Shown piece after piece: positions 1 through 64,000 of a DNA stretch of 64,000 nt (position 1 is the first letter of the stretch; each line of letters starts with the position of its first letter). A program made the position numbers and the translations under genes. Under the pieces are notes generated by a model. That model did no database searches and was not told the DNA's origin. It worked only from the letters and a program-made list of their open reading frames with translations. This DNA comes from Methanocella arvoryzae MRE50. GTDB taxonomy: Archaea > Halobacteriota > Methanocellia > Methanocellales > Methanocellaceae. The stretch spans positions 1,178,001 to 1,242,000 of the forward strand of contig NC_009464.1 in assembly GCF_000063445.1 (NCBI RefSeq). Direction: 5' to 3'.

Positions 1-217
1 TAGAGACGCCAGAGAAGCCGGGGAAGAAGACCTGGAGCACGCCCCACAGGAACCCGCCGAGGGCGAAGCCGATGATGCCGGGCAGGCTGTATTCGGCAAT
101 AAAGCGCAGCTCATCAGCCGGGTTTACGGATTTACGGCGAGAGACCGCCATCCACCGGCCTGTTTCACCCGGGATCAGTTCACTATCGTGCTGTTGTACT
201 CCAGAATCGAGCGACAT
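1..217 (-). CDS. Membrane protein, N-terminal part (cut by window edge)
   Basis: The first 72 codons of a minus-strand gene are present; the rest lies beyond the window. About 44 polar N-terminal residues are followed by a Gly-rich hydrophobic stretch (IIGFALGGFLWGVLQVFF) that looks like a membrane helix. It begins 37 nt after the stop of the gene at 255-566 on the same strand, so the two probably share a transcript. I do not recognise the family. The ATG at 217 is the only in-frame start near the upstream stop. Confidence 0.55.
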   Translation of the reverse strand, partial: MSLDSGVQQHDSELIPGETGRWMAVSRRKSVNPADELRFIAEYSLPGIIGFALGGFLWGVLQVFFPGFSGVS

Positions 218-254
218 GTCAACTCCCGCCACAGTCCGCGTACTTGAGAAGGCC

Positions 255-566
255 TTATTTCTCCCGGAGCCAGATCTGGACTTCGTCCTCGCCCGCGACC
301 TCGAACCGGTCCGCCAGGCTCTTCCGTATCTCCGCAACAAGTTCCTCGGAGCTCAATCCGTGGCCTTCTCCGGCCACGATGGCTATCTGGCGGTCGCCAG
401 TCGTGATGTCGAGGCCGAAGGTCATGAAGTCAGTATCCTTGTCGAACATCAGCTCTTCTCCGATGGTGATGAAATCGCACTGCTGCAACGGAGCTTTCAC
501 TTCGATGATCAGTCGCTTCTGGTAGTTGGTGCTCTTGTCCACTACGTTGATGATGATCCGGTCCAT
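255..566 (-). CDS. Small hypothetical protein (103 aa)
   Basis: An acidic soluble protein of 103 residues. The N-terminal half alternates hydrophobic residues like beta strands (RIIINVV, KRLIIEVKAP) and the C-terminal part contains a likely helix (SEELVAEIRKSLADRF) and ends VQIWLREK. It has no signal peptide, membrane segment or metal motif. An AT-rich TATA-like stretch near position 590-600 on the minus strand fits transcription starting just before the ATG at 566. It is probably co-transcribed with the membrane-protein gene downstream. Function unknown. Confidence 0.55.
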   Translation of the reverse strand: MDRIIINVVDKSTNYQKRLIIEVKAPLQQCDFITIGEELMFDKDTDFMTFGLDITTGDRQIAIVAGEGHGLSSEELVAEIRKSLADRFEVAGEDEVQIWLREK

Positions 567-662
567 GAAAGAAAGGATGGAGACGATCGGTATTATGTTT
601 ATCGTATCGAGAGATAAAGATTAATAGCCGGGAATATAAATACTGTGATCAGGAGGAATATA

Positions 663-1061
663 ATGGTAAAGCTAACCGATCAGATCAAGGAATCGCTCAC
701 CGGCACGAAAACTTTGTTCCTGGCCACCGCCTCGAGGGACGGCACCCCCAACGTGGTGCCCATCGGCGCCTTCAAGCTGCTCGACGACGAGACGCTCCTC
801 ATCTCCGACCAGTATTTCCTGAAGACGCTGGCAAACATGAAGGAGAACCCGAAAGTAGCCCTGTCCTACTGGGGAGAAAAAGGCGGCTACCAGATCAAAG
901 GCCCCGTCACCCTCCACACCGACGACGACGTCTTCAAGCAGAACGTGGCCTGGATGAAGGAAGTAAGGCCCAACCTCACCCCCAAATCCGCCGTAGTGAT
1001 GAAGATTACGGATGTTTACATCGTCAAGGGCGGCCCGGATGCGGGCAAGAAGATACTGTAA
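663..1061 (+). CDS. Pyridoxamine 5'-phosphate oxidase-related FMN-binding protein
   Basis: A 132-residue protein of the split-barrel flavin-binding fold. The pattern LFLATASRDGTPNVVPIG followed by LISDQYFLKTLANMKENPKVAL is typical of small PNPOx-like proteins that bind FMN or F420; the substrate cannot be told. The ATG at 663 is chosen because AGGAGG at 651-656 lies 6 nt upstream; an in-frame GTG at 645 lies before that ribosome site. It is a single-gene unit: the preceding genes run on the other strand and a repeat-filled gap follows. Such proteins often act as flavin reductases or oxygen-stress enzymes in anaerobes, but this is only a family-level inference. Confidence 0.85.
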   Translation: MVKLTDQIKESLTGTKTLFLATASRDGTPNVVPIGAFKLLDDETLLISDQYFLKTLANMKENPKVALSYWGEKGGYQIKGPVTLHTDDDVFKQNVAWMKEVRPNLTPKSAVVMKITDVYIVKGGPDAGKKIL

Positions 1062-1212
1062 CCAGAAGATGCAGGATACAATCGGCCCCGCTTCGCGAGG
1101 CCTTATTTTTAAATCGCAAAGTCGCAAGGGCGCAAGGACGCAACGAATAATCGGAAAACCTTTGCGTCCTTGCGCCTCTCAGGCTGTCTCATAAGTCATA
1201 CTGTCCAAATTC

Positions 1213-1394
1213 GGTGAGACATCAATACGAACGCTGCGCTGTGCTTGGACACAGATTTAACAGATTGTACAGATTGCACAGATGAATTTAAAGATAAAAC
1301 AGGTAAGGGCCGTCTTTACCAGCCTGATTCAATGATCATCTGTCTAATCTGTACAATCAGTGCAATCTGTGGCCCTGACACAGCGCAGCGTTCG
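1213..1394. repeat. ACAGATT-unit palindromic module, copy 1
   Basis: Outer arms are GGTGAGACATCAATACGAAC plus GCTGCGCTGTGC on the left and their partial complement (GCACAGCGCAGCGTTCG) on the right. Inner arms are tandem ACAGATT-type units (left) and AATCTGT-type units (right). Two further copies lie at 14975-15158 and 29710-30002. Confidence 0.7.
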
Positions 1395-1402
1395 TCATTG
1401 CA

Positions 1403-1453
1403 TCGCCCGCATCGGACGCCTGCAATTGCAGGCGTCCTGGCGGGCGAACATCG
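1403..1453. repeat. Small palindrome around ACGCCTGCAATTGCAGGCGT, copy 1
   Basis: A core ACGCCTGCAATTGCAGGCGT is framed by CGCCCG on the left and CGGGCGAACATC on the right. Related copies occur at 14881-14929 and 36019-36065, where the core is CGCCTGCGAATGCAGGCG and the frame is GATGTTCGCC ... GGCGAT. Confidence 0.6.
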
Positions 1454-1599
1454 GGGATAAGATCATACGGATTCTCTAAAAAGGATACATGTCTCCTTAT
1501 TGTATAACGAACATGAATTAAGAGACAGCCTGCTCTGCGCCTTTGCGAGCTAAATACAAGGCGGCCTGTCGCCGAAATGGTTCCTGTTAGAATTGTTGA

Positions 1600-2247
1600 T
1601 CACTGCGCAGGCGTCGTAAGTATTTTTTCCAGCCTTCGCAGCTCTTCTTCCTGGCTCTCCAGCCCTTTTTTGAGGCTCATGAGCATGTTGCGGGAAGCGG
1701 GGCTGGCCTTGAGCTTGTCCTCCGGGTAAAGCTGGGACATCAGTGTCAAAAGTTTTTTGTTGCGCTGGGCCTGGGTGTGTAATTTTTCATACCGGTCCCG
1801 GTAGGCGTTGATGATCTCGGCTGCCACGCCGGATTTGCGGGCCATCTCCAGGGTGCGCTCGATCCTGGTGCGGGCGGTGAAGACTTCTTCGAGGGCCTGC
1901 TTGAGGGTGGCGGCGCTGACCGGCTTCATGATGTAGTTCTCGATGAGGACGGATCGATCCCTGACGTCTTCGAAGGTCAGGGGTTTGGCGGTGACCATGA
2001 TGATGGGAATGTCCTTAATGGCCGGGTCGTTCTTGATGATGCGGGCGACTTCCCAGCCATCCATGCGCTCCATCATGATGTCGAGAAAGATGAGGTCGGG
2101 GCGCTCGGCCCGGGCGATGCTCAGGCACTCCTCGCCACTGTACGCTTTGAGAGTAGTGTAGCCCGAGCGGGCGAGCATTCCGGCGATGATGTCCACGATA
2201 TTACGTTCGTCGTCGGTGACCAGTATGCGCTTGCTATCTATTGCCAT
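1600..2247 (-). CDS. Response regulator: receiver domain plus C-terminal helical region
   Basis: Residues 1-125 form a CheY-like receiver domain. The acidic pair is in RILVTDDERN, the phosphoacceptor Asp in DLIFLDIMMERMDG, the Thr/Ser switch in IIMVTAK, and the Lys in YIMKPVS. The remaining 90 residues are charged and helical (RNKKLLTLMSQLYPEDK, LESQEEELRRLEKIL) and resemble no DNA-binding domain I know, so output is probably by protein contact. No histidine kinase lies next to it. The start ATG at 2247 fits the beginning of the receiver fold. Confidence 0.85.
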   Translation of the reverse strand: MAIDSKRILVTDDERNIVDIIAGMLARSGYTTLKAYSGEECLSIARAERPDLIFLDIMMERMDGWEVARIIKNDPAIKDIPIIMVTAKPLTFEDVRDRSVLIENYIMKPVSAATLKQALEEVFTARTRIERTLEMARKSGVAAEIINAYRDRYEKLHTQAQRNKKLLTLMSQLYPEDKLKASPASRNMLMSLKKGLESQEEELRRLEKILTTPAQ

Positions 2248-2341
2248 ATGTGGTTGATCCTGTGAGCGCCTGGAGTTGCAGGTTGTTCGCTACATAATTC
2301 CAGCCTGCAACACATAAATCTTTTGTAGTCGAATGACAGGA

Positions 2342-2372
2342 TCAAAAAAGATCGGCCTGCCCGTTGGCAGGG
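2342..2372 (-). terminator. Hairpin plus T-run terminator for the gene at 2379-2756
   Basis: Read on the minus strand, CCTGCC AACG GGCAGG is followed within a few bases by a run of six T. It lies 7 nt past the stop codon. Confidence 0.6.
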
Positions 2373-2378
2373 GAAGGC

Positions 2379-2756
2379 CTAGTACTCTGTGGTTTCCCGG
2401 TATAACAAGCTGCCTATGATGCTGATGGCAGCGCCCATCGCAAAACCTACGCCTGCCGCCATGGCAACGCTGGCAAGCGGATGTGATCTGATGTTACTCT
2501 TGACGGATTCCGTGCTGTTATCCATGGCGACCCTGGCAGAGCTCATGGTGTCAGAGACTTTTGCCCGATAGTTTTCCGGCGCGACGTGGGTGATATCGTC
2601 CGCCGCCCTGCGGAGGATATCGGATATCCTCCGGCTGGCCATGGCTCCCTTTTCAGCCGCCGTCTGAGATAGCTCCGTGCCTTTGCGCTCGATCTGGCTC
2701 GCCTGCCGCTCCATTGTGCCGGCCATTCCGGTCCTTCTACTTCTGCCAAATACCAT
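2379..2756 (-). CDS. Small membrane-anchored helical protein (DUF883/YqjD-like)
   Basis: A 125-residue protein with a long charged, helical N-terminal region and a single C-terminal glycine-rich hydrophobic segment (ASVAMAAGVGFAMGAAISIIGSLL) just before the end. This layout is that of DUF883/ElaB-type proteins, which associate with ribosomes or the membrane in bacteria; the similarity is in architecture only. The ATG at 2756 is preferred because AGGTGAT lies about 6 nt upstream. A hairpin terminator follows the stop, so this is a single-gene unit. Confidence 0.65.
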   Translation of the reverse strand: MVFGRSRRTGMAGTMERQASQIERKGTELSQTAAEKGAMASRRISDILRRAADDITHVAPENYRAKVSDTMSSARVAMDNSTESVKSNIRSHPLASVAMAAGVGFAMGAAISIIGSLLYRETTEY

Positions 2757-2980
2757 TCGTATCACCTGATTAAGATATCATTTGCACAATCCACGCCGAT
2801 CGCCGGCCTGAGCGTGCCCTGGCGTTCATGCTGTTCACTACTAAGCCCGGCAATCTTCTCTAACTTGAATTTTATCCAGCGCCGTATTAACCATTGGTAA
2901 AAGAAAAATGATTTATGTGGTTGTTATTAAGGTATAAAATCGAATTAATAAGGGCATATGCCTTTTTACGCTTACTGTAC

Positions 2981-3012
2981 AAAAAATAGATGGACGGGTT
3001 TACTTACCCGTC
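2981..3012 (-). terminator. Terminator of the ech operon
   Basis: On the minus strand GACGGGT AAGTAA ACCCGTC overlaps the echF stop codon and is followed by CATCTATTTTTT. A strong hairpin plus T-run ends the six-gene operon here. Confidence 0.7.
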
Positions 3013-3452
3013 TTATCTTCTTTCCCCGGCAGGGACGCCGGCTCCTGGGCTTTGGCGGCCGGGGCTGCTCTGGCGGCGGCTTCGGCGGCTTTGCGCTTTT
3101 TGATCACCGGGGCGTTCTCGTTGGTGACCTTAGTGTAGATGGTCAGCCGTTCTCTGGAGGGCTTGGTGTAGACCTCGTTCTGGACGATGGCGTTGGTCGG
3201 GCAGACTCTCACGCAGTACCCGCAGCGGATGCACTGGGTGTTGAGGTACTCGATCTCCTCCTTCTCCTTGTGGATGATGATGCACTCGGGAGGGCACGAC
3301 CGCTGGCACAGGCCGCAGAGGATGCACTTGGTGCCGTCGAAGGTGACGTCCGCCCTCGTCCCGGGGAAATGCTGGTACGGGGTGTACGGATAGTTGGACG
3401 TGTACACCGGGCTGAACGCGTTTTTGACGATGTTCTCGAGAATCTTGAGCAT
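3000..3452 (-). CDS. echF: Ech hydrogenase, ferredoxin-like subunit EchF
   Basis: A NuoI-like iron-sulfur subunit that passes electrons between ferredoxin and the hydrogenase small subunit. Two CxxCxxCxxxCP motifs are visible: CILCGLCQRSCP near residue 42 and CIRCGYCVRVCP near residue 74, each for one [4Fe-4S] cluster. After residue 120 comes an Ala/Lys-rich tail (KKRKAAEAAARAAPAAKA), longer than in the short Ech subunits I know. It is the last gene of the operon, 13 nt after echE, with a terminator overlapping its stop. Confidence 0.9.
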   Translation of the reverse strand: MLKILENIVKNAFSPVYTSNYPYTPYQHFPGTRADVTFDGTKCILCGLCQRSCPPECIIIHKEKEEIEYLNTQCIRCGYCVRVCPTNAIVQNEVYTKPSRERLTIYTKVTNENAPVIKKRKAAEAAARAAPAAKAQEPASLPGKEDKTGK

Positions 3453-3465
3453 GTCTTATCACCGC

Positions 3466-4545
3466 CTACCTGTCAAAGCACCCTATGCATGGGTCGTAGC
3501 TGATCGTAATCGGCCCTACGTCCGCGAGCTGGCAGCCCTTGATCACAGGGATGAGTGCCGGTCCGTTGGCGTACGTGGAGGTCCTGACCTTGACCCGGTC
3601 CAGCTCCTTGGATTTCTTTCCCCTGACGAAGTAGAACAGCTCGCCCCGGGGTGGTTCTACCCGTGCGAAGCCGTCGCCATCGGGCATTGTCTTGGACTTG
3701 GCCAGGATATCGTCGGGCAGCCCCTCGAGCATGGGTACCAGCTGCCTGATCAGGTCGATGGACTGGAATAACTCTCTTACTCTTACGATAGAGCGGGCCC
3801 AGACGTCGCAGCCCTCTTCCACGACGTGCTTCATCTTGAGCTCTCCGTACAGCAGGTAGGGCGCGTCGATCCGTACGTCGTACGGTATGCCGCTGCCTCT
3901 GGCGATCGGACCTACTACAGAGTAGTCGAGAGCAGTCTGTTTCGAGAGAATGCCGACTCCCTTCATGCGGTCCTTGATCGTGCGGCTGTGGACGATCATG
4001 TCTTCCAGATCGCGGCAGCGCTTCTCTATGGTGTCGCAGAAATCCATGATCTCCTGCGCCATCTCCGGGCCGATGTTCCGTGTGACGCCGCCCACGAGGT
4101 TGATGCCGTGGAGGACGCGGTTGCCGGTGGTGCGCTCGAACACGTCGAGGACAATCTCTCTGTTGCGGAAGCACAGCATGAACAGGTTCTCGAAGCCGAT
4201 CGCCTCGAGCGTGAGCCCTATGGCCAGCAGGTGGCTGTGAAGCCTTTCCAGCTCCAGCATGATATTCCTGATGACGGCTGCGCGGCGGGGGATTTCCAGC
4301 TTCATGGTGCTCTCGACTGCGAGACAGAAGCAGGTGGAGTGGTGCTGGGTGCAGATGCCGCAGACTCTCTCCGCGAGGTATGCTGCCTTATTGTAGTCCC
4401 ACTCGAACTTCTTTTCCAGCCCCCGGTGCACGTATCCGGCTTCCAGCTCGACGTCTTTGACCAGCTCTCCGTCGAGGGCGAGCTTCAGCCTGATAGGCTC
4501 GATCCATACCGGGTGCTGGGGACCAAACTGTACTGTAGATCTCAT
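3466..4545 (-). CDS. echE: Ech hydrogenase large subunit EchE ([NiFe] site)
   Basis: A NuoD-like catalytic subunit of a group 4 [NiFe] hydrogenase, 359 residues. The nickel ligands sit in RVCGICTQHH near residue 62 and in DPCIGCFDR at the very C-terminus. Both Cys pairs are intact, so this is a hydrogenase and not a respiratory-complex relative that has lost nickel. The protein ends three residues after the last Cys, leaving no tail for a maturation protease to remove. Its ATG overlaps the echD stop (ATGA), indicating translational coupling. Confidence 0.95.
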   Translation of the reverse strand: MRSTVQFGPQHPVWIEPIRLKLALDGELVKDVELEAGYVHRGLEKKFEWDYNKAAYLAERVCGICTQHHSTCFCLAVESTMKLEIPRRAAVIRNIMLELERLHSHLLAIGLTLEAIGFENLFMLCFRNREIVLDVFERTTGNRVLHGINLVGGVTRNIGPEMAQEIMDFCDTIEKRCRDLEDMIVHSRTIKDRMKGVGILSKQTALDYSVVGPIARGSGIPYDVRIDAPYLLYGELKMKHVVEEGCDVWARSIVRVRELFQSIDLIRQLVPMLEGLPDDILAKSKTMPDGDGFARVEPPRGELFYFVRGKKSKELDRVKVRTSTYANGPALIPVIKGCQLADVGPITISYDPCIGCFDR

Positions 4546-4883
4546 GGCGTTTTCCTCCTTAGCGGCGCGGTGATGCTCTCGTGCAGGAAGAACCTGCCGG
4601 GCACGCCTTTCACCTTTACGCCGAACATCTCCGAGACCTCGTTCTCGGCCACGTAGGCGGCGGGCCAGATGTGGGAGATCCCCTCGATCTCCTCATTGCC
4701 GCCAGTCTTAGGGACCACGACCCGGTACTGCTCGGTCTTACCGGTGCCGGTGTGGAAGAAGTAGGTGACCTCTATGTTTGCGCCGGCGTCGGTGCCGACG
4801 ATGGTGATGAGCCGGGCTCCCGACTCCTTCATCCGCTTTGCGACTGCCTGTAGCTCCTGTTGCGTGACAATAGTTACTTCCAT
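4542..4883 (-). CDS. echD: Ech hydrogenase subunit EchD (NuoC-like)
   Basis: A 113-residue counterpart of the 30-kDa subunit of complex I. The conserved part is GISHIWPAAYVAENEVSEMFGVKVKG split over residues 70-95, with the E-x-E-x-x-D/E-MFG signature of NuoC-type proteins. It probably packs against EchE and EchC in the peripheral arm. It follows echC directly and overlaps echE by four bases. Confidence 0.9.
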   Translation of the reverse strand: MEVTIVTQQELQAVAKRMKESGARLITIVGTDAGANIEVTYFFHTGTGKTEQYRVVVPKTGGNEEIEGISHIWPAAYVAENEVSEMFGVKVKGVPGRFFLHESITAPLRRKTP

Positions 4884-5366
4884 CTATGCCATCCCCTGGG
4901 CTTTAGCCTTCTTTTTCTCTTCCAGAATCTTTCTCTCCTTCTCGTTCAGGATATCAAGGGCCAGCACCAGGCCGTCGATGATACCTTCGGGCCGGCAGTT
5001 GCAGCCGGGCACGTACACGTCGACAGGGATGACCTTGTCAAGCGAGCCGCAGGTGCCGTAACAGCCCTGGTAGATGGCGCCCGTGCTCGCGCACGAGCCC
5101 ACTGCCATGACTACTTTAGGGTCCGGCATCTGGTTGTAGAGATTGGTGATGATCTCCTTGTACTTCAGCGTCACCGGGCCGACGACCAGCATCACATCGG
5201 CGTGCTTGGGGTTGCCCGTGCTGTACACGCCGAACCGGCTGATGTCGTACCTCGGCGTCAGGCACGACAGGATCTCCAGGTCGCAGCCGTTGCAGCCGCC
5301 GGTGTTGACGTGAATGACCCATGGCGATTTTTTCCGGGACAGTTCAACAAAACTCATGCGATCCAC
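4884..5366 (-). CDS. echC: Ech hydrogenase small subunit EchC (NuoB-like)
   Basis: The electron-transfer subunit next to the [NiFe] centre, 160 residues. Ligands for the proximal [4Fe-4S] cluster are visible in GGCNGCDLEILSC, in VGSCASTGAIYQGC and in VPGCNCRPEG, the usual order in NuoB/EchC proteins. The C-terminus is Lys-rich (ERKILEEKKKAKAQGMA). The start lies 13 bases inside the 3' end of echB, so translation of the two genes is coupled. Confidence 0.93.
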   Translation of the reverse strand: MDRMSFVELSRKKSPWVIHVNTGGCNGCDLEILSCLTPRYDISRFGVYSTGNPKHADVMLVVGPVTLKYKEIITNLYNQMPDPKVVMAVGSCASTGAIYQGCYGTCGSLDKVIPVDVYVPGCNCRPEGIIDGLVLALDILNEKERKILEEKKKAKAQGMA

Positions 5367-6274
5367 CTCCCGGTAATGAGTATGTATACCAGGTTCAGGA
5401 CGATCAGGATCAATCCTATAATGTATACTTGTTTCAGCATCTGATCAACCCGCAGCCTCGCGGTGGCGTTGTCGACCACGATCGAGAATATGTAGGCGAA
5501 GAACATCAGGCCCAGCCTCATGATCCAGCCTGGGATGGTGATAGCTCCGATGACCAGGTCATGCACGAAGAACAGGCCGATGAACCAGAGCATGAAGAAC
5601 ATCTCGAAGAAGTGCGCCGACTCGATGAGGCCGAGGTACTTCCCTGCGAACTCCGTCATGGGGCCCTGGGCGATCTCCTGGTGTGCGGACGAGATGTCGT
5701 ACGGCGACTTGCGGAACTTGATCGGCAGAATGAGGAAGATGGCGAGCAGCGCCAGCGGCAGCGTGTAGAGCAGCGGCTCCACCTTGTAGATAGCCTCTAC
5801 CTCGAAGCTTCCGGTGACCAGCCTTATAAGGAAGACAACGAGCAGCAGGATGGGCTCGTAGGTCATCATCTGGAGCAGTTCCCTGTTCGAGCCTATGTAG
5901 CTGAACTGGGAGCGGACGCTGTAGCCTGCCAGCACCAGAAAGATGAAGGACAGGCCGAACACGAACGCGATGACTAACAGGTCGTACTCGAACAGCAGCA
6001 GCGCCAGGCTCAGCACCACAGTGGTCTGATAGGCGAGGCCGAACACGAGGTACGCCTTGTTCATCACGTTGTCCTCCTTGCCGAACAGCTTGAAGACGTC
6101 GTAGAAGGGCTGGACTATAGGCGGCCCTCTGCGATTTTGCAGCCGGGCGGTAAGCTTGCGGTCGATGCCCATGAGCAGGCCGCCGATGATCGGTGACAGG
6201 ATCAGCAGCAGCACTGGCAGACCATAGGTGGTGACATAGCTGTTGGTCAGTATTGAATCGAGGAACGTGTTCAT
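5354..6274 (-). CDS. echB: Ech hydrogenase membrane subunit EchB (NuoH-like)
   Basis: A 306-residue integral membrane protein with about eight hydrophobic segments. The loop after the first helix, GIDRKLTARLQNRRGPP, is the hallmark of NuoH/EchB and forms part of the interface with the peripheral arm. The segment SPYDISSAHQEIAQGPMTEF is the second conserved loop with the acidic residues implicated in ion movement. It overlaps echA by four bases (ATGA). Confidence 0.93.
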   Translation of the reverse strand: MNTFLDSILTNSYVTTYGLPVLLLILSPIIGGLLMGIDRKLTARLQNRRGPPIVQPFYDVFKLFGKEDNVMNKAYLVFGLAYQTTVVLSLALLLFEYDLLVIAFVFGLSFIFLVLAGYSVRSQFSYIGSNRELLQMMTYEPILLLVVFLIRLVTGSFEVEAIYKVEPLLYTLPLALLAIFLILPIKFRKSPYDISSAHQEIAQGPMTEFAGKYLGLIESAHFFEMFFMLWFIGLFFVHDLVIGAITIPGWIMRLGLMFFAYIFSIVVDNATARLRVDQMLKQVYIIGLILIVLNLVYILITGRWIA

Positions 6275-8172
6275 ATTAACACCGCCGCGAAGAGGGCGAT
6301 TAACAACAGAATGCCGATCGGGACTAAATATTTTAGCAACCTGCTTTCACCGATCAGACTCTCAAAGTAGCCTCCTCCGATCTCTGGCTCCGTGCCGGTA
6401 CCGCACGAGTAGGCAGGGGTGACCGAGTCTTTCCTGATGCGGATGAAGATCATCGGCACCAGTATGATCAGCAGGAAGATGATCAGGAACAGCAGCGGCG
6501 AGAAGCCTCCGAGCGCGTTCTGCAGGGCCACCCAGCCGGTGACCAGCTGCGAGGGTTCCTGGCCATAAACGTCTGGAAGATCGATCAGCTGGCTGAAGAA
6601 GACCGTGGTCAGGCCGACAGACACGAAGATGCCGATGGTGAGGATGATCAGGGGCACTTCCATGTACCAGTCGTGGTGCGGCTTTGCGGGCGTTTCGTCG
6701 CCCCGGGAAGCCATCATCCGGCCCGCCCACCTCGAGTAGTAGAATACTGAGAAGATGCTGCCGAAGATGATGAAGAAGATGTCCAGCAGCGACAGGCCGA
6801 TCTCGGTGAAGGTCGAGGCCGACTGGAAGGCCAGCCACTTGCCCACGAAGATGCCGAACGGAGGAGCCATCAGGGAGATGAGGCCGATCACAGTCAGGAT
6901 GGCTGCCAGCGGGGCCTTAGTGATGAGCCCCTCCATCTTCTCGATGTCCCTCGAGCCGATCAGGTGGGTAATGTCTCCGACACAGAGGAACAGCAGGCCT
7001 TTGGAGACCGCGTGGAATACCAGCAGGGCGACGGCTGCGGTGAGCGCCAGCGCCGTATTGATGCCCGTACACATCGCGATCAGGCCGAGATAGCTGATGG
7101 TCGAATAGGCCAGAATCCTCTTGGAGTCGGTCTGTGAGATCGCCAGCAGCGCGCACATCATGAAGGAGAAGCCGCCCACGATGGCGATAATGGAGGACAG
7201 GGTGGTGCCGATGATGAACGGCGCTATCCGGATGAGCAGGTATACTCCTGCGTTGACCATCGTCGAGGAGTGCAGCAAGGCTGATACAGGTGTCGGTGCT
7301 ACCATGGCGCCGGTGAGCCACGAGTTGAACGGCATGAGGGCAGATTTGGTGAAGGCCCCGAACGCGAGGAAGGCGAAAGGCAGCACGATTGCCGCTGCCG
7401 GCAGGAACGACAGCGCTCCGGGGAGCATCGCTTTTGCGCTCAGTAGCTCGGACAGGAAGCGGGTACCGTAGAACATCTCTATCAGGAGAATGCCGGTGAC
7501 CAGGCCTAACCCGCCCAGCAGGTTCATCCACAGGGCCCGGTCCGAAGCCTTGATCGAAGCCTCGTCCCGGTAGTGCCGGATCAGCAGGAAGGAGCACAGT
7601 GTGGTGACCTCCCAGAAGAAGAGCAGCCACGTCAGATCGTTGGCGAAGATGAGGGCGTTCATGTCCCCGAGGAACAGCATCATCACGAGGAAGAACGGAG
7701 ACACGTTTTTATCGCCTTTCATGTAGCCGATCGAGTAGATAAGGATCAGCGCTCCGATGATCGAGACGATAAGGCACATGACGATCGACAGGTCGTCAAT
7801 CACGAAGGTCGAGGCTGCGGCCGAATGCGAGGCCGGCATGAAGAACTCCAGGTACACCAGAGGTATAGCCTGCAGGACAGCCAGCGCCATCACCTTATAC
7901 TCCTTATCCTTGATACCGAAGTACAGGAACGTCAGGAGCAGCAGGAAATCTAAGATAACGATGATGGTTGAGATAGGTATAGCCGTGTTAATCGACTCAA
8001 CGGAGACGCTCTGCGGACCGCTGTACAGTACGAGCAGCGAGGCTGCGGACAGCACCACCGCGCACAGGATGACCGCGTACTTTTTGAGGCCATAGCCCGG
8101 CAGCAGGTAGGTGATGATGCCTAAAACGGCAGGCACCAGTACGGTAAGCGACAAAAGCAATAATCCGTCCAT
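6271..8172 (-). CDS. echA: Ech hydrogenase ion-translocating subunit EchA (NuoL-like)
   Basis: A 633-residue antiporter-like membrane protein with some 15 hydrophobic segments, homologous to NuoL/MrpA. Conserved polar residues in the membrane core can be seen in FFWEVTTLCSFLLI (Glu) and in FTKSALMPFNSWLTGAM (Lys) and HSSTMVNAGVYL (His). It carries out proton or sodium transport linked to ferredoxin oxidation. The ATG at 8172 is chosen since GGTG lies 6 nt upstream and the TATA box at 8211-8220 places the transcript start near 8190, after the more distal in-frame start at 8205. First gene of the operon. Confidence 0.93.
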   Translation of the reverse strand: MDGLLLLSLTVLVPAVLGIITYLLPGYGLKKYAVILCAVVLSAASLLVLYSGPQSVSVESINTAIPISTIIVILDFLLLLTFLYFGIKDKEYKVMALAVLQAIPLVYLEFFMPASHSAAASTFVIDDLSIVMCLIVSIIGALILIYSIGYMKGDKNVSPFFLVMMLFLGDMNALIFANDLTWLLFFWEVTTLCSFLLIRHYRDEASIKASDRALWMNLLGGLGLVTGILLIEMFYGTRFLSELLSAKAMLPGALSFLPAAAIVLPFAFLAFGAFTKSALMPFNSWLTGAMVAPTPVSALLHSSTMVNAGVYLLIRIAPFIIGTTLSSIIAIVGGFSFMMCALLAISQTDSKRILAYSTISYLGLIAMCTGINTALALTAAVALLVFHAVSKGLLFLCVGDITHLIGSRDIEKMEGLITKAPLAAILTVIGLISLMAPPFGIFVGKWLAFQSASTFTEIGLSLLDIFFIIFGSIFSVFYYSRWAGRMMASRGDETPAKPHHDWYMEVPLIILTIGIFVSVGLTTVFFSQLIDLPDVYGQEPSQLVTGWVALQNALGGFSPLLFLIIFLLIILVPMIFIRIRKDSVTPAYSCGTGTEPEIGGGYFESLIGESRLLKYLVPIGILLLIALFAAVLI

Positions 8173-8210
8173 ACAATACACCAAGCAATAAAAAGTCATA
8201 GTCAATCATG

Positions 8211-8220
8211 ATATATAAAG
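8211..8220 (-). promoter_or_regulatory. TATA box of the ech operon
   Basis: CTTTATATAT on the minus strand, about 25 nt before the predicted transcript start near 8190 and 40 nt before the echA ATG. Confidence 0.6.
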
Positions 8221-8575
8221 TGAATGGGAGAACATCGACACGATGATAAGGCCGCTGACAGCGAAAATATCAGGAAACGCCGTTAATTATTGCTGTAAGA
8301 GCGGATTCTCCCCATGCGGCGGCACGAAAACAGATAAGGGCACATGAGGATGGCCGGCGGAAAAAATAACACAGTTTCCGGGCCTGCAGATATATTCGTC
8401 ATTTGTCGTAATCGATCGCCAGGCCGGCGGAAAAATTAATGATCTGACGTGTGGCGAGGAAAATCTAATATAGCAGAACAATTGCTGAGCGGCCATGATT
8501 CAAAGCGGCCGCAAGGAACGGGTGTGTCTATGGGCGAAGAAAAATATTAATTGTATGAATATATAAATTATCATA
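8221..8575. other. Intergenic region with a direct GCCGGCGGAAAAA repeat
   Basis: No gene is convincing in this stretch. GGCCGGCGGAAAAA-type sequence occurs twice in the same direction, near 8353-8366 and 8422-8436. A minus-strand open frame (8287-8496) has no promoter, ribosome site or recognisable composition and is taken as chance. Confidence 0.45.
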
Positions 8576-9256
8576 ATGAACTCAATACGCCTCGTGCTCA
8601 GCGACTATGACCGGACATTTACGGACTCCAGCCTCCGTGTCGAGCCCGGGCTGGTGGACGCGATCATCAGGCTGAAGCGCAAGGGAACGCTGTTTTCCAT
8701 CGTTTCGGGGCGAAAGTACTCGTTCATGTACGACCTTTACCAGAGCATGGGCGGCGTGGTCGACTCCTTCATCGCCGAGAACGGCTGCGTGGGCTACGCG
8801 AACGGCCGGAAGCACTACATTGCACGGTCCGAGGGCAGGGAAGAGATGCTTGTCGGGCTCCGATCGCTCGATGTTCCGTACGACGCCGGGGACGTAGTCG
8901 TTTCCGTGAGTGTTGATTATGAGCGAGAGGTCGATCAAGTAATAAAGGGCTACCAGAACATGCACGTGGTCAGGAACGTGGATTCGCTGATGATTCTGCC
9001 GCACAGCGTCTCTAAGGCTACGGGCATACAGTGGCTGATGGGCGTGTACAACCTCACCCCGGTCCAGATGGCCTGCATTGGCGACGCCGAGAACGACCTG
9101 GAGATGCGCAGCCTCTGCTCCCTGATGGGAGCGGTCTGCAACGCGCTCCCCGCGGTGAAAAAAGAGTCGGACTACGTGTGCCGGCAAAGCTTCGGCTTCG
9201 GCCTGAAGGAATTTTTGGAATACATAGAGACGCGGGCCATAAAAACTATTGAATAA
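8576..9256 (+). CDS. HAD-superfamily phosphatase (archaeal phosphoglycolate phosphatase-like)
   Basis: A 226-residue HAD type IIB phosphatase. Motif I is SDYDRT (DxDxT) at residue 9, motif II SGR near residue 44, the Lys of motif III in SVSKATGIQW, and motif IV GDAENDLEM near residue 169. Archaeal proteins of this size and layout are annotated as phosphoglycolate phosphatase or as Cof-type sugar phosphatases; the substrate cannot be settled here. The ATG follows an AT-rich promoter closely and has no ribosome site, so the mRNA may be leaderless. The GH15 gene downstream has its own TATA box. Confidence 0.8.
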   Translation: MNSIRLVLSDYDRTFTDSSLRVEPGLVDAIIRLKRKGTLFSIVSGRKYSFMYDLYQSMGGVVDSFIAENGCVGYANGRKHYIARSEGREEMLVGLRSLDVPYDAGDVVVSVSVDYEREVDQVIKGYQNMHVVRNVDSLMILPHSVSKATGIQWLMGVYNLTPVQMACIGDAENDLEMRSLCSLMGAVCNALPAVKKESDYVCRQSFGFGLKEFLEYIETRAIKTIE

Positions 9257-9265
9257 TTTATATAA
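9257..9265 (+). promoter_or_regulatory. TATA box of the GH15 gene
   Basis: ATTTATATA begins about 30 nt before the ATG at 9288, so transcription is expected to start within a few bases of the start codon. Confidence 0.55.
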
Positions 9266-9287
9266 ATTGCAGGCGTAACCTTCTCAC

Positions 9288-11048
9288 ATGTACGGTATCA
9301 TCGGCAATGGCGAGACCTGCGCCTTCATCAGCATTTTCAGCTCGCTGGACTGGCTTTGTGTGCCCCGGTTCGACTCGCCCACCTTCTTCGCCCGGGCGCT
9401 GGACAGCACGAACGGTGGCTCGGTCACCCTGTCCTGGGAGATGGGCGGATCCACACTGCCATTCGAAGGGGGAGAGCAGCGGTACGTCGAGGACACCTGT
9501 GTCCTGGAGACGACGACCTACGTAGGGGACGACACAATCAGGGCCACCGATTTCATGCCGTGGGGCAAACGCCGGCTGTGGAGGATACTGGGCATCTCCG
9601 GCCCGGACAGGCTCAAGCTCCACATAAACATCGACCCGAGGCCCGACTACAACCGCGCCATCCCGGAAATGGCGACAGGCGAAAATGACATCACTCTGTC
9701 TGTACCTGGCCAGGCGATCAGGATCTCGACCACCGAAAAGCCGTCCATCAGGAAAAGCCGGCTCACCTTCGACGTCGAGCCGCCGCTCACGATACCGTTG
9801 CTTCTCACGTACGGCGAAACCCCGGAAGAGTGCCACAAGGAGGCGAAGCGGGCCGACTTCCTCAAAGACCATCAGGCCGACCTCCGCTTCTGGCGGTGCT
9901 ACGCCTCCAAAGCGCACCCGGTCTTCGAGCTCAGCCCCAGGTTACACTATTATTACATGCGCTCGCTGCTGGTGCTGAAACAGCTCATCTACGACCCCAC
10001 AGGCGCCATCCTGGCAGCCCCCACGACCTCGTTCCCCGAGGTCGTCGGGAAGGACTCCAACTGGGACTACCGCTTCTGCTGGGTGAGAGACGGCGCCTAC
10101 AGTGCCGAAGCGCTGGTACTGGCAGGCATGAAAGCCGAGTCCCGCAAGCTCCTCGACTTTTTACTCCGCATAGCCAGCAAAGAGGGTAAGCCGTACCCGT
10201 ATCCGCTCGTATCCATCGACGGCGATCTGAACGGCACAGAGGAAGTGCTGCTGGACTCCCTGGTCGGCTTCGGCAACAGCCGCCCGGTCCGGATAGGCAA
10301 TAAGGCCGTGGATCAGAAGCAGAACGACCTGGAAGGTGAGGTCATCCACGCCCTCTCGCTGTACGACAGGTATTCCGGGGATACGGAATACGTGCCAGAG
10401 CACTTCGGCGAGATCGAGCGTATAGTGGACTACGTCGCCAGCCACTGGACCGAGAAGGACGCCGGTATCTGGGAGTTCAGGAGAGAGGACATGGACTACG
10501 TCCACAGCAAAACAATGTGCTGGGCGGCGCTGGAACATGGTGCCCGGCTTGCCCTCCGGGTGGACAGGGAAGACCTGGCCAGGCGGTGGAGGCACGAGTC
10601 GAACGCGATAAGAGAAGACGTGATCGCCAACGGCTGGTCGGAAAAGAGGAAGTGCTTCAAGCGTGCGTACCAGGACGAGGCCTACGATGCCTCGATACTG
10701 GCCATACCACTGATGAACATGCTGCCCGTTACAGATCCGCTGGTGAGGACGAGCGTCAAGAGCATCACCGATCACCTGGGCACCGGAGGCTTACTAAAAA
10801 GATTCGAGGAAGAGCCGGGGGCGTTCATGCTATCCTCATTATGGCTCGCGCAGGTCATGATGAAGAAGGGGAAAGTGGTGAACTCGCTGGACATCATTAA
10901 CAGAGCTGCGCGATATGCATCCAGCGATTTAGGGCTGTTCGCCGAAGAGTATGATATGTATTACCAGCGGCTGGTGGGGAACATCCCGCAGTCGTTCTCG
11001 CATGAGGAGTTCGTTAAATCGATACACTATCTGCTGGGGAAAGAATAA
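9288..11048 (+). CDS. Glycoside hydrolase family 15 (glucoamylase/trehalase-like)
   Basis: A 586-residue cytosolic enzyme. The N-terminal beta-sandwich begins YGIIGNGETCAFISIFSSLDWLCVPRFDSP, split at the usual DWLC-PRFDS signature. The (alpha/alpha)6 catalytic domain follows with APTTSFPE, NWDYRFCWVRDG, then DAGIWEFR with the likely acid Glu, and FAEEYD with the likely base. The family acts on alpha-glucosidic bonds, in archaea on maltodextrins or trehalose; which one is not decided. There is no signal peptide, so it works on an internal store. The gene stands tail to tail with a GT4 gene. Confidence 0.9.
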   Translation: MYGIIGNGETCAFISIFSSLDWLCVPRFDSPTFFARALDSTNGGSVTLSWEMGGSTLPFEGGEQRYVEDTCVLETTTYVGDDTIRATDFMPWGKRRLWRILGISGPDRLKLHINIDPRPDYNRAIPEMATGENDITLSVPGQAIRISTTEKPSIRKSRLTFDVEPPLTIPLLLTYGETPEECHKEAKRADFLKDHQADLRFWRCYASKAHPVFELSPRLHYYYMRSLLVLKQLIYDPTGAILAAPTTSFPEVVGKDSNWDYRFCWVRDGAYSAEALVLAGMKAESRKLLDFLLRIASKEGKPYPYPLVSIDGDLNGTEEVLLDSLVGFGNSRPVRIGNKAVDQKQNDLEGEVIHALSLYDRYSGDTEYVPEHFGEIERIVDYVASHWTEKDAGIWEFRREDMDYVHSKTMCWAALEHGARLALRVDREDLARRWRHESNAIREDVIANGWSEKRKCFKRAYQDEAYDASILAIPLMNMLPVTDPLVRTSVKSITDHLGTGGLLKRFEEEPGAFMLSSLWLAQVMMKKGKVVNSLDIINRAARYASSDLGLFAEEYDMYYQRLVGNIPQSFSHEEFVKSIHYLLGKE

Positions 11049-11085
11049 TGGAGGGCCTGATACAGGCCCGGCTACCTCCAATGTG

Positions 11086-12393
11086 TTATCCCGTCAGCAG
11101 TGATTCACCGGCCCCCGAGTTATCCTTCATCCTCTTCTTCAGGTGGATGGTATCGTAGATCTGGCAGTGATCTTTGTAGCCCCGCTCCACGCAGAACTTC
11201 GTGTGCACCAGCTCCTTACCAATATTCCCCATCTGCTTCCGCAGCTCAGGGTTCTCTATCAGTGAGCTGATGTACTGTGCGAGCTCCTCATGTTCGGTCG
11301 GCTTGAATAAAAAGCCGTTCACCCCGTCCACGATCTGCTCGGGGATGCCGCCGATGTTGGAGCCTATGAGAGGCTTGCCGAAGCACATTGCCTCCGATAA
11401 GACGAGGCCGAAGCCTTCGTTGATGGACGGCAGCACTACCATGTCGCAGGCGTCGTAGCCGGCCAGCAGGTCATCCTGGCAGACCTTGCCAAGGAACTTG
11501 ACCTTGTCCGCCACGCCAAGCTCGGCTGCCAGCGCTTTCAGGCTCTCGACCCTCTCGTTCCGGCCCATGAGCTTCTTCGTCAGCGAGCCGTTCCCGATAA
11601 ATGCACAGCTCGTATCGGGGTGCTTCTTCACCACTTCTGCCAGGGCTTTGATCAGGTATTCCTGGCCTTTTCTCGGGTCCATCCGGGAAACGCACAGGAT
11701 TAGATTATCCTTCTCCGGTATGCCGAACTTTTCCCGGAAGTTGTTGGGGCCAGCGAAACAATAGTTAGTGGTTTCAATGAACGGGTTGATCTTGGTCACC
11801 TTGTCCGGGCTCAGCCCGCTCTCCACGGCCGTCCGGACGTACTCGTCCGTCGAAAAGATCACCTGATCGTAGTAGCGCAGGTACCTCACCATGAAATCCC
11901 GCCAGTCTGCAGGCATGGCGTTCGTGAACGGCACGTGCCAGGTGAAGACCAGAGGCACGTCGATTTCATCCTTGAGCAGGAAGGCCAGGGGCATCACCTG
12001 GAAGTCGTGGACGTGCAGGATGTCGAACTGTTCTGTCTGGTAGACTTCCTTGACTTTCTCGTACATGGCCAGGTTGAACCCGAGGTAATCGTAGTACCCG
12101 TAATCGAACCGGTCGTCGACGCTGACCGGAGCCTTGCTACCGTGAGTGGTATCGATGATCAGTTCCTTGAACTTAAGATAGCCGTCCATGGACTCCCTGA
12201 GCCCGGGGGACTCGGCCATACGGTAAATCCGGATGTTATCGACCACTTCGTAGTCCGACATTTCCGGCGTTTTGTAATGGATGACGATCATCTCGTCACC
12301 CCTCCCGATCAAATGCTTGCCGAGGGCCTGAAGGTACCTCGTCACCCCACCAACGTATGGATAAAATGACTGGGAGACAGAACAAATTTTCAT
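11086..12393 (-). CDS. Glycosyltransferase family 4
   Basis: A 435-residue GT-B glycosyltransferase. It opens KICSVSQSFYPYVGGVTRYL, the N-terminal loop of GT4 enzymes. VFTWHVPF follows, then CVSRMDPRKGQEYLIKAL at the start of the nucleotide-sugar domain, and the E-x7-E motif in PSINEGFGLVLSEAM. Donor and acceptor are unknown; lipid- or surface-glycan synthesis is common for such enzymes. The ATG at 12393 is used because an AAATATAC box at about 12423-12430 (minus) places the transcript start just ahead of it. Confidence 0.88.
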   Translation of the reverse strand: MKICSVSQSFYPYVGGVTRYLQALGKHLIGRGDEMIVIHYKTPEMSDYEVVDNIRIYRMAESPGLRESMDGYLKFKELIIDTTHGSKAPVSVDDRFDYGYYDYLGFNLAMYEKVKEVYQTEQFDILHVHDFQVMPLAFLLKDEIDVPLVFTWHVPFTNAMPADWRDFMVRYLRYYDQVIFSTDEYVRTAVESGLSPDKVTKINPFIETTNYCFAGPNNFREKFGIPEKDNLILCVSRMDPRKGQEYLIKALAEVVKKHPDTSCAFIGNGSLTKKLMGRNERVESLKALAAELGVADKVKFLGKVCQDDLLAGYDACDMVVLPSINEGFGLVLSEAMCFGKPLIGSNIGGIPEQIVDGVNGFLFKPTEHEELAQYISSLIENPELRKQMGNIGKELVHTKFCVERGYKDHCQIYDTIHLKKRMKDNSGAGESLLTG

Positions 12394-12619
12394 AAACACG
12401 GGTATTTTTATCTAAGAATAAGTATATTTTCCGAATTTTAGCACGGGAAAGTACGGTGATTAGTGGTAGTAGAGCGTTAGGTGCGATTAGTATAGAAAGA
12501 AGATAATTGAATCTGCATACGCCGAAACTGCAATCGGCTATCAGTTAGAGGACGGGAGTTGAAGTTGATACAAGACATTACAACAACAAACAACAAATCA
12601 GATAATATATCTAAACGCT

Positions 12620-12847
12620 GGTCGACGGCCGACCCTTCGGGTCGTCCTACTCCGGTTTTTCGGGTGCTGCGCCGTCAGGGCCGGGCTCGCACCCCCGCAA
12701 CGAAAGCCCGGCGGGCGCTATCGCTGCCGCCGGTTTACGTTGCTTCGCAAGCCCTAAACACCGCCACCTACGGTAGGCGGTCATTGCCCTGCCGCCTCCG
12801 CATCCCTTCGCTACGCTCCGGGCAGACCCGAAAAACCTCCGTCGACC
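12620..12847. repeat. GC-rich palindromic element, copy 1
   Basis: The ends are inverted: GGTCGACGG (12620) pairs with CCGTCGACC (12839), and GGTTTTTCGGGT (12654) pairs with ACCCGAAAAACC (12826). A small hairpin, CGACCC TTC GGGTCG, lies between the two left-arm blocks. The 160-bp interior has further small hairpins such as TTGCTTCGCAA. No open frame looks real. Confidence 0.65.
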
Positions 12848-12903
12848 ACATATCCATAAAACTTGTTGTATCGGCGAATCTATGCAACCTGAAAGGTTTA
12901 GCG

Positions 12904-13147
12904 GTCGGCGAGGCGTTTCGGGCTTGTCCTGCCCATCAGGGCAGGATACGGAGATGACGGGGCAATGGGCGACTGCCATATACAGTCGGCGCCTGCTGAA
13001 AGCGGCGTTGCTTAGCGCTTGCGAAGGAGGGTCGACTGGCGCAGCCGAAGGCGCAGCCAGGTCGTCCTACGAGGGTGCGAGCGCGGCCCCGGCATCGGGG
13101 TACCCGAAACGACGAGTAGCCCGCCATCAGGCGGGCGTCGACCCGCT
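12904..13147. repeat. GC-rich palindromic element, copy 2 (inverted relative to copy 1)
   Basis: GTTTCGGG (12915-12922) pairs with CCCGAAAC (13103-13110). Read on the minus strand, the right end shows GGTCGACG, a small hairpin (CCCGCC/GGCGGG), TACTCG and then GTTTCGGGTACC, matching block by block the left end of copy 1. The two are diverged paralogues lying head to head about 55 bp apart. Confidence 0.6.
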
Positions 13148-13245
13148 TAGGATATTAACAACAAATAGGATAATTGTTGTCGAATTGTTAAAAAGAGTGA
13201 GAAATATGGACTCGGTTAGTCCGAGCCCGTTGCATAGTATTTTTA

Positions 13246-14538
13246 TTACGGGTTAAACCGGCTGATCGTCCTCGGGTAGGGTATCGTGTCCCGAATGTGC
13301 TCCTGGTTACATATCCACCGGACGAGGCGTTCTGCACCCATGCCGAAGCCGGAGTGTGGAACGGAACCATAGCGACGTAAGTCCAGATACCAGCCGTACT
13401 TCGCCGGGTCCTCGCCCTGCTTTCTGATCCGCTCCTCCAGGAGAGCCAGGTCCGTCTCACGTTCGCTGCCGCCGATGATCTCGCCGAAGCCTCTGGGCGC
13501 GATCATGTCGACGTTGAGGACTTTGGCATTACCTGCGTCCTTCATGTAGAAGGCCTTGACTTCGAGCGGGTACTCGGTGATGAACAGCGGCTTATCATAG
13601 TGCATCGAAAGCTGGCGCTCCTCGTGGGTGCCGAAGTCGTCACCCCACTTGAAATCGAAGCCGTCTGCCTGTAAGATTTTGACTGCCTCGTCGTACGTAA
13701 TACGGGGGAAGGGGGGCTTCAGGTTCTTGAAGTATTCAGGATCGCTGCCCAGCATCCTGAGCTCTTCATGACGCTCTTCAGCTGTCTTGTTACACACGTA
13801 GGAGACAAGCTGCTCCAGCATGTCGATCATCTCGTATAAGCCGACCCACGCCATCTCGCCTTCGATGTGCCAGTACTCAGCCAGATGCCTCGTGGTCCTG
13901 GATTTTTCCGCCCTGAAGGACGGGGTGACGGAGTAGACCTTTTCCAGGCCAAAGATGAGGGACTCGAGATAGAGCTGGGCGCTCTGGGACAGGTACGCCT
14001 TCTCGTCGAAATACTTGAGCTCGAACAGCGTAGAGCCGCCTTCGCAAGAGCTGGACATGATGATGGGGGGAGTGACCTCGTAGAAGCCGCTGGCGCGGAA
14101 CCATTCTCTACAGGAGCTGAGCACCGAGTCCTTCACCTTCATGATGGCGACGAGCTCTTTGCTCCTGATGTGCAGGTGTCTTAAATCGAGCAGCACCTCG
14201 GGGTTGTGGCCCTCGCCGAAAATCGGGTAGTCCCGGGACGCTCCGACGATCTTCACATCAGTGGCCACCAGCTCCCGCCCGCCCGGGGCTCTCGGGTCCG
14301 TGCGGACCTTGCCTTTGATGATCGTAGAAGCCTCAAGCGACAGTGCATCTGCTTCCCGCAGGGCGTCGTCGCAGACGTTGCCTTTCTTAGTGGTGACCTG
14401 GATCTCGCCCGAGCTGTCCCGTATGACCGTAAAGACGATCTTGCCGCTGGACCGGTTCTTCACGACCCAGCCGCCGACCTGGACCTCCTCGCCGTCCGGG
14501 TACTTGCCGGCCAGGATGTCCTTGATTTTCACGAACAT
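13246..14538 (-). CDS. asnS: Asparaginyl-tRNA synthetase
   Basis: A class IIb aminoacyl-tRNA synthetase of 430 residues. The OB-fold anticodon-binding domain (VQVGGWVVKNRSSGKIVF) is followed by motif 2 (PSFRAEKSRTTRHLAEYWHIE) split over its loop, and motif 3 near the C-terminus (GFGMGAERLVRW). The sequence is of the AsnRS type that groups with archaeal enzymes; a discriminating or non-discriminating AspRS is less likely because of PLFITEYP and the LRRYGSVPHSGFG ending. GTGAT before the ATG at 14538 may serve as ribosome site; a GTG at 14547 is an alternative start. Single gene. Confidence 0.87.
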   Translation of the reverse strand: MFVKIKDILAGKYPDGEEVQVGGWVVKNRSSGKIVFTVIRDSSGEIQVTTKKGNVCDDALREADALSLEASTIIKGKVRTDPRAPGGRELVATDVKIVGASRDYPIFGEGHNPEVLLDLRHLHIRSKELVAIMKVKDSVLSSCREWFRASGFYEVTPPIIMSSSCEGGSTLFELKYFDEKAYLSQSAQLYLESLIFGLEKVYSVTPSFRAEKSRTTRHLAEYWHIEGEMAWVGLYEMIDMLEQLVSYVCNKTAEERHEELRMLGSDPEYFKNLKPPFPRITYDEAVKILQADGFDFKWGDDFGTHEERQLSMHYDKPLFITEYPLEVKAFYMKDAGNAKVLNVDMIAPRGFGEIIGGSERETDLALLEERIRKQGEDPAKYGWYLDLRRYGSVPHSGFGMGAERLVRWICNQEHIRDTIPYPRTISRFNP

Positions 14539-14635
14539 GTCAATCACTGCTAAAGGAGATACATGGCTGGCATCGATAAAAAGCTTTTAGCGTGCCAAAG
14601 AGGTGCACGGTAAGTTAGAGTTGCAAAGGCGCAAA

Positions 14636-14766
14636 GCACTCGCGTAATGAAAAATGGGATATTTATGTAGAGGCTATGAAAAATTGAAAGTCGGCCCTAT
14701 GTGAGTCGAAAATACCGCCAGGCTCGCCAAGAGGCCAAGCTCGCCAAGAGCTAATTTTTCATGGAA
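14636..14766 (+). repeat. GCCAAG-unit repeat (class D), copy 1
   Basis: Order of blocks: GCACTCGCGTAATGAAAAAT, GGGATATTT, AGGCTATGAAAAATTG, GTCGAAAATACCGCCAGG, then tandem GCCAAGAGGCCAAGCTCGCC and AGCTAATTTTTCATGGAAC. The same blocks recur on the minus strand at 59591-59854. Confidence 0.7.
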
Positions 14767-14807
14767 CTTAGGGAGAAGAGACGTCAGGCCGCAAAGATGC
14801 TAAGTAG

Positions 14808-14880
14808 ACTGTCTTATAATTCATTCTGGTTGCCCGTTAAGATAATCCACTACCCAAACGTATAATTTAATCCCTGCCAG
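14808..14880 (+). repeat. Solo end resembling the terminal repeat of the 1180-1532 element
   Basis: GACTGTCTTATAATTCAT at about 14814 closely matches the inner and outer bases of the MITE-like terminal repeat (GGCTGTCTCTTAATTCAT). No opposite end is evident before the Fae gene, so this is either a degenerate copy or a solo end. Confidence 0.4.
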
Positions 14881-14929
14881 GATGTTCGCCTTTTGAACGC
14901 CTGCGAATGCAGGCGTTCTCGAAGGCGAT
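14881..14929. repeat. GATGTTCGCC-type small palindrome, copy 2
   Basis: GATGTTCGCC and GAACGCCTGCGAATGCAGGC are followed by GTTC and a closing GGCGAT. The core forms a perfect small stem, and the ends GATGTTCGCC/GGCGAT pair loosely. It matches the copies near 1403 and 36019. Confidence 0.6.
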
Positions 14930-14974
14930 CCGCACACTATCGCTGCGCTGTGCGTTCTCCGATTGCTATGATTC

Positions 14975-15158
14975 GGTGAGACAGCAACACGAACGCTGCG
15001 CTGTGCTGGGACACAGATTTAACAGATCGTACAGATTGCACAGATGAACGCAATAGATAAAACAGGTAACGGTCACCTTTACCCGACTGATTCGACGACC
15101 ATCTGTGTCAATCTGTGCTATCTGAGCAATCTGTGACCCTGGCACAGCGCAGTGATCG
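14975..15158. repeat. ACAGATT-unit palindromic module, copy 2
   Basis: Left outer arm GGTGAGACAGCAACACGAAC plus GCTGCGCTGTGC; inner tandem ACAGATT units; loop containing AAAACAGGTAACGGTCACC; inner arm of CAATCTGTG units; right outer arm GGCACAGCGCAG. It ends 10 nt from the fae stop codon and could fold into a large 3' hairpin on that transcript. Confidence 0.7.
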
Positions 15159-15168
15159 TAAGGAGTTA

Positions 15169-15660
15169 TCACGCGAACGGATGCTTAGCAGTCTTGCGCC
15201 GGGCGAGGATCTCGTCGATCTTCGGCTCGCCGTCGAAGGCCCGCTTGATAGCCAGCTTCGTGGCCTCATAGTTGTAGTCGTAGATCTTCTGTTTATCCTT
15301 CGCGTCCCAGTGGATGAAGACGGAGACGATGAGGAGCAGGTCTTCTGCCTGTCCCTTCGGAATGACCCCCTCGGACACACAGTCAGTGACTGCGTTGGCG
15401 ACCGCGGCCTGGGCTGGCCCGAACATGAGGGTCGCCTGGGAGGCGTTCTTGATGGTCACCTTGTTGGCCATCAGCGTGGACGGCTTGCAGGGCAGGTTCG
15501 GCTCCAGCACTGCCAGTAGTGGAGAGTGGCCCATTGCCGGCTGCATCAGCGCGGACATGAAGGCCGTCTCGAAAGGCGTGCCTTTCAGCCCGATGGCCAG
15601 GTCGATGTGAGCCACTTCGTTGCCTTCGCCCACAAGGGCTTCGCCGATTAGAGATTTCAT
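15169..15660 (-). CDS. fae: Formaldehyde-activating enzyme (Fae family)
   Basis: Fae condenses formaldehyde with tetrahydromethanopterin to methylene-H4MPT. The 163 residues contain the family core: [17 protein letters not shown] at the N-terminus with the catalytic-region His and the substrate-loop Lys, [21 protein letters not shown] in the middle, and the conserved helical end. In methanogens Fae serves formaldehyde released by the reverse ribulose-monophosphate pathway or detoxification; that role is inferred. The ATG at 15660 is 20 nt after the stop of the helical protein gene, so the two are likely one operon. Confidence 0.9.
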
Positions 15661-15680
15661 GGTGTTGTCCCCCTATCGCG

Positions 15681-16067
15681 CTATCCTGAGATCTGCCCGT
15701 GCTTCCGCCGGACGTACTCCCGGCACATCTCGAAGAACACGTCGACGTCCGCATCCTCGACGTTGGTCAGGTGCCGGGTGACCAGGGCCTCGTACCGGTC
15801 GAGAAAGTCCATGGTGGTATCGATCTTCTTGCTTTCCTTCCTGATCAGGTTATAGAGCCAGTCGCAGTAGAGCCGGACCGTATTCGGGTCCCTCGACGGG
15901 CCTTCCTCCAGCAGGTCCAGCAGGCCTTCGCTCACGGCCAGGGCGATCTGCTCGGCGGGCTGGCCTTTTCCCTGGAAGTACGAAGCGGTCCTGAACTCGC
16001 TGGCAGCGGCTCTGTTGATGCGATCTCTGAATTTACCCAAATCGATCCTGGTTTTATCTGATAACAT
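15681..16067 (-). CDS. Hypothetical helical protein upstream of fae
   Basis: A charged, almost wholly helical protein of 128 residues with no metal, nucleotide or membrane motif. A central stretch (LYCDWLYNLIRKESKKI) and the C-terminal part (VDVFFEMCREYVRRKHG) look amphipathic, suggesting a helix bundle or a partner-binding protein. It sits 20 nt before fae on the same strand. GGGGAGA lies about 10 nt before the ATG at 16067, and a TAATAATTA box near 16095 is a plausible promoter. I do not recognise the family. Confidence 0.6.
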   Translation of the reverse strand: MLSDKTRIDLGKFRDRINRAAASEFRTASYFQGKGQPAEQIALAVSEGLLDLLEEGPSRDPNTVRLYCDWLYNLIRKESKKIDTTMDFLDRYEALVTRHLTNVEDADVDVFFEMCREYVRRKHGQISG

Positions 16068-16287
16068 GATCTCGTCTCCCCGGGCCTGTTAATTATTACA
16101 GCGGGCGTATATGCTATGTATCGTTCCCACCTACGCAGTGTAGATGCATATACGTATGTGCCGGATCGTACATAGACAGGGAGATATTCCCGTGCCAGGA
16201 GATGCCGGCTTGTGAGCTACAGTATGTGGCGATAACAGGTAGGTAGATAGGAAACCTTATGTTACAGCCTGCTACTATGTTATACTC

Positions 16288-17025
16288 ATGAAGTCCATGG
16301 AGCACAGGCTCTGGTTTCTGCTGTTTGTCACGCTGGGCAACGGCCTTGTCGTCCTGCTGTTGCTGCTACATAGCATCGAGCCGGCGATCAGCCTGTGGTC
16401 GATGCCGTTCAGGTACATCCTTATCGGCCCCGCCATCGCCACTGCATATTTGTTCGCACTGGCCGTGGCCGTATCCAGCCTGCTCATCCCGGCTATGGCC
16501 GACGGCTACCTGCTGCGGCTTAAAAAGCGGCTGATCTCGCCCACGTGGCTGATCTGGTCGATGGCCAGGCTGATCCTGTCGCTCATCCTCATAGTAACCA
16601 TGGATATGATCTGGATAGGCATAGCCCTGTACTATTCTTTAAGCAGCCAGCATGTGGCGCTGGACACGTTTATCAACAGCTTTGGCCTGCTCCTGGGCAT
16701 CATGAACCTGATCCTCGTCGGAAAAGTCTTCCTTGTCTACATCTACGGCCACATGAGCAGCAAATGGCCGGTTGTACTGCTCGACGGCCTGGCCTCGCTG
16801 ATCATCGCGCTGGTCCTCGCATGCGTCATCCTCATATCGCCGTTCGACGGCCTGCTGCCGTTTTCCATCGTGCTGCTGATGCGGGTGATCATGGGCGGGT
16901 TCTGCATACTCCAGGCCACCGATGCCGCCGCACGGATAACCCGGGCGTTCGAGTACAGGTTTGCGGAGAAGAGCCTGCAGGAGGACGTTTGCTGGTACGA
17001 GCCGGCAGGCTACAACGCCTCGTAA
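16288..17025 (+). CDS. Multi-pass membrane protein, unknown function
   Basis: A 245-residue hydrophobic protein with about six membrane helices (for example LLFVTLGNGLVVLLLLL near residue 11, then LIWSMARLILSLILIVTMDM and LASLIIALVLACVILI). Charged residues are few and lie in loops (LRLKKRL, SSKWP). The C-terminus is a soluble 30-residue stretch ending EDVCWYEPAGYNAS. It is not like a transporter family I know. The ATG follows a weak TATA element at about 16255. It stands alone, divergent from the fae operon and convergent with the surface-protein gene downstream. Confidence 0.65.
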   Translation: MKSMEHRLWFLLFVTLGNGLVVLLLLLHSIEPAISLWSMPFRYILIGPAIATAYLFALAVAVSSLLIPAMADGYLLRLKKRLISPTWLIWSMARLILSLILIVTMDMIWIGIALYYSLSSQHVALDTFINSFGLLLGIMNLILVGKVFLVYIYGHMSSKWPVVLLDGLASLIIALVLACVILISPFDGLLPFSIVLLMRVIMGGFCILQATDAAARITRAFEYRFAEKSLQEDVCWYEPAGYNAS

Positions 17026-17073
17026 GTGCCGGGTTTTCAAAAGAAAAATAAAAAGAGGATACGCTTATTCAGC

Positions 17074-17973
17074 CTATTTTTTCCTCGCCAGCGCATACGC
17101 CAGGGTTACCCCTGCGAGAGCGGATGCGATCCCGAAGCCGGGCAGGCCGGCGGAGTTGGTCTGAGGCGCAGGTGTGGCTGTGGGCGGCTCAGCTGTCACA
17201 GTAGGCCCGGGCGTCGCCGTAGCGTTTTGAGTGGCGCCGTTAGATGATGCCACAGGAGTCAGGTAGATGTCCTGGGTGACTGTGGAGTCAGGGACGATCA
17301 TGATGGGGGCGGTGAAGATCTCTTCATAGCCAGTTTTTTCCACCCGGAGCTTATACCCCGGCGCATCGATGTACTCGACTCCGGAGAAACGGTACCGTCC
17401 GTTGCTGTCTGTGATAGCACTGGTGATCGTGACATACTGGTGGTTAGCCTTCACAAGCGAGACTTTGGCGTTGATGACCCCTCTGGTAGTGTTCGAGTCT
17501 ATCACTGTGCCCGCAATGGCTCCGGGCGAGGGCACTGGCGTCGGGGTGGGCGTAGCTATGGAATAGTTCCGCGTCATGGTTACGTAAACGATGGAAGTGG
17601 TGGCCGGGCTGACGGCAAACGCGGAAGAGGTAGCGTCGTCATATCCTGGCTCGGTCGCCAGTATCCGGTATACCGGGCTGCCGTTCGTCGAGTTGACGCT
17701 GGCTATGGCGAAGTAGCCGTTGCTGTCTGTCGTGCTGCTGCTGTACTGTATGCTGCTGCTGGCAGCGTTGACTATATACACCGTCACGCCGGCCATGGGC
17801 TGGCTGGTGTTTGTGGTCACTCTGCCCGTCACGCTGCCGGCCGTATGGCCGGGCAGCATGGGAGGATAAGGCTCGGTAGCACATACCGCAGCCACCGCCG
17901 GCAGGATCAGTACGATGATCAGCATCAGTAAAAGGATGCGTGATGAGAGGTTAGGTAGCAATCGTCGGAGCAT
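17074..17973 (-). CDS. Surface protein with carboxypeptidase-like Ig repeats and PGF-CTERM-like tail
   Basis: A 299-residue exported protein. A signal peptide (SSRILLLMLIIVLILPAVAA) is followed by two carboxypeptidase regulatory-like beta-sandwich domains, each beginning with a G-V/T-x-D/T-N pattern (GSVTGRVTTNTSQPMAGVTV; GAIAGTVIDSNTTRGVINA). Then come a Pro/Thr-rich linker and a C-terminal PGF, a hydrophobic helix and RKK. PGF plus helix plus basic end is the layout of archaeosortase A substrates. The ATG at 17973 puts the signal peptide at the N-terminus; an ATG at 18030 would add 19 residues and starts upstream of the likely transcript start. Probably heavily glycosylated. Confidence 0.7.
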   Translation of the reverse strand: MLRRLLPNLSSRILLLMLIIVLILPAVAAVCATEPYPPMLPGHTAGSVTGRVTTNTSQPMAGVTVYIVNAASSSIQYSSSTTDSNGYFAIASVNSTNGSPVYRILATEPGYDDATSSAFAVSPATTSIVYVTMTRNYSIATPTPTPVPSPGAIAGTVIDSNTTRGVINAKVSLVKANHQYVTITSAITDSNGRYRFSGVEYIDAPGYKLRVEKTGYEEIFTAPIMIVPDSTVTQDIYLTPVASSNGATQNATATPGPTVTAEPPTATPAPQTNSAGLPGFGIASALAGVTLAYALARKK

Positions 17974-18121
17974 GAGCGTGTATATGAGCAAAAATATGAT
18001 AAGCTTTTTCTTACAATCGGTAAATATCATTTTTAGGGTATATTAAAAAAGTGGTTGTAAGGGGAAGATACGTGGCCAGGCGCATCGCCTGACATACAGC
18101 CCTAAAGAAATTTTCGCCGGC

Positions 18122-19306
18122 CTAAGCAGGCCTGGGCAGAACGGTCATGACCGGGTATGAGATCTCGATGTTCTCTTCTTTGAACCGGACGAGGATCTGC
18201 CGGTACAGCTGGTCGGTCACGTCGAGGTCTTTCCGGTAGTCGTCTATCCACGCGAGCAGGACGATCTGGACTGCGAAGTCGCCCAGCGAGGCGACGTAGG
18301 AAGAGGGCCTGGGCTCCTTCAGAACCTGCTCGTTCGCTTCGGCAATCTCTACCAGGACCTTGCAGGCCTTGTCCAGGTCAGCGTTATACGCGACGCCCAC
18401 CTGTAGTTTCAGGCGGAGCCGCGGGTCGGGCAGCGAGAGGTTCACGATCTCGGCGTTCGCCATATCTTTATTGGGGATCACGAGGAGCTGGCGGGTGCGG
18501 GTCATGACGCGGGTGCTACGCATGCCGATGTCTACCACGTCTCCCTGGCCTGTGCCCGGGATGAGGAGGCGATCTCCCACCCTGTACGGACGATCCATGA
18601 GGACGGCGACAGCGCCGAAGATGTTGGACAGCGATTCCTGCGCGGCGAGGGCCACGGCGATACCTGCAATGCCCATGCTGGCTACGAGCGCAGTAATTTT
18701 GATGCCGAAGGCGCTGAGAATGATCAGGAAAGCCAGCAGGTATATGACGGCGCTAGCCAGCTTTTCCGCGAACGGGATCAGGTGATCGTCCAGGTCTGAG
18801 TCTGTATGAGGCGCCACTTCCCGGGAGTACCACCGGAGCAGGGCTGTGAGAAGGTTGCTGACGAAATACGCGACGACCAGGACCAGCGCGGCGAGGGCCG
18901 TGTGGTCGAGCGTCTCTATCAGGTCCGGGGAAAGGTTATCTATGGATTTGACCGCGAGGTAAACCCCCGTGACCAGAAAGAGCACGGCGATCGGGTTCCT
19001 GATCGAAGCGAGCAGCTCGTCGTCCAGCGTCGAAGAGGTGTGCTTCACAAGGACAGGAGCGACTTTCTTGACGAGGTACCTGGCTACTTCCGAGAGCGCC
19101 ATGAAAATGACAATGATGAACCCCGCAGTCAGTATATCGGCCGCGAGGCCCGAGGTGCCGGTGGTCGCGGTGATAAAGGCCTGAATCGGGTCCGCCAGCG
19201 GGTGGACGTCGATGGAAAAGCCCGTGACAGCCGACGCGTTGGAAGCCGCTGTAGTATTCGCAGCCTCAGTACCATTCCCGGATATAGTAGCGCCTGGCTC
19301 CTGCAT
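18122..19306 (-). CDS. Small-conductance mechanosensitive channel (MscS family)
   Basis: A 394-residue MscS-type channel that opens on membrane tension. Four or so hydrophobic helices precede the pore-lining segment LVASMGIAGIAVALAAQESL, with the Gly/Ala packing pattern of MscS helix 3. The beta domain follows (DRPYRVGDRLLIPG), then the alpha/beta C-terminal domain. A polar, N/T-rich N-terminal stretch is probably extracellular. The ATG at 19306 is chosen because a GTTTAAAT box at 19331-19338 lies 25 nt upstream; in-frame starts further out would lie before the transcript start. Confidence 0.9.
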   Translation of the reverse strand: MQEPGATISGNGTEAANTTAASNASAVTGFSIDVHPLADPIQAFITATTGTSGLAADILTAGFIIVIFMALSEVARYLVKKVAPVLVKHTSSTLDDELLASIRNPIAVLFLVTGVYLAVKSIDNLSPDLIETLDHTALAALVLVVAYFVSNLLTALLRWYSREVAPHTDSDLDDHLIPFAEKLASAVIYLLAFLIILSAFGIKITALVASMGIAGIAVALAAQESLSNIFGAVAVLMDRPYRVGDRLLIPGTGQGDVVDIGMRSTRVMTRTRQLLVIPNKDMANAEIVNLSLPDPRLRLKLQVGVAYNADLDKACKVLVEIAEANEQVLKEPRPSSYVASLGDFAVQIVLLAWIDDYRKDLDVTDQLYRQILVRFKEENIEISYPVMTVLPRPA

Positions 19307-19330
19307 CGCTAAACACAGTGCTACAGGAAT

Positions 19331-19338
19331 ATTTAAAC
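19331..19338 (-). promoter_or_regulatory. TATA box of the MscS gene
   Basis: GTTTAAAT on the minus strand, centred about 28 nt before the ATG at 19306. Confidence 0.5.
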
Positions 19339-19415
19339 TTTTAGGCCGCACCGCAGAAAGGGGCGATCGCATCCGGCCGGCCCGACGGAGAGATGCGTAT
19401 CCGGGCCGCGGATAT

Positions 19416-20195
19416 TTAGATGGCGCGAACGATGTCGCGCCGGGTGATAATGCCCACCAGCCGCCGGCGGTCGTCCAGCACAGGCAGGGCGCCGATGTCG
19501 TTCTCGAGCATGATCCGGGCTGCCTCCCTGATGTCGGTCTCGGGGCTGACGGTGATGACGTTCACCCTCAGTATATCCATCGCGATCATGCGCTCGACGT
19601 TATTGTCCTCGTGGTTCTGGGCCGAGCGGCGCTTGACCCCCCTGAAAGCTGCGGCAACGTCGGTCTCCGAGACCATCCCCACGAGAGTGGCCCCGTCCAT
19701 GATGGGCACCCTGCTGACGCCCTGCTCCATCATCAGCCTGCGGATATGCGAAACCCTGGCGTCGGGCGGCGCCGTTATCGGGGTCTTCATGAGGGACGCC
19801 ACCGGGCCCGAAGGGGCTACATGGCGAAGGATATCGCTGGTCGAGATCGAGCCCCGGATGCTGGTATCTGCGACCACCACCGCGTCGACTTCTTTGAGGG
19901 CCTGGATAGCTTTCTCCAGCTCGTCGTCAGGGCTGAGGAGCGCAAAGCTGTTGCTCAGCGCGTCCGCCGCGTGGAAGAGCGAGGGCGGATGGTTGTACTT
20001 CCGCCGGGAGCCGAGCGATTCGCAGATGCTGCGGATAGAGATGATTCCCATGACCTGGCCGGAGTGCCTGACAATAAGCCTCCGCACGTGGTGCTTGTCC
20101 ATCATGTCGAGCGCCTCCGTGATGCGATCTGACTTGTCGATGATCAGCGGCTTTGACATGACGTCCTTGAGCTTCATTAGTGTTAACTGTGTCAT
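19416..20195 (-). CDS. Four-CBS-domain protein (operon gene 5)
   Basis: 259 residues made of four CBS domains: KLKDVMSKPLIIDKSDRITEAL, a divergent second domain (ADALSNSFALLSPDDELEKA), VASLMKTPITAPPDARVSHI and MAMDILRVNVITVSPETDI; each ends in a V/MGI-S/IT-x-x-D motif. CBS pairs bind adenine nucleotides or SAM and regulate partner proteins; no catalytic domain is attached here. The ATG at 20195 overlaps the stop of the previous gene (ATGA) and has GGAGGG 6 nt upstream. Last gene of the five-gene CBS operon. Confidence 0.87.
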   Translation of the reverse strand: MTQLTLMKLKDVMSKPLIIDKSDRITEALDMMDKHHVRRLIVRHSGQVMGIISIRSICESLGSRRKYNHPPSLFHAADALSNSFALLSPDDELEKAIQALKEVDAVVVADTSIRGSISTSDILRHVAPSGPVASLMKTPITAPPDARVSHIRRLMMEQGVSRVPIMDGATLVGMVSETDVAAAFRGVKRRSAQNHEDNNVERMIAMDILRVNVITVSPETDIREAARIMLENDIGALPVLDDRRRLVGIITRRDIVRAI

Positions 20196-21043
20196 TCCTG
20201 GCCCTCCGACAGCCACTTCAGGATATTTTCCATGTTGAACTGCCCGACGAGCACGTCGTCGATCACCGGGAGCATGTCGAAGTCTTTCTCCACCATGATT
20301 TTGGCAGCATCTTCAGCCATGGTCTTGCGCTGGACGGCAATGACAGGGGAGTTCATCACGTCTTCCGCTACAGTCGGCAGCTCGACATAGGCCCTGTACC
20401 GCCGGGGCCCTCCGGGCTGGACTCTCCGGGATTCCTTGAACTCCTTCCCTCCCCTGGGATTGATCTCCACGAAGCCCAGGTCGTCCAGGGTGATCATGCC
20501 TGAGCAGACCTTCTCGTTGTCTGCGTCGGTGACCACCACCCGGTCAGTGTTGTTCTCTGCCATGATGTCGAGGACGCTGTTGATCGTATGCAAACGGCTT
20601 ACTGTCGGCGGCTTGCCGGACATCATGTCGCCCACCCGGAGCGGGCAGCCGACCAGCGTGAAGTATTTGACCAGGTCGAACTTGGTCACTATGCCCAGGA
20701 CCCCCTGGGGATCGGTATAAACGATGAGGCTCGACACGTCCCGGTCGAGCATGGTCCGGGCTACCGCCTGTATTTCGTCTGACGGCTCGACTGTCACAGG
20801 ATCGGGCGTCATGATCAGGTCGACTGGCACCTGGTCCAGCGGCCGTCTTCTCCACTGTGGCTCAGACTGGTTCAGCCGCATGCCCAGGTCTTTCCTGCTC
20901 ACGATGCCTCTCAGCCGGCCTTCGTCGACCACAGCCAGCCTCGATACTCCGTTGCGGAGCATCAGGTTCCTGGCCCTGGCCATGTTATCCCGCGCCGACA
21001 CGGCAAAGACCGGCGCAGACATGATCTCTTCGACGGAAGTCAT
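20192..21043 (-). CDS. Four-CBS-domain protein (operon gene 4)
   Basis: 283 residues with four CBS domains beginning SVEEIMSAPVFAVSARDNM, VDLIMTPDPVTVEPSDEI, RVGDMMSGKPPTVSRLHTI and VAEDVMNSPVIAVQRKTM. A Gly/Arg-rich insert (KEFKESRRVQPGGPRRYRAY) separates domains 3 and 4 and may be a nucleic-acid or partner contact. The ATG at 21043 overlaps the preceding stop (ATGA) and has GGAGG 5 nt upstream; the long open stretch before it is read-through of another frame. Confidence 0.87.
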   Translation of the reverse strand: MTSVEEIMSAPVFAVSARDNMARARNLMLRNGVSRLAVVDEGRLRGIVSRKDLGMRLNQSEPQWRRRPLDQVPVDLIMTPDPVTVEPSDEIQAVARTMLDRDVSSLIVYTDPQGVLGIVTKFDLVKYFTLVGCPLRVGDMMSGKPPTVSRLHTINSVLDIMAENNTDRVVVTDADNEKVCSGMITLDDLGFVEINPRGGKEFKESRRVQPGGPRRYRAYVELPTVAEDVMNSPVIAVQRKTMAEDAAKIMVEKDFDMLPVIDDVLVGQFNMENILKWLSEGQE

Positions 21044-22014
21044 ACTGCCTCCTTCAGGGACATGACAATATCGTGCTCGGTGACGATGCCGGTCAGCCCG
21101 GAGCTGTCTATGACGGGCATGCACCCGATGCGGTTCCTCGCCATGATCTGGGCGACTCCGCCCAGGTCTTCGTCTGACCTGATCGTGAGGATGTCGGTCT
21201 TCATGATAGAGCTGATCGGGGCTCCCATGGCCTCGTGGACGTTCCCCGTGACCAGCTTCCTGAAGGCGTCCCCGCTGCCGAGGTAGCGCATGATATCCGT
21301 GGCTGTGATGATGCCGCATACCAGGTTGCCCGCGGTGACCGGCAGCCGCCGGAAGTCGCTCGAAACCATCATCCGGGCAGCCTCTTCTATAGTCATGTCA
21401 GGCGGCGCCGTCGTCACTTGTCTGCTCATGATGTCACTCACCTTTCGTCCTACAACTGCGTCACCCATGATCCGGACGACGTCCCGCTCGGTGAGAATGC
21501 CCACGATCCGGCGCTCTTCGTCGATCACGGGCAGGCCCCCTACCGATCGGCTGATCATCAGGGAGATAGCGTCTTCCAGCGAGGACTCGTCGGACACTGT
21601 CACCACGTCGTACTGCATGATCTCGGTCACAGGGGCGTTGATCGCAAGAATCATATTGCCATCATATTTGCGCTCGATGATAGCCCGCTTTTCGCCGCCG
21701 CCCAGGTAGTCTATGAAGTCCATCACGGTGCAGATGCCCTCAATCCGCTTCGTGCCCGGATCGGCAACCGGCAGCCGCCGGTAATTGTACCCGACCATGG
21801 TTTTCGCCGCGCCCATCACGGTGGTGGTCGGCGGGATGGTGACGACTTCTTTCTGAGAGACGGTCATGATGCCGCTTTCGCGCTTCGAGATGCGCTGCTT
21901 GAAGTTCAGGTCCCGGGTCACCTGGCCCCGCTGCAGGTCGGCCTCGAACCGCCCCGAATTGTATCTCCGGCTGCGCCGCTGCCCTCCGAATTCACCAACT
22001 TCGTTCCTGTTCAC
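21040..22014 (-). CDS. Four-CBS-domain protein (operon gene 3)
   Basis: About 324 residues. The N-terminal 45 residues are basic (GGQRRSRRYNSGRFEADLQR) and not CBS-like, so they may bind nucleic acid. Four CBS domains follow, beginning near SGIMTVSQKEVVTIPP, VTEIMQYDVVTVSDESSL, VSDIMSRQVTTAPPDMTI and ISSIMKTDILTIRSDEDL. The start is uncertain: a GTG at 22014 or a TTG at 22023 that overlaps the preceding stop. The 3' end overlaps the next gene by ATGA. Confidence 0.83.
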   Translation of the reverse strand: MNRNEVGEFGGQRRSRRYNSGRFEADLQRGQVTRDLNFKQRISKRESGIMTVSQKEVVTIPPTTTVMGAAKTMVGYNYRRLPVADPGTKRIEGICTVMDFIDYLGGGEKRAIIERKYDGNMILAINAPVTEIMQYDVVTVSDESSLEDAISLMISRSVGGLPVIDEERRIVGILTERDVVRIMGDAVVGRKVSDIMSRQVTTAPPDMTIEEAARMMVSSDFRRLPVTAGNLVCGIITATDIMRYLGSGDAFRKLVTGNVHEAMGAPISSIMKTDILTIRSDEDLGGVAQIMARNRIGCMPVIDSSGLTGIVTEHDIVMSLKEAV

Positions 22015-22015
22015 T

Positions 22016-22798
22016 CTAGTCAACGGTCAACAGCCTCCTGCAAACCTTCAGGATATCGTAGCGGTCGACGATTCCCGTGAGCTTGCCATTCTTGACTACA
22101 GGCAGCCTGCCGATGCCCCGCTCAGCAAAGATCCCGGCTGCCTTTTTCACACGGTCGTCTTCGCTCACGGTAATGGCGGGGGTGCTCATGATCATCTGGA
22201 CGATGCTGGAGGGCTTCCGCATGGCCTCATCCTCCCGCTGGAACCGTACGTAGCCCCGCTTGAGGATGTCTTCCCTGGTGATCATTCCTATGACCTCCAT
22301 GCCTGACCGGACCACGGGAAAGCCGTAGAGGCCGAACTCCGTCATGTTCCTCCACACCTTTGAAATGGGGTCCCCGGGCTCGCATACGACCACTTTCCTG
22401 GTCATGACCTCGCTCACCGGCATGTCCGGCAGGCCGAGGTCGTCCACGCCTTCGAACATGTCCACGATGCTCAGCATGCCGACGATCCGGCCGCCGTCCA
22501 GGACTACGGGCAGCCGGCCCTCGTCAGTGCTGATGATCTTTCTGGCGGCGGTGGCCAGGTCGGTATCGGGGGTGACCGTCGGCACGTCCAGCCGCACGTA
22601 ACCGTCGATGGTGACGTTGGACTTGGTCGAGGTCACGTTGATGATGTCCTGTACAGTAATCATGCCCGCGTACTTGCCGTTCTTCACCACAGGCAGGCTC
22701 TGAATATTATTGTCCCTCATGAGTTCCCTGGCTTTAGTAACGAACTCCCCAGGGCTTACCCACACGGGGTTTACCGACATAACGTCTTCCACTTTCAT
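22016..22798 (-). CDS. Four-CBS-domain protein (operon gene 2)
   Basis: 260 residues consisting of four CBS domains: KVEDVMSVNPVWVSPGEF, YVRLDVPTVTPDTDL, VSEVMTRKVVVCEPGDPI and VQMIMSTPAITVSEDDRV. Each contains the usual LPVV-x-x-G-x-x-x-GM/GI core. The start ATG at 22798 is preceded by GTGATAGT and lies 15 nt after the stop of gene 1, which fits one transcript. No catalytic or DNA-binding domain is fused. Confidence 0.88.
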   Translation of the reverse strand: MKVEDVMSVNPVWVSPGEFVTKARELMRDNNIQSLPVVKNGKYAGMITVQDIINVTSTKSNVTIDGYVRLDVPTVTPDTDLATAARKIISTDEGRLPVVLDGGRIVGMLSIVDMFEGVDDLGLPDMPVSEVMTRKVVVCEPGDPISKVWRNMTEFGLYGFPVVRSGMEVIGMITREDILKRGYVRFQREDEAMRKPSSIVQMIMSTPAITVSEDDRVKKAAGIFAERGIGRLPVVKNGKLTGIVDRYDILKVCRRLLTVD

Positions 22799-22813
22799 AC
22801 TATCACACAGCAG

Positions 22814-23395
22814 TCACTGGTAAAATGGCAGCTCTTCCCTGCATCTCGAGCACACGTAAGTGCCATCGATGTTGATCAGGGACTCTTTGAAGTTCTGGCA
22901 GACCTCACATATGCCCTGCCTGAAGGAGTCAGGCGAGACCACGGCCTCGTTTCCTCCTGAAAACTCTCCGGGGGGGTTGTTCTGCTGGATCAGGTCCCGG
23001 AGGATCCCGCTCAACTCTGAGGATATAGAGAGCAGATCAGAGTCGGTAACTATACCAACTAACTTTCTACCCTGTACCACAGGCAGCCTCCGGATCCTGT
23101 GCCGCACCATCTCCCGGGATGCCAGCTCGGTGCTTTTATCCGGCGTGACAGTGATGAGCGGAGTCGACATGAGCTCTTCTGCCTTGACAGTAGAGGGCTG
23201 CAGGTTCTTCGAGACCACCTTGACGACCAGATCCCGCTCCGTCACGATGCCCACGGGCTGAGTGTCCCGGACGACGATGACACAGCCGGTCCTGGCTGCG
23301 GCCATCTTGCCTCCGATCGTTTCCGCCGTCTCAGACACGTCGGCGGTGATGAGCTTTCGCGACATCACGTCGCTAACTGATATGTCCGTCTCCAT
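22814..23395 (-). CDS. CBS-pair protein with C-terminal zinc ribbon (operon gene 1)
   Basis: 193 residues. Residues 1-130 hold two CBS domains (VSDVMSRKLITADVSETA and AEELMSTPLITVTPDKST). After a polar linker the C-terminus has CEVCQNF and, 15 residues later, CSRCREE, a CxxC...CxxC zinc ribbon. The ATG at 23395 has AGGAG 7 nt upstream; starts at 23401 and 23422 are possible. The TATA box at 23431-23443 makes this the first gene of the operon. CBS-plus-zinc-ribbon proteins are known in archaea, but their partners are not clear. Confidence 0.85.
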   Translation of the reverse strand: METDISVSDVMSRKLITADVSETAETIGGKMAAARTGCVIVVRDTQPVGIVTERDLVVKVVSKNLQPSTVKAEELMSTPLITVTPDKSTELASREMVRHRIRRLPVVQGRKLVGIVTDSDLLSISSELSGILRDLIQQNNPPGEFSGGNEAVVSPDSFRQGICEVCQNFKESLINIDGTYVCSRCREELPFYQ

Positions 23396-23430
23396 GGGCA
23401 TGCTCCTTCCATATTCTAACATGATTCCAT

Positions 23431-23443
23431 CATAAATTTATAA
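23431..23443 (-). promoter_or_regulatory. TATA box of the CBS operon
   Basis: TTATAAATTTATG on the minus strand, 35-45 nt before the preferred start at 23395, leaving room for a short leader with the AGGAG site. Confidence 0.55.
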
Positions 23444-23679
23444 TGTAGCATTGAATAAAATATTATCTATAATAAAACCACGGCACTTCCCGTATATCAT
23501 GCTCACCCATTTTAATTGCGGGCAGAGGCATCCCTGCCGACGATCGACACGAAGGTAAGCGCAGCGTCGGCTACTGCACAGCGGACACTAAAGGCATATG
23601 ATACAAAAGGGTCACTTGTGGCCGCAGCATATGGATTAATATAGGTACAACAGCATAATGAAAAATGGCAGGGGAAAGG

Positions 23680-24315
23680 ATGTCAATATTTACCAGTATC
23701 AAGGGCAGCCTGGCGAAGGTGAAGAGCCTGTTCGCCCGGCGCAAGATGGCCAGAATAGGGATCTACGGCCCGCCGAACGCGGGCAAGACTACCCTGGCCA
23801 ACCGGATCGTCTCAGACTTCACCGGTGAGGAGATGGGCAGCGCTTCTGCTATCCCCCACGAGACCCGCAGGGTTAAAAAGCGGGAGGGCGTGACGATCAA
23901 GGCGGGCGGGGCGTCGATTACGCTCGACGTGATCGATACGCCGGGCCTGGCGACCCGCATAGACTTCCACGACTTTATGGCTATGGGCATACCTGAGGAA
24001 GAGGCCCGCCGCAGGGCGAAGGAAGCGACAGAAGGCGTGATCGAGGCCATCAAGTGGATGGACAACCTCGACGGAGTCCTCCTCGTCATGGACTCCAAGG
24101 AGGACCCCTACACTCAGGTCAACGTGACTGTGGTCGGCAACATGGAGGCCAGACACCTCCCGATGCTCATCGTGGCCAACAAGATGGACCTGGACGGCGC
24201 CTCGGTCGAGCGCATCAAGGGTGCGTTTCCTCAGCATACCGTCGTACCGGTATCAGCCCTGAAAGGCACCAACATCGAGCTGCTCTACGAGACTATCGCC
24301 CACAGGTTCGGGTGA
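23680..24315 (+). CDS. Era/Obg-like small GTPase (archaeal)
   Basis: A 211-residue GTP-binding protein. G1 is GPPNAGKTT near residue 30, G3 is DTPG, G4 is NKMD and G5 is VSALKG. Between G1 and G3 lies a conserved HETRRVKKREG switch. A 20-residue N-terminal helix (SIKGSLAKVKSLFARRK) may bind membrane or RNA. AGGGG 5 nt before the ATG at 23680 supports this start; an ATG at 23665 is a leaderless alternative, as GATTAATATA at 23634 lies 25-30 nt upstream. It heads a tight operon with a DUF2073 and a zinc-ribbon gene (gaps of 4 and 9 nt). Confidence 0.85.
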   Translation: MSIFTSIKGSLAKVKSLFARRKMARIGIYGPPNAGKTTLANRIVSDFTGEEMGSASAIPHETRRVKKREGVTIKAGGASITLDVIDTPGLATRIDFHDFMAMGIPEEEARRRAKEATEGVIEAIKWMDNLDGVLLVMDSKEDPYTQVNVTVVGNMEARHLPMLIVANKMDLDGASVERIKGAFPQHTVVPVSALKGTNIELLYETIAHRFG

Positions 24316-24319
24316 ATGC

Positions 24320-24661
24320 ATGGACGTCCAGATCAACATGATTTCCGCCGACCGGCTGAGCGCCCTCAGCTCAGCGGATAAGATCTCGCTGATCCTGGAA
24401 GACGTCAAGCGAGGGCAGATCGTCATCCTGGAAAACGGCCTGGACCCCTTCGAGGAGGCCAGGCTGATCGAGTCCACCATGGCGCAGATTGGAGAAGTCT
24501 TCTCCGGCATAGAGATCCAGAGCTACCCCCACCAGCAGCAGAGATCGTGGCTGGAGAGACTGGTGAAGAAAGACATCAGGCGGATGACGGTGATCGGCCC
24601 CGCCGACAGAATGAAGACAATCCGCTGCGAGAAAGACATGATCTCCGCGCTGATCTCCTGA
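24320..24661 (+). CDS. DUF2073 family protein
   Basis: 113 residues, soluble, alpha/beta. The core is ILEDVKRGQIVILENGLDP, then EEARLIESTMAQIGEVFSGIEI and the C-terminal RRMTVIGPADRMKTIRCEKD. These blocks recur in archaeal DUF2073 proteins that lie next to the Era-like GTPase gene. The role is unknown; the constant linkage suggests a GTPase partner. The gene begins 4 nt after the GTPase stop and ends 9 nt before the zinc-ribbon gene. Confidence 0.8.
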   Translation: MDVQINMISADRLSALSSADKISLILEDVKRGQIVILENGLDPFEEARLIESTMAQIGEVFSGIEIQSYPHQQQRSWLERLVKKDIRRMTVIGPADRMKTIRCEKDMISALIS

Positions 24662-24670
24662 GGTAAGCCC

Positions 24671-25150
24671 ATGCCACACCGGTGCACCGACTGCAAGAAC
24701 ATCATCGAAAGCGGCTCCATCGACCTGAAGATGGGCTGCCCCGTCTGCGGCTGTAAAAAATTCCAGTACGTCCGGCCCAAAAAAGTGGCAAAGCCTGCTT
24801 CGACCGCTTCGTCACCGACAGTGGCAGAATATGTCGCCCAGGCGGAGAAGCTGGCCAGGGCAGAGCTGGAGGCCAGCCAGGCCGCCAGGGAGAACATAGA
24901 GAAGTCGGTAGAGCCGACGGCGAAGCCCGGGGAAAAACAAGCGGAACCCTCACCCTCAGCGCCCGCAGGCCGCCAGGAAGGGCCCCGTATAGAGAGTGTC
25001 CGGATCATCGAGCCCGGCACCTACGACATCAACCTCCCGGTCCTAATGAACCGCAAAGAGCTGGTCATGTCAAAAGAGGAAGGCAGCTACTTCGTAGACC
25101 TGCCTTCGGCACTCAAGGCGGGCAAAAAGAGCTGGCGAAAGAAGAAATAA
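24671..25150 (+). CDS. Zinc-ribbon protein (DUF2072-type)
   Basis: 159 residues. The N-terminus is a treble zinc ribbon: HRCTDCKNI and, 17 residues on, GCPVCGCKKF. A long Ala/Glu-rich helix (YVAQAEKLARAELEASQAA) and a Pro-rich linker connect it to a C-terminal beta segment (IRESVRIIEPGTYDIN-like, LVMSKEEGSYFVDLPSAL) that ends KKSWRKKK. It matches the archaeal zinc-ribbon family found with the Era-like GTPase and DUF2073. A nucleic-acid-binding or ribosome-linked role for the trio is an inference. Confidence 0.78.
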   Translation: MPHRCTDCKNIIESGSIDLKMGCPVCGCKKFQYVRPKKVAKPASTASSPTVAEYVAQAEKLARAELEASQAARENIEKSVEPTAKPGEKQAEPSPSAPAGRQEGPRIESVRIIEPGTYDINLPVLMNRKELVMSKEEGSYFVDLPSALKAGKKSWRKKK

Positions 25151-25192
25151 TTTTTTGGGTTTATACGATTTCGAGATCGTACCCGGTGGGGG

Positions 25193-25645
25193 CTACTGGT
25201 AGAAGAAATCCGGCACTTCAGTAGCGTCGTTAATGATAATAGGCCTGTCGAGTGCCTTGCCGCTAATCTCCAGCTGATCGACCTGGACCGGCAGCTTTGC
25301 GTTAGCATCGTACATGTACCAGCCGTCAGAACAGGAAGACTGGTTGTAGGCTATGAAACTGGCGACCTCGTTCGAGGTATCCAGGCTTTGCAGTTCGATG
25401 TCCCCGAAGCCCGCCACTTCGGCAGTTATGGCAGCTTTCAGCGACCCTGTGCCGAACAACAGGGAGAATACCCTGGTCATGAAGCCCGTGTTATAATAGA
25501 CGGTCACATGAAAGTCCGGCCCTTCCGGCTCTACGACTATTTTAGTGTAGTGGATCCCGGCATCGCCGGAAGCCGCCTGTGCAGGAGCTGCTGCTACCAG
25601 CACAGAGAGAAAGATGACGGATGCTAACACTTGTAACTTGACCAC
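25193..25645 (-). CDS. Small secreted protein, unknown
   Basis: 150 residues with a clear signal peptide (LQVLASVIFLSVLVAAAPAQAA). The mature part is a beta-rich domain (IHYTKIVVEPEGPDFHVTVYY) of unknown family with one Cys. GTG at 25645 is the likely start: AGGGG lies 7 nt upstream and a CTTTATATC box at 25692-25700 puts the transcript start at about 25670, after the more distal in-frame start. The gene is convergent with the zinc-ribbon gene and divergent from pyrH. Confidence 0.6.
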   Translation of the reverse strand: MVKLQVLASVIFLSVLVAAAPAQAASGDAGIHYTKIVVEPEGPDFHVTVYYNTGFMTRVFSLLFGTGSLKAAITAEVAGFGDIELQSLDTSNEVASFIAYNQSSCSDGWYMYDANAKLPVQVDQLEISGKALDRPIIINDATEVPDFFYQ

Positions 25646-25776
25646 TATATACCCCTGGCCTTTGATCGAAGATGCATTAATACAGTTCAACGATATAAAG
25701 CTTATCAGTAGCGAATAAAACCAAAATTATACCGTGTTTGGGGGCATGACAACTATAATATAAACTTGTACCGCAC

Positions 25777-25785
25777 CTTTATATA
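25777..25785 (+). promoter_or_regulatory. TATA box of pyrH
   Basis: CTTTATATA about 25 nt before the expected transcript start near 25806, leaving a leader of some 45-50 nt. Confidence 0.5.
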
Positions 25786-25855
25786 GTGCCATTGCCATTA
25801 TCGTGTGAACGTGCCGCTACGCCCGGTACGTATCCACGAGAGGCAGGAACGAACC

Positions 25856-26530
25856 ATGAAGATCGTAGTAAAGGTGGGAGGCTCAGCCATTGTGCAGGGC
25901 CTGGACGCACAGCGCTTTAAGGATTACGCGGACGTGATCAAGCAGCTTGCTGAAGATCACACGATCCTCATCGTGATCGGCGGAGGGACGCCGGCACGGG
26001 ACTACATCAACGTCTCCAAGCAACTCGGCGCCAACAACTCGATTCTGGACTATATCGGCATCGGCGTATCCCGCCTGAACGCCAGGCTACTCATCTCGGC
26101 GCTCGGCGACATCGCATACCCCGAGCCCCCCTATGACTACAAAGATGCAGGGCTGGCCATGTACTCAGGTAAAGTAGTGGTCATGGGCGGCGTCGTCCCT
26201 GGCCAGACCACGGATGCAGTCGCGGCCATACTCGCCGAATACGTGCACGCAGACCTCCTGATCCGCACCACCTCCGTCGACGGCGTGTTCACCGCCGACC
26301 CGAAGCTCGACCCGAAGGCGACCAAGATCGACAGTATGACACCACAGGAACTGGTCGACATGGTCACCAAGATCGAGATGACCGCCGGAGCGAACAACAT
26401 TTTCGACCCGCTGGGCGCCCAGATCGTAAAGCGCTCGAGGATACCGACAGTAGTCGTCAACGGCAAGCAGCCGGAGAACCTGATCAAGGCCGTCAAAGGC
26501 GAGCCCATCGGCACCATCATCAAGGAATGA
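25856..26530 (+). CDS. pyrH: UMP kinase
   Basis: 224 residues of the amino acid kinase fold, phosphorylating UMP to UDP. The N-terminus KIVVKVGGSAIVQG binds ATP phosphate, IGGGTPARDYI is the UMP-binding loop of archaeal UMP kinases, and the C-terminus has TSVDGVFTADPKLDP. The length and the short form match the archaeal type, which lacks the bacterial allosteric segment. The ATG at 25856 starts the conserved region directly; CAGGA lies before it. The hydrogenase-protease gene follows after 12 nt, so the two are probably co-transcribed. Confidence 0.92.
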   Translation: MKIVVKVGGSAIVQGLDAQRFKDYADVIKQLAEDHTILIVIGGGTPARDYINVSKQLGANNSILDYIGIGVSRLNARLLISALGDIAYPEPPYDYKDAGLAMYSGKVVVMGGVVPGQTTDAVAAILAEYVHADLLIRTTSVDGVFTADPKLDPKATKIDSMTPQELVDMVTKIEMTAGANNIFDPLGAQIVKRSRIPTVVVNGKQPENLIKAVKGEPIGTIIKE

Positions 26531-26542
26531 AAACGAGGTATC

Positions 26543-27004
26543 ATGAAGAACATTAAAGTCTTAGGCATCGGCAACATCCTGGTCGGGGACGACGGGTTCG
26601 GCCCCCGGGTCCTGGAGGAGCTGCAGACCCGGGAGATACCGGAAAACGTAGAGCTGATCGACGCGGGCGTGGGCGGCATGGCCATTCTCTCGTGGATCGA
26701 GGACGCAGACAAGATCATCATCATCGACTCAGTCCAGACGGGCAACGAGCCGGTAGGCACCATATACCGGTTTACGGACAAAGAGATGCCCCCCTCGGAC
26801 ATGTTCATGCTCTCCCTCCACGACCTGAACCTGGTCGACACGATCAACATCGGCAGGGTAGTACAGAAGATGCCTGACGAGATCATCATCTACGGCGTTG
26901 AAGTCGTCAGGCTGGCCGAGTTCACCAAAGAGATGTCCCCGGAAGTCGAAGCGGCAGTCAAGGAAGTCGCCGACCTGGTCATCGAAGAAATCAAGAACAG
27001 CTGA
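26543..27004 (+). CDS. Hydrogenase maturation protease (HycI/HoxM family)
   Basis: 153 residues of peptidase family M52/A31, which clips the C-terminal tail of [NiFe] hydrogenase large subunits after nickel insertion. IKVLGIGNILVGDDGFG holds the first acidic ligand, IIIIDSVQTG the second, and SLHDLNL the His ligand. It is not near the ech genes, and EchE in this window has no tail to cleave. A soluble hydrogenase encoded elsewhere (for example an F420-reducing or heterodisulfide-linked enzyme) is the more likely substrate. It follows pyrH by 12 nt and ends with a terminator hairpin. Confidence 0.88.
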   Translation: MKNIKVLGIGNILVGDDGFGPRVLEELQTREIPENVELIDAGVGGMAILSWIEDADKIIIIDSVQTGNEPVGTIYRFTDKEMPPSDMFMLSLHDLNLVDTINIGRVVQKMPDEIIIYGVEVVRLAEFTKEMSPEVEAAVKEVADLVIEEIKNS

Positions 27005-27034
27005 GCCAGAGTTTCCGAAGATACGCCGCAATCG

Positions 27035-27058
27035 CCGGCTGACGCCGGTTTTCTTTTT
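27035..27058 (+). terminator. Terminator after the hydrogenase protease gene
   Basis: CCGGC TGAC GCCGG followed by TTTTCTTTTT, 30 nt past the stop codon. Confidence 0.6.
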
Positions 27059-27095
27059 ACCCCGTTTTATCGGCCCGCTCTCCGACACTCTGACC

Positions 27096-27506
27096 ATGTC
27101 GATGTTCAACGTGGGCCGGGCATACTGCTCAGTCACCTTTGATCAGGAAGAGCTACGGGTGATACGTATCGCCTGCGCTGTCGTAGCAGCCAGAGAACAG
27201 TCGGCGGCAGACGAAGCCACAGAGGCCGGGCCTGAGGAGTACGCGGACCTGGTGAAAAAGGCGAATACGGCCGTTGTCGCCGGCAACCTCGCAGCGCTAT
27301 TCAAGCCAGGGCAGGAGATCCTGATCGAGAGGGAGGATCTGGAGCCGCTGGCAGAGGTCATCCGTAAAGGCAGCGACTGTATATCCGGAGAGGAGGAGCT
27401 GATCTTGCGCCGGGGGCTGGCGAGGATCGACAGCGCCCTTGCCGCCGGCGAGACAGATGCCCGCTCCGCTATCGAGGCAGGAAGGCCACAACCTCGAAAG
27501 CGATGA
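27096..27506 (+). CDS. Hypothetical helical protein (136 aa)
   Basis: An acidic, mainly helical protein with no recognised domain; segments such as LRVIRIACAVVAAREQSAADE and AVVAGNLAALFKPG look amphipathic. The ATG at 27096 is used because a CGTTTTATC element near 27063 lies 25-30 nt upstream, which suggests a leaderless mRNA. The last 38 nt overlap, tail to tail, the 3' end of the RMD1-like gene on the other strand. I cannot assign a function. Confidence 0.5.
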   Translation: MSMFNVGRAYCSVTFDQEELRVIRIACAVVAAREQSAADEATEAGPEEYADLVKKANTAVVAGNLAALFKPGQEILIEREDLEPLAEVIRKGSDCISGEEELILRRGLARIDSALAAGETDARSAIEAGRPQPRKR

Positions 27507-28575
27507 GGAGGATGATGATGATCTCCGTGATGATCGCAATCTTGCTGTAGGAGATCTCCTGCGACGTGGAGTACAGGTCCTCCAGCGCGTCGATCTTGTG
27601 GGTGACGATCCCCTCGTAGTCCTTTACTTTGAGCAGCCGGAGGATGTGCTCGTAGGCGCTCTGGTAGTACCAGTCCGAGGTCACCTTCAGCGGGTTCATC
27701 AGGTCCTCGAGGTTGTCCAGGATGTCCAGCTTGAACTCGCTGACCTTGAGCAGCGACCGCTCCAGCCGCCGGGGCGCCTGGGTAAACATGGTAGACTTCT
27801 GCGCAGTCTTGATCGCTTTGAACGCCTGGCTGATCTCGGCGTCGATCTTCCAGTCGTAGACGTGGAACAGGAAAGACAACGCCAGCCCCAGCTCGAGGTA
27901 CAGCCTGATGTCGTTGAAGTAGTCGTCGCACCCCTGAACTACAGCAGCCTCGTAGGAGACGAGGAACATATCTTCGTCGTAGTACGAGATGTCGCGGGAC
28001 AGCTTGTCCGCAATTTCCTTGCTGTGCAGCCGCCGCTGAGACGACTCCCCGGACAAAAACCGGGTTATGTCCGTGCCGAACTGAGTCTTCAGGTCTCCCG
28101 GATCCAGGGAGGGGTTGCATTTCTCCAGCTTGAGCAGGCTGTACTTTTTGGTGTGCTGGTAAAAAGCCCTGGCCTTCGCCGTCGACCCCGGCCTGATCTG
28201 CTCCCGGACCTCATTCATCTTGCGAGCGATAAAAGCGTTCAGGTCAAGGCCGTCGACATAAATGCCATTGATGTGCATGGCCATGATGACGTCGCTCACG
28301 GTCATGCCCTCCGGTATGTCGAAGTCGACCCTGATGATCCCGACGCCCATCGCGTAGAGGTCCGCGGAGCCAGTGACGGTGCAGATCTTGTTCAGCTTCT
28401 CCTTCTCGGAGACCAGCAGCCCGGTAAGGTTACCGAAGCCCACCTCGACAGGCTTGCTGTACTCGCTGCCGGACTGGACTTTGAAGAGGGCGGACAAGGT
28501 CGGCTTATCCATTTCGCCGCCGGTGTCGAACGATACCAGAAAAGTGAGCCTGCCCTTTAAAATCGTCAAGCTCAT
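27469..28575 (-). CDS. RMD1/YagE (DUF155-like) membrane-anchored protein
   Basis: 368 residues. The C-terminal third has DLMNPLKVTSDWYYQSAYEH, then KIDALEDLYSTSQEISYSK and a single terminal membrane helix (IAIITEIIIILLIAFEVVAF). This pattern of a cytosolic domain and C-terminal anchor preceded by paired helices is typical of the RMD1/RMND1 family (DUF155). Eukaryotic members act at the mitochondrial inner membrane; archaeal roles are unknown. The N-terminal domain (residues 1-100) is an alpha/beta unit. ATG at 28575 is preferred over a TTG at 28599. Confidence 0.7.
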   Translation of the reverse strand: MSLTILKGRLTFLVSFDTGGEMDKPTLSALFKVQSGSEYSKPVEVGFGNLTGLLVSEKEKLNKICTVTGSADLYAMGVGIIRVDFDIPEGMTVSDVIMAMHINGIYVDGLDLNAFIARKMNEVREQIRPGSTAKARAFYQHTKKYSLLKLEKCNPSLDPGDLKTQFGTDITRFLSGESSQRRLHSKEIADKLSRDISYYDEDMFLVSYEAAVVQGCDDYFNDIRLYLELGLALSFLFHVYDWKIDAEISQAFKAIKTAQKSTMFTQAPRRLERSLLKVSEFKLDILDNLEDLMNPLKVTSDWYYQSAYEHILRLLKVKDYEGIVTHKIDALEDLYSTSQEISYSKIAIITEIIIILLIAFEVVAFLPR

Positions 28576-28819
28576 GTCAGGCTGAGACACAAATATCAAT
28601 CATCCTAAGTAATCTGAGTATGTATTATAATATAAGCAACATACCGTAAATATCTTTTGTTTTTCCACAAAAACGGCATATGTAAAAGGCATTAGAGTGA
28701 CAGGCAGCGATTGTCCCCGAAAGCCCGCCGGTGGCACTCCGCCCCGCCTGTCAGATAGTCCCCAGAGTATGGTGTAACCATAGCAATCTTTAATCACGAG
28801 AGGAGCGTTACTTGTTTTC

Positions 28820-29665
28820 ATGAATAACGCGTCGCTGCCGATCATGGACGACCACATGCACCTCAACCTCCGCACAGGGCGGGGCATCGAGGCCGTCAAA
28901 GAGTTCCGCAACGCAGGCGGCACCCACGTGATCATCGTATCGCTGCCGGCCGGGGAATGCGGGCTCACGATTACGAGTGCCAGAGATTACGAGGCAGTCT
29001 ACGACCTGACCGTCGAGGCGGTCAGGCAGGCGAACGAGATCGTGAAAGCCTACGCCGTCGTAGGCGTCCACCCCGCGGAGTTTGTAGGGCTGGCCGAGAC
29101 GAGGGGCATCGACGAGGCGTACGCCATCGTAGAGAAAGGGCTGGACATAGCAGCCCGGTACGTGGCAGAAGGCAAGGCAATAGGCGTCAAGTCCGGCAGA
29201 CCCCACTACCCGGTTTCCCCGGAGATATGGGAGCAGTCCAACATGCTCATGCGCCACGCCATGGACCTGTGCAAAGAGCAGGACTGCGCCATCCAGCTCC
29301 ACACCGAGTCGGAGGACAACACCATGGAGTCCCTCTCCGACATCGCAGCCATGGCCGGCCTTCCCCCGTGGCGGGTGATCAAGCACTTCTCCCCGCCGCT
29401 GGTTAAAAAGTGCGAAAGCCTCAACATCTTCCCCTCGGTCATCGCCTCAAAAGGCGCCCTCGAAGAGGCGGTCACCCAGGGCTCCAGATTCATGCTGGAA
29501 ACCGACTACATCGACGACGCCAGCCGCCCCGGCGCTGTCCTCGGGCCCAAAACCGTGCCCCGGAAGACCAGAGAGGCGATCAGGAACGGCACCCCCGAAG
29601 AGTTCTTCTACAAGGTACACAAGGACAATCCTGAAAAGTGCTATGGTATCAAAGTGGAGCTTTAA
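28820..29665 (+). CDS. TatD-related metal-dependent hydrolase (TIM barrel)
   Basis: 281 residues of the amidohydrolase superfamily. The first metal site is MDDHMHLN (HxH), the next are AYAVVGVHPAEF, the His in IQLHTES, the His in VIKHFSP and the Asp pair in MLETDYIDD. This order matches the archaeal TatD-like group of predicted metal-dependent hydrolases. Substrate unknown; nuclease activity of TatD is known in other members. The ATG at 28820 sits after an AATCTTTAATC element and is likely near the mRNA 5' end. Single gene. Confidence 0.82.
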   Translation: MNNASLPIMDDHMHLNLRTGRGIEAVKEFRNAGGTHVIIVSLPAGECGLTITSARDYEAVYDLTVEAVRQANEIVKAYAVVGVHPAEFVGLAETRGIDEAYAIVEKGLDIAARYVAEGKAIGVKSGRPHYPVSPEIWEQSNMLMRHAMDLCKEQDCAIQLHTESEDNTMESLSDIAAMAGLPPWRVIKHFSPPLVKKCESLNIFPSVIASKGALEEAVTQGSRFMLETDYIDDASRPGAVLGPKTVPRKTREAIRNGTPEEFFYKVHKDNPEKCYGIKVEL

Positions 29666-30215
29666 GATCTTGCCAACGCCGTGCTGTACGTTTCTGGTTG
29701 CTCCTGTGCGGTGAGACAGCAATACGAACGCTGCGCTGTGCTAGTCCTCACAGATTTCACAGATTGAAACAGATTCCGCAGATTTCTATTGGATTGCACA
29801 GATGACGCTTGATTCCACAGATAACAAAAATATTCTGATCGACTGTCGTATGATTGCTATCGATGATCGATTAGTACTAGTGTGTTCCTTCTGTGATATC
29901 GAGTAGTAATCAGTGGATTCAGCAGAGAAATCTGTGGAATCAATCGTAATCTGTGGCATCTGTGAGGATTGGCACAGCGCAGCGTTCGTTTTAATGCCTC
30001 ACGTTATCTGAGCAATCCAGGTGGGCACAGCGCAGCGTTAATGTTGCTGGATCACAGGACCGGCTCCAGTGGCGCCAGCTGAAAATATTAGAAACAAGCA
30101 TACAGAACCTATTTATATGATTCTGGATAATACTTTCAGCACGCATTTAGGATAGTTTTTAAGCAAGGACTTACAATACAAACCTAATTGAAAGTATTTC
30201 AGCCGGTGGCTCTGT
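29666..30215. other. Intergenic region upstream of orc1/cdc6
   Basis: The region holds an ACAGATT-unit palindromic module (29710-30002), a partial repeat of its outer arm (GGGCACAGCGCAGCGTTAAT near 30022) and an AT-rich stretch from 30080. CTCCAGTGG at 30064-30072 resembles the core of archaeal origin-recognition boxes, but only one copy is seen. No gene is supported. Confidence 0.5.
29710..30002. repeat. ACAGATT-unit palindromic module, copy 3
   Basis: Outer arms GGTGAGACAGCAATACGAAC plus GCTGCGCTGTGC and, inverted at the right end, GCACAGCGCAGCGTTCGTTT plus TAATGCCTCAC. Inner arms are ACAGATT/AATCTGT-type units (CACAGATTTCACAGATTG on the left, AATCTGTGGCATCTGTGAGG on the right). The central 130 nt also contain degenerate units (TTCCACAGATAAC). 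Confidence 0.7.
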
Positions 30216-31343
30216 ATGAACAAGGACTTACTACTCTGGGACCAGACGATCTTCCGGGAGGAGCAGTACTTCGAGCTCGATTTCCTGCCCGAGAACCTGC
30301 TCCACAGGGAGTCGCAGATAAGATCATTGCAGTTCAGCATAGGGCCGGCTCTGCGCGGCGCCACGCCGCTCAACGCGTACTGCAGAGGTGCTCCGGGCAC
30401 TGGTAAAACTTCGGCGGTGCTGAAGGTTTTCGAGGAAGTGGAGAACGCCACCCAGAAGGTCCTTCCTGTGTATATCAACTGCCAGGTGGACTCGACCCGG
30501 TACGCGATCTTCGCCCAGATCTTCAAGAAACTGTTCGGCTATCCCCCTCCGTCCTCGGGCATCTCGTTCAAGAAGCTCTTCTCCCAGATCGCCAAGCACC
30601 TCGTGGAGAAGAAGAGAGTCCTGATCGTCGCGCTGGACGATATCAACTACCTGATGATGAGCAAGGAGATCGACGACGTCCTGTATTCGCTGCTCCGCAT
30701 GCACGAAGTGCAGCCCGGCGCCAAAGTGGGCGTGATATCCATCCTGAGCGACATGACGCTGGACATGGCGAAAGACCTGTCGCCGCAGGTGCAGTCGGTA
30801 TTCCTGCCCGAGGAGATCGTGTTCCCTCAGTATTCCGTGGACGAGATCAGGGACATCCTCAAGTACAGGATCAAGTACGGCTTCTTCCCCAACGTAGTGT
30901 CGGACGAGGTGCTGGAGAAGGTCACCCAGTATACGTGCGAGGCCGGCGACCTGCGGGTGGGCATCAACATGCTCAAGCGGGCCGGTTTAAATGCCGAGCG
31001 CCGGGCCAGCAGGAACGTCTCCGTCGAAGACGTCGAAAAAGCCTACGAAGGCTCGAGATACGTACATCTGAACTACGTGGTGCGCAGCCTCAAGAAAGAG
31101 GAGAAGATGATCCTCAAGTGCATCGTGGACTCGGGCAAGCAGGAACTCATGTCCGGCGAACTCTACGACTGCTTCAAAGAGAAGACTAACCTGGGGTATA
31201 CGTCTTTTTACGAGATGGTGAACCGGCTGGAAACTCTAAAATTAGTGACCCTGAGCAGCACCGGCAAAGGCACCCGCGGGCAGAGCAGGATCATATCCCT
31301 GCCTTATGACCCCAAAGAGATCGAGCGGCGGATCGATCTGTAA
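30216..31343 (+). CDS. orc1/cdc6: Orc1/Cdc6 replication initiator
   Basis: 375 residues. An AAA+ ATPase with Walker A GAPGTGKTS (residues 58-66) and a Walker B-like VLIVALDDINYL; arginine-finger and sensor-2 regions lie in the lid (DLRVGINMLKRAGLNAE). The C-terminal winged helix (YDCFKEKTNLGYTSFYEMVNRLETLKLV) would bind origin DNA. Methanogens often carry several Orc1/Cdc6 paralogues, so this need not be the initiator of the main origin. The ATG at 30216 is preceded by the weak TATA-like GTATTTCAG; no clear ribosome site is visible. Confidence 0.9.
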   Translation: MNKDLLLWDQTIFREEQYFELDFLPENLLHRESQIRSLQFSIGPALRGATPLNAYCRGAPGTGKTSAVLKVFEEVENATQKVLPVYINCQVDSTRYAIFAQIFKKLFGYPPPSSGISFKKLFSQIAKHLVEKKRVLIVALDDINYLMMSKEIDDVLYSLLRMHEVQPGAKVGVISILSDMTLDMAKDLSPQVQSVFLPEEIVFPQYSVDEIRDILKYRIKYGFFPNVVSDEVLEKVTQYTCEAGDLRVGINMLKRAGLNAERRASRNVSVEDVEKAYEGSRYVHLNYVVRSLKKEEKMILKCIVDSGKQELMSGELYDCFKEKTNLGYTSFYEMVNRLETLKLVTLSSTGKGTRGQSRIISLPYDPKEIERRIDL

Positions 31344-31365
31344 CATCTTTTTTCACCGGGGCATT

Positions 31366-31572
31366 TTACCACAGCGAACTGTTCACCACAGAGACACAGA
31401 GGTGCACAGAGAAACACAGAGAACGGTTCACCACAGAGACACAGAGAAACACAGAGATTTTTGATATAATGATATAGACCGATGACCAATAATTAAGTAA
31501 ATCTCTGTGAGCCTCTGTGCGTCTCTGTGCCTCTGTGGTAAACCGTTTCTCTGTGAGGCCCTGTGGTGGATA
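31366..31572. repeat. CACAGAGA-unit palindrome (class B), copy 1
   Basis: The left arm (31366-31458) is a run of TTCACCACAGAGACACAGAG-type units, partly duplicated. The right arm (31501-31570) has the complement: CTCTGTGTGC-like units ending CTGTGCCTCTGTGGTAAACC. A 40-nt AT-rich loop lies between. Related copy at 53731-53882. Confidence 0.7.
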
Positions 31573-31603
31573 GTTCCTGCACCTGTCGGGGTAAGATCGA
31601 AGT

Positions 31604-31984
31604 CTAATTGTTCTTGACGCCGCAGATGTTGTCGCCGGCGCAGGGCGTCTGGCTCTTGTTCACGGCAGGCTTCAGCTCTCCCTTGAGGAACCGTTCGAGG
31701 ATGGTGTCGACCATGCCGATGGCGTCCGGGTAGACTTCTATGCTTTTTTCGTGGAAGATGCCGACGGCCTGGGGCCCGATGGCGGCTGCGACGACGTGGG
31801 TGGCCTGGTGTTCGATGATCAGGTGGGGCACCTGGCCCTTTTCTCTGCCCGGGTTAGGGACGAACTCAGTGCAGGTGACCTTGCCCTCTTCAACCGTGTA
31901 GAACGCGAACTCCGGGGCCTTGCCGAAGTGACGGGAAACCTTGGCGTCACTCTTCGGGATGCAGACTTTCATGGCGGGACTCAT
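31604..31984 (-). CDS. NifX/NafY-type dinitrogenase Fe-Mo cofactor-binding protein
   Basis: 126 residues of the dinitrogenase iron-molybdenum cofactor-biosynthesis fold. KVCIPKSDAKVSRHFGKAPEFAFY and the following beta-strand pattern are typical. The Cys-containing tail (TPCAGDNICGVKNN) may bind a metal cluster. No nif genes lie nearby, and many methanogens have stand-alone members with unknown cargo. The ATG at 31984 is used; a TTTTTATC element near 32010 fits a leaderless mRNA. An internal ATG at 31972 is possible. Confidence 0.78.
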   Translation of the reverse strand: MSPAMKVCIPKSDAKVSRHFGKAPEFAFYTVEEGKVTCTEFVPNPGREKGQVPHLIIEHQATHVVAAAIGPQAVGIFHEKSIEVYPDAIGMVDTILERFLKGELKPAVNKSQTPCAGDNICGVKNN

Positions 31985-32053
31985 ATGAACAAGTTTGACT
32001 CGGCGGGATAAAAACCTTTAGCAAGAGCGAGAGGCGATTGCTGCAGGCTATGC

Positions 32054-32392
32054 TTATTGCCCGTACTCCCTCTGCAAAATAGTATCCGAATACCAGGCAT
32101 CTACTTCCTCATACTGCCCGGTGACGCTGGCTATCCTGACGGCGAGAGAGTGGTAGCATACGCCGTCCTGTTTGGCCAGCCTGTAGAGATAGTCCCGGCA
32201 GGTGCAGAAGTCGCCCTCTACGACGTACTGGTTTTCCCGGCCCTGGACGACGAAGAAGTCCCGGTACTTCTTGACTTTGCCCGCGAGCACCAGCTCGACG
32301 GCGTTCTTGCCTCTGGTGCCGTACTCCCGGATGATGGCGCTTACGGCATCGCTGTCCATCTGCCCGGTGCTTAGCGTATCGATGGCGCTCAC
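32054..32392 (-). CDS. SWIM zinc-finger protein
   Basis: 112 residues. The zinc-binding unit is FCTCRDYLYRL...GVCYH, a CxC-x(n)-CxH SWIM finger, near residues 61-82, preceded by a beta hairpin (FFVVQGRENQYVVEGD). SWIM fingers bind nucleic acid or proteins. Its ATG overlaps the stop of the Nif3-like gene (ATGA), so the two are translated together. Function unknown; a regulatory or nucleic-acid role is inferred from the finger. Confidence 0.72.
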   Translation of the reverse strand: MSAIDTLSTGQMDSDAVSAIIREYGTRGKNAVELVLAGKVKKYRDFFVVQGRENQYVVEGDFCTCRDYLYRLAKQDGVCYHSLAVRIASVTGQYEEVDAWYSDTILQREYGQ

Positions 32393-33132
32393 GACCGGAT
32401 CACCCTGAGCTCCGGGGGATCGTCCACGAACTCCGCCCGGACGTTTTTGCTGTTGAGCACATCTGCGAGCCGCTTCATCGCCGGGGCCTCGGTGAAGTAG
32501 TGGGGCGCCGAGATGAGGGCCACGTTACCCCGGTCCCGGATGACGTCGTGCCTGAGCTCAGAGGAAACCAGCACGTCGGCGTTGAGCTGTTTGGCGATGG
32601 GCAGGGCTTCCCTGAAAGCGCTCCCGGCAGCCGTGACTATTGTGCAGACGTCCTTGTTCAACCGGCCGACCACTTCTACGTCGACCTTCAGGGCTCTGGA
32701 GGCGGAGGCGGCGAAGTCCGCCAGGCTCTGGGTTTCTACGACGCCTGCCCGGCAGAGGTCTACGGCCACGGTATCTTTCAGGCCCAGCAGATCGGCAAGC
32801 GTGTCGTTGACGCCCCCCGGCGCCCGGTCGTAGTTCGTGTGCATCGAGTAGAGAGAGATGTCGTTTTCCAGCAGTAACTTCAGTACGCCCGCCATATCGG
32901 GGGTGAGGGCTGTCACGGGGTTCCAGATCAGCGTGTGGTGGACGACGATGGCTTCGGCGTGCATGTCGATGGCCCGCTCGATCACGAAAGGAGTGGGGTC
33001 CAGGGCCGTGGCTACCTTGTTTACCCTGTGGTAGCCCGGGACGATCAGGCCGATCTTGCCGTGATCGAAATCTTCCGCAAGATCGGGCGGGGCGATGGCC
33101 TCGAGTAACTTGACTAAATCAAAAAGCTCCAT
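32389..33132 (-). CDS. Nif3-like metal-dependent protein (DUF34)
   Basis: 247 residues. The two halves of the Nif3/DUF34 fold can be seen: VVHHTLIW with the metal-binding His pair, YSMHTNYDRAPGGVND, and the C-terminal ELRHDVIRDRGNVALISAPHY. The family hosts GTP cyclohydrolase I type enzymes and metal-insertion-like proteins; its biochemical role in archaea is unsettled. It overlaps the SWIM-finger gene by four bases. MoaA follows 30 nt away on the same strand and is transcribed toward it, so all three may be one operon starting at moaA. Confidence 0.8.
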   Translation of the reverse strand: MELFDLVKLLEAIAPPDLAEDFDHGKIGLIVPGYHRVNKVATALDPTPFVIERAIDMHAEAIVVHHTLIWNPVTALTPDMAGVLKLLLENDISLYSMHTNYDRAPGGVNDTLADLLGLKDTVAVDLCRAGVVETQSLADFAASASRALKVDVEVVGRLNKDVCTIVTAAGSAFREALPIAKQLNADVLVSSELRHDVIRDRGNVALISAPHYFTEAPAMKRLADVLNSKNVRAEFVDDPPELRVIRS

Positions 33133-33162
33133 GCGTAGGTACGACCTAATATAAATGGGCCG

Positions 33163-34095
33163 TCATGGTTCATATATTTTATACGGCTGGCAGACCTTCG
33201 CCGTTTCGGACTTGAAAAAGGGCTCTCGCGCACCCACGGTCTTAATCAGCACAGCCTCGACTTCCGCATCGCTCAGGCCCCGGACGCTGACAAGATTGTC
33301 ATTTTTCAGCAGGCACGGCTTGAGCTTGTAGTCGGACGTGATGCGGAGGCGATTACAGTTCATGCAGAATTCCGAGTTGTCTATCGGCCGGACGATCTCG
33401 ACCTCTGCGCCGCCGAGGTAGTACTTGGTCCGCCGGTGCATTTCCCTGCACACGGCCTTGTCCGCCTTCTCTTTGATCCGCTGCTCCAGCGAGGCCACGT
33501 CCGCGTGGTATTTAAAAGCCCCGTGGAAGTTCATGAGCTCGATAATCTGCAGCACCAGCGGCTTGCCTCTCACGTAATCGATCATGCGGTCGACTTCGTC
33601 CTCGTTGATGCCCTTTAGGTAGACCATGTTGATCTTCACCGGAGTCAGGCCGACGGAGAGTGCGGCATCGATTCCGTCGAGCACTTTGTCGAACTGCCCT
33701 TTGCACTGGGTGATAAAGGTGAAGCGGTCCCGGTCCATGGAGTCCAGGCTCACGTTGACCCGGTCCAGCCCGCTCTCTTTCAGGGATTCCGCCCTTGCGG
33801 CCAGCAGGGTGCCGTTGGTGGTGACGGAGACGTCCCGCATAGGGGGCAGAGCTCTTAAAATTTCGTCGAAGTCCCGGCGCAGCAGCGGCTCGCCACCGGA
33901 AAACTTGATCTTGTCGACGCCGTACCTGGCGCAAATCCGTGCTATCTGGGCGACCTCTTCCACAGTGATCTCGCTGCCGCTATCCTCTTCTCCCTCATTG
34001 TGGCAGTAGATGCACTTGAGGTTACAACGATTAGTCAGCGAAATCCTGAGGCTGGAAATTCTTCGTCCGTATGCGTCGATCAGCACGTTCTGCAT
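33163..34095 (-). CDS. moaA: GTP 3',8-cyclase (molybdopterin synthesis)
   Basis: 310 residues of the radical SAM enzyme that makes cyclic pyranopterin precursor from GTP. The N-terminal cluster motif is LTNRCNLKCIYCHNEG (CxxxCxxC), the SAM-binding GGEP is in KFSGGEPLLRR, and the C-terminal second [4Fe-4S] site has FCMNCNRLRIT and a later Cys in KLKPCLL. Tungsten- or molybdenum-formylmethanofuran dehydrogenase of methanogens needs this cofactor. The ATG at 34095 opens the conserved region. It is divergent from ilvD. Confidence 0.92.
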   Translation of the reverse strand: MQNVLIDAYGRRISSLRISLTNRCNLKCIYCHNEGEEDSGSEITVEEVAQIARICARYGVDKIKFSGGEPLLRRDFDEILRALPPMRDVSVTTNGTLLAARAESLKESGLDRVNVSLDSMDRDRFTFITQCKGQFDKVLDGIDAALSVGLTPVKINMVYLKGINEDEVDRMIDYVRGKPLVLQIIELMNFHGAFKYHADVASLEQRIKEKADKAVCREMHRRTKYYLGGAEVEIVRPIDNSEFCMNCNRLRITSDYKLKPCLLKNDNLVSVRGLSDAEVEAVLIKTVGAREPFFKSETAKVCQPYKIYEP

Positions 34096-34340
34096 TAGCA
34101 GAACATTTACTATCTACATGCATATTAACTTTATGTAGTAACTGGCATTATAAAAGTTAATCGAAATGAGTTGCGTATTCGCCGGATGTTCACATTATTT
34201 AGTAACGGTATACTCGCCCATTTAAGCCGGTTTTATGCTCCGGTTGCCGGCAGCTATATAGTACATCCCGAACACACGCGGCAACGACATTTAATCTATA
34301 ACAGCCAAACTTGAAGCAGGTTTTCAGAGGTCTGTCAATC

Positions 34341-35984
34341 ATGCGAAGTGACAAGGTCAAGAAGGGAATGGAGAGGACGCCGCACCGGGCGCTGCTCAAG
34401 TCGGTGGGCGTTACGGACAGCGACATGGACAAGCCGTTCATCGGGATCGCCAACGCCTGGAACGACATCGTCCCCGGTCACAAGCACCTGCGGGCACTCG
34501 CGGAAAAGGTCAGGGAAGGCATCAGGGAAGCCGGCGGCGTGCCGTTCGAGTTCGGCGTCATCGGCATCTGCGACGGCATTGCCATGGGCCACGAGGGCAT
34601 GAGCTACTCGCTGCCTTCCAGGGAGATCATCGCCGACTCGATCGAGGTCATGGCTCAGGCCCACCGGTTCGACGGCATCGTCATGCTGGGCACCTGTGAC
34701 AAGATTGTCCCGGGCATGCTGATGGCGACGCTCAGGATGAACATCCCCACAATTGTGGTGACCGGCGGCCCGATGCTGCCGGGCAGGCTGGACGGCAAAG
34801 ATCTCACCCTGATCTCGTCCTTCGAGGCCATCGGCAGCGTCCGGGCAGGCAGGATGACGCCTGAAGAGCTCAAGGAGATCGAGGACCTCTGCTGCCCGGG
34901 CTGCGGCAGCTGCCAGGGGCTGTACACAGCTAACACTATGGCCTGCATGACTGAGGCGCTGGGCCTGTCTCTGCCGGACTGTGCCACGGCTCACGCGGTC
35001 AGCGGCAAGAAGGACCGAATCGCCAGGGAGAGCGGCCGCCGCATCGTGCAGCTCGTCAAAGAGGACATCAAGCCGCTGGACGTCGTATCGAGAGAGTCGT
35101 TCGAGAACGCGATCAAAGTTGACATGAGCATCGGAGGCTCGACCAACACAGTGCTGCACCTGACCGCCATCGCTGCGGAAGGCGGCATCGAGCTGAAGCT
35201 GGACGACTTCGACAGGATCAGCAGCGAGACTCCCCACATCTGCCACATGAGCCCCGGAGGACCGTACACGATGAAGGACCTCGACGAGGCGGGAGGAATA
35301 CCTGCGGTCATGAGCCAGATCGCTGGGCTGAAAGACCTGCCCACGGTATCGGGCAAGACCATCAAGGCCATCGTGAAGGATGCCAGAGTGGAGAGGCCCG
35401 AAGTCATCCACGCCCAGGCCGACCCCGTTCACAAGACTGGCGGCATCTCGATCCTGTACGGCAGCCTGGCACCGGAGGGCGCGGTCGTCAAGAGCGGCGC
35501 CGTGAGCGATAAGATGCTGAAGTTCTCAGGCAGGGCGAGAGTGTTCGATACTGAGGATGATGCCATCAAGGCCATCCTGGGCAAAGAGATCCAGCCAGGC
35601 GACGTGGTCGTGATCCGGTACGTAGGCCCCAGGGGAGGCCCGGGCATGCCGGAGATGCTCAGCCCGACATCCGCCATCGCAGGCATGGGCCTGAGCGAAT
35701 CCGTAGCCCTCATCACCGACGGCAGGTTCTCGGGCGGCACCCGCGGGCCATGTATCGGCCACGTCTCCCCTGAAGCCGTGGACGGCGGCCCCATAGGCAT
35801 GCTGAAGGACGGCGACCGCATCGAGATCGACATACCGGCGAAGCGGATCGATGTCATCCTCACCGAGGGAGAGATGTCAGCCCGGAAGAAGACGTTCAAG
35901 CCCAGACAGAAACAGCTGAAAGGCTACCTCGCCCGGTATGCGAAGAACGTCACTTCGGCCTCTACCGGCGGGCTGATCAGATAA
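34341..35984 (+). CDS. ilvD: Dihydroxy-acid dehydratase
   Basis: 547 residues; the third enzyme of valine, isoleucine and pantothenate synthesis, a [4Fe-4S] dehydratase. Landmarks are [40 protein letters not shown] with cluster-ligand cysteines, [10 protein letters not shown], and the C-terminal [21 protein letters not shown] split over its core. ATG at 34341 ([15 protein letters not shown]) matches the family N-terminus; a more distal in-frame start at 34311 would add ten unmatched residues. A TTTAATCTATAAC element near 34290 is a possible promoter. The gene stands alone. Confidence 0.94.
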
Positions 35985-36018
35985 GATTTAGTGAGCAAGG
36001 CAAATAACTCCGTGCCGA

Positions 36019-36065
36019 GATGTTCGCCTGTTGAACGCCTGCGAATGCAGGCGTTCTCAAGGCGA
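36019..36065. repeat. GATGTTCGCC-type small palindrome, copy 3
   Basis: GATGTTCGCC, TGTTGAACGCCTGCGAATGC, AGGCGTTCTC and AAGGCGATTCC in that order, nearly identical to the copy at 14881-14929. Confidence 0.6.
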
Positions 36066-36095
36066 TTCCTGACATCCGATTTTCCCTCCCCAATC

Positions 36096-36323
36096 CTCCG
36101 GCTCCTCACCTTCCTCCTCTCAGACCTCCTGACCTCCCTGACCTCCCAGCTTGAAAAGTCTCCCTGACCTCCGGGCACTCCCCAACCCCCCATTTTCTCC
36201 GGTACGTGTGCGTAAGCCGGGCAACAGGGAGGTTTCGGAGGCGCCGTAGATCAGAGAGAACGATCTCAGGGGGAGGTCAGGGAGGTCAGGAGATCAGAGA
36301 GGAGGACAGTGAGGGACCGGAGG
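36096..36323. repeat. GACCTCC-unit palindrome (class C)
   Basis: The left arm (36096-36147) contains tandem CCTGACCTCC-type units: CTCAGACCTCCTGACCTCCC. The right arm (36270-36323) is the complement: GGGAGGTCAGGGAGGTCAGG and AGATCAGAGAGGAGG. Arms of some 50 nt enclose about 120 nt with another partial unit. The rest of the gap 35985-36383 holds no supported gene. Confidence 0.65.
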
Positions 36324-36383
36324 CCAAGGAGGTTTTGAATGACGAATATCAGAAAAGTTTTAAGAATAAGTTACTTGCCACCA

Positions 36384-36776
36384 TCAAGCGGACACTTTTT
36401 TCGCTTCTTCATCGATGTTGCGGAGCAAATCTTTTAACGAGATAGGCTTTTTCAAAAACTTGGTCGCCCCGGCTTCTATGGCTTCTTTTTCCACGGCTTC
36501 GTCGGCGGATACGAAGATGATGCGAGTGGCGGGAGTCGTGGCGAGGATTTCCTTGGTGGTTTCCACCCCGTTCTTAGTGGGCATCCGGTGGTCAATGATG
36601 ACGATGTCGGGCTTATGGTTGGCCTTGCTTTGCTTTTCCAGAGCGTCGGTGCCATCGCTGGCTATGTACGATATAGGATAGCCTCTGGAGGAGATAGCCA
36701 GCCTGTAAAGCTTCTGGAGGTCAGGCTCATCATCCACTATAGCTACAAATGGTTTTTTATCGTCCCCGTCGCTCAT
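36384..36776 (-). CDS. Stand-alone response regulator (receiver domain)
   Basis: 130 residues, just a CheY-like domain: FVAIVDDEPDLQKLY with the acidic pair, DIVIIDHRMPTKNG with the phosphoacceptor Asp, FVSADEA with the switch residue, and FLKKPIS with the Lys. ATG at 36776 begins the domain and has AAGGA 8 nt upstream; an AGATATAC box near 36828 fits a leader of some 25-30 nt. The longer in-frame extension lacks any conserved feature. No kinase gene lies beside it. Confidence 0.85.
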   Translation of the reverse strand: MSDGDDKKPFVAIVDDEPDLQKLYRLAISSRGYPISYIASDGTDALEKQSKANHKPDIVIIDHRMPTKNGVETTKEILATTPATRIIFVSADEAVEKEAIEAGATKFLKKPISLKDLLRNIDEEAKKVSA

Positions 36777-36984
36777 GTTGTTTATCCTTGTCTTCGTGCT
36801 GGTATACGCGCCGGAAAGGTATATCTTCTCGCCATATTTTCCGACACAATCTTTAGTATTAGCCCTCTTATTGACTACGGTGTGGGACTTCGAGAGATAG
36901 TATGTCCCCGGATGCAATTGCTTTTACATCTTTTGGCATATAAATATGTTGCTTAGCACATGGACAATACCGGAATGCTTCGGG

Positions 36985-37632
36985 TCAGATACCCATTCCC
37001 GCAAGCACCGGAAACGCTTTCAGGAGGCCGTTGACCATCATCTCGATGGCTATCGTGGCCAGCACGATACCCATGATTTTGGTCAGCACTCTCGATCCGT
37101 CTTTCTTAATGACGGAATATAAGAGCTCCGAGTTTATCAAGATGAGGAAAGCCGCCCCCATGGCAAGCAGGATGGCGAGGAAAATTGACAGCTTTTGCAG
37201 GTCGTTGGTCGCCGCTTCGTTCATCAGGATCATGACCGTGCTCATCGCGCCCGGCCCCGCCAGCAGCGGCGTCGCCATCGGCGTTACGGCCACCGCTTCG
37301 CGCTCGTCGGACTCGTCGATCTTCGACGCCGGGCTGCGCCCCATGAGCATGTCGAAGGCAATGGCGAGCAACAGCAGCCCGCCGGCAATTCTCAGGGAGG
37401 GCAGTGTCACGTTGAGCAAGGTGAAGACAGCCTGGCCGATGAGGGCGAACACCAGCAGGATCGCCGTGGCGATGAGGAGGGACTTGATGATGGCAGTCCG
37501 GCGCTCGGCGGGCGTCAGCTTAGATGTGAGCGAGATGAAGATCGGGATGTTGCCGAACGGGTTGACTATGACGAAGACGCCTACTAAGGCGTGTATGAAG
37601 AGCGTGTAGCTTAAAGCGCTATCGAAGACCAT
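36985..37632 (-). CDS. MarC family membrane protein
   Basis: 215 residues with six hydrophobic helices. GVFVIVNPFGNIPIF at the N-terminus and ATPLLAGPGAMSTVMILM after helix 3 are the family signatures (NPxGxxPxF and PLLAGPGA). Members were once linked to multiple antibiotic resistance; the transport function is not established. The start ATG at 37632 precedes the first helix directly. Single gene, transcribed away from the DUF2111 pair. Confidence 0.9.
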   Translation of the reverse strand: MVFDSALSYTLFIHALVGVFVIVNPFGNIPIFISLTSKLTPAERRTAIIKSLLIATAILLVFALIGQAVFTLLNVTLPSLRIAGGLLLLAIAFDMLMGRSPASKIDESDEREAVAVTPMATPLLAGPGAMSTVMILMNEAATNDLQKLSIFLAILLAMGAAFLILINSELLYSVIKKDGSRVLTKIMGIVLATIAIEMMVNGLLKAFPVLAGMGI

Positions 37633-37814
37633 TCGTTAATCAGATGTGCTGTAACTATTAAATTCTTTTTCACCCTTCAGCTCCCCTTGCCCTTGCCGGC
37701 CCTCAAAACGGAATTTTCGGACGGCGCAGACGTTATCTTCAATCGTCGGGCGCAGCGAGTGATACATGTCAAAAGAAGAAGGAACGTTTTTACGAAAATT
37801 TTGCCTGTGTATAC

Positions 37815-38201
37815 ATGATGAGCTCGCTAGAAATTTCGAAGGATACGCCAGCAGAGATGCTACGACAGCTGGCCGAGTCGATCCACCAGGCCACGGGTGG
37901 CATGCCTATCGCCCTTAAAAGCCGTAATATGCCCGGCGTGTTCGTCGACAGCGACGGCTCCGCGGACACCAGTTACGAGAGTATAGTGCTGGACAGCGTT
38001 TTTTTGAACAGCCACGTAAGAAAGGCCCGTGTCGATACCGGAAAATACGCCGGGATGCCAATGATGATCTCCCCGATAGAGGATACGGATGGCTTCACAA
38101 TAGCTACGCTGGGCATCGTAGATGCTCTGGGTTCGCTAAGCCTGCAAGAATTCGCGCAGATCAGCCAGCGTATTAAAAACCAGGTGCTGGATAGCTTCTG
38201 A
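37815..38201 (+). CDS. DUF2111 family protein, copy 1
   Basis: 128 residues. The DUF2111 core is visible: LAESIHQATGGMPIALKSRNMPGVFVDS (in parts), ESIVLDSVFLNSHVRKARVDTGKYAGMPMMISPI and ATLGIVDALGSLSLQEF. This family is largely confined to methanogens and has no known biochemical role. The next gene is a paralogue 42 nt downstream on the same strand. The ATG follows TTTTTACG by about 25 nt, suggesting a leaderless mRNA; a second ATG at 37818 is equally possible. Confidence 0.78.
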   Translation: MMSSLEISKDTPAEMLRQLAESIHQATGGMPIALKSRNMPGVFVDSDGSADTSYESIVLDSVFLNSHVRKARVDTGKYAGMPMMISPIEDTDGFTIATLGIVDALGSLSLQEFAQISQRIKNQVLDSF

Positions 38202-38243
38202 AGCCTGGCAAAACCATAAAAGCACGCACATCTACGTTAGATT

Positions 38244-38621
38244 ATGGATCGGATAACAATTTCTGCGGACTCTTCAGCCGACGACCTGGCCAGCCTGGCT
38301 CTCTGCATCCATGCCCTCACAGGCGGCCTCCCGGTCACCGCAAGAAGCATGAACAGGCCGGGAGTTCAGGTGGAGGACGGGCAGGTCAGGTCCAGATCGT
38401 ATACCGGGCCGATTCTGGAACAGGTGCTGGCTGAAGGCCGCGTGATAAAAGGCAGGCCCCCGGCAGGAGCGTATAAGGGCATACCGGTAATCGTCGCCCC
38501 CATAAAGGCGGACGGAAAAACGGTCGTCGCGATCGGCGTGGTCGATACTACGGGCTCGATGGAGATCAAGGCGCTCATGGACCAGTATGCCGCTATCCAC
38601 AGGCAGGTCAATGGCCACTGA
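38244..38621 (+). CDS. DUF2111 family protein, copy 2
   Basis: 125 residues, aligning along its whole length with the preceding gene: LALCIHALTGGLPVTARSMN corresponds to LAESIHQATGGMPIALKSRN, and VAIGVVDTTGSMEIKALMDQ to ATLGIVDALGSLSLQEFAQ. The two are diverged tandem paralogues. An ACCATAAAAG element near 38213 lies 25-30 nt before the ATG, so this copy may have its own promoter. Function unknown. Confidence 0.78.
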   Translation: MDRITISADSSADDLASLALCIHALTGGLPVTARSMNRPGVQVEDGQVRSRSYTGPILEQVLAEGRVIKGRPPAGAYKGIPVIVAPIKADGKTVVAIGVVDTTGSMEIKALMDQYAAIHRQVNGH

Positions 38622-38701
38622 TGTTTCTGCTTAGCCAGCCTTATATCTGCCACGCGGTATAACCGTAATATTTTTCCACCCGAAAGCCCTTTTTGGCTTC
38701 G

Positions 38702-39397
38702 ATGAAGAATCTTTCCGGTAGTGACGCGGCGAAAAAGAACGCCGCAGAAAAGGCCTGCGAGCTGGTGACCGACGGCATGATCGTGGGGCTTGGCACAGGC
38801 TCCACAGTAGCCCATTCGATCCGGCTGCTCGGAAGGTGGGTGAAGGAAGAAGGGCTGAACATCGTAGGAGTGCCGACTTCTTACTCGACCGAGGCTCTGG
38901 CCATCGAGTGCGGCATACCCCTGACCAGCCTGGCAGCTTCGCCCGTGCTGGACATCGCCATCGATGGCGCGGACCAGGTCGACGCCTCGCTCAACGCCAT
39001 CAAAGGCGGGGGAGCGGCACACACCCGGGAAAAGATCGTCGCCTCGTCCGCAAAGCAGTTCGTCATCGTCGCTGACGACAAGAAGTTCAGCAGCATTCTG
39101 GACAGGTCAGTGCCTACCGAAGTGCTCCCGTACGCCGTGAAGCTGGTAGAGCGGGAGATCCTGAAGCTCGGCGGCACCTGCACGGTCAGGACCGGCACCG
39201 GCAAGGACGGCCCGATCATCACTGACAACGGCAACTTCGTGCTGGACTGCGCCTTCGGGCAGATCAAAGAGCCGGCGCTGCTCGGCGACAAGCTCTCCCG
39301 TATCCCTGGCCTGGTGGAGCACGGCATCTTCACCAACGCCGCCATGGTGTACGTGGGGTATGAGAACAGGGTAGAGGTCCTCCGGCGCAAGATGTGA
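38702..39397 (+). CDS. rpiA: Ribose-5-phosphate isomerase A
   Basis: 231 residues; interconverts ribose 5-phosphate and ribulose 5-phosphate. Conserved blocks: GTGSTVAHSI for phosphate binding, DGADQVDASLNAIKGGGAAH with catalytic Asp/Lys region, ADDKKFS, and the C-terminal GLVEHGIF. Methanogens need it for nucleotide and RuMP-linked pentose metabolism. The ATG at 38702 is preferred over a TTG at 38693; a GTAATATTT box near 38665-38673 lies 30 nt upstream. Confidence 0.92.
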   Translation: MKNLSGSDAAKKNAAEKACELVTDGMIVGLGTGSTVAHSIRLLGRWVKEEGLNIVGVPTSYSTEALAIECGIPLTSLAASPVLDIAIDGADQVDASLNAIKGGGAAHTREKIVASSAKQFVIVADDKKFSSILDRSVPTEVLPYAVKLVEREILKLGGTCTVRTGTGKDGPIITDNGNFVLDCAFGQIKEPALLGDKLSRIPGLVEHGIFTNAAMVYVGYENRVEVLRRKM

Positions 39398-39545
39398 ACG
39401 GGGCATGGCATGCAGGGCCACGACAGAAGCTGCCGGAGGTCGCCCGCAGCGTGCCAGCCGCAGTTTTTCCTGGAGTCTGTAAACCACAAGAATTATATCG
39501 TAGAATGCTATTTAGGATATGCAAAACTCCTAAGTTTGTCGTAAT

Positions 39546-39664
39546 GTCGGAGTGGCCTAGTCTGGTTAGGGCGTCGGACTCATAGGGTATTGAATACTCG
39601 CCATAACTTGAGACAAGTAGCCTGAGACATCCGAAGGTCGGGGGTTCGGATCCCCCCTCCGACA
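39546..39664 (+). tRNA. tRNA-Met (CAU), with an intron
   Basis: Acceptor stem GTCGGAG pairs with CTCCGAC; D arm GCCTAGTCTGGTTAGGGC; anticodon stem TCGGA/TCCGA; T arm GGGGG TTCGGAT CCCCC; discriminator A at 39664, no encoded CCA. The loop reads CTCATA and then A just before TCCGA, giving anticodon CAT at 39581-39583. A 44-nt intron at about 39585-39628 interrupts after position 37, the usual archaeal site. The short variable loop excludes Leu/Ser. Elongator Met is favoured; a tRNA-Ile with modified CAU is less likely because the acceptor and D arm do not resemble it. Confidence 0.85.
39585..39628 (+). other. tRNA intron in tRNA-Met
   Basis: The 44-nt insert lies between anticodon-loop positions 37 and 38. 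Exact splice points depend on the bulge-helix-bulge fold and could shift by a base or two. Confidence 0.6.
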
Positions 39665-39667
39665 CTA

Positions 39668-39807
39668 AAAGTTTTGAAGGGGCTCCCGGGGAACTTTTTC
39701 AAAAGTTCCCCTGGGTCTCGACACCGAAGCAGGCCCGAAGGGCATTTTTTAGCGATGTTTTTGAGGGGTGGCGAGGGGGACTTTTTACAAAAAGTCCCCC
39801 TAACACC
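39668..39807 (+). repeat. tRNA-adjacent structured repeat (class G), copy 1
   Basis: It starts 3 nt after the tRNA-Met gene. Hairpin 1: GGGGAACTTTT TC AAAAGTTCCCC. A conserved single-strand block follows: GGCCCGAAGGGCATTTTTTA and GCGATGTTTTTGAGGGG. Hairpin 2: GGGGGACTTTTTAC and AAAAAGTCCCCC, ending TAACACC. A related partial copy of hairpin 2 lies at 39859-39890. Confidence 0.7.
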
Positions 39808-39913
39808 TATTACTTACAGGAGCTGTCGCACGTTAAGGAACGTAAAGCCTGGCATCCCAGTTTTTACCAAAAAGTTCCCCGTACACCTGCCCAATAAAAA
39901 TTAAAAGATTATT

Positions 39914-40687
39914 TTACCTGATGCCCCCGGGATTCACCGGCCGTACGCCGTGGCCGACGTCCATGGAGCCTGCCACCGCACCCCTTACAAACACTTTAGC
40001 CTTCTCGCAGGCAGCTACCACCGGTTCTCCCCGGGCCAGATAGGCCGTCACTGCCGCCGAGTGGGTGCAGCCGGTGCCGTGGGTGCCGCCTTTGACCAGA
40101 TCGCCCTGGAAGGTGTGGAATGTGCCGGCGCTATCGTAGAGCGTATCTATGCCCCCGAAGTGCCCGCCGGTCAGGACGACGTTCCTGACGCCGAGGGCGC
40201 GGATTGCCTTACAGGCCTCTCTGACAGAGTCCATGTCCCTGATCTTGATACCCGACAGCACTTCCGCTTCGTACACGTTCGGGGTGACTACCTCAGCCAG
40301 AGGCAGGATCTCTGCCTTAAGGACCTCGACCGCGTCCGGGTTCAGCAGCCTGCCGCCGGCTTCTGCAGCCATGACCGGATCGACTACCAGTTTCAGCCCG
40401 TAATCCTTCACTTTGCGTGCCACGCAGCGGATCGTCTCGACTCTCGACAGCATGCCGGTTTTAGCATACCTGACGCTGAAGTCGGACATCACAGCGTCGA
40501 TCTGGCTCTCGATGGCCTGGACAGGCACGTCGAAGATTCCCCTGACGCCAGTCGTGTTCTGTGCCGTGATCGCAGTCAGCACACAGGTCCCGTGTACCCC
40601 GAGCGCCTGAAAGGTCTTGAGGTCAGCCTGGATGCCCGCCCCTCCTCCGGAATCTGAGCCGGCGATGGTCATGGCGATATAGCTCAT
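39914..40687 (-). CDS. thiD: Hydroxymethylpyrimidine/phosphomethylpyrimidine kinase
   Basis: 257 residues of the ribokinase fold, phosphorylating HMP and HMP-P in thiamine synthesis. N-terminal AGSDSGGGAGIQADLKTF, middle DPVMAAEAGGRLL, and the C-terminal GTGCTHSAAVTAYLARG carry substrate- and ATP-binding residues. Stand-alone ThiD, without the ThiN or ThiE fusion seen in some archaea. The ATG at 40687 starts the fold; a TTAATATCG box at 40707-40715 places the transcript start at the ATG, so a more distal in-frame start at 40732 is rejected. Confidence 0.92.
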   Translation of the reverse strand: MSYIAMTIAGSDSGGGAGIQADLKTFQALGVHGTCVLTAITAQNTTGVRGIFDVPVQAIESQIDAVMSDFSVRYAKTGMLSRVETIRCVARKVKDYGLKLVVDPVMAAEAGGRLLNPDAVEVLKAEILPLAEVVTPNVYEAEVLSGIKIRDMDSVREACKAIRALGVRNVVLTGGHFGGIDTLYDSAGTFHTFQGDLVKGGTHGTGCTHSAAVTAYLARGEPVVAACEKAKVFVRGAVAGSMDVGHGVRPVNPGGIR

Positions 40688-40706
40688 GAGACATAGATAT
40701 TTCAGA

Positions 40707-40715
40707 GCGATATTA
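40707..40715 (-). promoter_or_regulatory. TATA box of thiD
   Basis: TTAATATCG on the minus strand, centred about 24 nt before the ATG at 40687: a leaderless mRNA is expected. Confidence 0.5.
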
Positions 40716-40864
40716 AGTGTTTTGTTAGGCAAGATCGATTGATTTGTCAGGCCTCATCACAAAAGCCACGGCCGAGAGGCCAGGGAGTTCACTCCCCACG
40801 CACTCTCCGGCCCCAGGTCGCAAGCAAAAGTTTAAACGATATCAGCGATCTAAATAAGGTTACT

Positions 40865-41056
40865 ATGCGACCGAACGACAGGGTCATCCTGCTAAGAGAG
40901 CTGAAAAAATCTATAGACGGCAGCGTTATCCCCGAAGGCGCCGAGGGTGTCATACTGGCCAAAATACCGGGCAGCGGCTGGAATACTTTCGAGGTCGACT
41001 TCGGCGAGCACGGGACTGCTATCTGCGATAAGCAGGACCTGGAAGTAAAACGTTAG
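40865..41056 (+). CDS. Small SH3-like barrel protein (63 aa)
   Basis: The 63 residues read as a single small beta-barrel: DRVILLRELKKSIDGSVIPEG, then GVILAKIPGSGWNTFEVDF and ICDKQDLEVKR. The pattern resembles DUF4926-type SH3-like barrels that often lie in toxin-antitoxin-like or regulatory contexts. A TTTAAACG element near 40831 lies 30 nt upstream of the ATG at 40865. It ends 17 nt from the ABC permease gene on the other strand. Function unknown. Confidence 0.6.
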   Translation: MRPNDRVILLRELKKSIDGSVIPEGAEGVILAKIPGSGWNTFEVDFGEHGTAICDKQDLEVKR

Positions 41057-41073
41057 TAGATCCTCTACAGGAC

Positions 41074-41844
41074 CTATTGAATCATTCTTCTTTTCATCAG
41101 CACTGTCGAGATAGCTGTGCATATGATCGTGAAGACCCCCATCCACGCCAGGTCTATGGCAAAGCTCCAGGATACAAGCCCTGTCGCTGCAGGCCTGATC
41201 ACGTCGACCGCGTGAGTGAGCGGCAGGAGCCAGGATATGTCCCGGACTATCGGGGGCAGGCTGTCCACCGGGAAAAAGACCCCGGAGAGCAGGAACATCG
41301 GCGATACGAGCAGCGTGAAGTAATAGTTGAACGCGTCGATAGAAGGCACTAATGACGTAAACAGCATGCTGAACGAGGCGAACATAAGGCCGACCAGCAT
41401 GATGGTCGGTAGAATAATCAGCGCAGACTCTATCCTGGCCAGCCCCATCAGGAAGATCACGAGGAAGATACAGGTGCCGCTGATCAGGCTTTTCGTAGCG
41501 CCCCAGAGGATCTCCCCGAGGACAATGTCCTCGATCATGACAGGCGTGGACAGCACTGCGTCGAACGTTTTCTGGAAGTGCATGCGGACGAAAGTCGAGT
41601 AGGTACACTCGTAAGAGGCGGCGAACATGGCCGAGGACGAGAGGATGCCGGGGGCCAGGAACTGGGGATAGCTGACGCCCCCGATCTGCCCGACGAACAG
41701 GCCAAGGCCGTAGCCCAGCGCCAGGATGAAGAGCAGCGGCTCCGCAAAATAGGGCAGGATGCTGGTGATGAAGAACTTCTTGAATACGCTTAAGTTGCGG
41801 GCCCAGACGTGCCTCGCCCGCCACGATGGCAGCTCGATCCTCAC
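41074..41844 (-). CDS. ABC-2 type transporter permease
   Basis: 256 residues with six membrane helices of the ABC-2 fold. Landmarks: EPLLFILALGYGLGLFVG, then MHFQKTFDAVLSTPV with the coupling helix, and LTHAVDVIRPAATG before the last helix. It pairs with the ATPase just upstream. GTG at 41844 is the start: it overlaps the ATPase stop (GTGA), and the open stretch beyond it shows no permease-like sequence. The pair resembles the NodIJ/drug-export type; the cargo is unknown. Confidence 0.88.
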   Translation of the reverse strand: MRIELPSWRARHVWARNLSVFKKFFITSILPYFAEPLLFILALGYGLGLFVGQIGGVSYPQFLAPGILSSSAMFAASYECTYSTFVRMHFQKTFDAVLSTPVMIEDIVLGEILWGATKSLISGTCIFLVIFLMGLARIESALIILPTIMLVGLMFASFSMLFTSLVPSIDAFNYYFTLLVSPMFLLSGVFFPVDSLPPIVRDISWLLPLTHAVDVIRPAATGLVSWSFAIDLAWMGVFTIICTAISTVLMKRRMIQ

Positions 41845-42746
41845 TTCAGCTGCCTCCCGGTGAGCTTCAGGAAAACGTCCTCGAGGTTCGTCTTGCGGAC
41901 GATGTGGCGGCGGCCGGTGGCCGCCTCGCATTTGTTGCGCAGCACTTCGGCATCGTTGCCGTAGACGTAGAGGCGGCTGCCCACCTGCTCGATGCTGCCT
42001 TTCACCTGATCCCGGATAGCGCTGACCTGCGCTTCTTCGGGAGCGTACACTTCGCAGACGCTGGTACCCACGACACGGCCGATCAGTTCGGCGGGGGATC
42101 CGTATTCCAGGATCCTCCCCCCAAACATGACCGCGATGCGATCGCAGAGCTCCTGGGCTTCGTCCATGTAATGCGTGGTCAGCACGATCGTCTTGCCTCC
42201 GTCTTTGAGCCTGATGATGGTATCCCAGATCTGCCGCCGGGCCTGGGGGTCGAGGCCGGTCGTGGGCTCGTCCAGGATCAGCAGCTCAGGATCGTTCACG
42301 AGGGCTCTGGCCACGATCAGCTTTCGTCTCATACCTCCCGAGAGGTCGTCCACGGGCGTGTCGGCCTTCTCGAGCAGATCGAAGAAGGACAGCAGCTCTG
42401 CGATTCTCTTCCGGGCTGTCCGGTGAGGGATGTCGAAGTAGCGGGAGTAGACCATCAGGTTCTCGCATACGGTAAGGTCCCGGTCGAGGTTGTCGTCCTG
42501 AGTGGCCACCCCGATCAGTGCCTTGATCCGCCTCGGCTCCGTCTTCACGCTCATGCCGTTGACCAGAATATCCCCCCGGGTCACCGGTGACCGGCAGTAG
42601 ATCATCTTCATGACTGTGGTCTTCCCCGCACCGTTTGGTCCCAGAAACCCGAAGCACTCCGTCCGGGGTATGGAGAAACTGACGTGGTCCACAGCCCGCA
42701 GACCGTTGTAATCCTTGACCAGGTCGCTGCCCTCGACGATTGCCAT
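41841..42746 (-). CDS. ABC transporter ATPase (NodI/daunorubicin-export type)
   Basis: 301 residues. Walker A GPNGAGKTT, Q loop in ATQDDN, signature VDDLSGGMRRKL, Walker B ELLILDEPTTGLDP and the switch His in VLTTHYMDEAQ are all intact. The C-terminal domain (residues 220-301) is of the type in drug and polysaccharide exporters. ATG at 42746 is preferred because the TATA box at 42762-42770 places the transcript start there; ATGs at 42755 and upstream are alternatives. Coupled to the permease gene by a 4-nt overlap. Confidence 0.92.
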   Translation of the reverse strand: MAIVEGSDLVKDYNGLRAVDHVSFSIPRTECFGFLGPNGAGKTTVMKMIYCRSPVTRGDILVNGMSVKTEPRRIKALIGVATQDDNLDRDLTVCENLMVYSRYFDIPHRTARKRIAELLSFFDLLEKADTPVDDLSGGMRRKLIVARALVNDPELLILDEPTTGLDPQARRQIWDTIIRLKDGGKTIVLTTHYMDEAQELCDRIAVMFGGRILEYGSPAELIGRVVGTSVCEVYAPEEAQVSAIRDQVKGSIEQVGSRLYVYGNDAEVLRNKCEAATGRRHIVRKTNLEDVFLKLTGRQLK

Positions 42747-42761
42747 TGCGTTCGCCATCAC

Positions 42762-42770
42762 TTTATATAT
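42762..42770 (-). promoter_or_regulatory. TATA box of the ABC transporter operon
   Basis: ATATATAAA on the minus strand inside an AT-rich run (TTAATTTAATATATATAAAG), 20-25 nt before the preferred ATG at 42746. Confidence 0.5.
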
Positions 42771-43002
42771 ATTAAATTAATATATATTGCATTTTCCAGC
42801 TTTTTCACGATACAAAGAACAGAAATGGTTGCTCGCTGCCACCACTGGCCCGGGTCTGCCGACATGCTACACGGCGGTAACGGTGACGGGTCTTAGCCGG
42901 CAGCCACCCTCCGAATTTACCGGCAAGACCATATACTCGTAATCATCTTATACACGCACGATACTATCATATTAAATAATCCATGGCGGATTGTGATACA
43001 CG

Positions 43003-44406
43003 ATGAGACTTGTCATGAAGTTCGGCGGCACCTCTGTGGGCGACGGGGCGCGGATTCGTAACGTTGCCAGACTTGTGAAAGGATACCAGGATCAGGGCAA
43101 CGAGGTTATAGCAGTAGCCTCGGCGATGACCGGCGTCACTGACAAGCTTTACGAGATGGCACAGGTCGCCAAGGACACCTGCAGCACTTCAGACGTCGAG
43201 AAGCGGTTCGGCGAACTGGCAAAGCGCCACGAAACAGCGATCCATGATGCCATCCAGGACCAGGGCATCAGACAGGAAGTCTCGGCGGAGATTGAGCGAC
43301 GTCTTTCAGAGCTGAAGAACGCCCTGGTAGGCGTCTGCTACCTGGGCGAGCTGACAAACCGCTCGCTGGCTTACATCTACTCTTTCGGCGAGCGCATGAG
43401 CGTTCCCATCCTGAGCGGCGCACTGCGGGATCTGGGCGCGAAGTCGAAGCCGTTCACCGGCGGCGAAGCCGGAGTCATCACGGACAGCCGCTATGAGAGC
43501 GCCAGGCCCGATCCGATCACCGACATCAAGGTCAGGGAAAAGCTGCTGCCGCTGCTGCAGGAAGGCGTTATACCGGCGGTCACAGGATTCGTAGCCGCAG
43601 ACTCCAGGGGCATCATCACGGTTCTCGGCAGAGGCGGCTCGGACTACAGCGCGTCCATCATCGGCGCGGCCGTGGACGCTGACGAGATCTGGGTATACAC
43701 AGACGTCAACGGCATCATGACCACCGATCCGAGGATCGTACCAGAGGCTAAGACGCTGCCGGTTGTCACCTACTTAGAGGCCATGGAGATGTCCTACTTC
43801 GGAGCCAAAGTGCTCCACCCCAAGACCATCGAGCCCGCCGTGAAGAAGGGCATACCGGTCAGAGTGCTCAACACCTTCCAGCCCGACCACCCGGGCACAG
43901 TCGTCCTGATGAAGGACAACAGCGCCAACTGCGCCCCCATCAAGGCGGTCACCATGATCAAGAACATCGGCCTGGTCAACATCAGCGGCGCAGGCCTTTC
44001 CGGTACCCCGGGCATCGCCGGCAAGATCTTCAGTGTATTGGGCAAGGAAGATATAAACATTATAATGATCAGCCAGGCGTCGAGCGAGTTCAACGTCTCT
44101 ATGGCGATAGACGGAGCCCAGGTCGACAAAGCCATCGCAGCCCTCAGGAGGGAGTTTAACGGGGAGATCGAGCGGGACCTCACCTGCGACAACAACGTGT
44201 GTGTCGTTGCAGTAGTAGGCGCCGGCATGGCCGGCTCGCCGGGCACTGCAGGCAAAATTTTCACCGCGCTTGGCAAGAGCGGAGTCAACATAAGGATGAT
44301 CAGCCAGGGCTCGTCTGAGGCCAACATCTCCTTTGTCATTAATAAGGAAGATGCGCAGAGGGCAGTGAAGATCCTGCACGACGAGTTCGAGTTGCATAAC
44401 CTTTAA
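43003..44406 (+). CDS. lysC: Aspartate kinase
   Basis: 467 residues; first step of the aspartate family of amino acids. VMKFGGTSVGDG is the N-terminal kinase signature, GRGGSDYSASIIGAAV and the VYTDVNGIMTTDPRI block follow. Two ACT domains (residues 320-390 and 400-465, both with NIxxIxxASSE/GSSE patterns) would bind lysine or threonine for feedback control. The ATG at 43003 begins the enzyme directly; a CATATTAAATAATCC element is 30-35 nt upstream. It is monofunctional and not fused to homoserine dehydrogenase. Confidence 0.94.
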   Translation: MRLVMKFGGTSVGDGARIRNVARLVKGYQDQGNEVIAVASAMTGVTDKLYEMAQVAKDTCSTSDVEKRFGELAKRHETAIHDAIQDQGIRQEVSAEIERRLSELKNALVGVCYLGELTNRSLAYIYSFGERMSVPILSGALRDLGAKSKPFTGGEAGVITDSRYESARPDPITDIKVREKLLPLLQEGVIPAVTGFVAADSRGIITVLGRGGSDYSASIIGAAVDADEIWVYTDVNGIMTTDPRIVPEAKTLPVVTYLEAMEMSYFGAKVLHPKTIEPAVKKGIPVRVLNTFQPDHPGTVVLMKDNSANCAPIKAVTMIKNIGLVNISGAGLSGTPGIAGKIFSVLGKEDINIIMISQASSEFNVSMAIDGAQVDKAIAALRREFNGEIERDLTCDNNVCVVAVVGAGMAGSPGTAGKIFTALGKSGVNIRMISQGSSEANISFVINKEDAQRAVKILHDEFELHNL

Positions 44407-44420
44407 AAAAGATTCGGGTA

Positions 44421-44446
44421 GCTGACAGGTTATTTTTCCTGTCAGC
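44421..44446 (+). terminator. Hairpin after lysC
   Basis: GCTGACAGG and CCTGTCAGC form a perfect 9-bp stem with a T-rich loop 15 nt past the stop. There is no T-run after it, so it may be an mRNA 3'-end stabiliser and not a true terminator. Confidence 0.35.
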
Positions 44447-44471
44447 CCATAAAACGAAAATTTAATGGCCT

Positions 44472-46202
44472 ATGGGATACTCCGCTATATGGAGAGGCGG
44501 TAGTATCAGAGGTAATTTTACTGGCATCCTTACCATAATATTTTTCTCGTTGATCGTCATTCCGGGCACGACTGCGGCCGCAACGCTGCACGTAGGCCCG
44601 GGCCAGAGCTATACTACGATCCAGGGCGCGATCAGCGCTTCGAGTCCCGGAGACACCATCTATGTCGACGGGGGGAACTATGCCGAAATCGTCAACGCCA
44701 ACAAGCCGGTGACGCTGATCGGCATCGTCAACGGGGCAGGACACCTGCCGGTGATCGATGCGGCCGGGCATGGCGGCAACGCTGTGAGCATTACTTCCAG
44801 CGGAGTGACACTGGACGGTTTCACGATACAGGGAGCTACCGCCGGGGTCGGCATACATATAGATGGTTCCGATATTGTGCTGAAGAACCTCAATATACAA
44901 TCGAACCACAGGGGTATCTTTGCGAACGTCTCAGAAAACGTAGAGATCACCCATTGCAGTTTCTCAGATAACTTAGCGGTTGACATCACGACGTTTCAGT
45001 ATAATCATCACCTCGCTATCCGGGATTGCACGTTCAGGGATAATTACGGTCCGTGTAGCATCCTATTGCTACTAACTGACTACGTTACGATAGAAAATGT
45101 GACTATGGATAATGTCGAATGGGGCATATTCTCCATTTTTAACAACCATTCGGCATATTTTAACATTTCGATTACTAATTGTACTACGGGAATTATTTCC
45201 GAGTTCAGTCACGACAGCAGAATTACCGGATGTGAAGTAACAACCGTAAATACATCTGCCATGGGCATTGCATTCCTTGCTGCCGGGGATGTCGAGATGG
45301 ATGACACAGCCTGTAGTAACTCGATGGTTAACCTGTACCTGGTTGAATGCAATGACTTCACGATAACAAACGTGACTCTAAAGGATTCCCTGGAGAGGAA
45401 TTGCCTGATAGAAGAATGCAATAATATAGCCATCTTCAATAGTTTGCTGACTGGATCGCAAGCCTTGAGCTTCCAGGCAGAAAAGAGCGATCAGGTACTA
45501 TTATCCGGCCTGAACGTCTCCGGCAATGGAGATGGTATAATGATCAAAGAGTGTACAAATTCTGTCTTACGCCAGTCGAGGATTACCGATAACGATGGCT
45601 GTGGCTTATCGCTTGAAGACAGCCAGAATATTTCCGTAGTTCAGAACACTTTCCTGAATAACCAGAATTATAATGCGATGAGCGTAAACAGCCCCGACGC
45701 CCGCTGGAATACGACGGTGCCTGCAAAGTACACGTATCAGGCGAATGTATACAACAATAGTACAGGTAACTACTGGAGCGATTACACTGGCGCTGACACG
45801 AACGGCGACGGGATCGGGGACGTGCCATACGTAAACGGCGACGTGATCGACTACTTCCCGCTGGTTACCCTGTCGTCAGGCTACGATTTTTCCGGGAGGT
45901 TACCGCACATCATCCCAATGGGCACCACCATTGATATGAGCGCGTTTTATTCTGGGGCTACCCCGATAGCGCCGGTAACGACACCGACAGCCATGCCGAC
46001 ATCGCAGCCCACGGCTACGCCGGCAATTACCCCGGCTCCGGCTGTGACACCTACGGCTACAGCACTGCCGTCTCCAGATGCATCGGCTACCCCTGCGCAG
46101 GAATCGCAGGGCAGCAGTAACGTGTTGTATATTGTCATCGGTGCTCTGGGGCTGGCAATAGTCGGCGGAGTCGCTGCATACCTGCTGTTCCTGAGAAAAT
46201 AG
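44472..46202 (+). CDS. Parallel beta-helix surface protein (NosD/PbH1-type)
   Basis: 576 residues. A membrane-spanning signal peptide (FTGILTIIFFSLIVIPGTTAAA) leads into a domain beginning GPGQSYTTIQGAISASSPGDTI and GVTLDGFTIQGA. Ten or more 20-24-residue units with N/T/S and hydrophobic spacing form a right-handed parallel beta-helix (residues 40-400). Then comes YYW-rich NYWSDYTGADTNGDGIGDVP, a calcium-type motif, a Thr/Pro-rich stalk and a C-terminal helix (LYIVIGALGLAIVGGVAAYLL) with RK. Probably a cell-surface carbohydrate-binding or adhesive protein; not PGF-CTERM type. It ends tail to tail with the PAS gene. Confidence 0.8.
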   Translation: MGYSAIWRGGSIRGNFTGILTIIFFSLIVIPGTTAAATLHVGPGQSYTTIQGAISASSPGDTIYVDGGNYAEIVNANKPVTLIGIVNGAGHLPVIDAAGHGGNAVSITSSGVTLDGFTIQGATAGVGIHIDGSDIVLKNLNIQSNHRGIFANVSENVEITHCSFSDNLAVDITTFQYNHHLAIRDCTFRDNYGPCSILLLLTDYVTIENVTMDNVEWGIFSIFNNHSAYFNISITNCTTGIISEFSHDSRITGCEVTTVNTSAMGIAFLAAGDVEMDDTACSNSMVNLYLVECNDFTITNVTLKDSLERNCLIEECNNIAIFNSLLTGSQALSFQAEKSDQVLLSGLNVSGNGDGIMIKECTNSVLRQSRITDNDGCGLSLEDSQNISVVQNTFLNNQNYNAMSVNSPDARWNTTVPAKYTYQANVYNNSTGNYWSDYTGADTNGDGIGDVPYVNGDVIDYFPLVTLSSGYDFSGRLPHIIPMGTTIDMSAFYSGATPIAPVTTPTAMPTSQPTATPAITPAPAVTPTATALPSPDASATPAQESQGSSNVLYIVIGALGLAIVGGVAAYLLFLRK

Positions 46203-46217
46203 GTTCGAGAAGAATTC

Positions 46218-46235
46218 GGGCATCAAGAGATGCCC
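46218..46235. terminator. Hairpin shared by the convergent genes at 46202 and 46223
   Basis: GGGCAT CAAGAG ATGCCC lies between the two convergent stop codons; its right part overlaps the C-terminus codons of the PAS gene. It could act on both transcripts. Confidence 0.4.
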
Positions 46236-48055
46236 GGCTTCACGCTCACTAGCTTCCGGTTCGTAATATCTCTGGTCACGCCCCGGAAGCCGCAGAACTG
46301 CCCGTTCTCATCGTAGAACGGCGAGCCGTTGACTTCCATCGAGAGGATCCTGCCGCTCCTGTGGAACATCCGCATGTGCTCCAGGCTGTAAGGCCTCGGG
46401 TTGGCGAAGATGCGGCCGAAGCCTTCGGAAAAATGAGGCACGTCCTCCTGTGGCATGAATTCCACGATGACTCTTCCGAGATAGTATTCCGGGTCGTAGC
46501 CCAGGATGTCTTTCACCTTCGGGCTGACGTAGGTGAACTTCGCCTCCCGGTCCATCTCCCAGACGATGTCGTTGACGTTTTCGATAGTGCTGCGGAGCCG
46601 GCTCTCGCTCTCCAGCAATGCCTGCTCTATGTGCTTCTTCTCGGTGACGTCCCGGGCGACGCCCCGGAAGCCGATAACAGCGCCCTGCTCACCAGATATA
46701 GGCTTGCCGCTGACTTCGAGGAAGATCGTCCGGCCGTCCTTGTGAAGAAGCTCAACCTCAAGCATCTGCGGCGGCGTCCCGCCCTGCTGGGTAGCGACTA
46801 TAGTCTCGGCCATCTTTTTCGCCTTCTCCGGCGCCATCAGGTCGATAGAGCGTAATCCGACTACCTCTTCCGGATGATAGCCGAGGATATCGTAAACTTT
46901 AGGGCTGGAATAAGTATATTGCCCGGTCAGGTCGCACTCCCAGATCCAGTCGTTGACGTCTTCGACGAGATTGCGGTACTTTTCCTCGGCCCGTCTCACC
47001 GCCTCTTCGGCCTGTTTGCGGGCGGTCACATCCCTGATAACTCCCCGGTATCCCCGGAAGTTGCCGCCGTCATCATAGAGCACAGTGCCGTTTGCTTCCA
47101 GGATGATCTCATGCCCATCTCTGTGAAGGACGTGGGTCTCCTGCAAGCTGTAGTGTTTCGGATCGGCGAAGATCTGCGCGACGTTATCGATGATATCCCG
47201 GGCATGGCCGGGCGCCAGGAAGCCCTCGATAGTTTTGCCGATGAAATCCGCCGGCTCATAGCCCATCATGTCCTTTATGCGGGGGCTGATGTAGGTGAAC
47301 CGGCCCGCGCTGTCGATCTCCCAGGAGACGTCGCTGATGCTCTCGACCAGGTTCCGGTATTTTTCCTCGCTTTCCCGGAGCGCCTGCTCTGACCTGATAC
47401 GCTGCTCAATCTCGGCCTTGAGCTTCTCGTTCGCTTTCTCCAGCTCGGCCGTCCGTTCTTTCACCCGGATCTCGAGTTCCGCCCGCTCCCTGCGTAGAGC
47501 CTCCTCCGCCTGTTTTTTCTCGGTGATGTCGCTCAGGATCAGGGTGACGCCTGTTTCCCCGTCCTCGAAGACTGTGGGCAGCGACTTCATGACGAAATAG
47601 CGATCACCGGTCCTGCCCTGATAAAACAGTTCGACAGACGTGTCCTTGCCGCCCAGCGCAGCCTCGATGGAAGGCATCAGATCAAGGATATATTCTGTGT
47701 GATAATGGAAGTTTTTGATGTTTTTATTGAGCAATTGCTCCCTGCTCAGGTTCATGATCTCCAGAAATCTGTCGTTTACGTTTTTCACTCGCAGGTCCTT
47801 GTCCAGCGTGATGATCAGGTCCGAGGAAAAGCTCAGCATCGCAGAGATGGGCACTCGCTGAGACAGGAAGTACACCTTGGAAGGCCCGAAAGATCGCATG
47901 TCTACGTGCCCCGCCGCCACCAGCACTTCCGTATACTTGGCTACCGAGTGCCTGTTCAGCCCGACAGCCTTCGAAAGCTCAGTGATCGTCATGCCGCGGG
48001 AGTTTTCCCTCAGCGCTTCCTTGATGGCGGATAGCTCCTTTCGGTTTACGTCCAT
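46223..48055 (-). CDS. HTH regulator with four PAS domains and no kinase
   Basis: 610 residues. The N-terminal 60 residues form a winged helix (MTITELSKAVGLNRHSVAKYTEVLVAAGHV) for DNA binding. PAS 1 lies around residues 75-185, a coiled coil (RAELEIRVKERTAELEKANE) follows, then PAS 2-4 around 230-350, 355-475 and 475-605, each ending in a DIT/DVT-x-RK PAC motif. No histidine-kinase, cyclase or GAF part is present, so it is a one-component sensor whose PAS domains act directly on the HTH. A repeated-motif region lies upstream (48192-48340). Confidence 0.82.
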   Translation of the reverse strand: MDVNRKELSAIKEALRENSRGMTITELSKAVGLNRHSVAKYTEVLVAAGHVDMRSFGPSKVYFLSQRVPISAMLSFSSDLIITLDKDLRVKNVNDRFLEIMNLSREQLLNKNIKNFHYHTEYILDLMPSIEAALGGKDTSVELFYQGRTGDRYFVMKSLPTVFEDGETGVTLILSDITEKKQAEEALRRERAELEIRVKERTAELEKANEKLKAEIEQRIRSEQALRESEEKYRNLVESISDVSWEIDSAGRFTYISPRIKDMMGYEPADFIGKTIEGFLAPGHARDIIDNVAQIFADPKHYSLQETHVLHRDGHEIILEANGTVLYDDGGNFRGYRGVIRDVTARKQAEEAVRRAEEKYRNLVEDVNDWIWECDLTGQYTYSSPKVYDILGYHPEEVVGLRSIDLMAPEKAKKMAETIVATQQGGTPPQMLEVELLHKDGRTIFLEVSGKPISGEQGAVIGFRGVARDVTEKKHIEQALLESESRLRSTIENVNDIVWEMDREAKFTYVSPKVKDILGYDPEYYLGRVIVEFMPQEDVPHFSEGFGRIFANPRPYSLEHMRMFHRSGRILSMEVNGSPFYDENGQFCGFRGVTRDITNRKLVSVKPGIS

Positions 48056-48191
48056 ATCAACTTCCTTCCTGGCGATGATAGATAATAATGATAGCTGGCC
48101 GACAAAAATTTTCTCATTAACGATGGGATAGTGCTTTGGTATACAAAGACCGACAACTATTTAATCATAAGTGGTAAATAAGCTATCGGTC

Positions 48192-48340
48192 ATACCCCCT
48201 TAAGGTACCCGTACCACCCTAAGGTCCGGACAATACCCCCCTTAAGGCAAACCATAACCCCATAATACCACCCTGGGATTATGAGACAAGCGCTATCAAA
48301 AGCTGCCTTGTCTCATAAACCAGCAATACCCCCATTTTTT
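48192..48340. promoter_or_regulatory. Array of ACCCCCTTAAGG-like motifs between the PAS regulator and purM
   Basis: Five related motifs lie on the plus strand: ATACCCCCTTAAGG (48192), GTACCACCCTAAGG (48211), ATACCCCCCTTAAGG (48233), ATACCACCCTGGG (48265) and ATACCCCCATTTTT (48326). Start-to-start distances are 19, 22, 32 and 61. A GAGACAAG ... CTTGTCTC inverted pair lies between the last two (48283 and 48307). A candidate operator region for the divergent HTH-PAS gene, purM or both. Confidence 0.5.
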
Positions 48341-48412
48341 ACTGTATTTCACGGTACCATAGGCGCCTTTTAATCGCATCCGTGCAGGTGGACTATATCG
48401 AAGGATTCAAAA

Positions 48413-48431
48413 GTTATATCTATATTTTAAG
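48413..48431 (+). promoter_or_regulatory. TATA box of purM
   Basis: GTTATATCTATATTTTAAG lies about 25 nt before the ATG at 48446. This supports translation of the Lys/Ala-rich N-terminal extension of PurM. Confidence 0.55.
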
Positions 48432-48445
48432 GCTATCTATCGCAC

Positions 48446-49561
48446 ATGCAGAAGAAGGCAGGGAAAAAGGCATCAGTCAAGGGTAAAGCCGCCGTAAGCA
48501 CGCCGTCCGGAAAGACGGCGGCCAAAAAGGCTACCGCCGGGAAGGCTACGGCTAAAAAAGCTTCCGCAGAACACATGACTTACGCCGGCTCAGGCGTTGA
48601 CATCAAGAAGCTGGACGGCATTAAGTCCGATATCCTCAAAAGCCTCAGCTTCAAACGCACCGGCTTCGGCGCCCCCCTCGGCGGAGAGGGGCACTACGCA
48701 GGCTTGATCGATATGGGCTACTTCGCCCTGGCAATCACTACGGATGGCGTGGGCACCAAGCTGCTCATCGCGGACGCCATCGAGAAGTGGGATACCATCG
48801 GCATCGACTGCGTCGCCATGAACGTGAACGACCTGTACGTAATGGGTATCGAGCCCCTTGCCTTCGTCGACTACATATCACTTGAAAAGCCGAACCCGGA
48901 GCTGGTCAGGCAGACGATGATCGGCCTCAACGAGGGCGCCCGCCAGGCCAACGTGTCCATCGTCGGCGGCGAAACCGCGGCTCTGCCCGACATCATCAAA
49001 GGCTTCGACCTCGCCGGCACGGCTGTCGGAGTCGTCCCCAAAGACCGGATCATCACCGGCAAAGACGTAAAGCCCGGCGACGTCATCGTTGGCCTGCCGT
49101 CCAGCGGCATTCACTCCAACGGCTACAGCCTCGTCCGCAAAGTCGTGGAGAGCGCCGGCCTCAAGTACACAGACCCCTGCCCGTACAACAAAAAGGTCTC
49201 CCTGGGAGAGGAACTGCTCACCCCCACCAGAATCTACGCCGAAGTCGTCGGCCTCGCAAAGCGGTTCAACATCCACGGCATGGCCCACATCACCGGCGGC
49301 GGTTTGATGAACCTCAAACGCATTACAAGCTACGGCTTCGACTTCACCGACCCGCTCCCGGTGCCAGAAGTATTCAAGTTCATCCAGAAGACCGGCAATA
49401 TCGAGGACGAGGAGATGTACCGCACCTTCAACATGGGTATGGGCTACGTCATCATCTGCGATAAGCAGGACGCCGGCGCCATCGTGAAAATGACGGATGG
49501 TACCATCGTCGGTAAAATTGTCAAGGAAGGGTGCAGAATTCGCGGCATCAAGATGTGGTAA
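48446..49561 (+). CDS. purM: Phosphoribosylformylglycinamidine cyclo-ligase with Lys/Ala-rich N-terminus
   Basis: 371 residues; makes AIR in purine synthesis. From residue 44 the sequence is classical PurM: MTYAGSGVDIKKLDGIKS, ATP-binding TTDGVGTKLLIADA, NVNDLYVMGIEPLAFVDY split over its loop, GGETAALPDI, GLPSSGIHSNGYSLVRK and HITGGGLMNL. Residues 1-43 are an unusual extension, about 12 Lys and 12 Ala in short AKKA and GKA units, like a histone H1 tail. The TATA box at 48413-48431 fits a start at 48446; no ribosome site precedes the internal ATG at 48575, so the tail is probably translated. Confidence 0.9.
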   Translation: MQKKAGKKASVKGKAAVSTPSGKTAAKKATAGKATAKKASAEHMTYAGSGVDIKKLDGIKSDILKSLSFKRTGFGAPLGGEGHYAGLIDMGYFALAITTDGVGTKLLIADAIEKWDTIGIDCVAMNVNDLYVMGIEPLAFVDYISLEKPNPELVRQTMIGLNEGARQANVSIVGGETAALPDIIKGFDLAGTAVGVVPKDRIITGKDVKPGDVIVGLPSSGIHSNGYSLVRKVVESAGLKYTDPCPYNKKVSLGEELLTPTRIYAEVVGLAKRFNIHGMAHITGGGLMNLKRITSYGFDFTDPLPVPEVFKFIQKTGNIEDEEMYRTFNMGMGYVIICDKQDAGAIVKMTDGTIVGKIVKEGCRIRGIKMW

Positions 49562-49574
49562 CTAGTTTTTCGAT

Positions 49575-49605
49575 GGCTCTTGCATCGCGAGAGCCGATCT
49601 TTTTA
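49575..49605 (+). terminator. Terminator after purM
   Basis: GGCTCT TGCATCGCG AGAGCC followed by GATCTTTTTATT, 14 nt past the stop codon. Confidence 0.55.
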
Positions 49606-49631
49606 TTACAGAGCGCAAAGCACTATGATTA

Positions 49632-50183
49632 ATGTTCTCGCTTCGGAAGCTCGTACATATGGGCGGTGTGCTGTTCGTGCCGCTCGCGATGTACAACCGG
49701 TACCTGGCTCTTGGAATGGCCATACTGGGTATCGGCGCTTTCTTTGTGCTGGAGCTGGTGAAGCGTAAGCTGGACCCGAAGCTGGCGGGGCTGGTATACC
49801 GGAAGGGGGAGATGTCGGGCACGGCGACGGAGCCGCTGGCCTACCTGCTGGCAATCACATTGTTGTTGGCGATCTCTTTGCTGTTCATGCCGGAGGCGTG
49901 CGATGCGGCGATCATCGTTCTGACGCTGGGCGACGGCGTGGCGACCCTCGCGGGCAGGGCGATCGGCGGGCCGAAGCTGCCCTGTACTAAAAAGACCTGG
50001 TCGGGCATGCTTGCGGGAATCATCATTGCAGGCTCGGCGGGGTACTTCGTTGCCGGGCCGATCGCGCTTGTGGGAGCGGCTGGCGGCATGATCGCGGAAG
50101 CGTACGCGGGCAGGGGTGACAACTGCCTCACCGCGATAGCGGCCTTTCTCTGCATGGCCGCCGCTGCCGTTATTACGGGATAG
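49632..50183 (+). CDS. Phytol/dolichol kinase-like membrane protein
   Basis: 183 residues, five or six membrane helices. It belongs to the CTP-dependent lipid-kinase/cytidylyltransferase-like group: the N-terminal LRKLVHMGGVLFVPLA, the D in LTLGDGVATLAGRAIGG and the K in CTKKTWSGMLAG are the hallmarks. Likely substrate is a polyprenol or isoprenoid alcohol, relevant to archaeal lipids or glycosylation carriers; this is an inference. The ATG at 49632 lies 30 nt after a CTTTTTATT element. It is followed by the operon at 50221, which has its own TATA box. Confidence 0.82.
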   Translation: MFSLRKLVHMGGVLFVPLAMYNRYLALGMAILGIGAFFVLELVKRKLDPKLAGLVYRKGEMSGTATEPLAYLLAITLLLAISLLFMPEACDAAIIVLTLGDGVATLAGRAIGGPKLPCTKKTWSGMLAGIIIAGSAGYFVAGPIALVGAAGGMIAEAYAGRGDNCLTAIAAFLCMAAAAVITG

Positions 50184-50185
50184 TA

Positions 50186-50198
50186 AAATATCTATATC
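50186..50198 (+). promoter_or_regulatory. TATA box of the radical SAM/DUF2207 operon
   Basis: AAAATATCTATAT about 25-30 nt before the ATG at 50221; transcription is expected to start within a few nt of that codon. Confidence 0.5.
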
Positions 50199-50220
50199 TC
50201 CCGCCTCTTATTGTTAGCAC

Positions 50221-50766
50221 ATGAATAACCGTTCCTTCCTGCTGATCGGTGCCAGCGTGGTGCTCGTCCTGATCAGCCTTCCGATCTGGTTCATCACCCT
50301 CATGGCTTTTATAGCGGGCAGGTCATGGGCGCTGGCCACGGGCTTTCTGGGCGTCGTTCTACTGGTGGCGGCCGCCGTTCCGGTATACATGGTCTACTCC
50401 TCCGCCCAGGAACAGAAGATGAAAGATGCCCGGGAGCATAACATGGAGCGGCAGGTCATGGCCGTCGCCAAAAAGAGGAACGGAGTAGTCCGGGCGGCAG
50501 ACCTGGTGAGCGTCGGTTTCAGGGGAGAAGACGCCGAGGCGATTCTGGATCACATGGCGGGCCAGGGGCTGTGCGACATCAACCTTGACGCCACAAAATA
50601 CTCCGGCGTCAAGACCTATATGTTCCCGCAGGAGGTCAGGATGCGGTGCCAGTATTGCGGCACCCCGGTAGACCTGAATACAGTCAGGTGCCCGAGCTGC
50701 GGTGCTCCTGTGGAGTGGGACAAGGCCAGGCCGGAAGACCTGAAGAGGGAGAGTAACAATGGTTAG
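50221..50766 (+). CDS. Membrane protein with winged-helix-like part and C-terminal zinc ribbon (operon gene 1)
   Basis: 181 residues. Two membrane helices (LLIGASVVLVLISLPIWFITLM and a second from LATGFLGVVLLVAAAVPVYMV) are at the N-terminus. A cytosolic segment, MAVAKKRNGVVRAADLVSVG, has the look of a small helical/winged unit; then RCQYCGTPVDL and RCPSCGAPVEW form a zinc ribbon. The last 8 nt overlap the next gene. It is the first gene of the three-gene operon. Its job may be to tether or present the partner proteins, which is an inference from position. Confidence 0.72.
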   Translation: MNNRSFLLIGASVVLVLISLPIWFITLMAFIAGRSWALATGFLGVVLLVAAAVPVYMVYSSAQEQKMKDAREHNMERQVMAVAKKRNGVVRAADLVSVGFRGEDAEAILDHMAGQGLCDINLDATKYSGVKTYMFPQEVRMRCQYCGTPVDLNTVRCPSCGAPVEWDKARPEDLKRESNNG

Positions 50767-52447
50767 AAACACACGCCTGCCGGCAGTACTGGTATTGTCG
50801 CTGCTCGTGCTGGCCCTGGCTATAGCAGCCTCGCCGGCCGCCAGTGCAGAGGAGTACAGGTGGCAGGTCAACTACCAGCACGTCACGCTGGACATCAACC
50901 AGTCCGGTCAGGTCAGCATGATCTACCAGGTGGACGCCACTATTGAGAAAGGCGTCTGGAACGAGGTCTGGATACCTGCCACTAAAAGTAACATGCAGAT
51001 CAGCAGCGTGGTGGACAGCACAGGCAAAAGCCACAGCTACTACATAGATGGCGGCCAGATCAAGACCCAGGACTACGATTTAAGGCCGGGCGATCACATC
51101 GGCCTCACGATTTATTCGACGCTGCCGAACTTCATCTACAAGTCGAATATTGAGGGGTACGGCATCGTCTCATTCACCCCGCCATGGTGGGACATGACCA
51201 TCAGTGATACGAGTGTGAAGTACGTGCTGCCTGCGGAGATCAACGTCAGCGAAGTTTTTACGGGTAACAGGGAGTACTCCGGCATCGGGACCGAGAACGG
51301 CCGCACCATCGTCTACTTCAACAGCACACATTTATCCAATAACCAGCAGTTCGACACAGCAGTCAGCTTCCCGGAGAGGTACCTGGCCCCGGGAGCCGTG
51401 ACCTCCAAGGACGATTACACGCCCCCAGTCTACACTACGGGCGATGACGACGGCGTCGGCGCCTTCTTCACGGACGTCTGCTGCTCTTCAGGCTGTTTAC
51501 CCTTCATCGGCATCGGCCTGATCATCATTTTCAGCATCATCGCCTCAGGCAACCGCAAGCAATATTCTCCCCCGGTCGTCAGCATGGACGGGGTGGGCGT
51601 CAACAAGGACCTCGACCCGGTCGAGGCTGCGATGCTCCTGCGCATCGACCCGAGGCGCATCCTGACCATGATCATGTTCGACCTGATGAAAAAAGGCAAC
51701 ATCAAGCTCATTTCTACTGAGCCGATCAGGCTGGAGCCGGTCTCCCGCAAAGATCTGAACTACTACGAGGCAGCCTTCATGGACGCCATCATAAAGGATG
51801 CGCTGGACGAAGACCGGCTGGTCAGGTGCTTCAAACTTCTGGCACAGAGAGTGGTCGACAAGACCAGGCCGTTCTGCCGCAAGGACACGGAAGCCTACTA
51901 CAGGCAGAAGATCGAGGAGAAGTGGGACGACGTCAAGGCAGTGGACACGCCGGAGCTGAAACTGCAGAAGTACGACACGGCCATGCTCTGGCTCATGGCG
52001 GACGAGCAGTTCGCCACGAAGACGAAGGACTACCTCAGGGCTCCCGGATGGAACACGATGACCATTCCGGCGTACTACTGGTGGTATCCCTACTACTTCG
52101 GGCACCAGCAGACCGCTACGACTCCGACGACTTCCGCCACTACGGATGCCATGAGACCGCAGACTGGCACGACTGTCAGCCAGCCGCAGCAGCCGACCAA
52201 TCAGACCACTTCGAGCGTGGAGGCGTTTGCGAACAAGGTGAGCAACTCGGTCGAGACCATGTCCGCGGGCGTCGTAGGGAGCATAGAATCGTTCCTGGGA
52301 GTCCGCAACGCTGCGAATGCGCCGCCGGCTCAGCCTGCACCGGCCCGGCAGGGCGGGACGTCGTGCGCCTGCGTCTCGTGCGCCTGCGCCTGCGCTCATT
52401 GTGCCTGCGCCTGTGCCTGCGCGGGCGGAGGAGGGGGATGCACATGA
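50759..52447 (+). CDS. DUF2207-type membrane protein with a Cys-Ala repeat tail (candidate rSAM substrate)
   Basis: 562 residues. A signal peptide (VLSLLVLALAIAASPAASA) is followed by an extracellular DUF2207-like domain (residues 35-225: TLDINQSGQVSMIYQVDATI). A TM helix near 235-258 (LPFIGIGLIIIFSIIASG) follows a VCCSSGC stretch. The cytosolic part (275-430) is helical with DPRRILTMIMFDLMKKGNIKL, then a Tyr/Trp-rich YYWWYPYYF and a Thr/Gln-rich linker. The final 28 residues contain ten Cys spaced mainly as C-A-C, a Gly5 run and terminal CT. The next gene overlaps by 4 nt. Confidence 0.83.
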   Translation: MVRNTRLPAVLVLSLLVLALAIAASPAASAEEYRWQVNYQHVTLDINQSGQVSMIYQVDATIEKGVWNEVWIPATKSNMQISSVVDSTGKSHSYYIDGGQIKTQDYDLRPGDHIGLTIYSTLPNFIYKSNIEGYGIVSFTPPWWDMTISDTSVKYVLPAEINVSEVFTGNREYSGIGTENGRTIVYFNSTHLSNNQQFDTAVSFPERYLAPGAVTSKDDYTPPVYTTGDDDGVGAFFTDVCCSSGCLPFIGIGLIIIFSIIASGNRKQYSPPVVSMDGVGVNKDLDPVEAAMLLRIDPRRILTMIMFDLMKKGNIKLISTEPIRLEPVSRKDLNYYEAAFMDAIIKDALDEDRLVRCFKLLAQRVVDKTRPFCRKDTEAYYRQKIEEKWDDVKAVDTPELKLQKYDTAMLWLMADEQFATKTKDYLRAPGWNTMTIPAYYWWYPYYFGHQQTATTPTTSATTDAMRPQTGTTVSQPQQPTNQTTSSVEAFANKVSNSVETMSAGVVGSIESFLGVRNAANAPPAQPAPARQGGTSCACVSCACACAHCACACACAGGGGGCT

Positions 52448-53712
52448 AGACCGCAAAGATCAACAACGCCAAACTGCACTTGAGAGAGGAGAGCGACGGC
52501 TCGGGGCTTTTAGTCATAAACGCCTCGCGCATACTCTACCTGGACCGTATCGGCTCCGACTACGTCAAATACTACATCCACTACAACAGCCACAAGCCCC
52601 TCGTAGGGAGCATCCGGGACAACGTCGTCCTTAGAGTGATGATGAAGTACAAGGTCGGCAAGAAGACGGCCGAACAGGACTACGATCGGCTCATGAACTC
52701 CGTCTGGGGCGTCGCCTCGGGCAACACCTGCCCCTTCTCCAGCCTTGACGTCAAAGTGAGAACGCCGGAGTACGGCGACCTGAAATCACCGCTACGCATC
52801 GACCTCGCCTTAACGTACAGGTGCAACAACAACTGCGGCCACTGCTACGCGGGCGGGCCCAGGCAGACAAAAGAGCTCTCCACGAAGGAGTGGAAGCAGA
52901 TCATCGACAAGGCGCAGAAGTTCGAGGTCCCAAACATCGTCTTCACTGGCGGCGAATCCCTGCTTCGCGAAGATCTAGAAGAGTTGATAGCCCAGGCCGA
53001 GAAGCTGGGTATTGTCACCGGCCTGATCACTAACGGTAGGCTGCTCACCAAAGAGCGGGTAGCGAAGCTGAAGAAGGCGGGGCTGGACTACACCCAGATC
53101 ACCATAGAGTCCCCGGACAGGACGATCCACAACGCCATGTGCAAAGTGGACTGCTACGACGAGACGGTGGCGGGAATCAAGAACTCAGTACAGGAACTGT
53201 TCACCACCACCAATACGACGATTACCCGGGCCAACAAGGCGACCATACTCGATCTGGTGCCTTTCCTCTCTAAGCTGGGAGTAAAGCGCTTCGGCCTGAA
53301 CGCCATTATCAGGGCCGGAAGAGGTGTGAATGCGGACGGCGTCACCTACGAGGAGCTGAAAGAGCTGCTGCCGCAGGTGATCACCCTCGCCGAACAGCAC
53401 AACATGGACTTCATCTGGTACACCCCCACCCCGTACCACAAGCTCAACCCGGTAGAGATGGGCCTCGGCGTCAAATCCTGCAGCGCCGCCAGACTGACGC
53501 TCGCAGTCGAGCCCGACGGCAGCATCATACCCTGCCAGTCCTACTTTAAGCCGTTAGGTAATGCGGTGACAGACGAATTCAAGGACGTCTGGCAAAAAGA
53601 ATTAGCCCTGTGCCTCAGGGGACACAAGTACGCCCCCGAGAAGTGCAAGAAGTGCATCCAGTACCCCATGTGCGGCGGCGGGTGTCCGCTCGAACTCGCC
53701 TGCGGGTTCTGA
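52444..53712 (+). CDS. Radical SAM/SPASM enzyme with PqqD-like N-terminus
   Basis: 422 residues. Residues 1-110 resemble a PqqD/RRE precursor-binding domain: LLVINASRILYLDRIGSDYV, then KKTAEQDYDRLMNSVWG. The radical SAM core follows: TYRCNNNCGHCYAGG (CxxxCxxC), IVFTGGESLLRE for SAM binding. The C-terminal SPASM region has SCSAARLTLAVEPDGSIIPC and a CLRGHKYAPEKCKKC and YPMCGGGCPLELAC set, enough for two auxiliary clusters. Start ATG at 52444 overlaps the stop of the DUF2207 gene (ATGA); GGAGGAGGGGG just upstream serves as ribosome site. Precursor-modifying role is inferred from the domain set and neighbour. Confidence 0.85.
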   Translation: MKTAKINNAKLHLREESDGSGLLVINASRILYLDRIGSDYVKYYIHYNSHKPLVGSIRDNVVLRVMMKYKVGKKTAEQDYDRLMNSVWGVASGNTCPFSSLDVKVRTPEYGDLKSPLRIDLALTYRCNNNCGHCYAGGPRQTKELSTKEWKQIIDKAQKFEVPNIVFTGGESLLREDLEELIAQAEKLGIVTGLITNGRLLTKERVAKLKKAGLDYTQITIESPDRTIHNAMCKVDCYDETVAGIKNSVQELFTTTNTTITRANKATILDLVPFLSKLGVKRFGLNAIIRAGRGVNADGVTYEELKELLPQVITLAEQHNMDFIWYTPTPYHKLNPVEMGLGVKSCSAARLTLAVEPDGSIIPCQSYFKPLGNAVTDEFKDVWQKELALCLRGHKYAPEKCKKCIQYPMCGGGCPLELACGF

Positions 53713-53730
53713 GCAAGAACTACAGTGAAG

Positions 53731-53882
53731 GGTTCACCACAGAGGCACAGAGAGACACAGAGGTTCACAGAGAACGGCTCACCACAGAGACACAGAGAAA
53801 CACAGAGAATTATATTTAGATAACCGGATAGCTACGACTTAGGAGATAAGTCTCTGTGAACCTCTGTGCCTCTGTGGTGAAT
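53731..53882. repeat. CACAGAGA-unit palindrome (class B), copy 2
   Basis: Left arm TTCACCACAGAGGCACAGAG plus AGACACAGAGGTTCACAGAG (53732 onward), partly duplicated to 53809; right arm TCTCTGTGAACCTCTGTGCC plus TCTGTGGTGAA (53851-53881). It fills the space between the radical SAM stop and the 3' end of the Fe-S protein gene on the other strand. Confidence 0.7.
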
Positions 53883-53886
53883 GGTC

Positions 53887-54600
53887 TTATTTTTTGCCGA
53901 TGCCGATAGGGCAGGCGGCGGTGCACTGAGTACAATAAGACAGGGCATTCTCCGAAACTCGCCTGTGGTTGAGCTTGCAGGCGCCGCATAATTTCCGATC
54001 GACCTCGGTCTCTTTTATGGCTCCGACGGGGCAGGCGTCGATGCATTCCCGGCAGTCCCCGCAGCTCTTGTCGGGGATGACTTCAGCTATGTCTCCGATG
54101 TCGGCGTCGGTGAGGACTGCCTTTAAACGGAGCCGGGGCCCGTGGTTTTTATGGACGAACATGCGGGACTTGCCGATCCACCCGAAGCCGGCGAGGACGG
54201 CCCATACCTTGAGATAGTAAGAAGTGTACTCGGCGACCTGGAAATCAGCGTCTTCCAGTGCCTGGATGACTTTAAGCGAAGCGACGTCGAGCAGCATGGT
54301 CTCGATCGACGCCGAATAGCTGTCGGATACCCGGTAGTATATATCCTTTTTATCGTCCAGCAGGCGCTTTCCCAGAATGACCATCGTCTTAGCCGTGGGC
54401 ATGATCTCCAGCGGGTTTTTAACGTTGGAGAGGCTGACCTCGCCGTCAGACCACTTGACGCCCCTGAGCAAATCCATCTCGTGCGCAGGTATCGTCGTCC
54501 TGGCCTGATCGAGGCGCAGGAAGCCGACGACCTCTAAGCCGTAGAAAGAGGCGATGTCGTGGATGGCGGCTTTCACTGCCTGAAGTTCGGAGGAGGCCAT
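53887..54600 (-). CDS. QueG-related iron-sulfur protein
   Basis: 237 residues. The C-terminus carries two cluster motifs: SCGDCRECIDACPVGAI and a CGACKL...YCTQCTAACPIG set, the arrangement seen in epoxyqueuosine reductase-like proteins. The middle (VWAVLAGFGWIGKSRMFVH) resembles the cobalamin-linked part of QueG, but the protein is shorter than QueG, so it is probably a relative with another substrate. The ATG at 54600 is preferred. A TTG at 54660 overlapping the previous stop (TTGA) is an alternative that would couple it to the gene upstream. Confidence 0.75.
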   Translation of the reverse strand: MASSELQAVKAAIHDIASFYGLEVVGFLRLDQARTTIPAHEMDLLRGVKWSDGEVSLSNVKNPLEIMPTAKTMVILGKRLLDDKKDIYYRVSDSYSASIETMLLDVASLKVIQALEDADFQVAEYTSYYLKVWAVLAGFGWIGKSRMFVHKNHGPRLRLKAVLTDADIGDIAEVIPDKSCGDCRECIDACPVGAIKETEVDRKLCGACKLNHRRVSENALSYCTQCTAACPIGIGKK

Positions 54601-54656
54601 AGCAGCAGTAGATTGGAACCAGGAAAGCTTAAGGCTTTCCGCGAGCGCGGATGGCT

Positions 54657-55058
54657 TCAAGGCGACAGGTGCAGATCGCTTCCATCCCAGGTCAGATTCA
54701 CGCTGGACTCGTTTTTATCCGCGTGGTAAGATACGGTACTCAGAACCTCCCCGGAGACGGCAGCCTGGAACTTGAATGTCGTGTTCTTACCGGTCGGGAA
54801 CCACTCGTCAGCGTCGAACGTCAAACTCTCGCCGGGGGAAAGCCGCAGGCTCTCGTTTAGCTTTGTAGTCGGCTTGAGATCGTGCCCGAGGTAGACAGAC
54901 GAATGAGGAGATTCAGGAGTCGCATTGTTGAACACTGTGACGTGGACGACGTACGTTTCGCCGGGGGTGAAGTAGATGAGGGCTATGAAGGCGATCAATG
55001 CGATTATAATGACAGTGACGATGATGAACGAGCCGGCTGGCGGCGCACCTTTTGCCAT
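54657..55058 (-). CDS. Membrane-anchored extracellular protein, unknown
   Basis: 133 residues. An N-terminal anchor (FIIVTVIIIALIAFIALIYF) is followed by an extracellular beta-sandwich-like domain (TYVVHVTVFNNATPESPHSS, then LSPGESLTFDADEWF and STVSYHADKNESSVNLTWDG), with several N-x-S/T sites. Looks like a small immunoglobulin-like surface domain. The ATG at 55058 is used since an ACTATATCAAC box near 55083-55091 lies 25-30 nt upstream. The next gene overlaps or follows closely on the same strand. Confidence 0.6.
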   Translation of the reverse strand: MAKGAPPAGSFIIVTVIIIALIAFIALIYFTPGETYVVHVTVFNNATPESPHSSVYLGHDLKPTTKLNESLRLSPGESLTFDADEWFPTGKNTTFKFQAAVSGEVLSTVSYHADKNESSVNLTWDGSDLHLSP

Positions 55059-55228
55059 GCTCAAAAGTAACCGGGATAGTTGATATAGTATTTGTGCTGT
55101 GGCATCGCCAGTCAAGTATTACCGCCCGGAACTGCGTGATAAGCGCAGGATACGATGGCGGCTGGCGATAGCCATGCGAAAATATTAATACTATGTAAGT
55201 TGATGATAAGTCCGCATCTTTTAAGTAT

Positions 55229-55300
55229 GCACCGATGGTCTAGCGGCTATGATATCAGCCTTCCAAGCTGAATACCCGGGTTCGATTCCCGGTCGGTGCA
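55229..55300 (+). tRNA. tRNA-Gly (UCC)
   Basis: 72 nt without intron. Acceptor GCACCGA/TCGGTGC, D arm GGTCTAGCGGCTATGATATC, anticodon loop CTTCCAA giving TCC, T arm CCGGG TTCGATT CCCGG, discriminator A. No encoded CCA. Confidence 0.92.
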
Positions 55301-55307
55301 CTCAGTT

Positions 55308-55448
55308 TTAGAAAGGGTGTCGGGAAAACCTTTTCCAAAAAGGTTTTCCTGACTCTCGACACGTCGGTAGGCCCGAAGGGCATTTTATAAGCGATGTTTT
55401 TGAGGGGGTGGCGAGGGGGGCTTTTTGTAAAAAGCCCCCCTAACACCG
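55308..55448 (+). repeat. tRNA-adjacent structured repeat (class G), copy 2
   Basis: It starts 8 nt after tRNA-Gly. Hairpin 1 is GGAAAACCTTTTCC and AAAAAGGTTTTCC; the shared block AGGCCCGAAGGGCATTTTAT and AGCGATGTTTTTGAGGGGG follows; hairpin 2 is GGGGGGCTTTTTGT and AAAAAGCCCCCC, ending TAACACC. Both stems differ from copy 1 (39668-39807) at paired positions. Confidence 0.7.
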
Positions 55449-55567
55449 GTAATTAAAAATGTCCTGGACTTTCTCGGTTTACTTCTTCTCGTTTTCCGCT
55501 TTCCAGTCTGACCACCCGTATAAGCCGCGTCTATGGAATTACAAAGACATGCCAGAAGGACGCATAT

Positions 55568-55672
55568 ATGATCAAGGATGACCTGAAAAACTGGAACGGA
55601 GGCACCTTTCGGTGCCACCACTACATCGACTGCAAATCTGCGAGGATTATAATCGAGAACTTCAGCACATGA
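55568..55672 (+). CDS. Possible 34-aa small protein
   Basis: An ATG follows CATAT and begins MIKDDLKNWNGGTFRCHHYI, with CHHYIDCKSARIIIENF after it; two Cys and two His suggest a possible metal site. The coding sequence also holds a hairpin (GGCACC TTTC GGTGCC) that could equally be a terminator. No ribosome site is obvious. Treat as tentative. The rest of the gap 55449-55704 holds no other supported gene. Confidence 0.3.
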   Translation: MIKDDLKNWNGGTFRCHHYIDCKSARIIIENFST

Positions 55673-55704
55673 CTGAGGAATACCTATGCCGGATTTGGGA
55701 ACGT

Positions 55705-56643
55705 CTACCTATACACGAGTATGTACTGCTTGAACGTAACCGACGACAGGAACCCTTTGCGCTCATAAAGCCTGATCGCTTCCCGGTTCTGCGAGTTGAC
55801 CACGAGTTCCATCTGCCTCTTTCCGAGCACCGCACTGGAGCGGATAAGCCTGCCCAGCATGGCGCTGGCGATACCTCTGCCCCGGTGGCTTTTTGCGACG
55901 GCGATCTCGGCGATCAGGATCAGCTCGTTTCCAAACTCTGTAGCCAGCAGCAGGCCGATCAGCTTTCCGTCCTGAAGCGCTACCATAGATTGCGACGGCA
56001 GGAAATTACCGTAGAAGTTGCAGGTAATTTTCGAGAGCTGGCCCACGGTGCCTTCGAGGGACTTGAGCTGAGGGTAGATCTGCCGGTCTACCGGGTTCGC
56101 CTCCGCGAAGAGCAGTTGCCCGGCTTCGAGGAGGAAAGCGTCTGACCAGGGCTGAATTTCTATCCCTTCGGGCAGTGGCTTATCAGAGTAGCTGGAGTCG
56201 TTTTCTCTCAGCATACTGATGCGCTCCAGTTCTATGAAGCCGAGTTCCCCCGCTACTTTGACGTATTCGTCCGGGGAAGGCCACTGGAAGCTCGTCCTCA
56301 CGATCTGCAAACCCTGCTCCTTGAACAGGCTGACCGCCGTTCGGAAAAACCAGCCTTCGCATACACGATAGGGCGCTCTCACGTGGCAAAAGTAGATCTG
56401 GACATCGTTTTCCAGAATATTATAGCCCATGATGCCTGCTACATAATCGCCGCAATGCATGACAAGCAGGTCGTATTTGCCGGCCTGAATAGAATCGATG
56501 CTCTCCAGCATCCACTGCTGCACCTTACCGGCAGCAGTGGATGCTACGGCATTCCGTGCCTCATCGATGATCCCTGAATATTCAAGGGGCAGCCCATGCC
56601 CTTTTTCTAGGTGCTTCAGGCGGGGTTCTGGTTCACACATCAT
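55705..56643 (-). CDS. GNAT family N-acetyltransferase
   Basis: 312 residues. The C-terminal half is a GNAT domain: AVAKSHRGRGIASAML is motif A (R/Q-x-x-G-x-G/A) that binds acetyl-CoA, then SQNREAIRLYERKGF and a closing beta strand. The N-terminal half (AGIMGYNILENDVQIYFCHV) resembles a second, degenerate GNAT unit, so this may be a double-GNAT protein. Substrate unknown. Start at the ATG 56643 or 56640; the bases before it offer only weak ribosome sites. Confidence 0.82.
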   Translation of the reverse strand: MMCEPEPRLKHLEKGHGLPLEYSGIIDEARNAVASTAAGKVQQWMLESIDSIQAGKYDLLVMHCGDYVAGIMGYNILENDVQIYFCHVRAPYRVCEGWFFRTAVSLFKEQGLQIVRTSFQWPSPDEYVKVAGELGFIELERISMLRENDSSYSDKPLPEGIEIQPWSDAFLLEAGQLLFAEANPVDRQIYPQLKSLEGTVGQLSKITCNFYGNFLPSQSMVALQDGKLIGLLLATEFGNELILIAEIAVAKSHRGRGIASAMLGRLIRSSAVLGKRQMELVVNSQNREAIRLYERKGFLSSVTFKQYILVYR

Positions 56644-56716
56644 CAATTACCACAGGCCCTTCTTACAAATAGGTTGTCATGAGTGAGATCGTCCCGCTTC
56701 GTGTAAGCGGGAAGTT

Positions 56717-56725
56717 CTTTATATC
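56717..56725 (+). promoter_or_regulatory. TATA box for the small gene at 56747
   Basis: CTTTATATC about 25 nt before the ATG at 56747: a leaderless mRNA is expected. Confidence 0.45.
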
Positions 56726-56746
56726 CCCTGATGTAAGTGATCTGTG

Positions 56747-56998
56747 ATGACCGATCTCTCCGCGTTTATCTGCATCTTCTGCAAACACCTAAGCGACGAC
56801 GGCGCCCGGTGTACCGCTTTCCCGGAGGGCATCCCCGACGACATCCTGTTCGGCATCCACGATCACCGCTTCCCGTACGAAGGCGACGGCGGCATCCGGT
56901 TCGAGCTGAAGCCGGGCGAAGAGGCGAACTGGGACGAGTGGCTCGCCCTGAATGAGCGCCGATCGCAGTCGTGCGAGATCCGGATCAACAGTAAGTGA
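56747..56998 (+). CDS. Small conserved hypothetical protein (83 aa)
   Basis: 83 residues. The pattern C-x-x-C-K-H at [20 protein letters not shown], then [20 protein letters not shown] and [10 protein letters not shown], looks like a family with conserved Cys and His residues that I recall from bacteria as well; the function is unknown. It may bind metal. The ATG at 56747 is supported by the upstream TATA element. No close operon partner; the NHL protein gene begins 186 nt later. Confidence 0.6.
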
Positions 56999-57183
56999 TA
57001 ACTCCTTCTTAACTCGAATCTTCACGAGCCGATCATCTCTGTGCCGGCCTAAGCCGGCACCAGCCGGAACCAAAAAGTATACAAACTGTCCGGCGGACTT
57101 TTCTTCAATCATCGTATGGACTACTGGCCATTATTACGGCTCAGTTAATTTGCGGCGTGGGGCGGGAACTGTAGAGTGTTACC

Positions 57184-59430
57184 ATGAGGTACGTCCTAGT
57201 ATTATTGGTCCTGGCCCTGGTGTGCCTTTCGGCACCGATTTCGGCAGCAGCGCAGTCTCAGACGACTGCACCGTCTCAGACGGCAGCGCCGTCTCAGACG
57301 GCAGCGCCGTCTCCTACGGCGGCACCGTCGATCGCCGGCGTTTCTGCCGACAGGGCTTTTTTCAACCCGGATACCGGCTCGGTAGAGATCAGTTACAGGC
57401 TGGCAGACATTACTAACGGCTGCCCGGTCGTCAGCATTTATGGTCAGAGCGGCAAAGTGAAGGAGATACCTCTCGGAATCAGAAGTGCGGGCAACCACAG
57501 CTTTGTCTGGGACGGCACCAACAGTTACGGTGTGGCAGTTCCGGATGGGGAGTATTCAATATTGATGCACCTTGCTGGCATCGGCGGTGTCCGGCAGCCA
57601 GGGCTGGTCAAAGTTTTCGACGGCATTTCGAGCCTGGACGAGCGGGTTCCGGGGCTGGTTAAAGGTACGGCGATCAACTCGTCCGGCTGTTTGTACGTGG
57701 CAGATACGGCGAATAACAGCGTGGTGATCTATAGCCCGCAGGGCGTCGAAATATCCCGCCTCGGGAGGGGAGGGACCGGAGAAGGGGAGTTCATGAGCCC
57801 GGTAGACGTGGCTGTTAACTCCACTGATTATGTATTCGTGTCCGACGACTACAACTCCAGAGTACAGGTATTCGACCCCCTGGGCAGGTTTATCGCCTGC
57901 TGGCAGGCCACACCTGTGCCCGGGGCGGACTACAGCTATACAGGCCCGATTGCGGTCAACTCGTCCGGCTACGTTTATGTGGTGTGCATCGGAGAGAGAA
58001 AGCTGGACAACAAAGATACTCCATGGACGCCGGATCGCCAGTACTATAACCAGATCCAGGTTTTCAGCCCTGCCGGAGAGATGATCAGGAGTTTCGGCAG
58101 CTATGGCGGCGGTGAGAACCAGTTCGGCTCGGTCGGCGGCATCGCCGTCGGCGGGAACGATTTAGTGTACGTCGCAGACATGCTGAACCACAGGGTTCTG
58201 ATACTGACCCAGGATGGGAACTACATCGCGAAGATAGATCATTCTATGGTAGGACTGGGGGAGAGATACGATCCGGTAAGCATAGGAATCGACTTGCAGG
58301 GGCACATTTATACGGTTGATGGGAATTCTGGCCGGGTAGATGTCTTCGCCCCGATCGTCACTGGCAACACCATGGTCAGCGTCGACAGGACTCCACCGGT
58401 TACGGAGGCGATCCAGAGTGGCAGAATAGAGGACGGATGGCACAATGCCAGCGTCCTCGTCGACCTGAGAGCGACGGATGCAGGATCGGGTGTGAAAGAG
58501 CTGAACTACGTCCTGGATGACGGCCCGGTACACAGGATAGCCGGTGCAGGCACTGCGTTCGTCGTCACCAATGGCGTGCATAAGCTGGATTACTGGAGCA
58601 CTGACAACGTGGGCAACGAAGGGGAACATAATTACGTCATCATCCGGGTAGACTCGGTCCCGCCTGTGACGAAAGCCACCTTAACCGGCACCGGGGGCTT
58701 AAATGGGTGGTACCGGTCGGACGTGACCGTGAACTTCTCCGCGGAGGATGCCGGCACCGGCGTTCTCATGACCCAGTATAGCTTCGACGGCTCAGAGTGG
58801 ATTTACGGAAGCGAGCTCACGGTCAGCAGGGAGGGTGAAAACACGATCTATTTCCGCTCGATCGACCATGCGGGCAACGCCGAAGACCCGAAGAAGCTGG
58901 CCGTCAGGATCGATAAGACGGCTCCGTCAGTCGGCTGCATCTTTGAAGGCTCTAAGCCGCAGGGCTGGTTTACTTCTGCAGTCCTGACCACCCTGACCCC
59001 CGCGGACAACGAGTCGGGCATAGGGAGTATCGAGTACAGTATGGATGACATGATCTGGAGCCAGTATACGTCAGCGTTCCTCATATATCCCGGCCACCTG
59101 AACAAGGTCTACTACCGGACGTTCGATGTGGCAGGCAACGTCGCTACCGGGAGCTCTTACCTGTACTTCTGGCCGACGAGCATCCCGGATATTTACGAGC
59201 TGGTTAACCATGCCCCGGTACCTGCTCCGACATTCCCCGCGACGGTCACCACAGGAGTGCCTGACCACTGGCTGCCGCAGCTCGGCGTATCTAAAGCAAC
59301 GCCGGATGCGATGCCGGAGATCCGGGCGGAAGAGCCTGACCAGACTTCGGCTGATGACCCGAAGGAAAAGGTGAGGATAGTGGTGCGGATCTTGAAGATA
59401 GTAGCCGGTATCACTGGATTCCTCCCATAG
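57184..59430 (+). CDS. Large surface protein: Ser/Thr-rich repeats, FlgD-like, NHL and Ig-type repeats
   Basis: 748 residues. A signal peptide (VLVLLVLALVCLSAPISAAA) precedes three PSQTAAP-type tandem units. A FlgD-Ig-like region (residues 60-140: SYRLADITNGCPVVSIYG and GNHSFVWDGTNSYGVAVPDGEY) is followed by NHL/beta-propeller repeats (150-400) such as LYVADTANNSVVIYSPQG and VFVSDDYNSRVQVFDPLG. From 400 to 670 come three OmpL47/Ig-like units beginning DRTPPVTEA, DSVPPVTKA and DKTAPSVGC. There is no C-terminal anchor. An extracellular protein of unknown ligand; a large secreted or cell-wall-linked adhesin is likely. Confidence 0.8.
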   Translation: MRYVLVLLVLALVCLSAPISAAAQSQTTAPSQTAAPSQTAAPSPTAAPSIAGVSADRAFFNPDTGSVEISYRLADITNGCPVVSIYGQSGKVKEIPLGIRSAGNHSFVWDGTNSYGVAVPDGEYSILMHLAGIGGVRQPGLVKVFDGISSLDERVPGLVKGTAINSSGCLYVADTANNSVVIYSPQGVEISRLGRGGTGEGEFMSPVDVAVNSTDYVFVSDDYNSRVQVFDPLGRFIACWQATPVPGADYSYTGPIAVNSSGYVYVVCIGERKLDNKDTPWTPDRQYYNQIQVFSPAGEMIRSFGSYGGGENQFGSVGGIAVGGNDLVYVADMLNHRVLILTQDGNYIAKIDHSMVGLGERYDPVSIGIDLQGHIYTVDGNSGRVDVFAPIVTGNTMVSVDRTPPVTEAIQSGRIEDGWHNASVLVDLRATDAGSGVKELNYVLDDGPVHRIAGAGTAFVVTNGVHKLDYWSTDNVGNEGEHNYVIIRVDSVPPVTKATLTGTGGLNGWYRSDVTVNFSAEDAGTGVLMTQYSFDGSEWIYGSELTVSREGENTIYFRSIDHAGNAEDPKKLAVRIDKTAPSVGCIFEGSKPQGWFTSAVLTTLTPADNESGIGSIEYSMDDMIWSQYTSAFLIYPGHLNKVYYRTFDVAGNVATGSSYLYFWPTSIPDIYELVNHAPVPAPTFPATVTTGVPDHWLPQLGVSKATPDAMPEIRAEEPDQTSADDPKEKVRIVVRILKIVAGITGFLP

Positions 59431-59456
59431 ATAACTATGCTGCTGTAAAAGAACGG

Positions 59457-59483
59457 CCGGGCACAAGCCCGGCGTCTGCTTTT
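59457..59483 (+). terminator. Hairpin after the NHL-repeat gene
   Basis: CCGGGC ACAA GCCCGG followed by TCTGCTTTTAG. Confidence 0.4.
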
Positions 59484-59590
59484 AGCTGAAGAGCTACGAC
59501 TATCTGACGATCTCTTCCTGGGGGAGTAAAGATCGTACCGACGGGCTCCATGGCTTATGCCGATAAAGTGAGGCCGGACAGGTTATCCTC

Positions 59591-59854
59591 CGGCGTTCCA
59601 TGAAAAATTAGCTCTTGGCGAGCTTGGCCTCTTGGCGTTCCATGAATAATTAGCTCTTGGCGAGCTTGGCTCCTTGGCGTTCTTGGCGGTATTTTCGACA
59701 TATACAGGGCCAACTTACAATTTTTCATAGCCTTTACCTGAATATTCCATTTTTCATGAGGCGAGTGCCTGGCGGTATTTTCGACCTATGCGGGGCCAAC
59801 TTTCATTTTTTCATAGCCTCTACCTGAATATCTCATTATTCATATGGCGAGTGC
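59591..59854 (-). repeat. GCCAAG-unit repeat (class D), copies 2 and 3 in tandem
   Basis: Read on the minus strand, two units: one begins GCACTCGCCATATGAATAAT at 59854 and runs to ACCGCCAGG; the next begins GCACTCGCCTCATGAAAAAT near 59768 and runs through GTCGAAAATACCGCCAAG into tandem GCCAAGCTCGCCAAGAGC and ends AATTTTTCATGGAACG. The first unit overlaps the 3' end of the DUF1622 gene. The remaining gap between 59431 and 59835 holds no gene. Confidence 0.7.
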
Positions 59855-60207
59855 TTACTGGCTTTTTCCACCGCCACTTCTTCATCCCTCATCTCCCGCT
59901 GCAGGAAGAAGTTCAGGAACGTCCTGATTGCGGCTACTACGGCCAGGATACCTAGATCGTTCCAGCTGGGATTGGCGGCGGTTTTGATGATATCTGCGGC
60001 CAGCTGAAACTCGATGCCTAAGACCAGATACCGGGAAAAGGCCAGGCGCGCCTGGTTGAAGTGTAGCAGGTCCGGCCGGCGGATCACCTGTAGCACCTTG
60101 TAGACTGCCACGATGATGCCAGTCCCTATGATGATAACGCTGATGAGATTAGCTACCAGCTCGATCCAGCCGGCAAGGCTGATTATGTAATTATTAAGCT
60201 CAATCAT
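59836..60207 (-). CDS. DUF1622 family membrane protein
   Basis: 123 residues with two or three membrane helices. The core WIELVANLISVIIIGTGIIVAV and FSRYLVLGIEFQLAADII are typical DUF1622 segments, and AVVAAIRTFLNFFLQREMR ends the conserved part. Function unknown. The last residues (KHSPYE and the TAA stop) fall within the class D repeat (GCACTCGCCATATGAATAA), so the repeat sets the C-terminus. The ATG at 60207 precedes the first helix. Confidence 0.75.
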   Translation of the reverse strand: MIELNNYIISLAGWIELVANLISVIIIGTGIIVAVYKVLQVIRRPDLLHFNQARLAFSRYLVLGIEFQLAADIIKTAANPSWNDLGILAVVAAIRTFLNFFLQREMRDEEVAVEKASKHSPYE

Positions 60208-60477
60208 ATCGACTCATGCAATCCATTGTATTATAAGACCGTTGTTTATACATGACTATAAAATAATAACATGGAAAATAGCCAGAACAGGTGGCGACGA
60301 TGCCCCAGTCGCTTACAGGTGTCGGCATTATACTCCGTCGCGGGTCGCCCGGAAAACGCATCGAAAAGTATTGCGGCCGAGGTAAGCCCTGTGTGGCACA
60401 TTCACAGCCAGAGTGCTACTTTCCGCCCTCCTGCCTGCAAAACGTTTATTGCCCCAGAAGCCCTTTTTGAGTTCGGT

Positions 60478-60678
60478 ATGGATAACCTCAAGCTCAGAAG
60501 GATATTGGTCGCTATCGGCATCGGAATAATCTTAGTCGTTTCTATTCTGCTCGCGTATGGTATCTTTACTCAAAACCAGACGTACATACTGATCAGCATT
60601 GCCGGCGTGATTGTCGCTTACCTGATCTCCCGGTATGTCATGAGGCTGCAAAAGCAGAGCCGGCTAGGCAAAAAATAG
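60478..60678 (+). CDS. Small two-helix membrane protein (66 aa)
   Basis: 66 residues: a short basic N-terminus (DNLKLRR), a helix (ILVAIGIGIILVVSILLAYGIF), a five-residue turn, a second helix (YILISIAGVIVAYLISRYV) and a basic tail (RLQKQSRLGKK). The ATG at 60478 is likely; an AAAACGTTTATTG element near 60440 could be its promoter. Family not recognised. Confidence 0.5.
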   Translation: MDNLKLRRILVAIGIGIILVVSILLAYGIFTQNQTYILISIAGVIVAYLISRYVMRLQKQSRLGKK

Positions 60679-60744
60679 GCCGGAGTGTTCGGGCATCCCT
60701 GTCGGTATTATCGGCTGGGAGCACGCATTCGATCTGACAGAATT

Positions 60745-62406
60745 TTAAAAGTCGAACAGCGTACGCTGTTTTTTACTGCATTTATCCTCGGCTGCAGGCG
60801 GCTTCTCCGGCTCTGGCAGAGGAGATTCCTGTGGTGCAGGAGCACCGGCGGGCCCGAAAGATTCGGTGGCAGCCGGCATCGCCGCTGCCATCGGCGCTTC
60901 CCCGGGTTCTTCCGGCCCGTCCTCGATCGGCGCTCCTCCGTCAGGGGCTTTGCGGCGCTTCCTCTTCGGCTTTTCGATCTCCCCGAAGGCATCGAGCTTC
61001 GCAGACTTCTCACGGGAGGGTTTTTCCTCTTCCTCCCCGGCCATGAACAGGGATTCCCGCGGCTCTCCCGCCTCTGGCTTGCCAGGGCGTTTGCCGAAGC
61101 GGGCGAACAGATCGATCTCTTCCTCGATCTCCTCTTCGATCAGAGCCCTGGATTTCTTGTATATCTCGCCCACTTTTTTCGACGCCTTCTTCGCATCGAG
61201 CAGGAAGGCGATCTCGTCTTCCTCCAGCTTTAGCTGAGCCGAGAGCCTGATGGCATACTCGTCCTTATCAAAGAGGAAACGAAGGAGTGGCAGGTAGGTA
61301 GAGCGGGCCTCGGCTTTCGAGCAGTGGCAGGCCTTGCCGACCTTCGCGGCGATCGAGTCCCTGGTGACGCGAGTGGATTTCGCCCTGCCCAGCTTTTGCC
61401 AGTAGGTCGGGGGGCTGTACCGGGAAAAGCCGCCGTAGTGCCGGCGCCGGGCCCGGTTGACGCCGCAGACCATCATGAACCCGGCGTACCGCCACATGCC
61501 ATAGTCTTGCCGCCTTCTCGTCCGGCCCAGGTACACGTCGGCCCGGGAGAGCGCTTCGAAGCCTCGCTCCAGATCGTCGTCCTGGTACTCCCGAGGCAGG
61601 TTCTCGTCTACCCAGCCGATCAGGTCCTCGGGATTCTCGTCCAGCCCGTATGTGGCGTTCAGCGCCTCCCGCATGTTCTTGCCCCGGAAGATCATGCCCA
61701 TGACTTTGAAGATGGTCTCAGGTACGTCCCGGTCTCCGGTCGAGACGTCCGCGACCGTGACCTGGCCGCTGCCCTGGGCGGCTGCCTGCAGGTCGTTGAT
61801 GGCAGATCGAAGATCGTTCGTCCGCTCGGCGATCTTCATCAGGGCCTCAGGATCGCATTTCAGGCCTTCATTAGCGCAGACCTTCCTCAGGACTTTGGCA
61901 ACGGAAGTGCTCAAAATGGCCCGGAACTGGATCTGTAGTGCCGACTCCCGAAGGGGCTTAGACATAGCGTACATGTCGTTGGCGATGAGGATGACAGGCT
62001 GGCTGGCGTTCCTGATGACGTTGATGATGGCCGCCTCTCCGCCCCGGTCGTAGTTGCCGTGCAGGTTGTCCGCCTCGTCCAGGATGACTAAACGCCGTCC
62101 TCCGGTGCCTTCGAATGTGCCCGCCATAGCCGCGGGACCGGCGATCCGGTTGATCGCGTCCTTCGTGCGGACGTCAGAGGCGTTTAGCTCGATATAGTCC
62201 CAGCCCATATCGTGGGCGAGCGCCAGCGCTGCGGAAGTCTTACCCACGCCCGGGCCGCCGTAGAGGATGACCGCTTTCTTGCCGGTGCCGAAGGTCTCCG
62301 CCCACTGCCTGAGGGCTTTTACGGCAGCATCGTTGCCGACGATATCGGCGAGGCTGACCGGCCGGTATTTCTCAGTCCAGTCCCGGGTGTCGTTGTCCGC
62401 AGTCAT
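60745..62406 (-). CDS. rfcL: Replication factor C large subunit
   Basis: 553 residues; part of the clamp loader that places PCNA on DNA. Walker A GGPGVGKTS (residues 50-58), Walker B VILDEADNLHG, and the AAA+ lid are conserved. A long charged linker (E/K/P/A-rich, about residues 430-530) separates the core from a C-terminal PIP box, KQRTLFDF, that would bind PCNA. The ATG at 62406 starts the conserved region. Divergent from the marker 2 gene. Confidence 0.92.
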   Translation of the reverse strand: MTADNDTRDWTEKYRPVSLADIVGNDAAVKALRQWAETFGTGKKAVILYGGPGVGKTSAALALAHDMGWDYIELNASDVRTKDAINRIAGPAAMAGTFEGTGGRRLVILDEADNLHGNYDRGGEAAIINVIRNASQPVILIANDMYAMSKPLRESALQIQFRAILSTSVAKVLRKVCANEGLKCDPEALMKIAERTNDLRSAINDLQAAAQGSGQVTVADVSTGDRDVPETIFKVMGMIFRGKNMREALNATYGLDENPEDLIGWVDENLPREYQDDDLERGFEALSRADVYLGRTRRRQDYGMWRYAGFMMVCGVNRARRRHYGGFSRYSPPTYWQKLGRAKSTRVTRDSIAAKVGKACHCSKAEARSTYLPLLRFLFDKDEYAIRLSAQLKLEEDEIAFLLDAKKASKKVGEIYKKSRALIEEEIEEEIDLFARFGKRPGKPEAGEPRESLFMAGEEEEKPSREKSAKLDAFGEIEKPKRKRRKAPDGGAPIEDGPEEPGEAPMAAAMPAATESFGPAGAPAPQESPLPEPEKPPAAEDKCSKKQRTLFDF

Positions 62407-62461
62407 CGAACCCTATTTCTACCCGTAAGTAAATTAACATTTGGATGGTATACTACCCTTG

Positions 62462-63439
62462 ATGAAACTGGAGTCACTGGCAGAATCGCTGCGGGACTAT
62501 CTCGGCGCCACCCGTAAGCATTCTATTAAAAACATTGTCAACATGTTCGACGAGAAGGGCACCAACCCTTCCTTCGGGGAGGACGCCGCCATCATCGAAG
62601 CCGGCGAGGAGGCGCTGCTGCTCGCTGCCGATGGCATCTGGGACAGGCTGATGAGGGCTGACCCGGAATGGTCCGGCTACTGCGCGATCCTGGTCAACGT
62701 CCACGACATCGCAGCCATGGGCGGCCGGGCGCTGGGTATGGTCGATATTTTCTCCTCCAGCTCCCCGGAGCTTTCTGAAAAAGTCCTCAAAGGCATGAAG
62801 GCCGGCGTGGAGAAGCTGGGCGTCCCCATCGTGGGGGGACACATACACCCTGATACACCTTACACGGCTGTCGACGTGGCCATTCTGGGCCGGGTCAAAA
62901 AGGACAGCATCATCTATAGCAGCACCGCGAAGGAAGGCGACGACATAGTGCTCGGCATAGACCTCGACGGCCGGGTGCACCCGTCCTGCGACATGAACTG
63001 GGACTCGACCTTCCTGAAGGAAGCGGCAATCGTCAGGCACCAGATGGAATCGATGGTAGAGCTGGGGGAACGCCACCTGCTCACGGCGGGCAAGGACGTC
63101 AGCAACCCCGGCATCCTCGGAACGCTTGGCATGATCCTCGAAGTCTCCGGAGCCGGCGCAGAGGTAGAGCTCGACAGCATACCTAAGCCGGCCTCGCTTG
63201 ACTGGGACCGGTGGCTGAAAATGTACCCCGGCATGGGATTCATCGTGACCTGCAGGCCGGAGAACACTGCCAGAGTAATCGAAGTCTTCAACAACCACAA
63301 ACTTAATGCTTCTCGTATTGGTAAGATAGTGCCGGGCAGCCACCTCGACATAGTCAGGGGCGGCGAGCGAGCCACGGTTTTCGACTTCACGAAGCACAAT
63401 ATCACCGGGCTCCGGCCTGTCAAAGGGTGCAACCAGTAA
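62462..63439 (+). CDS. Methanogenesis marker protein 2 (AIR synthase-like)
   Basis: 325 residues of the AIR synthase/selenophosphate synthetase fold. SIKNIVNMFDEKGTNPSFGE, AADGIWDRLM, NVHDIAAMGGRALGMVDI and VGGHIHPDTPYTAVDVAILG match the marker 2 family, which is found in methanogens and whose role is not settled. The ATG at 62462 is preferred over a TTG at 62441; a GTAAGTAAATTAACATTTGG stretch lies 25-35 nt upstream. The last base of the stop (TAA) is the first base of the next ATG, so translation of the two is coupled. Confidence 0.85.
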   Translation: MKLESLAESLRDYLGATRKHSIKNIVNMFDEKGTNPSFGEDAAIIEAGEEALLLAADGIWDRLMRADPEWSGYCAILVNVHDIAAMGGRALGMVDIFSSSSPELSEKVLKGMKAGVEKLGVPIVGGHIHPDTPYTAVDVAILGRVKKDSIIYSSTAKEGDDIVLGIDLDGRVHPSCDMNWDSTFLKEAAIVRHQMESMVELGERHLLTAGKDVSNPGILGTLGMILEVSGAGAEVELDSIPKPASLDWDRWLKMYPGMGFIVTCRPENTARVIEVFNNHKLNASRIGKIVPGSHLDIVRGGERATVFDFTKHNITGLRPVKGCNQ

Positions 63440-64000
63440 TGTCCAAGAAAGTAGCAGTCCTCAACGGCGACGGCGTAGGCCCCGAGCTCATGGCAGCGGC
63501 CATGAAGGTCATGAAGGCCACCGGCGCTAACGTAGAGTTTATCGAATGCCCGGGCGGAGCCGAGTGGTGGCAGGCCAACGGCGGCAACACGCTCATCCCC
63601 GAGCAGTCCTGGAAGAGCATGGACGAGGCCGACGCCATTTTCAAAGGCCCGACCACGACCCCGGGCGGCATAGGCTCGCCCAAGAGCGTGGCCGTCTCCA
63701 TCAGGCAGCGGTACGATCTGTACGCCAACGTCAGGCCGATCAAGTCCTACAAGGGAACCCCGTCCCCGCTGGGCGAAGTTGACTTCGTCTGCGTGAGGGA
63801 GGGCACCGAAGGCCTGTACGTCGGGGAAGAGATCCAGATCACCGACGACGTCGTCATCGCCATCAGGAAGATCACCAGGCCCGCCTGCATGCGCATCGCG
63901 AAGTACGCCTTCGAGGAAGCGCAGCGCAGGGGCTGGAAGGCTGTTGTAGCAATCCACAAGAGCAACATCCTCAAGAAGACCGACGGCACGTTCCTGCAGG
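63439..64000 (+). CDS. Isocitrate/homoisocitrate dehydrogenase family (cut by window edge)
   Basis: About 187 codons are present. The family N-terminus is KVAVLNGDGVGPELM; the loop GGIGSPKSVAVSIRQRYDLYANVRP and CVREGTEGLYVGEEI contain substrate- and cofactor-binding residues. The missing part holds the dinucleotide-specificity region, so isocitrate, homoisocitrate (AksF, coenzyme B synthesis) and isopropylmalate dehydrogenase cannot be told apart; isocitrate or homoisocitrate is favoured. It overlaps the marker 2 stop (TAATG), which hints at a methanogen-specific setting. Confidence 0.78.
   Translation, partial: MSKKVAVLNGDGVGPELMAAAMKVMKATGANVEFIECPGGAEWWQANGGNTLIPEQSWKSMDEADAIFKGPTTTPGGIGSPKSVAVSIRQRYDLYANVRPIKSYKGTPSPLGEVDFVCVREGTEGLYVGEEIQITDDVVIAIRKITRPACMRIAKYAFEEAQRRGWKAVVAIHKSNILKKTDGTFLQ

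Follow-up and report, generated by a model that had tools for sequence, protein, structure and literature searches.

A membrane-protein Cys-Ala tail and a radical-SAM/SPASM enzyme as a probable substrate-enzyme pair in archaea and bacteria

A locus of the archaeon Methanocella arvoryzae MRE50 encodes a membrane protein with a Cys-Ala tail at its C-terminus, together with a radical-SAM/SPASM enzyme, and the two are likely to form a substrate-enzyme pair. Many bacteria and archaea carry such a pair with a tail of this kind, and the tail is therefore very probably a substrate of ancient origin that undergoes chemical modification. The architecture, conservation, genetic linkage and predicted fold of the pair are established here. 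A first-pass annotation had proposed that the tail was the substrate; this reading is strongly supported by co-occurrence, and we infer the modification itself, which is highly probable.

Architecture of the locus

The locus occupies positions 50221-53712 of a 64,000-nt stretch of contig NC_009464.1 (the window). It consists of three genes on the + strand, at 50221-50766, 50759-52447 and 52444-53712, with successive overlaps of 8 nt and 4 nt, as given for the three-gene operon in the first-pass annotation. The product of gene 1 is a small membrane protein, likely accessory to the pair, with two hydrophobic segments, an alpha/beta domain between them and a C-terminal CxxC-CxxC zinc ribbon (25.3 bits against Pfam Zn_Ribbon_1, for a cut-off of 25). 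In 17 of 24 distant loci, the gene immediately upstream is an analogous small zinc-ribbon gene, which supports the earlier suggestion of a partner role outside Methanocella, although two of the four Methanocellaceae (G002 and G003) lack the ribbon.

Gene 2 encodes the candidate substrate, P0002 (562 aa), a DUF2207/TIGR04222-like membrane protein identified by profile matches and AlphaFold modelling. Its signal peptide (residues 1-30, 50759-50848, with a hydrophobic helix at 7-24) is followed by an extracellular beta-rich domain (residues 31-240, 50849-51478, the beta-rich part being ~31-205), a single transmembrane helix (residues ~241-266, 51479-51556, with its hydrophobic stretch at 247-264), a cytosolic helical domain (residues ~280-440, 51596-52078, the helical part being ~287-425), which is the part matching TIGR04222 and DUF2207_C, a disordered linker and the tail. 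AlphaFold and hydropathy thus bear out the layout first described for this gene. The beta-rich domain is modelled with a high pLDDT across most of its length, and Foldseek returned only general beta-domain matches for it (ribophorin I / M1 aminopeptidases). P0002 scores 16.9 bits against DUF2207_C (PF20990), below the gathering score of 33, and is therefore DUF2207-like but not a member by the model; the likeness expressed by the earlier label stands, whereas formal membership does not. A homologous CHSAC-tailed protein passes PF09972 (DUF2207; 31.0 vs 24.4), and both P0002 (18.8 bits) and the homologue at locus L244 (38.3 bits) remain below the curated TIGR04222 score of 43 bits. The topology was assigned from one AlphaFold model together with a heuristic based on hydropathy. 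Most homologues have one hydrophobic helix past the signal peptide, with a sequence richer in K/R after this helix, which places the tail, by prediction, in the cytosol, alongside the enzyme.

Before the tail lies an amphipathic segment (residues 483-520, 52205-52318), modelled as helices 487-505 and 509-520; it is 53% invariant in Methanocellaceae, flanked by poorly conserved linkers, and is proposed to be a leader-like recognition segment. The tail itself, the candidate core (residues 535-562, 52361-52444), comprises the last 28 residues, SCACVSCACACAHCACACACAGGGGGCT, in which the ten Cys, the Gly5 run and the final Cys-Thr noted earlier are all found. It is 93% invariant (SCACVSCACACVSCACACACAGGGGGCT) among the four sampled Methanocellaceae, in which the linker is variable. 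Codon differences in the tail between relatives are almost only synonymous (13-15 synonymous vs 0 non-synonymous among three relatives), and the tail pattern has two matches in the window vs 0 expected in shuffles; the tail is, therefore, no chance product.

The enzyme encoded by gene 3, P0003 (422 aa), combines an RRE, a radical SAM core and a SPASM domain, as indicated by Pfam, AlphaFold and Foldseek. It matches Pfam Radical_SAM (PF04055) at 93.7 bits, with the CxxxCxxC cluster motif at C127/C131/C134 (52822-52845), and SPASM (PF13186) at 35.9 bits, confirming both the radical SAM site and the Cys-rich end reported in the first reading. The SPASM domain (residues 346-420, 53479-53703) carries the auxiliary Fe-S cluster cysteines, spaced C346-x12-G-x4-C364 and C401-x2-C404-x5-C410-x3-C414; the CxxxCxxC core and the SPASM domain are both present in 31/31 enzyme homologues. 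The N-terminus (residues 1-92, 52444-52719) is modelled with high confidence as four strands and three helices, and SkfB, SuiB and CteB head its Foldseek matches, SkfB being the best PDB match of P0003 by sequence and by fold. Pfam PqqD matches 19 of the 31 homologues, the window enzyme itself remaining unmatched, and hhalign aligns the enzyme N-terminus to PqqD-positive relatives at 98.4%. By these models, the N-terminus has the PqqD/RRE fold, and the PqqD-like assignment, on which the substrate proposal had been staked, holds. P0003 reached none of the NCBIfam maturase models: it scores 79.6 vs 300 bits for the sactipeptide maturase SkfB (TIGR04403), 70.3 vs 625 for StsB (NF045574) and 70.9 vs 400 for the ACGX model (TIGR04340), and the enzymes score 119-134 bits against the PqqE model (P0003 at 119), for a cut-off of 381.

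Distribution and conservation of the pair

A scan of about 85,000 species for the tail pattern yielded 58 true C-terminal tails, of which 56 are carried by DUF2207-like homologues, from Chloroflexota, Bathyarchaeia, Asgard archaea, Acidobacteriota and other groups. In the homologues, the tail invariably lies at the C-terminus or close to it, and the enzyme gene is, at some loci, upstream of the tail gene or elsewhere in the genome. A homologous radical-SAM gene was found at 21 of the 22 tail loci with enough flanking DNA, vs 0/22 for chance pattern matches used as a control, and in all 19 tail genomes tested. In a sample of 121 Anaerolineae and 121 Bathyarchaeia genomes, 62 had both genes, 174 neither, two the enzyme only and four the substrate only (all fragments), so the co-occurrence called for by the first-pass annotation is seen in archaea and bacteria alike. 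That annotation had also named homologues keeping the operon but lacking a Cys-rich tail as the case against it; no complete example was found in these 242 genomes, in which every complete locus read terminates in a Cys tail. The two exceptions, L208 and L314, lie at contig ends, where the locus is truncated or its reading frame is shifted. Among 394 Halobacteriota genomes, an intact substrate together with the enzyme N-terminus was confined to the four Methanocellaceae; one weak match to the tail region, containing stop codons (L032), was set aside. Searches with the enzyme found no relatives on viral contigs, and none were found on plasmids.

The tail is near-invariant across phyla, whereas the body of the protein drops to 22-30% identity; no other part of the enzyme's partner is conserved as strongly. 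In one Chloroflexota clade, (CHSACV)n stands in place of the Cys-Ala tail, with a separate enzyme clade, and tail type follows enzyme clade with seven changes, the minimum possible. Some operons include a methyltransferase gene; no conserved peptidase, exporter or immunity genes were seen among the neighbours examined, and no MNIO (DUF692) gene was present among the Pfam-scanned neighbours.

Proposed mechanism and alternative explanations

The substrate would consist of a signal peptide, an extracellular beta domain, a membrane helix, a cytosolic domain, the amphipathic recognition segment and the Cys-Ala core. The enzyme probably uses its N-terminal RRE to bind the helical recognition segment that precedes the tail; the radical cluster and auxiliary Fe-S clusters would then modify the tail oxidatively in the cytosol. 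Of the possible outcomes, several thioether crosslinks from Cys to small residues close by (Ala) would be the most likely, thioether chemistry being a tentative assignment. The modified tail probably stays on the membrane protein, given that no peptidase gene is conserved beside the pair. A conserved housekeeping function (metal site, redox or thiol), rather than that of a secreted antibiotic, is also fairly probable for the modified tail; a diversifying toxin would not be expected to stay invariant across domains.

The GCC-TGC repetition of the tail codons and the GGAGG within those of Gly5 could suggest that the tail is an artefact, either of simple repetition in the DNA or of the ribosome-binding site serving gene 3, which the Gly run does partly overlap (GGAGGAGG, about 52427-52434). 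However, residues are kept across synonymous differences, the Gly of the tail being conserved although its codons vary between relatives, and the tail is at or near the C-terminus even where the enzyme gene is upstream or elsewhere in the genome. The ribosome-binding site explains the Gly run only in part, and the artefact, refuted by synonymous codon change and tail-enzyme linkage, has a negligible probability. It is unlikely that the tail is an unmodified, metallothionein-like metal- or thiol-binding element, with the enzyme targeting a different region of the protein or a different substrate in the pathway: the CxC spacing, the Cys/His repeats of the CHSAC clade and the frequent neighbouring zinc-ribbon membrane protein would suit metal ligands, but metal binding needs no strict Ala between Cys, tail type and enzyme clade switch together, conservation within the protein is highest in the tail, and the enzyme bears an RRE, a peptide-binding domain.

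Cleavage of the modified tail to release a small molecule or a peptide cofactor, as for PQQ or mycofactocin, would fit the architecture of the enzyme and its scores near PqqE, the near-constant product sequence across domains and the methyltransferase gene of some operons. This outcome is nevertheless improbable, as the score for the PqqE model is far under the cut-off, such precursors are short soluble peptides rather than membrane proteins of 500-700 aa, and no conserved peptidase was seen beside the genes. The nearest solved structure, SkfB, is a sactisynthase, which might point to a secreted or surface sactipeptide-like antimicrobial with its leader fused to a membrane protein; the core varies hardly at all between archaea and bacteria, the tail is predicted to be cytosolic, and no conserved exporter or immunity genes were seen nearby, making this origin very improbable.

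Comparison with known systems

The nearest precedent for a tail-enzyme pair is provided by TIGR04222 membrane proteins, which have a low-complexity Cys-rich C-terminal tail and are genetically linked to MNIO (DUF692) enzymes, a third of TIGR04222 genomes lacking MNIO (PMC12452194). Both systems link such a tail to a peptide-modifying enzyme, and the cytosolic domains are related. Here, however, the enzyme is a radical SAM/SPASM protein with its own RRE rather than an MNIO, the tail consists of ordered Cys-Ala repeats rather than Ser/Gly/Cys and is predicted to be cytosolic rather than periplasmic, and co-occurrence is near-total. Sactipeptide and ranthipeptide maturases (SkfB, AlbA, CteB) share the RRE-radical SAM-SPASM architecture and a Cys-containing substrate, but the candidate substrate here is a tail borne by a large membrane protein and hardly changes between domains of life. 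PqqE/PqqD and the mycofactocin maturases similarly combine a PqqD-type domain with radical SAM/SPASM, with a conserved product expected, but no peptidase or later cofactor enzymes were seen near the present pair. The family name of rSAM_ACGX (TIGR04340) points to a radical SAM/SPASM enzyme that targets Ala-Cys-Gly repeats, but P0003 is distant from it by score. TvgA, a radical-SAM RiPP with Asp-Cys repeats in its core, resembles the pair in having a short repeated core motif next to an rSAM gene, but is described as a peptide (PMC9062424), rather than the tail of a membrane protein. Canonical DUF2207 proteins with poly-Gly tails have the same overall layout and occur in the same genomes (L246:11030-12940), but their Gly tail is without Cys and they have no radical-SAM neighbour.

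No paper joining radical SAM and DUF2207 was found in the open-licence literature, although a description elsewhere is possible; nor was a description of the pair found in open-licence DUF2207 papers, in open-licence RRE and rSAM mining papers or in an NCBIfam model. A DUF2207 gene is a neighbour in one study of ovothiol, which concluded that there was no link.

Significance

The usual picture of RiPP maturation is one of short, soluble precursors that undergo cleavage and export, whereas the apparent substrate here is the C-terminus of a membrane protein of 500-700 residues. Because the tail is kept nearly letter for letter from archaea to bacteria, its product is probably not a variable toxin but a functional group that is itself conserved. 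The chemistry is directly testable, with a short operon, a repeated core and cultured hosts (Methanocella, Ornatilinea, Leptolinea). It is possible, if speculative, that ancient and widespread membrane-anchored, radical-SAM-modified Cys-Ala tails of bacteria and archaea, including Asgard archaea, constitute a conserved cofactor-like metal/redox site within their membrane protein, of which the CHSACV tails of one Chloroflexota clade would be a chemically distinct version. In combination with the TIGR04222-MNIO proposal, these findings suggest that one membrane-protein scaffold has been repeatedly paired with unrelated peptide-modifying enzymes.

Gene organization and protein anatomy

The three genes lie on the forward strand with the overlaps proposed in the first-pass annotation: gene 1 (50221–50766), encoding a small zinc-ribbon membrane protein, overlaps gene 2 (50759–52447) by 8 nt, and gene 2 overlaps gene 3 (52444–53712), encoding the radical SAM enzyme, by 4 nt. 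The gene 2 product, a DUF2207/TIGR04222-like candidate substrate, does carry the Cys-rich C-terminal tail described, ending in SCACVSCACACAHCACACACAGGGGGCT. In the AlphaFold model (mean pLDDT 75.7), a signal peptide is followed by a beta-rich extracellular domain, one hydrophobic helix, a helical cytosolic domain, a disordered linker, two short helices (residues 487–505 and 509–520) and the tail. The hydrophobic stretch mostly has more Lys/Arg after it than before it in the homologues, by a heuristic that probably also takes buried helices for membrane, and the tail should therefore face the cytosol. The short helical segment preceding the tail is more conserved than its flanks, and is a natural candidate for docking of the RRE (PqqD-like) domain of the enzyme.

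Gene 3 scored well over the Pfam cut-offs for both radical SAM and SPASM, as annotated. Its product was modeled from a 31-sequence alignment (AlphaFold, mean pLDDT 93) as four strands and three helices at the N-terminus, then a barrel and a SPASM domain. The closest solved structures were SkfB, SuiB (with and without peptide) and CteB, and SkfB was also the best match in a sequence search. Pfam PqqD matched 19 of the 31 enzyme homologues, and comparison of the N-terminus of the gene 3 product with PqqD-positive relatives gave 98.4% (hhalign), upholding the suggested PqqD-like fold. None of the NCBIfam radical-SAM models was reached by the enzyme. Two type-B enzymes (loci L093:2807–4429 and L077:2128–3744) contain, close to the C-terminus, their own Cys/Gly/Ser stretch, GGGCSGCSGSCGTGG. 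An apparent Arg-rich N-terminal extension of the enzyme was rejected as spurious, the gene 3 frame being open from 51826 to 52443 through the Cys-Ala repeats; two relatives (L003, L004) even carry an ATG in this open upstream frame, an annotation trap.

Upstream of the operon (48446–50183) are purM, also found upstream in 3/3 relatives, and a gene for a small multi-spanning membrane protein (dolichol-kinase-like by eye). The stretch separating the enzyme gene from the following gene, which is oppositely oriented, carries a CACAGAGGCACAGAGAGACACAGAG repeat (53722–53881) as two direct copies of 41 nt plus facing inverted copies. Elsewhere, a 119-base Rfam tRNA match (39546–39664), missed by ARAGORN in bacterial mode, is probably an intron-containing tRNA.

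Conservation and distribution of the tail

Each of the four family members sampled has the substrate–enzyme gene pair (enzyme identity 67–75%), and 93% of tail positions are invariant, versus 33–36% in the adjoining linkers. Among the three relatives, 13–15 of the 28 tail codons differ, every change being synonymous; against the window sequence, 9–14 changes are synonymous and 2 are non-synonymous. It is thus the peptide that is under selection. The Gly5 run overlaps in part the ribosome-binding site (GGAGG) of gene 3, but its Gly codons vary too. The remaining 390 Halobacteriota genomes sampled yielded no intact substrate relative and no relative of the enzyme N-terminal domain.

The pattern C-A-C-x-x-C-A-C-A-C, scanned in one genome per species (84,980 species), occurred at at least 80 loci; among the matches listed, 58 were true tails, 56 of them on homologues of the window protein. 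Common forms among these matches were terminal GGCACACACAGCACACAGGGR (Chloroflexota, Zixibacteria, Acidobacteriota, Aminicenantes and Asgard archaea), terminal SCVCACAACACACACVSCACACAGGGVG (Bathyarchaeia and Thermoproteota) and SCACACVSCACACACAGGGGAGCSRK, on shorter proteins of Krumholzibacteriia and Bacillota. Majority-residue occupancy over 33 proteins was 92% in the tail core versus 43–51% in the two folded domains.

Association of enzyme and tail

A homologue of the window enzyme is encoded near 21 of 22 well-flanked tails (>1.4 kb downstream and 3.5 kb upstream) and near 0/22 chance pattern matches. Whole genomes were followed up for 10 of the 11 tails with no enzyme gene in the flanking DNA and for 9 others, and the enzyme was found in 19/19 (E about 1e-112 or better). 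The Anaerolineae, searched with the substrate body minus its tail, have the body in 30 and the enzyme in 32 of 121 genomes, all 30 in common; the Bathyarchaeia have the substrate in 36 and the enzyme in 32 of 121, all 32 in common, the four substrate-only cases being fragments. In the combined 242 genomes, both genes occur in 62, neither in 174, the enzyme alone in 2 and the substrate alone in 4 (Fisher p about 4e-50, relatedness ignored).

More distant homologues in 16 Anaerolineae genomes have quite different tails (55 residues in one example), apart from L208, which is truncated by the end of its contig; wherever downstream DNA was covered, the next gene is an enzyme homologue. In these loci (L199–L214, e.g. 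L207), the DUF2207 proteins bear (CHSACV/HDA)n tails with 11–13 Cys and many His, and the CHSACH units, resembling CxxxCH, might suggest haem or metal binding. The enzymes of these loci form one clade. The enzyme tree, quickly built and including some long branches, separates tail-associated enzymes from generic archaeal radical-SAM proteins at 99% SH-aLRT. Tail classes map onto this tree with seven changes, the minimum, as a substrate–enzyme relation predicts; an enzyme acting elsewhere than on the tail would make such tracking hard to explain. The same genomes encode a canonical DUF2207 protein whose tail is poly-Gly and which has no radical-SAM neighbour; this natural paralogue without the Cys tail is a useful control. 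Such proteins are encoded near the CHSAC operon, on the other strand, at L246:11030–12940, where the adjoining gene encodes a thioesterase, and at L244:12576–14462.

Accessory genes

In 17 of 24 distant loci, the gene immediately upstream encodes a small zinc-ribbon protein, corresponding to window gene 1 in position and ribbon. The suggested zinc-ribbon partner is supported outside Methanocella, but the ribbon is missing in two of the four Methanocellaceae. Many Chloroflexota operons also hold a class I methyltransferase gene and a PqqD plus radical-SAM-like gene lacking CxxxCxxC. The latter encodes PqqD fused to a degenerate radical-SAM-like domain at L056:4275–5447, L247:10702–11844 and L248:170–1300, and may act as a partner or recognition subunit. 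Conserved genes for a peptidase, an exporter or immunity were not seen among the neighbours of the sampled loci.

Proposed function

The tail is confirmed, and genomic linkage and co-variation with the enzyme support its reading as the substrate. In the best supported model, the RRE of the enzyme would guide radical-SAM/SPASM modification of the tail in the cytosol. That thioethers form is a guess based on the closest characterised enzymes and on Cys content, and the modified tail would stay on the membrane protein, given that no peptidase was seen. No description of this substrate–enzyme pair was found in the open-licence literature. In an MNIO survey, some TIGR04222 membrane proteins have been proposed as MNIO substrates via Cys-rich C-terminal tails (PMC12452194). 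The cytosolic domain of the gene 2 product is related to TIGR04222. The Cys-Ala systems would appear to be a radical-SAM counterpart, in which enzyme and substrate are associated much more tightly and the cores are ordered. The near-constancy of the tail across domains favours a conserved function over an antimicrobial one.
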